Shown: positions 1 to 32,285 of the stretch, piece by piece | Position numbering within the stretch: position 1 is the stretch's first letter | Layout of the letters: every line of letters begins with the position of its first letter | Origin: Candidatus Parcubacteria bacterium | GTDB lineage: Bacteria; Patescibacteriota; Minisyncoccia; UBA9983 | Assembly: GCA_003599625.1 (NCBI GenBank) | Contig: QZIU01000004.1 | Location: forward strand, 1 to 32,285 | Length of the DNA: 32,285 bases | Direction: 5' to 3' | Notes under the pieces: generated by a model | What the model was told of the DNA's origin: nothing | What the model saw: only the letters and a program-made list of their open reading frames with translations | The model's database searches: none | Program-made: the position numbers and the translations under genes

Positions 1-233
1 ATTAAAAATGGCGCCGAAAAAATTTGCGCGCCATTACGAAACAAATTACAATCTTATTCAAGAGAGACTGGCTGTCTAGGAAAAGGGGTACAGGTCATTA
101 ATGCGAAGTGGTGTCCCGCATAGCTTTAGCGGCGTGGGGCAAAAAATGTATTACGTCTATATATTTAAAAGAAGATACCTTAAATCAAGTTCAGGATACG
201 CCTTCACTAAAAAACGATTGATTTAATTTTAAC
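1..233. other. Intergenic stretch without a recognised intact gene
   Basis: I see no intact gene, tRNA or rRNA here. The stretch holds an imperfect GC-rich inverted repeat around 111-140 and a short open frame at 146-226 that resembles the start of a GIY-YIG protein (listed separately). The rest is AT-rich and featureless to me. It lies downstream of the minus-strand gene ending at 234, so some of it may be the 3' end of that transcript. Confidence 0.5.
146..226 (+). pseudogene. Possible remnant of a GIY-YIG endonuclease-like gene
   Basis: A 26-residue open frame begins MYYVYIFK, which closely matches the first strand of UvrC-like GIY-YIG domain proteins (typically MYYVYILKS). A later stretch, GYAFTKKRL, resembles the segment that follows the YIG motif in this family (GYTxDLKxRL). 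The frame ends at a TAA in place of the usual 80-100 residues, and the YIG motif itself is degraded, so this looks like a decayed copy. An alternative is a chance frame. The match rests on about 17 residues, so confidence is modest. Confidence 0.33.
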
Positions 234-377
234 CTAAATTCCTCTTATCAATCTTATAATCAGAATCACCAACGCGGCGACCAAAAGGATATGCACAAGA
301 CCGCCGAACGTATATTTGGCCAGCCAGCCGATAAGCCACAAAACCAAAAGAATTATAAATATTGTCCAAAGCCACAT
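234..377 (-). CDS. lmo0937/DUF5670-type small membrane protein
   Basis: This is a 47-residue protein from ATG at 377 to TAG at 234-236. It is nearly all hydrophobic: one helix of about residues 2-20, a short K-Y-T-F-G-G turn, and a second helix of about residues 26-42 ending in R-L-I-R-G. The pattern (WTI..ILLVLWLIGW, then GGLVHILLVAALVILIIRLIRG) is that of the lmo0937 family of two-helix peptides, whose function is unknown. No Shine-Dalgarno sequence is visible. It lies 51 nt downstream of the DUF6496 gene on the same strand and may be cotranscribed. Family assignment is from memory of the consensus but the match is close. Confidence 0.8.
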   Translation of the reverse strand: MWLWTIFIILLVLWLIGWLAKYTFGGLVHILLVAALVILIIRLIRGI

Positions 378-428
378 AATAGGTTGATTTTATTTATTAA
401 TTTTCTCTCCAGGTTTATAAAATTGCCG

Positions 429-635
429 CTATCTTCCGGTTTTTTTTCTCGACCTCCTTTTTGGAGCTGGTGGAACTTTTTGCCCTTTCTTCCTCGCTTC
501 CGAGATCCCTATAGCCACTGCCTGCCTGGCGGATCTTGCCTTGCCTCGACCCTTTCCGCTTTTTAGCTTGCCTCTCCCATACTTATGCATCGCCCGGCTT
601 ATTGTCTGCCGGGCATTTTTGCCATACTTTGCCAT
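429..635 (-). CDS. DUF6496 small basic protein
   Basis: A 68-residue, strongly basic protein. It begins MAKYGKNARQTISRAMHKYGRG, followed by KLKSG, then RQAVAIGISEARKKGQKVP and a Lys/Arg-rich tail. This is the arrangement of DUF6496 proteins (MAKY..KA...V..AMHE...GKLKSG....KSRKQAIAIGLSEAR..G.KVP). The function is unknown; the charge suggests nucleic acid binding, which is inference. Part of the coding sequence near 592-614 forms a perfect 7-bp GC-rich stem (GCCCGGC/GCCGGGC), but no extra residues are seen relative to the family. It lies 109 nt downstream of the M32 peptidase gene on the same strand. Confidence 0.8.
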   Translation of the reverse strand: MAKYGKNARQTISRAMHKYGRGKLKSGKGRGKARSARQAVAIGISEARKKGQKVPPAPKRRSRKKTGR

Positions 636-744
636 TTATTTAAAAATTACTTTTACTTGCAATCATTAAAACAGCTTCCCGCGACAAATGGATTCTGGCT
701 TCGTTTCTTTCTTTCGCTTTTCGCACTCGCCTTCAACTTACTCT

Positions 745-2256
745 CTAGAGCTTATATATCTCCGTATATTTGTTTTCGATATAAGAAAAGAAATGTTTCG
801 GGTTTAGATCTTCTCCGGTAATCGCTCTGGTCAGTTCATCGGCGGATTGAAGTTTGCCTTTCGAATAAATATTTTCGCCGAGCCAGCTCTTTATCTCTCC
901 GAAGTTTCCGCCGGAGATTTTTTTCTCGATGTCTGGCATATCCTTCTTCATCTTGTCATAGAATTGCGCGGCATAAAGATTGCCCAGAGCGTAAGTTGGA
1001 AAATAACCAATCCCTCCCATGGCCCAATGGACATCCTGCAAAATACCCATTCGATCGTTCGGAGGCTTAACGCCAAGATATTTCTTCATTTTGCCATTCC
1101 ATATTTCAGGCAAATCCTTTGCTGCGATCTTTCCTTCCATCAAATCCCTTTCTATCTCAAAACGCAGAATGACGTGCAGGTTATATGTCACCTCGTCGGC
1201 ATCCGTCCTGATCAAAGAAGGCTTCACCGAATTCAACGAACAATAAAATTTTTCAAGGCTTATCTCTCCGAATGGGGTCGGAAATTCCTTCTTGAGGATC
1301 GGATAGAAATGTTGCCAAAAAGCAAAGCTCTTCCCGATCATGTTCTCCCAGAGTCTGGATTGGGACTCGTGAATCCCATAAGAAACCCCCTCCCCCAGCG
1401 GCGTCCCGAAATATCTCGGCAAAATACCCTGTTCATAAAGAGCGTGGCCGGCTTCGTGAATGGTCGAACCAAAAGAATAAAGCGGGTCTCTCTCGTCATA
1501 TCTGGTAGTTATTCTTACATCGTTCGGATGAAACCCGACGCAAAATGGATGAACGCTTTGATCCATTCTGCCGCAGTCGAAATTAAAACCTATCTTTTTT
1601 GCCACTTTTTTGTTGAAATCAATCTGCTTCTCGGTCGAAAAAATATTTTTTGTCTTCAATGCCGGTATTTTTACCTTCGATCTTTTTATCTTCTTCAAAA
1701 GATCGGAAAGGGAAATTTTTAGGTCGTTAAGAATTTTTTCAGTTTTCTCGGCTGTCATCCCAGGCTCATAATAATCCAAAAGAAGATCGTAGGGCGATTT
1801 GTCGTATCCGAGCATTCCAGCCTCTTTTTTCTTGAGGTGTAAGATTTTCTCCAGCCATGGCAAAAAAGTCTTAAAATCCGCTTTTTTTCTGGATTCGGCC
1901 CAGACCATCTGGGCTTGGGAGGTTGTTTCCGCCAACTCTTTTACAAAGTCCTCCGTCAACTTCTTCTCTCTCTTGAACGATCGCCAAGTCTCCCTGACTA
2001 TCGCCATGTCTTCTGTTGGCAGCTTTTTTGCAGGATAAACCTTTGGCTGACCGAGTCGTTCTTTCAACTTGCTCAGCAAGCCGTCCGAATCGAGACTTAT
2101 GATCTTTTGGTGAAGCAAGCCGCTCAGATAAGCTATTTTGGCGGCTCTGGCTTGGGCGCCTTCGCATGGCATAAAAACATCCCTGTCCCAGCCAAGAATC
2201 GCCAAGATCGAATTGAGATGGTAAATCTCCAGCAGTCTTTGTCTTAATTGTTCCAT
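745..2256 (-). CDS. M32 family metallocarboxypeptidase
   Basis: A 503-residue protein of typical M32 length (Taq carboxypeptidase is about 500). M32 enzymes are zinc enzymes that remove C-terminal residues from peptides in the cytoplasm. The family signatures are present in order: HPF at 236-238, DVRITTRY near 246-253, the zinc motif HEAGH at 267-271, HESQS about 25 residues later, and IRTDADEVTYNLH (the I-R-x-x-A-D motif). There is no signal peptide. The gene starts 5 nt after the stop codon of the M3 oligoendopeptidase gene, so the two form an operon that probably degrades imported or recycled peptides, a sensible job in a host-dependent cell with few biosynthetic genes. Confidence 0.93.
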   Translation of the reverse strand: MEQLRQRLLEIYHLNSILAILGWDRDVFMPCEGAQARAAKIAYLSGLLHQKIISLDSDGLLSKLKERLGQPKVYPAKKLPTEDMAIVRETWRSFKREKKLTEDFVKELAETTSQAQMVWAESRKKADFKTFLPWLEKILHLKKKEAGMLGYDKSPYDLLLDYYEPGMTAEKTEKILNDLKISLSDLLKKIKRSKVKIPALKTKNIFSTEKQIDFNKKVAKKIGFNFDCGRMDQSVHPFCVGFHPNDVRITTRYDERDPLYSFGSTIHEAGHALYEQGILPRYFGTPLGEGVSYGIHESQSRLWENMIGKSFAFWQHFYPILKKEFPTPFGEISLEKFYCSLNSVKPSLIRTDADEVTYNLHVILRFEIERDLMEGKIAAKDLPEIWNGKMKKYLGVKPPNDRMGILQDVHWAMGGIGYFPTYALGNLYAAQFYDKMKKDMPDIEKKISGGNFGEIKSWLGENIYSKGKLQSADELTRAITGEDLNPKHFFSYIENKYTEIYKL

Positions 2257-2261
2257 GCTCT

Positions 2262-4067
2262 CTAAATCTTTTTTAGTTTACGGGCCAAAGCTTTGGTTTC
2301 ATCAAGCAATTTTTCAACTTTATCCAACCCGCCGTCCCAAAATTTTTTGTCGACGATGTTTATACCCATGCCAAGGAAAATTTTTTTTGGCGAAGCCGAA
2401 GTTCCCGCAGCCAGAAATTCTTTTATTTTTTCCATGAAAGCCGGGTCTTGGGAATAAGAGGCTTGCAGCGCTTTGGATATGAGCAACCCGCTGGCGTAAG
2501 AATAATTGTAGAAAAAACTTCTGATGTGGCTCCAATATATCCACCAATTTTCAGATCCCGCCGACTGAGAAATGCTTGACCCCATATAGGCGGCCATGCG
2601 CTTTTGAAACAATTTGCCGATTTCCTTTTTCGACAGATACCCTTTCTTCCTGAACTCCGAATGCAATTCTTGCTCGAACTCGTAGCAAGCGATTTGGCGG
2701 AAAATGGTGCTGATGTCACTGTTTAACTTATGCATCATGATCGCAAGCCTGCCCTCATCATCGGTTTCTTTCATCAGATCGTCCAAAACGAAATCCTCCA
2801 TGAAGGTGCTGGCCACTTCGGCTGTTGACTTCGGCGAGCCGAAATTGAGGGAATTTTGCTTTTCTTTCTGAAGTTCGCTGTTTACGGCATGCCCCATCTC
2901 GTGAGCGAAGGTCAATGCGTCATCCAATGATCCGGTATGGTTAAGCAATACATACGTGGGTTGGGAAACAAGATCGTTCGCGCAAAAGGCGCCGGAACTC
3001 TTTCCCTTCTTGGGGAACGCGTCGATCTTCCCTTCGGCCATCTTCTTTGCTATCTCAAAAAATTTATCGTCAAGATCAGAGAAAGCTTTATTGACCATCT
3101 TTACGGTTTCAACATAAGAATATTTTTTATCGAATTTACCATACTCCACGTTTCTTTCGTGATACTCGAGCTTTTTTACACCGAAAAGTTTGGCTTTCAG
3201 CGCGTAATATTCGCGTGGAATATCGAACCGCTTAGAGACTGATCCAACAAGCGCGTCAACGACATCGCTCTCGATGTCATCATCTATATGCCTCGCCAGA
3301 TCGGGGCGTGGCATCTTCCTCAGTTCGTCGTTTACTTTTTTGTTCGCCAGCACGGAATTGATCTCGTGTTCCGCCGCGTCGGAATGTTTTTCCAAAATTT
3401 GGTTGAAGGCGGCGGCGGCCGAATCCCTGACCTTCTTTTTTGGACTGCTCATCAGCTTGGATATTTCACTGAATGACTTTTTTTCTTTTTTTCCGCCCTC
3501 TCCAAGGACCGCTCTTTCTTCTTTTGCTAAAAAACCGGCGACCATTTTAACCCAGTTGGAATGGGACAGCGGATGTTTAAGATTCATGATCTTTTCCTCC
3601 TCGTCGCTCAACAGATACTTCGCCTGCGCGAAAAGCCGCTCTAAAAAATGCCTATATGGGGCAAGCCCGATATAGGCCAAAAATTTCTTCCGGGCTGCTC
3701 CATCCGCTCTGGCCAAATTATGTTCGAAGAACTGCAAATCATTGCCGATCTTTATCGCAAATTCCTGCAGATCGTTGAATTTAGCCTTGATTTCTGGGTT
3801 ATTTTGATCAAGCGACAACTTGAGATAAAAATAAAAACCCGAACCGCCGGAACTGCCGTATTTCCTGTTCAAAGCCTCGTACTCATCCAGAGCCTCCCTC
3901 AAAACCGTCGGGTCTTCCAGATAATCTTTCCGGCCTTTCCATTTATTTATAAATCTGTGATTCTCTGCCAGGATCAGTTCTTTTTCTTTCTCAATAGTCT
4001 CTTTGCTCTCATCCGGCAAAAGCTCTTTCAAGTCCCATTTTGTTTTAAATTTTACTCCCTTAGTCAT
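2262..4067 (-). CDS. pepF: M3 family oligoendopeptidase F-like metallopeptidase
   Basis: A 601-residue protein of usual PepF length that starts WDLKELLPDE, typical of the family. The zinc motif HEMGH is at 389-393 and the downstream glutamate ligand lies in STAEVASTFMED (Glu417). Catalytic-loop residues follow further on (GSENWWIYWSHI, FYNYSYASG). It cleaves oligopeptides in the cytosol; no export signal is present. It is the first gene of a two-gene operon with the M32 peptidase. A TACAAT box lies only 7 nt upstream of the ATG and there is no Shine-Dalgarno sequence, suggesting a leaderless transcript. It is transcribed divergently from the amidase gene, 57 nt away. Confidence 0.93.
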   Translation of the reverse strand: MTKGVKFKTKWDLKELLPDESKETIEKEKELILAENHRFINKWKGRKDYLEDPTVLREALDEYEALNRKYGSSGGSGFYFYLKLSLDQNNPEIKAKFNDLQEFAIKIGNDLQFFEHNLARADGAARKKFLAYIGLAPYRHFLERLFAQAKYLLSDEEEKIMNLKHPLSHSNWVKMVAGFLAKEERAVLGEGGKKEKKSFSEISKLMSSPKKKVRDSAAAAFNQILEKHSDAAEHEINSVLANKKVNDELRKMPRPDLARHIDDDIESDVVDALVGSVSKRFDIPREYYALKAKLFGVKKLEYHERNVEYGKFDKKYSYVETVKMVNKAFSDLDDKFFEIAKKMAEGKIDAFPKKGKSSGAFCANDLVSQPTYVLLNHTGSLDDALTFAHEMGHAVNSELQKEKQNSLNFGSPKSTAEVASTFMEDFVLDDLMKETDDEGRLAIMMHKLNSDISTIFRQIACYEFEQELHSEFRKKGYLSKKEIGKLFQKRMAAYMGSSISQSAGSENWWIYWSHIRSFFYNYSYASGLLISKALQASYSQDPAFMEKIKEFLAAGTSASPKKIFLGMGINIVDKKFWDGGLDKVEKLLDETKALARKLKKI

Positions 4068-4074
4068 GGAAAGT

Positions 4075-4080
4075 ATTGTA
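4075..4080 (-). promoter_or_regulatory. Putative -10 box of the M3-M32 operon
   Basis: On the minus strand TACAAT (5 of 6 to TATAAT) sits 7 nt before the ATG at 4067. No good -35 hexamer was found. With a normal start about 7 nt downstream, the mRNA would begin at or next to the start codon. Confidence 0.4.
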
Positions 4081-4110
4081 ATGAGGTTTTTCTAATAAGG
4101 CAAATTAGGA

Positions 4111-4116
4111 TAAAAT
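4111..4116 (+). promoter_or_regulatory. Putative -10 box of the amidase gene
   Basis: TAAAAT lies 8 nt before the ATG at 4125, in the 57-nt divergent spacer. An AGGA at 4107-4110 is 14 nt from this ATG, too far for a usual ribosome site, and is better placed for an out-of-frame ATG at 4117. The -10 reading makes a near-leaderless transcript more likely. Confidence 0.33.
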
Positions 4117-4124
4117 ATGAATCA

Positions 4125-5369
4125 ATGGAATCAAGGACTTTACTTTTTGTAATCCTATCGGTCGGCGCTGTGGCATTTTTTGCTTGCGCGCTTTATCTCA
4201 ACATTCCTTATCTGGGCGCGACATTGAGACAATTGGCGGGGCCATTCTTCGCAGAAAGGATCACTCCGGAAGAAATCAAAAGCAAATACAGCGACGGCCG
4301 CCTCAAAATACTAATCGTTCCCGGACACGATAACGATTCTTTCGGAGCGGAGTATCGGGGCCTTAAAGAAGCCGATCTGAACAAGGACCTCGGACATGAA
4401 CTGTTTGGCGCGTTGAAGAATGACCGCAAATTTGAAACTTACATCACCAGAGAAAAATCCGGCAATTATTCCGACTGGTTCTCCCGATATTTGAATGTCG
4501 GTAAAAATGAAATAAAGAACTTCAGAGAAGATCAGAAACGCCAAATGCAAGAAGCGGTTGGCGCGGGAAACGTCACGGAGGAAACGACGGTGGCGCACAA
4601 TTCTGCCAATGATAATGATTCTCTTAAACTATACGCCATAAATAAGTGGGCCAATGAGAATGCCGTAGAAATTGTCCTGCATATACATTTCAACGACTAT
4701 CCCGGAAGAAGACCTTGGCAGCCGGGCGAATACTCGGGATTCTCCGTCTATATTCCGGAAAAACAACTTCCTAATCACAGAGCAAGTTCGGAACTTGCGA
4801 CATCTCTCAAAGGTCAACTCGAAAAATATTTCTCCAAAAGCGACCTTCCGGCCGAATCTTCGGCCTTGATTGAAGACCAGGAGCTCATAGCGATTGGATC
4901 GAATGCCTCGCGGGACGGCGTTTCCGTTCTTGTTGAATATGGTTATATTTACGAACCGGCTTTCACAAACGCGGAACTTAGAGAGACGATGTTTAAAGAA
5001 TTGGCGCATCAGACATACATTGGAGTAAAAAGCTTTTTTGATGGATCTTTTTCCGATGAACATCGCCAAAATGACACAACTTTGCTTCCGCATCAATGGG
5101 CAACCCCGATAAAAAAAGGAGCGGTCTCAAAAGACACGCTCCACTTGCAAATGGCCTTGAGCAAAGAGGGATCATATCCGCCGCCTAGCATGGAAAGCGC
5201 CGATTGCCCCATTAATGGAGTTTTCGGGCAATGCACTTTTTTGGCGGTGAAGAATTTTCAGGAAAAATATGAAGAAGAAATCCTTCGCGAAGGGGACAAA
5301 ATTCTAAAACCAACCGGTTTTGTCGGGTCTAATACTTTGAGAAAATTGAACGAATTATACGGAAAATAG
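4125..5369 (+). CDS. Membrane-anchored N-acetylmuramoyl-L-alanine amidase (amidase_3) with peptidoglycan-binding domain
   Basis: A 414-residue protein that cuts the bond between muramic acid and the stem peptide of peptidoglycan. An N-terminal hydrophobic helix (about residues 5-28) anchors or exports it. The amidase_3 core follows: zinc ligands His68 (VPGHDND), Glu82 (LKEADLN) and His188 (HIHFND), and catalytic Glu271 (VLVEYGYIYE). The C-terminal 90 residues read as a PG_binding_1 domain (LQMALSKEG, GVFGQCTFLAVKNFQEKY, GFVGSNTLRKLNELYGK). The reading frame stays open back to 3648, but that part lies antisense to the M3 gene; ATG at 4125 places the membrane helix at the N terminus. It stands alone on the plus strand and is convergent with rpsR. 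Confidence 0.88.
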   Translation: MESRTLLFVILSVGAVAFFACALYLNIPYLGATLRQLAGPFFAERITPEEIKSKYSDGRLKILIVPGHDNDSFGAEYRGLKEADLNKDLGHELFGALKNDRKFETYITREKSGNYSDWFSRYLNVGKNEIKNFREDQKRQMQEAVGAGNVTEETTVAHNSANDNDSLKLYAINKWANENAVEIVLHIHFNDYPGRRPWQPGEYSGFSVYIPEKQLPNHRASSELATSLKGQLEKYFSKSDLPAESSALIEDQELIAIGSNASRDGVSVLVEYGYIYEPAFTNAELRETMFKELAHQTYIGVKSFFDGSFSDEHRQNDTTLLPHQWATPIKKGAVSKDTLHLQMALSKEGSYPPPSMESADCPINGVFGQCTFLAVKNFQEKYEEEILREGDKILKPTGFVGSNTLRKLNELYGK

Positions 5370-5370
5370 G

Positions 5371-5438
5371 CCTGTGGGCAAATTCGCGCTCCTGCCTGGC
5401 TGTCTTCAACCTGGCAGGTGTGTGAATTTGTCCACAGG
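5371..5438. repeat. Palindromic element A (long hairpin)
   Basis: The outer arms CCTGTGGGCAAATTCGC and GTGAATTTGTCCACAGG pair along their full length if G-U pairs are allowed. The inner arms CCTGCCTGG and CCTGGCAGG flank a loop centred on TGTCTTCA. It begins 1 nt after the amidase stop codon, between convergent genes. The inner core is nearly the same as that of element B read on the other strand. It may also end transcription, although no T-run follows. Confidence 0.75.
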
Positions 5439-5452
5439 TCTGATGTTAATTC

Positions 5453-5516
5453 TGTGGAAAACTTAGCCGACCTTCCAGGTCGAAGACGACCAGGCAGGAC
5501 TGCCAAGTTTTCCACA
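5453..5516. repeat. Palindromic element B (long hairpin)
   Basis: The outer arms are a perfect 12-bp inverted repeat, TGTGGAAAACTT and AAGTTTTCCACA. The inner part (5475-5505 region) contains CCAGGTCGAAGACGACCAGG, which on the minus strand closely matches the core of element A. It ends 4 nt from the rpsR stop codon, so elements A and B form a back-to-back pair between the amidase and rpsR. Confidence 0.75.
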
Positions 5517-5519
5517 AGC

Positions 5520-5720
5520 TTACGGAGCAATAAAAGGCAACAGACCCATGATCCTGGCCCTTTTGATGGCAGTGGCCAACTTCCTCTGGTGCCTGGCGCA
5601 AACTCCCGTGTCCAACCGTGGCGAAATCCGCCCGTGATGACTCAGGAATTTCTTTAGGATTTCCGTCCTCTTGTAATCAATTGCGTTTATATTATTTGTG
5701 CAAAAATAACACTGTTTCAT
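5520..5720 (-). CDS. rpsR: 30S ribosomal protein S18
   Basis: A 66-residue protein with the S18 signatures: MKQCYFC.N.....DYK, LKKFLS..GRI.PR, TG.CARHQRKLA.AIKRAR.MGLLPF. S18 binds S6 on the small-subunit platform. It is slightly shorter than the typical 70-80 residues, with a shortened N terminus, as is common in reduced genomes. It is the third gene of the classic rpsF-ssb-rpsR operon. The ATG lies directly against a palindromic repeat that fills the spacer from ssb, and there is no clear Shine-Dalgarno sequence. Confidence 0.95.
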   Translation of the reverse strand: MKQCYFCTNNINAIDYKRTEILKKFLSHHGRISPRLDTGVCARHQRKLATAIKRARIMGLLPFIAP

Positions 5721-5721
5721 A

Positions 5722-5811
5722 AGATTAGCTTCTTAGGAATTAGCTTGTAGCTTTTTAGGATTTTAATTTAACCTAAAAAGCTAATTCCTACAACCTACAA
5801 CCTACAACCTA
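5722..5811 (-). repeat. Spacer palindromic repeat, copy 1 (ssb-rpsR)
   Basis: Read on the minus strand it starts with TAG (the ssb stop codon), then three to four tandem TTGTAGG-type 7-mers, then AGGAATTAGCTTTTTAGG, a short A/T loop, and the complementary CCTAAAAAGCTA followed by AGCTAATTCCTAAGAAGCT. It ends next to the rpsR ATG. Copies 2 (6265-6376) and 3 (14201-14287) share this order and sequence. Confidence 0.8.
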
Positions 5812-6264
5812 AAAAGGTATTTCATCCGCTTTTATTTCTTCTTCCGGATATTCTATCGTTTCCAATTGTTCTTCCTGTTTGGCGGTTGGCTGTCCTTGCG
5901 ATTGTCCTTGCCCTCCGCTGAAGCCTCCGCCACCGGATTTTCTCGGCCCAAACTGGATCCTTTCCGCCACTATTTCCGTCTTGCTTCTCTTTGACCCGTC
6001 TTGCGCGTCCCAATTCCTGGTCTGAAGTCTTCCTTCTACAAAAGCGGAACTGCCTTTCTTCAAATACTGGCTTGCCGTCTCCGCTTGTTTTCCAAAAACA
6101 ACAATATTGTGAAATTGGACTTCCTCCTGTCTTTCTCCTTGTTGATTTTTCCAAACCCGATTAGTGGCTATGCCGAAGCTTGCGACCGAAGAACCGGAAG
6201 GCAAGGTCTTCAGCTCCGGATCTCTCGTTAAGTTACCGATCAAAAATACTTTATTTAAATTCAT
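5809..6264 (-). CDS. ssb: Single-stranded DNA-binding protein
   Basis: A 151-residue SSB with the OB fold at about residues 1-108 (MNLNKVFLIGNLTRDPEL, SFGIATNR, QFHNIVVFGKQAE, FVEGRLQTRNW) and a disordered Gly/Gln-rich linker. The acidic tip ADEIPF corresponds to the DDDIPF tail that recruits partner proteins. It protects single-stranded DNA in replication and repair. It lies between rpsF and rpsR as in most bacteria. Palindromic repeats occupy both spacers: the stop TAG is the first three bases of repeat copy 1, and the ATG follows repeat copy 2. Confidence 0.96.
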   Translation of the reverse strand: MNLNKVFLIGNLTRDPELKTLPSGSSVASFGIATNRVWKNQQGERQEEVQFHNIVVFGKQAETASQYLKKGSSAFVEGRLQTRNWDAQDGSKRSKTEIVAERIQFGPRKSGGGGFSGGQGQSQGQPTAKQEEQLETIEYPEEEIKADEIPF

Positions 6265-6376
6265 TGTCTAGCTTCTTAGGAATTAGCTTGTAGCTTTTTA
6301 GGTGAATTCAATTCTTACTAAAAAGCTAATTCCTACAACCTACAACCTGCCTACCGGCAGGCAGGCCTACAGCCTA
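6265..6376 (-). repeat. Spacer palindromic repeat, copy 2 (rpsF-ssb)
   Basis: The layout is as in copy 1: it starts with the TAG stop of rpsF, has TTGTAGG 7-mers, then AATTAGCTTTTTAG, a loop, CACCTAAAAAGCTA and CTAATTCCTAAGAAGCTAG, and stops against the ssb ATG. It additionally carries a small GC-rich palindrome near 6348-6366 (minus strand CCTGCCTGCCGGTAGGCAGG), which looks like a second element nested in the first. Confidence 0.8.
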
Positions 6377-6820
6377 ATTTTTAATTTCCCCTCCCGCCGC
6401 CAATATCGCATCCAGCTTTTGGTCGATTTCTTCAGGCTTTATTTCCGTTTTTTCGGCGATCTCTCCCTGGGAAGCTTCCTTCGATCTGGATGATTTTCGG
6501 CTCGCGAACCGGATAGGGTTGTCTTTGGCCGCCTCGGTAAGCATCGCCCTTAAAATCTTATCATTCTTTTCAAAGGAAGATTTGATCTGCGAAACTGTCT
6601 GAGGATTGGAGGAAAATCTGAACCAGCCATAATAAGCATTGACATATTTAGCGATCGGATAAGCGAGTTTTTGCATTTTTACCTGATCTTCCCCGACAAT
6701 AAAACTGTTTTTGTCTTCAATCGCCTTTCGCAAGACAGCAACCTCCTCGCCGACCTTGTCTTCGGGGATTAAAGGACTTAAAAGGTAGTTGATTTCGTAG
6801 GTTTTGTTATCCGATTCCAT
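6374..6820 (-). CDS. rpsF: 30S ribosomal protein S6
   Basis: A 148-residue protein. The S6 fold spans about residues 5-100 (YEINYLLSPLIPEDKV, VRKLAYPI-like KMQKLAYPIAKYVNAYYGWFRF, ILRAMLTEA), followed by a charged tail (KPEEIDQKLDAILAAGGEIKN) longer than in many bacteria. S6 pairs with S18 on the 30S platform. It is the first gene of rpsF-ssb-rpsR. An extended -10 box TGCTAGTAT lies 7 nt before the ATG, which would leave no room for the S6:S18-binding leader found upstream of rpsF in many bacteria. Confidence 0.93.
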   Translation of the reverse strand: MESDNKTYEINYLLSPLIPEDKVGEEVAVLRKAIEDKNSFIVGEDQVKMQKLAYPIAKYVNAYYGWFRFSSNPQTVSQIKSSFEKNDKILRAMLTEAAKDNPIRFASRKSSRSKEASQGEIAEKTEIKPEEIDQKLDAILAAGGEIKN

Positions 6821-6827
6821 TATCGCA

Positions 6828-6836
6828 ATACTAGCA
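6828..6836 (-). promoter_or_regulatory. Putative extended -10 promoter of rpsF-ssb-rpsR
   Basis: On the minus strand TGC-TAGTAT matches the TGn extension plus 4 of 6 of TATAAT, 7 nt before the rpsF ATG. No convincing -35 box was seen. The predicted transcript starts at or beside the start codon. Confidence 0.4.
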
Positions 6837-6845
6837 TACCTAATT

Positions 6846-6990
6846 TAAAAATCAAATATCAAAAATCAAAATGACAGATAAAAGTGTAAAAATCACTTTT
6901 TACCTTTTAAAGTTAAATATTTTTTTCTTGAATTCATTTTTAAATTTTGCATTGTCATTTTGCATTTTTATTTTTACATTTTGATTTAAG
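6846..6990. repeat. AT-rich imperfect palindrome upstream of rpsF
   Basis: This gene-free stretch (6837-7053) contains a perfect 10-bp inverted pair, CAAAATGACA at 6867-6876 and TGTCATTTTG at 6953-6962, a 7-bp hairpin AAAAGTG/CACTTTT at 6880-6900, and further ATCAAAAT/ATTTTGAT matches. It resembles low-complexity palindromic spacers and not a GC-rich terminator. It separates the end of the secretion cluster from rpsF. Confidence 0.55.
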
Positions 6991-7053
6991 ATTAGGCAAT
7001 TACCCTATCCGATCCCAAATAATATTTGCTGGCTCACAATAAGAAATAAACGT

Positions 7054-8271
7054 TTACAACCTAAGGCTCCACAATGTCCCATCATTTTTGTTGGTAAAAA
7101 TAAGATAAGATTCATCGGCGCTGAGTTGGGGGTCGACAACATCCAATCGCGGAGTGTCAAAAATTTTCTTTGTCTCTCCGGTCGCGAGATTTTTACTCCA
7201 TACCGAGTCACTGAAGGAAACTGCTCCCTGATACCAACCGTCCGGCAAATCGGATGAAACAGCTCCGTCTGGAACGGCGCAATATAAGAATTTTCCGGTC
7301 TGTTGTCCTTTTCCGCTCCAAACGCATTTGTCGGCAAGGGTGGCAAAACCCAGTTTGGAAAAATTCTTTTCTTTCGCGTCATAGACTCCCGATTCAAGAA
7401 CATTATTTGCCGTCTGGCTGAAAACCACTTTGTCACCAGCCGGGGAAACCAAAGCCGTCATCCCTTTTATGCCGCCCAACACCCTGGCTAAGGCGCCGGT
7501 TCGCTGATCAAGCGAATACAAATAACCTTCCGTTCTTGATGACGGCTTTGTCAGCAAGAAAATCTGATCCTTTGCCGGCCAATGCAGATTAAATTCGCCG
7601 AAAGCCAGCTCAAAAATCTTTTTTTGATTTTTGTTGCTGAAGTCCGCCACTATGCCTTCCACGGAATCTTCCAATCGATTCAAATAGAAAATCTTATCCT
7701 CCGAGGGAGAGACTGTTATTTCAGAAATAGAGCTCGGCGTCGCGACTCCCTTCACTTCGCCGGTGGTGGTGGCCTTCAGCAAATGCCCGGCAGAAATGAG
7801 AAATGTTTTGACCCTCAATTTGATCTGGCCTTGCGGCGGATCATCGAAGTATCTCACAACCAGATTATCCGATTTCGGAGACCAGAAAGCTTCGAAACTC
7901 TTCGGGATCGTGGTGTTGGAAAGCCGTATTTTTTCCTCGCCTTTCAAGCTAATTTTATAAATATGCCCAGTGGCTCTTTCCATATATAACGCGGTGGTAG
8001 TGCCGTAAAAAGCCGCGCCGCTTACCGATTCTTGGGTCAGCTGAGTAAGCCGGTTTTCTTTTTGAGAAGAAATTGATCCGATCCTGGATCTTGAAGAGGA
8101 TGATCTTCTTGTTCCCGCGTTGTCGCCCGTTTCAGGGAAAGTTATTTCTGTTTTACCCCCCTCATCATCTTGTTCCGAAACCGGCCTGGAAACATAGAAA
8201 ACAAAACCCAGAAACAGCAGGGTCACAAGAATCAACGCCCCGATTATAATTTTGATTGTTTTGTTTTCCAT
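7054..8271 (-). CDS. Membrane-anchored beta-propeller-like protein of the secretion cluster
   Basis: A 405-residue protein with an N-terminal membrane helix (about residues 7-27) and the rest outside the cell. After a Ser/Arg-rich linker (near 55-75) come repeated strands of the type 'SPKSDNLVVRYF', 'SPSEDKIFYLNR', 'SPAGDKVVFSQT' and 'SADESYLIFTNKNDGTLW'. These resemble PD40/WD40-like TolB propeller blades (S-P-x-x-D/G-x-x-h-x-a). I do not recognise a named family. It is the last gene of the secretion cluster, 21 nt after the pilin-like gene, with an AGGA 4 nt from the ATG. Its role could be substrate recognition or assembly at the cell surface (inference). Confidence 0.7.
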   Translation of the reverse strand: MENKTIKIIIGALILVTLLFLGFVFYVSRPVSEQDDEGGKTEITFPETGDNAGTRRSSSSRSRIGSISSQKENRLTQLTQESVSGAAFYGTTTALYMERATGHIYKISLKGEEKIRLSNTTIPKSFEAFWSPKSDNLVVRYFDDPPQGQIKLRVKTFLISAGHLLKATTTGEVKGVATPSSISEITVSPSEDKIFYLNRLEDSVEGIVADFSNKNQKKIFELAFGEFNLHWPAKDQIFLLTKPSSRTEGYLYSLDQRTGALARVLGGIKGMTALVSPAGDKVVFSQTANNVLESGVYDAKEKNFSKLGFATLADKCVWSGKGQQTGKFLYCAVPDGAVSSDLPDGWYQGAVSFSDSVWSKNLATGETKKIFDTPRLDVVDPQLSADESYLIFTNKNDGTLWSLRL

Positions 8272-8292
8272 GATGTCCTAAATTTGCTGAAG

Positions 8293-9351
8293 TTAAGGAT
8301 TATTAAATTTATTTTCTGTTGTTTTTTGCTCTGTTTTCGTGGTTGATTCGCCCCTATTTAAGTAAGGATTATCACTTGTATCTTCTTCAGGTTCTTGCTT
8401 CGTATTCTCTTCTGTCTCGGTTGTTTCCTTTGTTTCTTCATCAACCTTCTTTATTGTTCCTTGAAATTGGCTATTTTTTGTCGAACCTTGCGGGTTCTCA
8501 AATTTATCGTTTACATTATTATTATTCTCATCATTTTGCTTTTGTTCTGTCTTAGTAGCAGATTCTCCTTTATTTATATAAGGATTATCATTATTTTTTT
8601 CATCATTTTCCTCATCATCTTTTTCTGATTGACTTTCTGAGGTATCTTTGTTCTTGCTAAAAAACTTATTATCGCTGAAATCCACCAAGGTCGGATTTAT
8701 GGTGTAAAGGAGCAAATAAGCTATGAGAATATATATTAGTCCCCAAATGGCGCTTTCTATCCTGCTTTTGGCCTCTCCTCTTGTTTTCTCATTCGCTCCG
8801 CTCGCGATATACATCACGCCGCCGATCACTATCATGAGAACCGCTAAAAATCCCGCCAAGGCTATCGTAAACCTGTATGCCCATCTCAAATACTCATCAA
8901 ACTTTACCCCCTCTTTGAGATCCTCTCCTTTTTTGGGCAAGGCTTGGAGGAGGGTAAAGGTGAATTCTCCACCACCTCCGTCTTCAATGGTGTTCCCCTC
9001 CTCAGGATTATCAGTTGTCTTTATCTCCACTTCCTCGCCCCATTCTCCATTCCGGTATTTAAAACTAGAGAACGTATGAGTGCTGCCATCGGCATCCGTA
9101 TATGTCCTTGTTCGCTTAACGGTTTCATAAGCTTTTTGACCATTTGAAGCATACTTGTATTCCGTCGTTACATCTGTGAGCGTTTGCTCGTAACCATCAT
9201 CATCTATATATGAAGTTGAGGCTTCTGTTACTTTAGATACCACTACGCCGGACTGGACGGCAAAAACTGCCTTGCCCACAAAGAGAGAAGAAAACAAAGC
9301 AAATAACAAGGTTGCAATAAAAATTTTACCCACTCTTTTGTTTATCTTCAT
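8293..9351 (-). CDS. Pilin-like (VirB2/TrbC-type) two-helix membrane protein with long extensions
   Basis: A 352-residue protein. A signal peptide (about 1-31, ending ..AVFA) precedes a 120-residue polar domain, then two membrane helices at about 160-183 and 200-217. The linker GGVMYIASGANEKTRGEAKS is typical of the pilin-like proteins in CPR secretion loci. After NPTLVDF a 120-residue acidic, Asn/Glu-rich tail carries two copies of a motif: NPYINKGESATKTEQK and NPYLNRGESTTKTEQK. VirB2-type pilins are usually near 100-150 residues, so the N-terminal domain and the tail are extra. It lies between the Ig-like secreted protein and the propeller protein. The function as a pilus or channel subunit is inferred from the helix pattern and neighbours. 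Confidence 0.72.
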   Translation of the reverse strand: MKINKRVGKIFIATLLFALFSSLFVGKAVFAVQSGVVVSKVTEASTSYIDDDGYEQTLTDVTTEYKYASNGQKAYETVKRTRTYTDADGSTHTFSSFKYRNGEWGEEVEIKTTDNPEEGNTIEDGGGGEFTFTLLQALPKKGEDLKEGVKFDEYLRWAYRFTIALAGFLAVLMIVIGGVMYIASGANEKTRGEAKSRIESAIWGLIYILIAYLLLYTINPTLVDFSDNKFFSKNKDTSESQSEKDDEENDEKNNDNPYINKGESATKTEQKQNDENNNNVNDKFENPQGSTKNSQFQGTIKKVDEETKETTETEENTKQEPEEDTSDNPYLNRGESTTKTEQKTTENKFNNP

Positions 9352-9363
9352 CGTTTTTTACCA

Positions 9364-10350
9364 TTAAAAATCCACATTTATTACTCCCTCCTCCACTTGC
9401 AAACTATTAGCCATCTCCCTTTTCATTTCAAAAGCTATCTCGGCCTGACCGGAACCTTCCCCCTTCATCAACAAAATTCTGTTTGGTCGTTTGCCTGGCT
9501 TGGCCGCTTTGTCATTCATGGTCCAAAAATAATCAGAAGTCCCTCCTTCGGCCAAGAAAAAAGGTTCGGCTAAAATATTCAGGTCTTTCCCTTGTAAAGA
9601 GGTTTTATTCCTTAAAGCTTTGCCATAAAAGGGCCCTTCAAGCGCGTCATCTTTGTAAAAAAGAAGCTTGGTTTTAAAACCGTCGTATGAAATATGCAAA
9701 AACTTTTGAAAACTGGTTCTTTTGTCTCTGGTCGAGACCTTCAAGCCGACCACGTAATCTCCTGAATCGTTCAGGCGCAAGCTCAAGGTGTTCCTGTTTA
9801 TCCCCGAATCATCCGGCAAATTTTTGTAATTCAGCGTCCATTCGTAGATCAGATTTTGCCGCGCGATCGCGCCGGCAGAGTTGAAGAGGTGGGGCAAACC
9901 GGTAACTTTTATCAAAGCCTTTCTTGAAGGCAGGGCTTTCCCCTTATAGCCCGCGGGAACAGTTGTTTGCGCCTCCCAGAGGAAATCAATGTCGCCGCCG
10001 GAAAATTTTTTTGTCTTGGATGTCTCAATACCTGAATCCGTCACGATACTTACCGAAAGCGCGCTCTCCTTGCCGAGGGAAGGCAGAGTGAAATTAGCCG
10101 TCTTTTTCCCCGTTCCTTTTTCTATCACTTTTCCGTCCAGCGTCCAGGTTATGACGCTTCTGTTTACATCGAACTGATAACTGATTATCTTTGCCGAGAC
10201 CGTTTCACCCGGCCTTGGGTCATTGGGAATAATTTCTATTATAAAATCGGAACTGTAGTCATCTATTTCCTGGGTCTTGCCAACCGAAGGCAAGGAAAAA
10301 ACAAGAAGAGTTACGCCTAATATCAGAAATGTTAAAAGTCTTGTTTTCAT
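9364..10350 (-). CDS. Secreted Ig-like protein of the secretion cluster
   Basis: A 328-residue protein with a clear signal peptide (about 1-26) and no later membrane helix. The mature part looks like tandem beta-sandwich domains: a first with 'IIPNDPRPGETVSAKIISYQ' and 'ITWTLDGKVIEKGTGKKTANF', and a second with 'NLIYEWTLNYKNL' and 'DSGDYVVGLKVST', similar to PKD/Ig-like folds. A third beta-rich segment follows. I know no function for it. It starts 12 nt after the 3' end of the coiled-coil membrane gene, and a strong extended -10 box (TGATAAAAT) lies 6 nt from the ATG, so this gene and the two after it may have their own leaderless transcript. Confidence 0.7.
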   Translation of the reverse strand: MKTRLLTFLILGVTLLVFSLPSVGKTQEIDDYSSDFIIEIIPNDPRPGETVSAKIISYQFDVNRSVITWTLDGKVIEKGTGKKTANFTLPSLGKESALSVSIVTDSGIETSKTKKFSGGDIDFLWEAQTTVPAGYKGKALPSRKALIKVTGLPHLFNSAGAIARQNLIYEWTLNYKNLPDDSGINRNTLSLRLNDSGDYVVGLKVSTRDKRTSFQKFLHISYDGFKTKLLFYKDDALEGPFYGKALRNKTSLQGKDLNILAEPFFLAEGGTSDYFWTMNDKAAKPGKRPNRILLMKGEGSGQAEIAFEMKREMANSLQVEEGVINVDF

Positions 10351-10356
10351 CCTAAT

Positions 10357-10365
10357 ATTTTATCA
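10357..10365 (-). promoter_or_regulatory. Extended -10 promoter of the Ig-like/pilin/propeller genes
   Basis: Minus strand TGA-TAAAAT (TGn plus 5 of 6), 6 nt before the ATG at 10350. It overlaps the last codon of the preceding gene. The spacing predicts a transcript starting on the ATG. Confidence 0.5.
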
Positions 10366-10998
10366 CAATTCGAATCTCCTTTCGACTTCTTTGATCTCGT
10401 CATCCGTCATATTGGCCAATTTTTCTCTCTCTTCCTTAATTTTTTTAATCCTTTTTAAAAGACCCTTCCATGCAAAAAGTATCGCTATTGTTGTCAAAGG
10501 AAGCTCCTCTATTATCGGCAAACTGTCCCCGATGAACATTGAAAGAACCCAAGCAAATATCCTTCCTTTAAGCATACCCCGTCCCCACATTAGATAAAAA
10601 AGAACGCTTGTCAGAAAAAAACCGGGAATTTGTCCTATAATTGGTATTAGACCAACACCTAGAAAATCCAACGCAATATCCAAAAGTCCATCCTTTGCGA
10701 GACCTATGATTAAAACAATAAAAAAGGCTGATTTATCGTTGCCTTTTTCTATCATCTTCTCTAGTTTTTCAGCAACATCATTAGCGATTGAAGATATTTT
10801 TAATCGCTCTCGGCTTAATAATAGCCTGGCCTGATTTAATCTGGCCTGCCGCTCCTCTTCGTCATATTCTTGGACAAAAGTTTTTCTGTATTTTGCCCCA
10901 GGAAATTGTTTGGATATATCTTCCCTCCGCTCTTCCATCTTGGGCATTTTTCCCAACAGCGCTTCTCTTTGCTTTTTTTCAGCTTGGGTTTCCTGCAT
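10363..10998 (-). CDS. Coiled-coil membrane protein of the secretion cluster (unknown function)
   Basis: A 211-residue protein with no family I can name. Residues 1-85 are charged and helical (coiled-coil-like: EAEKKQREALLGKM, EEERQARLNQARLLLSRERL). Then come about three or four membrane segments (FFIVLIIGLAKDGLLDIALDF; VGLIPIIGQIPGFFLTSVLFYLMW; IFAWVLSMFIGDSLPIIEELPLTTIAILFAW), then a short charged helix (RIKKIKEEREKLANMTDDEIKEVERRFEL). It sits 29 nt after the VirB4 ATPase gene and before the Ig-like gene, so it is probably an inner-membrane part of the secretion machine. No Shine-Dalgarno sequence is visible. Confidence 0.65.
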   Translation of the reverse strand: MQETQAEKKQREALLGKMPKMEERREDISKQFPGAKYRKTFVQEYDEEERQARLNQARLLLSRERLKISSIANDVAEKLEKMIEKGNDKSAFFIVLIIGLAKDGLLDIALDFLGVGLIPIIGQIPGFFLTSVLFYLMWGRGMLKGRIFAWVLSMFIGDSLPIIEELPLTTIAILFAWKGLLKRIKKIKEEREKLANMTDDEIKEVERRFEL

Positions 10999-11027
10999 AA
11001 AATTTTTTCAAAAATCAAAGGATCAAT

Positions 11028-12857
11028 TTATTGTTGAGATAAATTAAACTCTTCTTTAGCCTTCTTAATGGCCATCAATTGAGCAGGGTCTGAAGTGATG
11101 ATCTGATCCTCGGTATACGAAGCCAGAATTTTGATGGCCACATGCTTGAGTCCGGCAAAAAATATTCCCTCTCCCACATCCGATTCAAGAAGCAGGAACT
11201 TTTCTTCATCGGTAAGATTGAAGGTTCTTTGCACAACATCGATGGTGGCCGGGGATTGCTTCAGAAGCAGTTGAATGGAAGAGTTGGTTATTATCGGGAT
11301 GCCGTAAGGAGAAGCCAGAAAGTCCCCCACGTCTTGCGTAATAGTGGCCAAACCCAAATAATATTTTCTACACCTCTTGGCTATGCCATAGAGGAAAGAC
11401 GCCGTGTCCTCATACTTCATCATCCACCAGGCCTCGTCTATCACCAGTAGCCTTTTCTTGATATCTTTCCTGATAGTATTCCAAATGAAATGAGTGATGA
11501 GATACATGCCTACCGGCCTCAATTCGTCTTCCATGTCGCGAATGGAAAACACGACAAGTTTTTTGTTTATATCCACGTTGCTCGGCTGATTGATGAACCC
11601 GGCCCAAGTGCCTTTCGTGTACTTGGCGAATCGCTGAGCCAGGTTTTCTCCGCCTTCCATGCCGGCCAAAACCAGCTCGAGATCGGAAAGAATGGGCGGT
11701 GTCGCGCCGGAAAAGTCGGTTTCCGCCGTGATGTCTTTGGCGGCGTAGGTCTCCGTGATGGCGCGATCCATAATGGAATCTTCCTCTGTGGTAAGACCGC
11801 CAAGCATGATCCTAAACAAACCGACCAGGGAAATAATATTTGACCTGAGAACATCCGCCGGCGATTCGTCTTCCCTGACCGGCGGCAGATCGAACGGATT
11901 GATATGGTGCTGTGAATTGAGCGATATGTTGAAGTATCTTCCGCCCGTGGCTTCGGCCAGATACTCGTATTCCCTTTCCGGATCGATAACTATCACCTCC
12001 GTTCCGAACATCAAGCTTCTGAGCACTTCGAGTTTGGTGGTGTAAGACTTTCCGGAACCGGCCTTGGCGAAGATCACGGAATTATAGTTCTCCAAAGAGA
12101 ACCGGTCGAAGAGAACAAGGCTGTTGTTGTGGCGGTTGATGCCATAAAGGATCCCTTTATCGGAAGACAGATCGAAAGAGACGAAGGGAAAGAGGCTGGA
12201 GATCGGCGAGGAGTTAAGCTGTGTATTGATATCCAGTTTATCCGTTCCCAAGGGGAAAACGGTCTCCAAACCTTCCTTTTGTTGGAAGAGGCTCGGTTTT
12301 ACATATACCAATTTTGATTCCAAAATGGACTTTATCTCCGTTTCCGTTTGATTGAGTTCTTCCACCGTATCGGCATAAACCGTTATATACAAGCCGACAT
12401 TAAAAAGCTTTTCCTGAGCTTGCTGGAGTTTGTCTCGCAGATCTTCCAAGTCGCTGTAAGCCGTATCAAGAACAGGATCCCTTACGAAGCCTTTTTCTTC
12501 CTTCATGTGTATCTGCGACTGAACTTCAGCCACTTTCTTCTGAAGCTGCCTTAGCACGCTGACCGTGTCTATGGGGTGGATAAAAATGGAAATATCGAAA
12601 ACTTTGTCCAAATTTATGACCGGAGAAAACCAATTGGCCGCCAAAAACCGCGGATAAGACATCACGAAAAGCACCCTGGCCACTTTTTCTCCGATCTTGA
12701 TGTGGTTTGGGGTTATCTCCAAGGCGGATGGGGCGATTATATCCTGCAACCTCAAAACGCCGGATTCATAAATTTCCCGGGGAATGACGGGAAGGATCTC
12801 ATTTTCCTCCTGACTGTTTTTCTTTTTTTGGTTTAATAAATTATCCAGGAAAGACAT
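11028..12857 (-). CDS. virB4: VirB4/TraC-type secretion ATPase (ATPase part)
   Basis: A 609-residue ATPase of the VirB4 class, which powers type IV secretion at the inner membrane. An N-terminal mixed region (about 1-230) precedes the AAA-like domain. Walker A is AKAGSGKS at 264-271, a conserved IDPEREY follows at 291-297, and Walker B is RLLVIDEAW at 469-477 with Asp474/Glu475. Typical VirB4 proteins are about 800 residues; here the extreme N-terminal part is a separate upstream gene (13047-13682). It is SD-less. The large palindrome at 12927-13050 separates the two halves. It is the strongest marker for a type IV secretion-like locus in the window. Confidence 0.93.
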   Translation of the reverse strand: MSFLDNLLNQKKKNSQEENEILPVIPREIYESGVLRLQDIIAPSALEITPNHIKIGEKVARVLFVMSYPRFLAANWFSPVINLDKVFDISIFIHPIDTVSVLRQLQKKVAEVQSQIHMKEEKGFVRDPVLDTAYSDLEDLRDKLQQAQEKLFNVGLYITVYADTVEELNQTETEIKSILESKLVYVKPSLFQQKEGLETVFPLGTDKLDINTQLNSSPISSLFPFVSFDLSSDKGILYGINRHNNSLVLFDRFSLENYNSVIFAKAGSGKSYTTKLEVLRSLMFGTEVIVIDPEREYEYLAEATGGRYFNISLNSQHHINPFDLPPVREDESPADVLRSNIISLVGLFRIMLGGLTTEEDSIMDRAITETYAAKDITAETDFSGATPPILSDLELVLAGMEGGENLAQRFAKYTKGTWAGFINQPSNVDINKKLVVFSIRDMEDELRPVGMYLITHFIWNTIRKDIKKRLLVIDEAWWMMKYEDTASFLYGIAKRCRKYYLGLATITQDVGDFLASPYGIPIITNSSIQLLLKQSPATIDVVQRTFNLTDEEKFLLLESDVGEGIFFAGLKHVAIKILASYTEDQIITSDPAQLMAIKKAKEEFNLSQQ

Positions 12858-12926
12858 ATTTTATTACAATTCTTATTGTTTTGAAATCTAGAATTATTTT
12901 CTTTTTTTACTTATTGATGAAACTCC

Positions 12927-13050
12927 ATAATTTTCAATTATCAATTTACAATTTTCAATCAATGGTCAATACTCAATGTTCAAATTTTCAACTGAAAATT
13001 AAGTTATTGAAAATTCATTGTAAAATTGGTTATTGAAAATTGAAAATTAT
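12927..13050. repeat. Large AT-rich palindrome between the two VirB4 parts
   Basis: The left arm ATAATTTTCAATTATCAATT and the right arm, which reads on the other strand ATAATTTTCAATTTTCAATA, continue as imperfect inverted repeats (ACAATTTTCAAT, CATTGTAAAATTGG) around a centre near 12985-13000. It fills almost the entire 189-nt spacer. The TAA stop of the upstream gene (13047-13049) lies inside its outer end. Confidence 0.8.
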
Positions 13051-13682
13051 CTTACTCCTCCTTTCTCCCTTTCGCCGGGATTGAACAGTTGATAAAATAA
13101 TTCTATCAGTTCTTCCGTCCCAAGGGGAGCCACCCTCACGCCGACCCTGGCCAGACCTTGGGACACTATATCCGCTCTTTGCGTCAATTGGGCTTTGTTT
13201 TCTTCAAAATCGCCGGCGGCCTTGCCTTTTTTCTTTGTCGGCGACAAGCTGTTCAAAAATCCTCCCAAAGGGCTTTTTTGCAGCTCGATCGAGGCGGTAG
13301 TATATGGGACTGAGATGTAGAAAGTTTTGGCCACTACATTGCTGATCTTGACGAAATTCTTGATGAACTCGATATATTCCCTGGTTTGTATGCGCATAAG
13401 ATCGTTGTCCTGCTTTTTCTCTTGTTCGGCAAGCATGGAGATGTACGGCTCGATGTTCAACTTTCTGGACTGGATGAAAAACTGGACGGAAAAATCCAGA
13501 GAATTCAGGAAGTTCTGGTATTGTAAAATAATGGCGTTCTGTTCGTCTTCCGATTTAAGCGCGAAGTTCAAGGTGGAAGCCATTAAGATCATATGATAAG
13601 AACCGTCCTTCAAAATGACGACCCCGTCGCGAATCTCCTTTATCGGTATGAATTCCTGGCTTGATTTGATTGAACTGGCCAT
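13047..13682 (-). CDS. TraC-like/VirB4 N-terminal domain protein
   Basis: A 211-residue cytosolic protein with the start of VirB4/TraC proteins: 'IPIKEIRDGVVILKDGSYHMILMASTLNFALKSEDEQNAII', then 'FLNSLDFSVQFFIQSRKLNIEPY' and 'TREYIEFIKNFVKISNVVAKTFYISVPY'. This is the region that precedes the ATPase domain in VirB4 homologues, here on its own gene. It likely joins the ATPase at the membrane base with PrgI. A TTG two codons upstream (13688) could also start it, but ATG at 13682 lies 7 nt after a perfect extended -10 box. The terminal GGVR codons run straight into the palindrome that separates it from virB4. Confidence 0.85.
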   Translation of the reverse strand: MASSIKSSQEFIPIKEIRDGVVILKDGSYHMILMASTLNFALKSEDEQNAIILQYQNFLNSLDFSVQFFIQSRKLNIEPYISMLAEQEKKQDNDLMRIQTREYIEFIKNFVKISNVVAKTFYISVPYTTASIELQKSPLGGFLNSLSPTKKKGKAAGDFEENKAQLTQRADIVSQGLARVGVRVAPLGTEELIELFYQLFNPGEREKGGVR

Positions 13683-13689
13683 TGGCAAT

Positions 13690-13698
13690 ATTATATCA
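13690..13698 (-). promoter_or_regulatory. Extended -10 promoter of the TraC-like gene
   Basis: Minus strand TGA-TATAAT is a perfect TGnTATAAT, 7 nt upstream of the ATG at 13682. No clear -35 is present. The spacing implies a leaderless mRNA for the VirB4 pair within the larger cluster. Confidence 0.6.
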
Positions 13699-13726
13699 CA
13701 AGTTCGAAACTAAAAACTTTACAAAT

Positions 13727-13745
13727 TATCCGCCATGGGCGGATA
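13727..13745 (-). terminator. Hairpin after prgI, possible terminator or attenuator
   Basis: A perfect 8-bp stem, TATCCGCC/GGCGGATA, with a 3-nt loop. On the minus strand it is followed by ATTTGTAAAGTTTTT. It lies between the PrgI stop and the promoter of the TraC-like gene, so it could partly end the upstream transcript. The T-run is interrupted, so this is uncertain; it could be another small repeat. Confidence 0.35.
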
Positions 13746-13779
13746 CCAAAATTTTGATTTTTGCTTTTTTATTTTTGCA

Positions 13780-14199
13780 TTATTTTATGTTGTGTTTAAT
13801 ATCCAAACTCCACGACAACTCCTTTAGCTTGCTTTTGGTGAGCTTCGGCAAAAATTGCGCCGGGACTTTCTCTTTGATCTCGTCCGCCTTCAACTGATCT
13901 ATGGAAGTCGCTTTTTTGATCTTCTCTTTCTTCCAGACGTAAATTTTCGGCGAAAGCCCGTACCTGACGGCGCTCTCCGTGATCTTGATGAACGGCCGGT
14001 TATTGACCTTATAGAAAGCCAGCGCTACCGCGAACGCCCCGATAGGGACTGCCAGCATGACGGTCAAAAAAAACGGCAGCGAAACATGGACAAGAAATAT
14101 CAAACCCGCCCCTCCGGCAAGATAAATAAACTGCTTGAAGGTAAGCGGCCCGAATATTTTGCTTTCTATTTCGATGAATTGGGGAACTTGGAAACGCAT
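13780..14199 (-). CDS. PrgI family membrane protein
   Basis: A 139-residue protein. The start 'RFQVPQFIEIESKIFGPLTFKQFIYL' is the PrgI-family signature; two membrane helices at about 24-44 and 47-66 follow, then 'YKVNNRPFIKITESAVRYGLSPKIYVWKKEK' and a charged C terminus. PrgI proteins occur next to VirB4 in Gram-positive and CPR type IV secretion loci, where they are thought to take the VirB3-like membrane role. The ATG is 2 nt from spacer repeat copy 3, so no Shine-Dalgarno site exists. Gene order 212-aa protein, PrgI, TraC-N, VirB4 supports the assignment. Confidence 0.88.
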   Translation of the reverse strand: MRFQVPQFIEIESKIFGPLTFKQFIYLAGGAGLIFLVHVSLPFFLTVMLAVPIGAFAVALAFYKVNNRPFIKITESAVRYGLSPKIYVWKKEKIKKATSIDQLKADEIKEKVPAQFLPKLTKSKLKELSWSLDIKHNIK

Positions 14200-14200
14200 T

Positions 14201-14287
14201 GGATTAGCTTTTTAGGTTGTAGGAATTAGGTTGTAGCTTTTTCGTATTTAAATTTCTAAGAAGCTAATTCCTAACTCCTACAACCTA
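14201..14287 (-). repeat. Spacer palindromic repeat, copy 3 (before prgI)
   Basis: Minus strand: TAG (stop codon of the 212-aa gene), then GTTGTAGG-type 7-mers, GGAATTAGCTTCTTAG, an A/T loop, AAAAAGCTACAACC, TAATTCCTACAACC and TAAAAAGCTAATCC, ending against the PrgI ATG. Same family as copies 1 and 2, more than 7 kb away. Confidence 0.78.
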
Positions 14288-14923
14288 TTCAATCTGCTCT
14301 CTATACGGATCTGTCCCTTGATACCCCTTCGGCTTTTCAGACTTCGGAACTTGTTTCTCATCCAGCTGCTTTTCTTCGACCGGGGCTTTGAAAATTTCTT
14401 CCTTCGTTTTCGCCTCGAAGGGATTCACATTGCCCTTCAAAATAGCCGGGATGTCTTCCTTATGATGATCTCTTTCGATTTCTTTCAATATTTCGGCTCT
14501 GTGGTCATCCAAATTCTCGGAAGGATCGGAAAACTGAGCGGATGACTTTTGTTCTGCCTCGGCTGGATGTTCTGCCATTGACGGCTCGTTACCCTCATCT
14601 CTTATATTGTGGATCTTTCTAAGAGAATCTCTCACTTTTTTGAATATTTTCTCGTTTATATCCCCAGCTATCGCTCTTGCCGTCTCTTTGTCTATCTCCA
14701 ACCTCTGAGCAAGATTGGGAATAAACTCGTTCGGGTGGGTAACGCCCAGCATAACCATACCTGTTTCATTCCCAAGCTCGCCAATTTTGTCCACCATGAG
14801 ATTATACTTTCTTCCAAGAAGATTAACGGCAGAAGTGGTATCAACGCTAAAAATAGAATCTTTCAAATCTTCAGGTAGATTGTCGTACATCTGGGCTATT
14901 TCTTGTTCCGATAAGTTTTTCAT
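14285..14923 (-). CDS. Conserved hypothetical protein of CPR secretion loci
   Basis: A 212-residue soluble protein. Residues 1-105 are a compact helical domain ('LPEDLKDSIFSVDTTSAVNLLGRKYNLMVDKIGELGNETGMVMLGVTHPNEFIPNLAQRLEIDKETARAIAGDINEKIF'). I recall similar proteins beside PrgI/VirB4 in CPR genomes but know no function. Residues 110-212 are acidic, proline- and lysine-rich and probably disordered. It lies 27 nt after the TrbL-like gene and before prgI. It might be a cytosolic adaptor of the secretion base (inference). Its TAG stop is the first three bases of spacer repeat copy 3. Confidence 0.7.
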   Translation of the reverse strand: MKNLSEQEIAQMYDNLPEDLKDSIFSVDTTSAVNLLGRKYNLMVDKIGELGNETGMVMLGVTHPNEFIPNLAQRLEIDKETARAIAGDINEKIFKKVRDSLRKIHNIRDEGNEPSMAEHPAEAEQKSSAQFSDPSENLDDHRAEILKEIERDHHKEDIPAILKGNVNPFEAKTKEEIFKAPVEEKQLDEKQVPKSEKPKGYQGTDPYREQIE

Positions 14924-14950
14924 ATTCTTATTGCTTATTAAATAATCTTA

Positions 14951-17104
14951 TTATTTTTTACTTTTTTCTTCTTTTTTCTCCTCCGGTTTTCCCAATTTTG
15001 CTCTTTGCTTATCATCATATTTATCTACTGACTTTTGCAAAGCCTCTCTATGTTTTTCTTTTACTATAATTTCTGCCAATCTTTTTTCCTCAGCATCTAA
15101 AGCTATTAATGCTCTTTCAAGGTCATTCTCTTTCTTTGCTATTTCTGTTGCATCGCCCGTCTTCCTGGCCTCTCTTAGGGAATCCCTAAAACCTTCAATT
15201 CTAATGCTAATTTTTCTTTTATTAACAATAATTTCTTCTCTAAGAATTTTGTTTTTATCTTCTATTTCCTTATCTTTTTCCTCTATTATTTTATCCAGTA
15301 ACGCTGTATTACCGTCCCTTACCATTGCTTTTATTTTCTTTTTAGCCGAATCTATTTTCTCCAACATAATCTCTTCCGTGTCACTGACTGTAATGCCGGC
15401 AAAATCAGCAAATTCTTCCCCCATTAAATCAATTCTTTTTTGCAAAAGTCTTTCCTCTTCCTCTTTTTCAGCCTTTTTCTTAGCTATGACTTTTTCATAA
15501 CCTTCGCGAGTTGTTTTAAAAGCCCCGCCACCATAGACTGCTCTTTTCATAAAGCCAGCCTGCTCTTCACTATATGCCCCCAAAGATTCCAATCCAGCCT
15601 TGCTTAAACTACCCGCGTACTTCTCGGCTTTTTTCCTCGATTTATCCTGATCGGCTTTTTTCATCGCCCCTAATCTTCTCAAACCATGTTCAACACCCGG
15701 AATTGCTTTAAAAACAGTGGCAAACCTCCCCTTACTGCTCAATACCGCATCCGCAGCGGTTCCGCCTCCATATCGTAAACCATGCACGGTCGGTTTAAGA
15801 GCCAATCTATTGGCTCCTCCCTGCATCCAGTCTTTGGCTTTGTGCGCCCAGTTTATGGACATATTGGCCGCCTGGCCGCCAAGTTGTCTCGCGATAGTAA
15901 GCGAATAAACCATAATACCCCCGGCGATCAGGAAATTGAGGAATATCATTCCGATCTCTCCCATATCAAGGCCCGCGGCAATCTTTGAATCATTATTCGT
16001 TGTCGTCAAAAGACTCTCGATCAGTTTACTGTTCACTAGCTTCGTCGAAAGCATGAACATGAACAGAAATGCCGGAGCGAAAAAGGCCTGGCCGATCAAA
16101 GTGCTATACCACTTTGAAGAATACTGCTTCATGCTCGGCATCACCATGCCTAAGAAAGCGATGGGGGAAGAGATCATAATAAACCATAGAAAAACTATCC
16201 GAACAATGAACATGATCGCCCCGGCAAGCAAAATAAAGGCCGTAAGTCCCGCCAAAACTATCTCGGCGACGATGATGACGGCCATTCTCCACAAAGTGCT
16301 GCTTATATTTTCCCCATCCTTGACCGCCTTATCATAAACTTGCTTCCATGGGGACTCTGCCGAATCCTGTTTTGCGTTCATGTCGAACTTCTCTCCTTTG
16401 CCCACCAACAGTCTTTGGGGGTTGAAACTTGCGATAAAAACGTTCCCAAGGTTCTTTTTCTCAAAACCGGCTTTCATTTCGATACTGTTTTTGGTGTCAA
16501 CAAAAGTTTCTCCTTCTCCCAAACCCTCCTCATTCTTCGTGTCTATTTGCCTATAGAACTCCCAAGACAGAACATGCGAAGCGTCTATCACCACTTTGGT
16601 GATCATCATGCTGAAGTTAACAAGCAGCGCGGCAACAACCAAGCTTGGCAAAACACTCTTCATGTTCGCTCCCCCATATTGAAGGATGGTGGAAATAGCG
16701 ATGTAAAGGATCACGAAGATAAAACCTATATTGATCAGGTCTCTCACCATCGTCCAACCGTCCCTTATCATGAAGTTCTTGTCTGGATCGAAAGGTTCGC
16801 TGGTCAAAGCGAATTGAATACTGACATTGAAAAGAGAGCTTGCCAATCCTGTGCCCCATATGACAATTTCCATTATCCAGTACAGCAAGGAAACCAGGTG
16901 ATAAACGGTGCAGTCCCAGGAGAGAAATATGGAGTTGAGAACACCCTCGCAGGGTCTTTCTATCGAGCCTGTTTGTTCTTTTCCTTTTTCTTCTTCCGCG
17001 TAAACAACATTGACTCCCGCCCCCGCGCCAAAAGGAACGACTGAGGCCAACGCTGGCGCCGCTATCGAAACTATCAAAAAATATGTGATTATTTTCTTGA
17101 ACAT
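14951..17104 (-). CDS. TrbL/VirB6-like polytopic channel protein with coiled-coil tail
   Basis: A 717-residue protein. A signal peptide (about 1-36, ending VVYA) is followed by membrane helices at about 70-93, 124-142, 152-173, 274-300, 302-322, 337-353 and 384-405. The segment 'IVRIVFLWFIMISSPIAFLGMVMPSMKQYSSKWYSTLIGQAFFAPAFLFMFML' is characteristic of CPR TrbL/VirB6 proteins, which form the inner-membrane channel. The last 300 residues are soluble and very rich in Lys/Glu, with long coiled coils (about 540-717). This tail is longer than in usual VirB6 proteins and may dock the ATPase (inference). It starts 2 nt after the stop of the 828-aa gene, so the two are translationally linked. Confidence 0.85.
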   Translation of the reverse strand: MFKKIITYFLIVSIAAPALASVVPFGAGAGVNVVYAEEEKGKEQTGSIERPCEGVLNSIFLSWDCTVYHLVSLLYWIMEIVIWGTGLASSLFNVSIQFALTSEPFDPDKNFMIRDGWTMVRDLINIGFIFVILYIAISTILQYGGANMKSVLPSLVVAALLVNFSMMITKVVIDASHVLSWEFYRQIDTKNEEGLGEGETFVDTKNSIEMKAGFEKKNLGNVFIASFNPQRLLVGKGEKFDMNAKQDSAESPWKQVYDKAVKDGENISSTLWRMAVIIVAEIVLAGLTAFILLAGAIMFIVRIVFLWFIMISSPIAFLGMVMPSMKQYSSKWYSTLIGQAFFAPAFLFMFMLSTKLVNSKLIESLLTTTNNDSKIAAGLDMGEIGMIFLNFLIAGGIMVYSLTIARQLGGQAANMSINWAHKAKDWMQGGANRLALKPTVHGLRYGGGTAADAVLSSKGRFATVFKAIPGVEHGLRRLGAMKKADQDKSRKKAEKYAGSLSKAGLESLGAYSEEQAGFMKRAVYGGGAFKTTREGYEKVIAKKKAEKEEEERLLQKRIDLMGEEFADFAGITVSDTEEIMLEKIDSAKKKIKAMVRDGNTALLDKIIEEKDKEIEDKNKILREEIIVNKRKISIRIEGFRDSLREARKTGDATEIAKKENDLERALIALDAEEKRLAEIIVKEKHREALQKSVDKYDDKQRAKLGKPEEKKEEKSKK

Positions 17105-17106
17105 TT

Positions 17107-19593
17107 TTATTCCGAGTCGGATGACGACTCTTTAAACGCGTCGCATTCGGATCTCCTGACATCCTCATCGAATGTGTATTCGTTAAGAAGACAGGTGTAT
17201 TCAGTAACCAGTTCATCCATCCTAGACTCCACCTTTGAAGCTTCTTTGCTCAAGGTATTTGCTTCTTTTTCGCTATGTGTTTTGTATGTTTCCCTTTCAT
17301 CGCTTTCCGGAGCGATCTCCAGTTCGGAAAGAGACGAATAGACATCCGAAGAATCTCCGCAGATCAGTTTGTATTTATAAACTTCTCCGGAATTCACCGC
17401 TCCTGTTTCCTGGCCGGATGTCCTGTTCAGGAAACCGAGCTTCAGGTAATACCCGGCTTCAGTATACCAGCTTTTTTTGTCCTCCGAATCTTCGGCGTAA
17501 GATAAGTATTCCGCGTTATTGTCGAAATTGTCTTTATCGGAATACAAATAACACTGACTTGCGTTTGTCGTTAGCCAATAAAGGGTCGAGGTCATTCCAT
17601 CCTTCGGATAAAGAGAGCTTGCCAATAATGTTCCGCTTATTTCCTGCTCGCCTGCGCTGTCGGCCGCCAAATCAATTTCGACCGTGTCGCTATTGTTGTC
17701 TTCGTCGACGCATTTGATACCGTAATTCCTCTCCTCTTCTTCGTTAAAAGAAGGGGTGGTATAACTTCCGCTTGTTGAAATATCCAACTTTTTCCATGCT
17801 TTATCAGAACCGCCGCCAGAAGGATCGCAAGATTCCGCGTTAAGCGACTTCCAGTAAATTTTTGTCTTTATTTCTCCCGAGTTGTCCGTTAACACAGGAT
17901 TGTTTTCAGCGCTTAGGTGAATTTCCATGCCTTCGCCGTATTTATCGGCAAACAATCCGCAAATTTTGCCTGTCTTGTTGTTTTTATTAAAGGAATAGCA
18001 ATATTCCTGAATTATGCCTTTGATTTTAGCCAAACCCTCGGCGTTCATCACATTATTTTGGAATTCGTCAAATAAGTCTACCACCTGTTCGGATGTTGAA
18101 GTGGCGTTTTCCCCATAAGTAGCGTGAAATGTCCCTATGCGATTATCTATCCCGCTTACGGCTGAAGAAACACTGCTTATATCGGATTGCAAAGCATCGC
18201 CATCTTTGTCTAAAACCGACAAGTTCTTCCCCACCTCCTCAATGTCGTCATCGCAGTTTTCATAATCATAAGCCGTGTCATTGGTGCTGGTGGCATAGAT
18301 ACACTCAAGCTTGTCCAGGATCTTTTCAAGACCATCCTTGGCATCGTAAAGACTCTCCGCGTAATTGCTCAAACTCTTGCTGTATTGCTGCTCGTTGCTT
18401 TTAATATCCTGAATTTGTTCAGATATGTTTGTTTTTTTCTTTAGGACCTGCTGGCCTTTCGTTAAATTGCCATAATGATCCCTGTTGCTGCCGGAATAAT
18501 CGGCATCCTTATCATAACCGGTTACACCTTCTCCATCATTGCCTCCGGTCAGGAGCCAGCCGATCATCGTGCTGGCCAATGCTCCGATGATTTCGTTGAT
18601 CTCATCGGCGATTTGAAGCCTGGATAAATCTTTCCCCCCAACGCTCTTGAGCTGATCCTGGACCAGCTGGCCGGGACTCTTTGTTTCGTATTTCACACAT
18701 TTTCTTTCGCTGGCCAAATTCCCCGCATCGTAAGAAAATGAACCGGAAGGACTAGGATTTAATAGGTCTTGATTAACGTTATTAGTATTGTCTCTCCACT
18801 CAACGCACTTTTTTACCCCAAAAAATCCTTGATTTAAGCCCAGACCAAATTTTTCATTCCCAACCCTCATGCTCACGCCCATGTAAGCGTCCGAAGCGAC
18901 TTGCAATGTTCTGCCAAGATCGTTGTTCTTTTTATTTGAACTGTTAAGCCACATCAGCAACCCGCCGTTTCTATAATCGCGACCAAAGACCCTGACTATG
19001 TTTTGTTTATGAGTATCAACGTTCAAGCTGATCCAGTCGCTAAGGTCGTCTCTGTTGGCTATATTTTCAAAGTTATCGGCGACATCGTTGAAAGTACATT
19101 CATACTTTGTCCTGTCCGTTCCCGGAAAAAAGAAATCCAGATTTATATTCAGCTTTCCCAGCGGCTGGCACAGCCACTCCATGTCCAAAGCGTCAATCAG
19201 AGCTCCGCTGAAGTCGTTGGCTGTGTCTTTGAAAAATCCCTCCGGATCGCTTAAGAACATCGGACTGCCTTGGAATCCGCTTCTTATCCAATCCACCATG
19301 GCGTCTCCGAATTTGTCGATTATCACATTGGCCGCCGTCCAAGCTATGGGATCAAAAATATATTCTTTCGCGGTCAGGGCTTCTCCTTGTTTCAGGTCCC
19401 AGGCCTGGTACCATTTATCGCTGACAAATTTTGTAAAGCTCTTCCACCAACCCAATTGCTGCGTAGGCTCTTGAGCTGGCGCTCCCGTTGCTTTGCTGAC
19501 ATCATAAAAAAATAAATTAAAACCAAAAGCAACCAGCAATAAAACAACCGTGTATTTCTTAAAATTATTCAAAAACAACGATTTCATATTCAT
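17107..19593 (-). CDS. Large secreted protein with Ig-like disulfide domains, part of the secretion cluster
   Basis: An 828-residue protein with a signal peptide (about 1-36). The N-terminal 300 residues are a Trp- and Cys-containing region ('WKSFTKFVSDKWYQAWDLKQGEALTAKEYIFDPIAW', 'LCQPLGKLNINLDFFFPG') that I do not recognise. A coiled coil follows at about 375-490 (KGQQVLKKKTNISEQIQDIK, NLSVLDKDGDALQSDISSV). The last 250 residues hold two related beta domains, one with 'TKIYWKSLNAESCDPS' and 'YGIKCVDEDNN', the other with 'STLYWLTTNASQCYLYS' and 'YKLICGDSSD'; both fit the W-x-S-x-N-A-x-x-C...Y-x-L-x-C pattern of Ig-like surface domains with a disulfide. The start overlaps the upstream gene by 29 nt (ATG two codons later also possible). 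It is probably the extracellular part of the machine. Confidence 0.72.
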   Translation of the reverse strand: MNMKSLFLNNFKKYTVVLLLVAFGFNLFFYDVSKATGAPAQEPTQQLGWWKSFTKFVSDKWYQAWDLKQGEALTAKEYIFDPIAWTAANVIIDKFGDAMVDWIRSGFQGSPMFLSDPEGFFKDTANDFSGALIDALDMEWLCQPLGKLNINLDFFFPGTDRTKYECTFNDVADNFENIANRDDLSDWISLNVDTHKQNIVRVFGRDYRNGGLLMWLNSSNKKNNDLGRTLQVASDAYMGVSMRVGNEKFGLGLNQGFFGVKKCVEWRDNTNNVNQDLLNPSPSGSFSYDAGNLASERKCVKYETKSPGQLVQDQLKSVGGKDLSRLQIADEINEIIGALASTMIGWLLTGGNDGEGVTGYDKDADYSGSNRDHYGNLTKGQQVLKKKTNISEQIQDIKSNEQQYSKSLSNYAESLYDAKDGLEKILDKLECIYATSTNDTAYDYENCDDDIEEVGKNLSVLDKDGDALQSDISSVSSAVSGIDNRIGTFHATYGENATSTSEQVVDLFDEFQNNVMNAEGLAKIKGIIQEYCYSFNKNNKTGKICGLFADKYGEGMEIHLSAENNPVLTDNSGEIKTKIYWKSLNAESCDPSGGGSDKAWKKLDISTSGSYTTPSFNEEEERNYGIKCVDEDNNSDTVEIDLAADSAGEQEISGTLLASSLYPKDGMTSTLYWLTTNASQCYLYSDKDNFDNNAEYLSYAEDSEDKKSWYTEAGYYLKLGFLNRTSGQETGAVNSGEVYKYKLICGDSSDVYSSLSELEIAPESDERETYKTHSEKEANTLSKEASKVESRMDELVTEYTCLLNEYTFDEDVRRSECDAFKESSSDSE

Positions 19594-20545
19594 CGAAAAA
19601 ATCTTGTATTAGAAGCAAGGCGTCGTAGCCTCTTTGCATTTGTTCGTCATATAATTTTTGCCCCATCATCGCTTTTATCGGATCCCTGTGAGCCTCGGCC
19701 ATGATCATCAAAGCCTGCGAAATGTTATTAAACGCGTTCACAACTTCCAAATGGGCGTTTTTTGCCCCGTCCGGAACCTGGAGGGCCAATAAAGTTTTCC
19801 CCGTGTTTTTGTAATTATCGGCAGCGAGGCTGAAAGCGTCAACATAGTCGGAGATTGAACCGTCTCCATCGGAAGATTCGTCATACAAAAAGGCAAGGAA
19901 ATTGTTATAAAGCTTTGTTATATCTGTCAAATCTTGCGTATCGGTAATAAACAGCTTTTTCATCGTCTCCGCGTAACCGGCAATATTACTTGCGACAGAA
20001 GGAATTGTTTTTAAATCAGAGACTTTATATTTATCAGGCGACTGGATAGTTCCCACATTTTCCATGAAGCTCTCGACCAGGTCTTGTTTGTCCTCCGCCG
20101 TAAGTTCTCCCTTCTCTCTCTTGAGCATCAAATAGGCGCTCAAAAACTTTTTGGCGTAGCCGGCCGTTACCGTCTGCTCTTCCTCGGTTTTTCTTTCACT
20201 TGCCGCCACCAGGTCTTCCATTTTAGAAATCTTGTCATCCGGCCCCGGTTTTAGCGGATCGCGGTTCTGGGCAATCTCTTCATTGTCCGTCGCGCCATCG
20301 CCGTCGGTATCGGCTTTTTTAGGATCCGTTTTCCAAAGCAACTCCTCCCAGTCTTTGAGACCGTCGCCGTCCGAATCCAGCTCGAAGTCGCTATTTTGCG
20401 CCCGGGCGACCACCAAAGGCTCGGCCTTCTCGTTTTCGTAATTGATCTGATTGTTTTTTTGTTTGGAAAAGTAAAACCAACCCCCGAAAATTATGAGAGT
20501 TAAGACGATCAGTCCCAATATTTTTTTGTTCGGTAAGTATGCCAA
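19565..20545 (-). CDS. Membrane-anchored protein with calcium-binding (thrombospondin type 3-like) repeats
   Basis: A 326-residue protein beginning with TTG at 20545; no in-frame ATG or GTG lies between the promoter and this codon. One membrane helix (about 8-26) anchors it with the rest outside. Two acidic calcium repeats follow: DSDGDGLKDWEE at 57-68 and DTDGDGATDNEE at 79-90, with a third EF-hand-like loop, DESSDGDGSISD, at 222-233. The remaining part is helical. It is the first gene of the secretion cluster and overlaps the next gene by 29 nt. Such repeats fold on calcium binding, so extracellular calcium could control assembly or adhesion (inference). I cannot name a family beyond the repeats. 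Confidence 0.75.
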   Translation of the reverse strand: MAYLPNKKILGLIVLTLIIFGGWFYFSKQKNNQINYENEKAEPLVVARAQNSDFELDSDGDGLKDWEELLWKTDPKKADTDGDGATDNEEIAQNRDPLKPGPDDKISKMEDLVAASERKTEEEQTVTAGYAKKFLSAYLMLKREKGELTAEDKQDLVESFMENVGTIQSPDKYKVSDLKTIPSVASNIAGYAETMKKLFITDTQDLTDITKLYNNFLAFLYDESSDGDGSISDYVDAFSLAADNYKNTGKTLLALQVPDGAKNAHLEVVNAFNNISQALMIMAEAHRDPIKAMMGQKLYDEQMQRGYDALLLIQDFFDEYEIVVFE

Positions 20546-20569
20546 GGTAACGGCTCGATACCGTAGTTC

Positions 20570-20578
20570 ATTATACCA
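20570..20578 (-). promoter_or_regulatory. Extended -10 promoter of the secretion cluster
   Basis: Minus strand TGG-TATAAT is a perfect TGnTATAAT. It lies 24 nt before the TTG start of the calcium-repeat gene, just after the ksgA stop. A leader of about 17 nt without a Shine-Dalgarno site is predicted. It probably starts the transcript covering 20545 down to about 13780 or further. Confidence 0.6.
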
Positions 20579-20583
20579 TTTTT

Positions 20584-21486
20584 TTAGCTTGTCCAGATAG
20601 GATTGCCTGTGGAAAACTTAGAAGTCAGACATTTCCAATTTTCGAGCGACAAATCCTCCGCGCGAGATTTGGGAGGAATGCCGCAAGTGGCAAAATCCTC
20701 GGGTTTCATCTCCAAATTATTGATAAGCATCTTTCTTTTTTGGGCAAACCCTTTTTTAAGCGTCGCAAAAAAGGATTTTTCGCCGATATCCTCAAAAAAT
20801 TCTTTGGAAATACCCGATATCTTTAGAATCGCCGAATCAACTTTCGGCGGCGGGGAGAAAAAACTTGCAGGCACTCTCTTGATAATTTCCGGCCTTCCAT
20901 AGGCCTTAACGCTGATGGAAAGGAGACTTTCTTTGTTTTTGTCGGAGCCCGCCCGCAACGCCAGCGAGCTGTCTTGCGTGGCGGGCGGGCCCACCGCGCT
21001 TCGCGGAAGGGTAAAGCGCGAAAAATTTTGCTTTACTCCAGGCTTCATCTGCCCCACAATCCTCTCCGCCACTTCTTTTTGCACCATCAGAACCATCAAA
21101 GAAGGCTGCGATCCTTCCGGCTGATCTTCCAGGAAAGTCCTAAGAAATCGAGAAGTTATATAATAAGGAATATTAGCTATGATCTTGTAACCTGTAACTT
21201 GTAACTTGTAACTTGATGGATTAAAACGCAAAACATCACCTTTAACAATTTGCAGTTTGGGATTGTTTTCAAACTTAACTGCTAAATATTCAGCAAGCTC
21301 TTCGTCTTTTTCCACGGCGATCACTTTTTGAGCTTTCTTGAGTAGCTCTTCCGTTAAAATTCCCCTTCCGGGGCCGACTTCAAGCACAATATCATCCGGG
21401 CCAACTTCGCCAGCCTCAACAATCTCCCGCGCAATGGCCGATGATTTCAAGAAATTCTGTCCGAGAGATTTTTTTGGCCTATTCAT
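20584..21486 (-). CDS. ksgA: 16S rRNA dimethyladenosine transferase KsgA/RsmA with an in-frame palindromic insertion
   Basis: A 300-residue SAM-dependent enzyme that dimethylates two adjacent adenines near the 3' end of 16S rRNA. The start MNRPKKSLGQNFL, motif I LEVGPGRG (35-42), DVLRF, catalytic NIPYYITS (105-112) and C-terminal FSPPPKVDSAI are all present. It is about 30 residues longer than usual: residues ~148-184, between QKEVAERIV and SLLSISVKAYG, where homologues have only a few residues, contain a segment encoded by hairpin-rich DNA (20947-21037). A four-copy 7-mer at 21184-21211 encodes YKLQVTGYK before motif IV. It overlaps uvrD by 8 nt, so the two form an operon. Confidence 0.95.
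   Translation of the reverse strand: MNRPKKSLGQNFLKSSAIAREIVEAGEVGPDDIVLEVGPGRGILTEELLKKAQKVIAVEKDEELAEYLAVKFENNPKLQIVKGDVLRFNPSSYKLQVTGYKIIANIPYYITSRFLRTFLEDQPEGSQPSLMVLMVQKEVAERIVGQMKPGVKQNFSRFTLPRSAVGPPATQDSSLALRAGSDKNKESLLSISVKAYGRPEIIKRVPASFFSPPPKVDSAILKISGISKEFFEDIGEKSFFATLKKGFAQKRKMLINNLEMKPEDFATCGIPPKSRAEDLSLENWKCLTSKFSTGNPIWTS
20947..21037. repeat. In-frame palindromic element inside ksgA
   Basis: Three hairpins in a row: a 15-bp GC-rich stem with one mismatch (20947-20961 with 20976-20990; arms GCCCGCCCGC and GCGGGCGGGC plus flanking ACGC/GCGT), a perfect 5-bp CCGCG/CGCGG hairpin (20994-21006), and GTAAAGC/GCTTTAC (21011-21036). Together they encode most of the extra ~35 residues of KsgA without breaking the frame. 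Confidence 0.75.
21184..21211. repeat. Four-copy 7-bp tandem repeat inside ksgA
   Basis: CTTGTAA, CCTGTAA, CTTGTAA, CTTGTAA in direct tandem. Three units equal 21 nt, so the reading frame can be kept. The unit size matches the TTGTAGG 7-mers in the spacer repeats. Confidence 0.7.
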
Positions 21487-23482
21487 ACCGTATCACATCC
21501 TCCGGCTGAAACTTAAACTGTTCCATTTTATAGAGATGATCAGGGATGTCGCTCAAGAATCTCGACGGCATGTTCATCTGTTTGCTGCCGAAGACGGTTC
21601 TGATGACACTGAAAGAAAGCCAGAGTTTTTCTTTCGCCCTTGTTACGGCCACGTAAAACAACCTTCTTTCCTCTTCATCCCGCTCCCCGCTCCTGTCCCC
21701 AAAGCCGCTGTGCGGGAAAAGGCCTTCTTCCAGGCCGGCAATAAAAACATTTTTAAACTCCAGCCCTTTGGCGGCGTGAACCGTCATTAATCTTATCGTT
21801 TCTTTTTTGGCTTGGCCGGACATATCCATCGAATCTTGCGCGCTCATCAAGGCCGCGTCCTCAAGCATCTTATCCGTTCCTTCCGGCGGGTCGCAATGAT
21901 CATATTTGGTGGCGATAGAGACCAGTTCTTTGACATTCTCAAGCCTCTCTTGATCGATGCCGTCGCCTTCCTCCAGAAATTTTTCCATGCCGGTTTCTCT
22001 CAAGACAAAAGCGACAACTTCGGAGGTTTTCTTGCTTAACCCGGCTTTATTTATCGAATCGAGCAAGTCCATAAATTCCTGAAACTTTTTTTCCGCGGCC
22101 GGCGGCAATTTCTTGCCCGCGAACTTGTTGGCGATAGAAACCTTACCCAATCCCCGCGGAGGAACATTTATTATTCTTTTGATGCTCAAAAGATCCTGCC
22201 TGTTGGCCGCCGCCCGCAAATAAGCAAAAACATCTTTTACTTCTTTTCTCTCATAGAACTGCACGCCCAACATTTGATACGGCACGCCATGTTTGAGGCA
22301 CATCTCCTCGAAAACTCTCGATTGGAAATTCGCCCGAAACAAAACCGCCACATCCGAAGGAGAAACGCCGCTGGCCAAAACCTCTTTGATTTTGTGAATA
22401 ACGAACTCCGCCTCCTCGTTCTCCCCCATCGCCTCAAAAAGAGAAATTTCCGCTCCTTTGACGTTTTTGGTGTACAGTCCCTTGGCCTTCCGAACCTTGT
22501 TCTTCTCGATCACTTTGGCCGCCGCCTCCAGAATATTTTGCGTGGAACGGTAATTTTCTTCCAAAGCGATGGAAACAAGGTTGGGGAAATCCCGTTCAAA
22601 ATTGATGATGTTCCTGAAATCGGCCCCCCTGAAACCGTAGATAGACTGGTCCATATCGCCGATGGCGCAAATATTCTTATGCCTGGCCGACAAGAGCTTG
22701 GATAATTCGTACTGGCTTTTGTTGGTATCCTGATACTCGTCTATAATAATGTAATCCCATAGATTTTGATAATAATTCCTGGCCGTTTCGTCCTTCTTCA
22801 AAAGAAAAACAACCTTCGAAACAAGATCATCGAAATCCAAAGCCTTCTGAGCGGCTAAAAGTTCTTCGTACTTCTTCCAGATCCTCGCGATCATGGAAGG
22901 ATAAAAATCGCTTCCCGCTTCATTGGAGTAGGTTTCCCAATCCATCAGATCGCCTTTTTCGCGCGAAATAATGGATTGCATTTTGTTCGGCTGGAATTGT
23001 TTGGGGTCGATGCTTAATTCCTTCAGCGCTTCTTTGACCAGCGACAAACTTTCGTCTTTGTCCAAGATGGAAAAATTCTTCGGCGCGCCGACCTTTTCTC
23101 CGCTCCTTCTTAAAATATAAACCCCCAAGGTATGAAAAGTGCTAATAAAAGGATGCTTGCCTGTTCCTGAAAATTTTGAAGTCCCGCCTGGTTGCTTTGA
23201 ACCTGGAGGGTCGTCAAAATTTTCAGGAACCGGCAAAATTTCGGCCTCCAGCCTTTTTAACAGACTAAATATTCTTTCCTTCATCTCGTTCGCCGCCTTG
23301 TTGGTAAAAGTGATGGCCAGGATCTTTTCCGGCGCCACTCCCTGAGCGACAAGATAAGCGATCCGATGACTGATACTCTTCGTCTTTCCCGAACCGGCTC
23401 CGGCCAAAACCAACAATGGGCCGTCTTTGCGCAAGACGACCTTTTTCTGAGCTTCATTCAAACCATCCAGCAAAAAATTCAT
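21479..23482 (-). CDS. pcrA: UvrD/PcrA/Rep-type superfamily 1 DNA helicase with an in-frame palindromic insertion
   Basis: A 667-residue 3'-5' helicase for repair and replication restart. The motifs run in order: Q-motif LNEAQKKVV, Walker A GAGSGKT (28-34), Ia TFTNKAANEMKER, II IIDEYQDTN, III GDMDQSIYGFRGAD, IV ALEENYRST, V TVHAAKGLEFKNVFIAGLEEGLFPH, VI EEERRLFYVAVTRAKEKL. Between RIFSLLK and ISTFHTLGVYILRR, PcrA proteins usually have about 8-12 residues; here there are some 37, and residues ~84-109 (a Pro/Gly/Ser-rich stretch) are exactly encoded by a palindrome. All motifs are intact, so it is probably active. UvrD, PcrA and Rep cannot be told apart here. It overlaps ksgA by 8 nt. Confidence 0.95.
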   Translation of the reverse strand: MNFLLDGLNEAQKKVVLRKDGPLLVLAGAGSGKTKSISHRIAYLVAQGVAPEKILAITFTNKAANEMKERIFSLLKRLEAEILPVPENFDDPPGSKQPGGTSKFSGTGKHPFISTFHTLGVYILRRSGEKVGAPKNFSILDKDESLSLVKEALKELSIDPKQFQPNKMQSIISREKGDLMDWETYSNEAGSDFYPSMIARIWKKYEELLAAQKALDFDDLVSKVVFLLKKDETARNYYQNLWDYIIIDEYQDTNKSQYELSKLLSARHKNICAIGDMDQSIYGFRGADFRNIINFERDFPNLVSIALEENYRSTQNILEAAAKVIEKNKVRKAKGLYTKNVKGAEISLFEAMGENEEAEFVIHKIKEVLASGVSPSDVAVLFRANFQSRVFEEMCLKHGVPYQMLGVQFYERKEVKDVFAYLRAAANRQDLLSIKRIINVPPRGLGKVSIANKFAGKKLPPAAEKKFQEFMDLLDSINKAGLSKKTSEVVAFVLRETGMEKFLEEGDGIDQERLENVKELVSIATKYDHCDPPEGTDKMLEDAALMSAQDSMDMSGQAKKETIRLMTVHAAKGLEFKNVFIAGLEEGLFPHSGFGDRSGERDEEERRLFYVAVTRAKEKLWLSFSVIRTVFGSKQMNMPSRFLSDIPDHLYKMEQFKFQPEDVIRYE
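23157..23237. repeat. In-frame palindromic element C inside uvrD/pcrA
   Basis: The arms share GTTCCTGAAAATTTTGA (left) and its exact complement (right), extended by TTGCC/GGCAA. The inner core, GCCTGGTTGCTTTGAACCTGG with flanking CCC/GGG, matches the inner core of elements A and B (GCCTGG-YTG-TCTT-CRACCTGG type). It encodes residues 84-109 of the helicase and is about 81 bp, a multiple of three. Confidence 0.82.
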
Positions 23483-23494
23483 GGAATATTTTTT

Positions 23495-23500
23495 ATTATA
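23495..23500 (-). promoter_or_regulatory. Putative -10 box of uvrD-ksgA
   Basis: Minus strand TATAAT, perfect match, 12 nt before the uvrD ATG at 23482. A 17-nt spacer from TTATAA gives only a weak -35. The leader would be about 5 nt, with no room for a Shine-Dalgarno site. Confidence 0.5.
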
Positions 23501-23515
23501 CTGATTTTTTCAGAA

Positions 23516-23524
23516 TGTTATAAT
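23516..23524 (+). promoter_or_regulatory. Extended -10 promoter of pbpC
   Basis: TGT-TATAAT is a perfect TGnTATAAT, 6 nt before the ATG at 23531. The predicted first nucleotide is the A of the ATG. It is divergent from the uvrD promoter, 15 nt away. Confidence 0.6.
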
Positions 23525-23530
23525 AAAGCA

Positions 23531-25648
23531 ATGCCTAGCAGAGTCGTCTCAAAAATTAATCACAAAAATACCCGCGCCAGGCGGCGGTTGGAATTCTTTA
23601 TTCCTTTGCTTATCGTCTTTTTTCTAGCCGTTTTTCTTTATCTTCATTCTCTCAAAGAAAATCTGGAGGAACTGTACGCGGATCTTGAATCAAAAGTTTT
23701 CAAAGATTCCAAGGGAGAGATCATCGCCGTCAGACCAAATCAAAGAGGTCGCTACGCCTATTACGGCGACGTCTCTGACAACTTGCGCGATCTTTTGCTC
23801 AGAAAAGAAGACAAATATTTCTATTACCATCCTGGGATAAACCCCGTGAGCCTGGGGCGAGCCGGGCTAAGGCAGGTTCTTTACGGACAGGCTGGCGGAT
23901 CCAGCACCATCACCCAGCAGCTTGCCAAAATACTTTTGGGCAATGAGAACGACCGTTCTCCGTCGAATAAAATAAAAGAAGGCCTTTACGCCATCTCTTT
24001 GGAAATCTATGCCGGGAAAGAAAGGGTTTTGGAAATGTATGCTAACAGTGTTTATATGGGTAACCAGATGCAAGGACTGGAAACCGCCTCCCGGTTATAT
24101 TTCGGAAAGACAGCTTCCGGCGAGGAGCTTACTAATGGAGAGATCTTGGCCCTTTTGGCCACGCTTTCCAGTCCGAGCGCGGCTAACCCGAGCAAAGAAA
24201 AGAATGGGAAGGAAATCCTTCGCTTGGCTGAAAAGTTCAACATCGCGGTCAACCTTGACGAGATCAGGATCATGCCCGCCAGGAACAATCTTATTTTCAG
24301 CGAAGCTGAATTCGAACTAAACAGTCTCAAGGCGGATTGCCCAAAGAAGACCTGCCACACAACCATCGATCTGGAACTGCAGGAAAAGCTTAGAGATATT
24401 TTAAGCCGAAACATTGCTTTCGCAACCGAATCAGGCGCCAAGAACGGCGCGATAGTCGTCATAAAACTGCCGGAAAACGAGATCCTGGCTTTAGTGGGCA
24501 GCCCTAATCCCAAGATTGCCCAGGATGGCAGTATGATCAATATGGCAACCGAGCCAAGGCCCATCGGTTCCACCGTAAAACCGTTCATTTATTTGGAAGG
24601 ATTTAAAAAGGGTCTGCGGCCTTATAGCCTCGTTGATGACCGCGAGTACAAATACCCCGTCTCGCTGGGCTTTCCCCTCTACCCCAAAAACTACGACGGC
24701 AAATACCGCGGAATAGTTTCTCTTCAAGAATCGTTATCCAACAGTCTGAACGTTCCGGCGGTTAAAACACTTGAGTTTGTCGGTCTTCCGGAATTTTATC
24801 GTTTTTTGGAACGCGACATGATGTTCCACCCGATCCAGGAACTGGAAAGTTACCAATACGGCATCGCTTTGGGCGGCCTGGAAATGGATATCCTGACCCT
24901 TAGTCACTACCTCTCCATTTTCCCCAACGCCGGGACGCTGAGACCGCTGACGCTAATTAAGAATAACGGCAAATACCTTTCGCCGATGAGCGGGGCCGAT
25001 CAAGAAAAAAAGATCTCCGAACCTGAATATGTCCAGCTTGTCACCAAAATACTTAGCGACCGCAAACTGGGAGTGGAACAATTCGGACTGAAAAGCAATC
25101 TCAATTTGCCCCAAGACAACTATGCCGTCAAAACAGGGACATCAAGGGATTATCACGACAGCTGGACAATCGGTTATACACCCGATTTTCTTGTGGCGGT
25201 GTGGCTAGGAAACGCGGAAAACAAACCTTTGAAGCAGCTGAGCGGCCAGTCCGGGGCGGGAAAGATCTGGCATGAAGCCATGGAGTTGATAATAAATTCC
25301 CCCTACAACAAAAAAACGCCGTTTGACTTCGCCAGACTTAAAAGCCTCGACTCTTCCGGCAAATTAAGTTACGGACTGCCAGGCGACAATATCGAAAAAT
25401 CAACCAATCTTCTTATTGAGCGCGATAATAATCTCATCATCTCTCCCCATGATCAGGATAATTTTCTTTTTTCCGAAAGAATGGAAATTCCGCTAAAGTC
25501 CAAAAGGCCGGCCGTCTGGCGCGCCAACGGAGAATTTCTCTCCTCCGGTCAAAACTCTTTCTTTTCCCCCGGAAAACCCGGCAAATACGAATTAGAAGCG
25601 TCCTCATCAGGGGAAGCAGAAACAATAGTTATTTTTGTCGAAGAGTAA
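23531..25648 (+). CDS. pbpC: Penicillin-binding protein 1C (bifunctional transglycosylase/transpeptidase)
   Basis: A 705-residue wall-synthesis enzyme. A basic N terminus and one membrane helix (about 22-38) are followed by a GT51 transglycosylase domain (about 55-220; RKEDKYFYYHPG with Glu93, GGSSTITQQLAK, and Glu168 in LEMYANSVYMG). Next is the transpeptidase: STVK at 347-350, SLN at 405-407, KTGTS at 534-538. The C-terminal beta domain (about 620-705, WRANGEFLSSG...SPGKPGKYELEA) is the BiPBP_C domain that marks PbpC. The frame stays open upstream to 23366 inside uvrD antisense, but ATG at 23531 follows an extended -10 box by 6 nt. It converges on the alpha-2-macroglobulin gene, its usual genomic partner. 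Confidence 0.94.
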   Translation: MPSRVVSKINHKNTRARRRLEFFIPLLIVFFLAVFLYLHSLKENLEELYADLESKVFKDSKGEIIAVRPNQRGRYAYYGDVSDNLRDLLLRKEDKYFYYHPGINPVSLGRAGLRQVLYGQAGGSSTITQQLAKILLGNENDRSPSNKIKEGLYAISLEIYAGKERVLEMYANSVYMGNQMQGLETASRLYFGKTASGEELTNGEILALLATLSSPSAANPSKEKNGKEILRLAEKFNIAVNLDEIRIMPARNNLIFSEAEFELNSLKADCPKKTCHTTIDLELQEKLRDILSRNIAFATESGAKNGAIVVIKLPENEILALVGSPNPKIAQDGSMINMATEPRPIGSTVKPFIYLEGFKKGLRPYSLVDDREYKYPVSLGFPLYPKNYDGKYRGIVSLQESLSNSLNVPAVKTLEFVGLPEFYRFLERDMMFHPIQELESYQYGIALGGLEMDILTLSHYLSIFPNAGTLRPLTLIKNNGKYLSPMSGADQEKKISEPEYVQLVTKILSDRKLGVEQFGLKSNLNLPQDNYAVKTGTSRDYHDSWTIGYTPDFLVAVWLGNAENKPLKQLSGQSGAGKIWHEAMELIINSPYNKKTPFDFARLKSLDSSGKLSYGLPGDNIEKSTNLLIERDNNLIISPHDQDNFLFSERMEIPLKSKRPAVWRANGEFLSSGQNSFFSPGKPGKYELEASSSGEAETIVIFVEE

Positions 25649-25704
25649 CCGAAGCCAGCTTAGCGGCATATCCCTTCGACCGGCTTTATGGAGTTCATCA
25701 AACC

Positions 25705-28700
25705 TCACAGTCTTACCTCAAAGAGATCTCCTTTCGCGCGTCCGAAGTTCTCCGGGAAATACATTTCGCCCGAGACCGCGGGAAGATGCCTGAATGTTCC
25801 CGGCACGACGGCTCTAAGATAATAATCGTAGACATACTCCCCCGGGGAAAGAGATTCTTTAAACAAGAACAACCGGTCGTCCCGCAATTCCTTGAAGTCG
25901 GGAGAGAAGTCAAGGTCAGCAGCCGACCTCATGATATCTTCCGCGTAAACAACCTTTCCCTTAAAATCTTCTTCTTTCACGGCTATGGCCGCGCCGAACA
26001 TTTTGCTCAAAATCCCGCCCGCCTTGCCAAGCGCCGTTCGCCCGGCTCTCCCCCCAGCTCCCCCATAGCCGCCGTCAAAATCGGACCGATCATCATTCAT
26101 GATCATTTTTTCCGTTTCCAGATTGAAATTTATCAGTTCCGTTCCGGCCGGAATGAAGTCTTCCACCGCTACAAGCGAGCGTTCTTTGGGCGTGGTGATT
26201 TTCAGCCTGGCGCGAATCACATCCCCGACCTTGAAGGTCTTGAGCGGATTGGCCGCTTCTTTGTCGGATAGAGCGTAAAAATTTCTTTCGATGCTGAAGC
26301 CTTCGTCCCGGGCAGCCACCTGCTCTATGGGCAGATAATATTTCAGCCCCATGTCATAATAGAAATTCGCCTTGTTGTCCGACCGGTTCATCCGCTCGAA
26401 GGAAATCTTCTCCGCGACGTTGGTCCTGAACGAGCTTACAGGCAGAAACTTTTCGAACGTTTTAAATACGGTATCTTTGTTGAAATCAAATTTATCCAGA
26501 AACTGACCGTTCAGCTTGAGGGTTGTTTCATAATCCGCTTCAGCTTCCTTCTTCCATGCCAAGTAATCCGCGAAAGCGTCGATGACCGCTAAAGTGGCGT
26601 TTGTCGAACCCCAGGCTCCGTCTTTGCTTCGCCCCGCCAAGAGCCACCGCATCAGGCGATCCGTCTCGCCGTATTCATATTTTTGCGCCGTTATGGCCTT
26701 TATCATCAAGGCCGTGTTTTTTACCGGCGTTTCCCAAAAATCCAGGGAAATTTTTCCGCCCGATTTCAAATAAGCGCCGCGGGAATCAATATCCACTCTG
26801 TTTATAAGGCTCTTCATTATTCTCCTCTTGAATTCCTCCGGATAATTTTTCGCTGAAAGAACGCCCAAGTAAGCCAGGGAGCCGGAACTCATTTTGTCGC
26901 TGATGTAAGCGACATCCGCCAGGCGCGTCAGTTCCATCCTTAGCTCAAGCGCCTTGTCCGGCTGCGTCTCCAGCCGGGAAAAAACGTACAAAACGTTTAC
27001 CAAAGAATCAACTCTGGTATCCTTCGCCATTTCCTTTCCTTTGCCGGTCATATGATCGGCAAGATATTTCGCCCCATTGGTCAGTGACCCTTCTCTTACC
27101 TTAAAACCGGCTTCTTTCGCGTCGCTGAGCGTGTTAAGGATGTGGACCGTCAGACTGAAATTCTCTTCAAGCTCTGGATAATAAGCAAAACCGCCTGAAA
27201 CCTTCTGGCTGGCGTAGATCTTTTCCAAACCCAACTTAACCGCTTCATCAATGGTGTATTTTTTTCCCTCGAAGTCTATTTCCGGCAAGTCCCCCTGTTG
27301 CGGCAATAAACCTTTCTTCAAAATCGCCAGGGTGCTGATCCTGCTGGCCAACTGCTCGCTGCATCCGTAAGGATATTCCGCCATGTATTTGAGCGCGTCT
27401 GACAGATAAACGGCCAGCGTGGCATTCCCTTTTATGATCAAACCGCCTTTGTCGGTTAAAACATTCTCGGGGATATAAATATACTCCTGAGCCGCGTCTT
27501 CATCGGTGTGATTGGCCGTCGCCACCGCTTCGTACGTCTCGTTGCGTTTTATGGGAATGCTTTTTTCCACGGTATCTTCATAGTCCTTCGCTTTGGCCGA
27601 AAGCGTGAAATCATGCCTTCCCGAATCCTTGCCTTCCGGAGCCTTGACGGGAAAATAGACGGTTTCCGTTTCTCCGTTTTTGATGGAAAAAGTTTCTTTT
27701 GTCTTGCCCGTCAGCTCCAGGGAAGAACTGGTTAACTCCACGGCTATCTTTTGCGTTTCCCCCGTCTCGTTAAAAATCTTGCCGCCGATATAGAACTCGT
27801 CGCCATGAATGATAAACCTCGGCTCTATCGGCGTGAGCATCAACTTTTTCTTAGCTTCCACTTCGTTGTACCTTACTCCCAGCTTCGTGTCTTGCGTTAT
27901 GCCCAAAGATTCTATCTGCCACCTGGTAAGATTATCAGGCAGCGTAAAAGAAATCTGGGCGTGGCCGAACTTGTCCGTTTCCATACTGCCCGTCCAGAAA
28001 GCGGTATCGCGGAACTCTCCTCTTTTTTTGGTCGCAAGATCGGCCGGACCGCCTCCTCCCCCTCCTTTTGTGCCGCTCGGTATGTCCATTTGCTGAAGAA
28101 CATTCTTTAGATTGCTGGCCGCGCTGACCGCTAACGGGAAACCGTCGTAGAAAAACACCACCGGATCTTTCTTGGGGTTGCCTTTCAGAGCAAGCACGCT
28201 CAAATCGACCACCGCTACCGATATTTCCGCGGAAACAGGACTGCCGGAACTATCCGCCGCTTTTATATCCAAAGTCACTTTCTCGCCGGGCAGATAGAAG
28301 TCTTTGTTCGGCCTCACGTCAATGCTAAGCTCTTTGCGCGTTCTGTTCACCATAAATTCCAGTTGCCCGAACCTCACTTCCGGATCCGGCGAGATCAAAA
28401 CGGCGCTGACAAAAACATTGGGGATGTGTTCTTCCCTGACATCGAAGTCGAAGTCGAAGAGATTTCTGTTTATCTCCGCGACTCGGTATTCGAAGATGCG
28501 GCCGCGTTCTATGGAAATCAAGGCTTTCGCTCTCGGGTATGGCGACTTTATTATCACCTTGGCCTTATCTCCCGCTTTGACCTCCGTTGTTTTTGTCTCC
28601 ATTTCCAGGCTCTCGTTGTTGGTCGGCCGGACGCTCACGGCCGAATCGCCGTAAACATACAATTCTTCTTTGCCGCTGATCTCGTTGCCCCTTTCGTCTT

Positions 28701-31700
28701 TGGCTGAAACCTTCAGTTCGTATTGACCGGATTCGCTCAGAGAAAACTCCTCTTCGTAATCGCCGTTTCTGTCGGTCTTGATCTGCTTTTTAAAAACGGG
28801 GGTTATCACCTCTTCCCATTTGTTGTAATAGCCGCCGTCCACTTCCTGTCTCCTGAAGGACTTCCATTCTTTTTTATTGACCTCCAGGGTGATATCTTTG
28901 ACCGCCAACGGTTTGCCTCCGATATCCACGCTTTTAACTTTGATCAAGTTCTCTTCTTTCTCCCCGATGAATGATTCTTTAGCTTTAACTCCAAGGTAAA
29001 ATTCGCCGTTGTGAACGATAAATGATTTTTGAACGCTGACGCTTTTCCCTTGCCTGTCCCGGACAGTGGCATAGAAAGTCACTATTTTGCTTTGCAAATC
29101 CCTGTCGCGGAAAAGTTCTTTCAGGTCTATCTTTTGACTTATCTTTGCCTTTCCGTTCTGATCCAGTTCCGCTGTTCCGCTGCCTATATGACTGTCGCCA
29201 TAACCGCAACGGTAACAATAATACCAATCCGATCCGAAGTTGAAGTATTCGTCGGCATACTTGTCGAAATAATAATTCTGGGAGGTAAAACCGTATTCCA
29301 CCGTACCGCCATCGACCGGCACGCCGAAATAATATTTGGCCAGAAGATCAATATTGATCGTATCGCCGGAAACATATTCTTCTTTGTCCGCGTCGGCTCC
29401 CAGCTCGAAGGCCGCGCCGACATACTCTTCCACGTCGAAGTAATAGTAAGAATCCATGGCTTCCACCCGGTAAGTCCCCAACGGCGCCCCGTCCGGGATC
29501 CTGAAGTCCGCCGCAAACGTACCGTATTTTGTCGGGGGAACCGCCGCTTCAAAGATCGACTCGTTTTTGGAATTGTAGACTTTTACCTTTATATCCTTGT
29601 CGTTCAATATCTCGAAATTGCCGTCAAAATTGTATCGGTAAAGGCCTTTGACATGCGCCTCGTGACCGGGGCGGTAAATCGGCCTGTCGGAATAAATATA
29701 TACTTTTTTGTAAGCCCGGGCGGAAGAATAATAAAGATAATCCGTCTCTGCCGAAACGACAGCCGTATCATCGCCGCTGGCTGCCACCACCCCCGCGATA
29801 TCGCCGATCAGCGGAAATTCGACTATCCCTTCCTGGCCGGTAAGACGACCGGAAACCAAAACAATGCTGTCGCGACCTTCTTTTTTGTAAACCTTCACTT
29901 CGGCGCCGCCCACTCCTTCGAGCGTTTTCATTTTCGTAACCCAGACAACATTACCCTTCTGTCCGGCCGCGGTCTTTACAAGCTCCGGATTTTCCGCCTG
30001 ATCGTATTTGGTCCATCTTGTCTGTTTATGCGCGACGGATAAATTCGTCACGCTGACGAGCGTTTTGTCATGTAACTGTCGCTTTTGCCCCCACTCGGCG
30101 CGGTAATCCGGATGAGAAAAAGACAAAACATAATGACCCAACGGATCGGCGAAATATTTCTTAATATCCACCTGGAAGTAATTGTTAACCCAGTAAGCAT
30201 CCGGGAGGTCTATTGTGTCCGTTTTCCTTTCCAGGCAATCCAGGGAATCCGGCGAAGCCGTTATTTCCGGACGACTGTCGGCGTATTTCAGCATCGTAAA
30301 AGGATCAACTTTGCATATATCCAGATTGACATATTCCATGTTCTCGACGGCGTAAGTCAGTTTTGTCTTGTCCGGGGTGGTGACGTTGTAGACTTTTTGC
30401 AGATTATGGAAAAGCCGGTAGAAGCGTTCAGGCTGGCCTGTTTGGAAAGAAACGTTTTTCCCCGCCTTCTGACCGAAATGATCCTCCAGCAAAAGTTTGA
30501 TATTATACTCCTTCTGCGGCAATAGGCCGTAGCGGATCACGCTGACAAACTCTCCCGGTTGGCAATATTTCTCCACCCAACCATCATGTCGCGGCTGCGG
30601 ATAGGCCCCGTCCCAGCGCGAAAAGACCAACCGCGAATCAGCCTGAATCGCCTCTTTGTAATTCTCCGCGCCTTTTTCCCTGATCGGAGTGTTGGAACAA
30701 ATCGCCATTTTTGTGAGACTGGCGCCGGATATGCCGTCCGGCTGGACTTTAGCGATCTTCAATTCGGGATAAACCCGGACGGTCCTGAGGTCGGTTGTCT
30801 CGTTGAGAATTTGGCCGCTCTTGTTGACTATCTTCTCGAACATCAACGCGAACTCTTCTCCTTTAGCAAATTCCGAATCGTTAAAAGACAAAATGATCTT
30901 GGTAAAATCATTCGTCTTTTCGCAGTCATCGCCGCTTTTTCCAAAAGAAAACTCCTCTTCCTCGACGCACTTCTGAGCATATTCCGTTTTGGTCAGGCCT
31001 TTGCTTTTTATAACACTCCTGTCCAAATCGATTTCTTCGTAAAATTGGACCGAGATCTTCCCTTCCGGATCAAACAACTCCAAAGAAGCAAAATCGCTCT
31101 TCTGGGAAATCGCTTCAATGCCTTCGATCATTCCCGTGACGGAAACATTCGAGCGGATCTCTTGCTCAAGCTTTATCTCTCCGTCAAGCGGATAAGCGGT
31201 GTCCAAAAAGACGCTGTAAGATCCGTTAAAGTTCCAGAGTCCGGCTCGTCCCAGACGGTCGGAAGCCGGATAAATATTTACAATGCCGCGATTCACCACC
31301 TTTTCTTTGGGTTTGTTGTTTTTATCGTAGGTCAAGTAGGAATCGTACTCAGCCACGAACGGAACCGCAGCCCCGGAAGCTTCATCCCTCACGATCATTT
31401 TTTGGATCGTTCTGTCCAAGTCAACCGGCTGATTGAAGTTTAGGCTGACAGGTTGGTTGTACCTGATCATCCCCGCGGTCGCCCCTTCGAATCGCAACAA
31501 CCTGGTCTTGAAGGAATGATCAACGGGAGGAACAGGCAGGCCGTCCATGGAAATAAAACCTTTCTTTACGGAAACCCGGTATTCCGAAGAACCTTTTAAT
31601 TTCTTCGCGGGGATGAATTGAAGCGTTCTCGTACTGACCCACTTGAATTTACCTTCCGTCGCGGGGCTGATCTCCACCGGAATATTTTGCTCTTCTGTCT

Positions 31701-32172
31701 CTTCCAGAGAGGTTAACGGTATCATCGGCCGATTGAAGATCATGGTAATAGCCGAAGCTTCATCCGCCTCGGCATCCCGGACGGGGAAAACGCTCTCCAC
31801 CTTGGGGTCTTCATCGGCTTGAAAGTCTTTTTTTATCAGTCCTTCATCGGTGCTTAGCTGGACGGAATAATATTTGCCGGTTTCTAAACTTTTTTTGGGC
31901 TTGAATGCCAAATGCTTCGGCGAGTCGGCGGCTTGCCAAGATCCTTCTATCGGCGGATCGAAGGAAATTCTCTCCTCGGCCCCTTCTTTGGGCAGACCTT
32001 CCGGCAATTCCAGAATTATTTGCCCGCTTTTGGAAACTTTGTCGCCGACCAAAGCGTAAACCTGCCTGGCGCCGGATATTACCCGGCCGTCTTCCCTAAA
32101 ATAAAGGGAAGAAAAAATCAACCCGCCAAACATCAGAGAAAAAATTATACCCGCAAAAATTTTTTTGTTCAT
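25705..32172 (-). CDS. Bacterial alpha-2-macroglobulin with thioester, membrane-anchored
   Basis: A 2155-residue surface protein that traps attacking proteases: cleavage of a bait region triggers a reactive thioester that links to the protease. The N-terminal helix (about 5-23) has no lipobox Cys, so it is a transmembrane anchor and not a lipoprotein as in E. coli YfhM (about 1650 residues). Ig-like MG domains follow, including MG2 (VKGLYRYNFDGNFEI, YIYSDRPIYRPGHEAHVKG). The alpha-2-macroglobulin core motif FRDTAFWTGSMETDKFG and the LPDNLTRW segment precede the thioester YPYGCSEQ (Cys1604, Gln1607) and its alpha-helical toroid. The C-terminal part ends PGTFRHLPAVSGEMYFPENFGR, also typical. 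An unusual CYRC pair (986-989) and a run of six glycines just before FRDTAFW are noteworthy. Convergent with pbpC. Confidence 0.93.
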   Translation of the reverse strand: MNKKIFAGIIFSLMFGGLIFSSLYFREDGRVISGARQVYALVGDKVSKSGQIILELPEGLPKEGAEERISFDPPIEGSWQAADSPKHLAFKPKKSLETGKYYSVQLSTDEGLIKKDFQADEDPKVESVFPVRDAEADEASAITMIFNRPMIPLTSLEETEEQNIPVEISPATEGKFKWVSTRTLQFIPAKKLKGSSEYRVSVKKGFISMDGLPVPPVDHSFKTRLLRFEGATAGMIRYNQPVSLNFNQPVDLDRTIQKMIVRDEASGAAVPFVAEYDSYLTYDKNNKPKEKVVNRGIVNIYPASDRLGRAGLWNFNGSYSVFLDTAYPLDGEIKLEQEIRSNVSVTGMIEGIEAISQKSDFASLELFDPEGKISVQFYEEIDLDRSVIKSKGLTKTEYAQKCVEEEEFSFGKSGDDCEKTNDFTKIILSFNDSEFAKGEEFALMFEKIVNKSGQILNETTDLRTVRVYPELKIAKVQPDGISGASLTKMAICSNTPIREKGAENYKEAIQADSRLVFSRWDGAYPQPRHDGWVEKYCQPGEFVSVIRYGLLPQKEYNIKLLLEDHFGQKAGKNVSFQTGQPERFYRLFHNLQKVYNVTTPDKTKLTYAVENMEYVNLDICKVDPFTMLKYADSRPEITASPDSLDCLERKTDTIDLPDAYWVNNYFQVDIKKYFADPLGHYVLSFSHPDYRAEWGQKRQLHDKTLVSVTNLSVAHKQTRWTKYDQAENPELVKTAAGQKGNVVWVTKMKTLEGVGGAEVKVYKKEGRDSIVLVSGRLTGQEGIVEFPLIGDIAGVVAASGDDTAVVSAETDYLYYSSARAYKKVYIYSDRPIYRPGHEAHVKGLYRYNFDGNFEILNDKDIKVKVYNSKNESIFEAAVPPTKYGTFAADFRIPDGAPLGTYRVEAMDSYYYFDVEEYVGAAFELGADADKEEYVSGDTINIDLLAKYYFGVPVDGGTVEYGFTSQNYYFDKYADEYFNFGSDWYYCYRCGYGDSHIGSGTAELDQNGKAKISQKIDLKELFRDRDLQSKIVTFYATVRDRQGKSVSVQKSFIVHNGEFYLGVKAKESFIGEKEENLIKVKSVDIGGKPLAVKDITLEVNKKEWKSFRRQEVDGGYYNKWEEVITPVFKKQIKTDRNGDYEEEFSLSESGQYELKVSAKDERGNEISGKEELYVYGDSAVSVRPTNNESLEMETKTTEVKAGDKAKVIIKSPYPRAKALISIERGRIFEYRVAEINRNLFDFDFDVREEHIPNVFVSAVLISPDPEVRFGQLEFMVNRTRKELSIDVRPNKDFYLPGEKVTLDIKAADSSGSPVSAEISVAVVDLSVLALKGNPKKDPVVFFYDGFPLAVSAASNLKNVLQQMDIPSGTKGGGGGGPADLATKKRGEFRDTAFWTGSMETDKFGHAQISFTLPDNLTRWQIESLGITQDTKLGVRYNEVEAKKKLMLTPIEPRFIIHGDEFYIGGKIFNETGETQKIAVELTSSSLELTGKTKETFSIKNGETETVYFPVKAPEGKDSGRHDFTLSAKAKDYEDTVEKSIPIKRNETYEAVATANHTDEDAAQEYIYIPENVLTDKGGLIIKGNATLAVYLSDALKYMAEYPYGCSEQLASRISTLAILKKGLLPQQGDLPEIDFEGKKYTIDEAVKLGLEKIYASQKVSGGFAYYPELEENFSLTVHILNTLSDAKEAGFKVREGSLTNGAKYLADHMTGKGKEMAKDTRVDSLVNVLYVFSRLETQPDKALELRMELTRLADVAYISDKMSSGSLAYLGVLSAKNYPEEFKRRIMKSLINRVDIDSRGAYLKSGGKISLDFWETPVKNTALMIKAITAQKYEYGETDRLMRWLLAGRSKDGAWGSTNATLAVIDAFADYLAWKKEAEADYETTLKLNGQFLDKFDFNKDTVFKTFEKFLPVSSFRTNVAEKISFERMNRSDNKANFYYDMGLKYYLPIEQVAARDEGFSIERNFYALSDKEAANPLKTFKVGDVIRARLKITTPKERSLVAVEDFIPAGTELINFNLETEKMIMNDDRSDFDGGYGGAGGRAGRTALGKAGGILSKMFGAAIAVKEEDFKGKVVYAEDIMRSAADLDFSPDFKELRDDRLFLFKESLSPGEYVYDYYLRAVVPGTFRHLPAVSGEMYFPENFGRAKGDLFEVRL

Positions 32173-32258
32173 TTTTATAAAATTTTATGGCTTTGTTGAA
32201 TAATTAACTTTAAAATTTCAATTATTTTTGAACTTTTCTCCGCTAAATTCCGTTTTTT

Positions 32259-32267
32259 TGGTAAAAT
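32259..32267 (+). promoter_or_regulatory. Possible extended -10 promoter of a gene leaving the window
   Basis: TGG-TAAAAT (TGn plus 5 of 6) lies 9 nt before an ATG at 32277, which begins M-K-N at the window edge. The spacing is like that of the other leaderless candidates here, but only three codons are visible, so a gene cannot be confirmed. Confidence 0.3.
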
Positions 32268-32285
32268 GATGGCATTATGAAAAAC

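Follow-up and report, generated by a model that had tools for sequence, protein, structure and literature searches.

A Candidatus Parcubacteria bacterium carries a hairpin inside the coding sequence of its uvrD/pcrA helicase gene, and the question arises of what this DNA is and how it became part of a protein. The window, i.e. the whole stretch of DNA that was analysed (32,285 nucleotides of contig QZIU01000004.1), belongs as contig 9 to a genome of 906 kb in 35 contigs with an estimated contamination of 4.5% (G000). The analysis given below makes it probable that the segment is a copy of a genus-specific, non-autonomous family of mobile palindromic elements.

The palindromic segment of the helicase gene

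The host gene is read from the minus strand (21479-23482) and encodes a PcrA/UvrD helicase of 667 aa (Pfam PF00580, E 2.7e-84, and PF13361; 1pjr). Within it, positions 23157-23236 (+) form an inverted repeat whose arms of 37 nt (23157-23193 and 23200-23236) are 86% complementary and contain a perfect stem of 17 bp, made up of GTTCCTGAAAATTTTGA (23163-23179, +) and TCAAAATTTTCAGGAAC (23214-23230, +); the conserved imperfect core CCTGGTTGCTTTGAACCTGG lies between them at 23187-23206 (+). In the alignment of element copies described below, the outer stem of the uvrD copy is Watson-Crick paired at 16 of 16 positions. Folded as single-stranded DNA, the two strands reached -28.6 and -30.0 kcal/mol (z -8.9 and -9.6), and none of 200 shuffled sequences folded as well. 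A sequence-only reading of the window had described a hairpin of 81 bp with a perfect 17-bp arm; hairpin and arm were found as described but the length is 80 bp. Codons 84-109 (23233-23158) lie inside the element, in agreement with the residues which that reading had assigned to the hairpin.

The AlphaFold model of PcrA (26 sequences) has a mean pLDDT of 86 and is confident on both sides of the insert (helix 61-82, strand 112-115), with pLDDT values below 50 at residues 84-108. The most plausible reading of the insert is a predicted disordered loop of about 26-28 added residues that is tolerated by the protein. The closest named PcrA relatives in GTDB, from Candidatus Zambryskibacteria and other Patescibacteria, are 46-49% identical, and the segment was absent in 24 of 24 relatives compared. 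The linker from TFTNKA..R to STFH has 12-26 residues in most relatives (median 14) compared with 43 here, and in the alignment with PcrA of B. stearothermophilus (1pjr) query positions 76 and 105 come together at chain residue 81. Presence of the segment in all relatives would have refuted the earlier reading; it was absent from the 24 relatives as well as from the B. stearothermophilus enzyme.

A dispersed family of elements

The core, searched as CCTGGNNGNNNTNNACCTGG, occurs in the window three times without mismatch (5395-5414, 5475-5494 on the minus strand and 23187-23206) and five times with up to two mismatches, compared with 0.28 matches expected. Two of the mismatch-free copies lie in the two intergenic hairpins to which the sequence-only reading had attributed the same core. 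These hairpins are wider than it stated: they extend over 5365-5444 (+; 85.0 bits with the covariance model R1, fold z -9.6) and 5445-5524 (-; R1 88.1 bits, fold z -8.3 for the element strand) and form an inverted pair. Genome-wide, the core pattern with at most one mismatch was found in 13 copies on 8 contigs and the same pattern read backward in none. R1, which was built from ten element copies, matched 37 places on 15 contigs, the uvrD element with 78.4 bits (E 7e-15); about 35 of these places are convincing, three are doubtful (C12:11313, C33:40802 and C4:10543), and the count is a lower bound, 150 of 839 candidates having been scored. A genome without a second copy of the core would also have refuted the earlier reading; the element is present at about 35 places. 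Intergenic elements make up the majority and the remainder lies in gene ends or within genes; with 8 of 37 copies in genes against an assumed coding fraction of about 0.88, the element is depleted in genes.

The consensus element measures about 70 bp, or 70-140 bp when nested palindromes are included, and consists of an outer stem of 14-17 bp, with ends that are usually CCTGTGGA(A/T)AACTT, an inner stem CCTGCCTGGTTG..CAACCTGG and a loop that is short or GGGTTTCAA-like. An alignment of 25 copies, 23 from this genome and two from that of a sister species (G001), the one further genome of the genus that was compared, was analysed for covariation. In the stems 86.5% of the cells were paired, compared with at most 54% when the partners were slid, and compensatory changes were seen in 21 of 30 stem pairs, which was reached in none of 500 shuffles. 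At fixed columns the mismatches T.T, A.G and T.T are conserved, and the imperfection of the hairpin is thus a regular one. At six places the element is paired with an oppositely oriented copy at a distance of about 80 bp, and in at least eight copies the loop or the inner stem contains nested, smaller palindromes.

In six genes of this genome, eight copies are traversed by a reading frame without stop codons. Besides the single copy in uvrD (residues 84-109), recO contains an inverted pair that forms one in-frame insert of about 55 residues. The copy in a GT4 glycosyltransferase is 140 bp long and holds two nested palindromes; two copies lie in a secreted protein, one in a Ser-rich protein (C5:4709-4789) and one in a prepilin-like protein, within its leader. 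In the sister species, dusB carries a separate in-frame copy. Preservation of the frame by in-gene copies was seen in uvrD, recO, the glycosyltransferase and the sister-species dusB, as would be expected from the earlier proposal. With the latter counted, five of nine in-gene copies use the main frame (roughly xENFxxLPGxxxPGRSAKFSxG), three a second (LWKTxxTFQVEDNQAG) and one the third. Elements have 3.4 open frames of six on average, compared with 2.1-2.2 in shuffled sequences. The copy in the Ser-rich protein has recoded arms, GATGACAGCGAC and GTCGCTGTCATC (Asp/Ser codons), that are still perfectly complementary.

The comparison of inserts with orthologues covered uvrD, recO, the glycosyltransferase and dusB. 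The recO insert was absent in four relatives and the glycosyltransferase insert in five, the sites being empty or different there. The dusB loop has an R1 element in G001, is short in G007 and holds a different palindrome in G000. The rpsS-rplV spacer contains the element in this genome and lacks it in G001, which has few copies. Gain and loss are thereby read from few species and one congeneric genome. Element-bearing loops and spacers could not be aligned with those of relatives at the base level, and therefore neither the junctions nor a target-site duplication are fixed.

Outside the genus, the R1 family was found in none of nine genomes of the same family (full look), 17 of the same class and 379 of the phylum (stricter filters). 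Among the genomes searched, the family is restricted to the genus. The exact 24-base core was absent from 84,980 GTDB species genomes. Patterns of the 20-base core or of end plus core gave no match in 2.9 million viral contigs, so there is no sign of a viral carrier.

Lone element ends and other palindromes

The element ends CTGTGGATAACTT (a 13-mer) contain the DnaA-box-like sequence TTATCCACAG, and were considered as putative DnaA boxes. A lone end motif, the DnaA-box-like CTGTGGAAAACTT at 20607-20619 (+), is located at the 3' end of rsmA without a hairpin partner and is perhaps an element remnant. CTGTGGATAACTT alone was also seen upstream of mraZ in G000 (C12:11371, L177) and G001 (C10:3308, L161), as well as beside prfA in G000 (C8:23570, L169) and G007 (C5:24107, L164).

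Palindromes of other families were found in the window and in relatives. In rsmA, an in-frame insert of about 100 bp (20940-21045, about 35 residues) contains two or three of them, among them a palindrome with 18-nt arms that are 89% complementary (GCCCGCCCGCAACGCCAG / CTTGCGTGGCGGGCGGGC, 20947-20990, no strand assigned) and the hairpin GGGTAAAGC...GCTTTACTCC; this segment is absent, short or different in four relatives. An intergenic repeat with inverted halves, TAGCTTCTTAGGAATTAGCTTGTAGCTTTTTAGG ... CTAATTCCTACAACCTACAACCT, lies in three spacers of the window (5726-5803, 6269-6348 and 14212-14286). The 20-mer palindrome CCTGCCTGCCGGCAGGCAGG is present in 86 of 380 genomes of the phylum, up to 25 times per genome, with a backward control of 0, and in G000 it is nested in the element at C13:18413, C17:2106, C34:5267 and C1:17883. 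In other genomes it lies in frame in DnaE (L132), MutM/Fpg (L139) and MsrB (L147), to which it adds LPAGRQ-like residues relative to solved homologues. A second palindrome core, TTCCATCANGGNCATAA..AATGATTCCA, forms an in-frame part of the glycosyltransferase gene in G001 (L260) and G007 (L262) and of rsmA in G005 (L261); its family has variable, nearly perfectly complementary arms, and a strict pattern recovered in 112 relatives the three known copies only. In the glycosyltransferases of G001 and G007, which belong to two genera, the arms are perfect and different in sequence around a common core.

In uvrD of G005 (L040), which belongs to another genus, a different palindrome with arms of about 20 bp (GAGAGTCGGC..CCTTCGTCCC) occupies the same PcrA loop, and this loop is therefore a repeated target. 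The dusB loop that holds the R1 element in G001 is occupied in G000 (L157) by a palindromic insert unrelated to it (GGGGTCAAGTCAATATTTT..AAAATATTGACTTGCCCC, z -5). In G001, a related hairpin (C7:6233-6313, L069) is flanked by A and T runs; by its sequence it looks like a bidirectional terminator, perhaps with a domesticated core. A terminator reading of the element was rejected, the T-run being found at this copy only.

Origin, relatives and meaning of the element

Dispersal of the family, its expansion in one lineage, its in-frame copies and the empty sites together form the pattern expected of a non-autonomous mobile element. The suggestion that the hairpin is a mobile element that tolerates insertion into proteins was borne out as far as copies, in-frame sites and absence in relatives are concerned; the movement itself, by transposition, we infer from copy number, scatter and presence/absence. 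Most insertions into genes would be lost, leaving the majority of surviving copies in spacers, and the survivors in genes would be those that add a length that is a multiple of three, keep the frame open and lie in a surface loop. Transposition would most likely proceed via single-stranded hairpin DNA, with the enzyme supplied in trans. Recognition of single-stranded DNA is suggested by the imperfect hairpin with its fixed mismatches and by the inverted pairs, as in REP/RAYT systems, in which unpaired hairpin bases matter for recognition (PMC3733652). An HUH/Y1 (RAYT-like) transposase is the leading candidate for the mobilising step, albeit a doubtful one. The genome has one Y1_Tnp match, an ORF of 172 aa on L092, and no R1 match lies beside it; G001 has four Y1/RAYT transposase genes, and genes of this type are also present in relatives without the element. 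None of the Y1 loci examined in the two genomes had a full flanking element, and the sole weak R1 match near them (L085 557-622, E 0.08) corresponds to another nested hairpin, the arms of which are CCCTGTGAAAT.

These observations also bear on whether the element is a REP/BIME/REPIN-like unit that a resident RAYT transposase mobilises. The six inverted pairs with their spacing of about 80 bp, the conserved mismatches of the hairpins and the single Y1_Tnp gene would agree with this, and intragenic REPs, often in repair genes, have been described (PMC3733652). However, the aligned copies lack a terminal unpaired GTAG or CGTC tag, the unit is 70 bp long with outer stems of 14-17 bp instead of 20-40 bp with stems of 5-13 bp, and the Y1_Tnp gene is without a flanking element, so that we consider membership in this class unlikely. 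Less likely still is that nothing moves, i.e. that variable loops turn palindromic locally by template switching (quasipalindrome correction) and that similar cores arise from few seeds. Unrelated palindromes do occur in the same loops across species (uvrD of G005, dusB of G000, rsmA of G001 and G005), the orthologous glycosyltransferase inserts of G001 and G007 have widely different yet perfectly complementary arms, and the uvrD arms depart from the family consensus but pair perfectly. Local formation leaves unexplained, however, that one specific core together with its ends is found at about 35 places with a reversed control of zero, and correction would remove the fixed-column mismatches, which persist. 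It may contribute alongside movement of the element. In the mobile-element reading, which we prefer, complementarity of the arms could be kept by hairpin-templated correction during replication rather than by selection on the protein; this is proposed because the uvrD arms are far from the consensus yet perfectly paired, and because of the glycosyltransferase palindrome in two genera. Alternatively, movement-competent hairpins may be selected.

Strong covariation, 21 G.U against 10 A.C cells and the terminator-like hairpin with a T-run in G001 could also point to a functional RNA, or the segment could be a selected part of the protein. But no Rfam family covers the element (a scan of the window at gathering thresholds gave no match), it lies in unrelated genes in both orientations and in three reading frames, and the protein segment is absent from orthologues and disordered in the model, which makes a selected function very improbable. 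An assembly error or contamination would have to be thought of in a metagenome-assembled genome of 35 contigs with the contamination estimated above. It was rejected, and has hardly any probability left, since copies are present on 15 contigs, the frame of each in-gene copy is open and, in a second, independent genome of the genus, the element lies in frame in a different gene.

The closest likeness is to the Rickettsia palindromic elements (RPEs), which are likewise palindromic, present in many copies per genome, located in spacers and in frame in unrelated housekeeping and repair genes, without a known transposase and hosted by a reduced-genome bacterium (PMC10969869, PMC3733652). As with RPEs, the in-frame inserts studied here (uvrD, recO, glycosyltransferase, dusB) are absent from orthologues, and the inserted peptide fits the fold, residues 84-108 being of low and the rest of high confidence. 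RPEs are about 150 bp long and form ten families, and nearly half of the R. conorii copies are in genes (PMC10969869). The element described here differs in being from another phylum, in its unit of about 70 bp, DnaA-box-like ends, fixed inner-stem mismatches, inverted pairs, nested smaller palindromes and use of three reading frames; no shared sequence was found, as judged from the narrow search with the exact 24-base core in the GTDB species genomes. The resemblance concerns behaviour and not ancestry. With REP/BIME/REPIN sequences the element shares imperfect hairpins, inverted pairs and a mainly intergenic, sometimes intragenic location, but it is about twice as long, has no GTAG or CGTC tag in the aligned copies and does not adjoin the resident RAYT-like gene. 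Bacterial MITEs are also short, non-autonomous inverted-repeat DNA with occasional in-frame fusions (PMC10969869); here, a target-site duplication could not be read from loops and spacers that do not align at the base level, and among Y1 transposases, to which the search was confined, no parent insertion sequence was found. Nested hairpin DNA, some of it in coding sequence, is also known from yeast mitochondrial GC clusters and chytrid double-hairpin elements; these are mitochondrial and GC-rich, and are likened here by description only. The sequence-only reading knew of no description for CPR bacteria, and the open-access literature likewise gave none for CPR, Patescibacteria or Parcubacteria; as an argument for novelty this is weak.

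Descriptions of in-frame palindromic selfish DNA come mostly from Rickettsia, and intragenic REPs have been described in scattered species. Patescibacteria are a very large group of streamlined, host-dependent organisms whose mobile DNA is little studied. A scattered palindrome that survives in flexible protein loops looks like selfish DNA, and its presence in Patescibacteria means that the in-frame strategy is not peculiar to one genus. In practical terms, alignments and gene calls of these genomes will be led astray by loops with such inserts. Numerous copies, the nesting of elements and the availability of close relatives offer a system in which the movement of such elements can be studied, as well as why arms stay complementary in coding sequence and how essential proteins gain peptide segments. 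Tentatively, and as a possibility rather than an expectation, Patescibacteria may carry several unrelated families of selfish palindromes in flexible loops of essential proteins, some of them phylum-wide; palindromes in genes may persist across genera while their arms drift together by a DNA-level mechanism, and variable loops may in part be shaped by the dynamics of palindromes instead of ordinary mutation.
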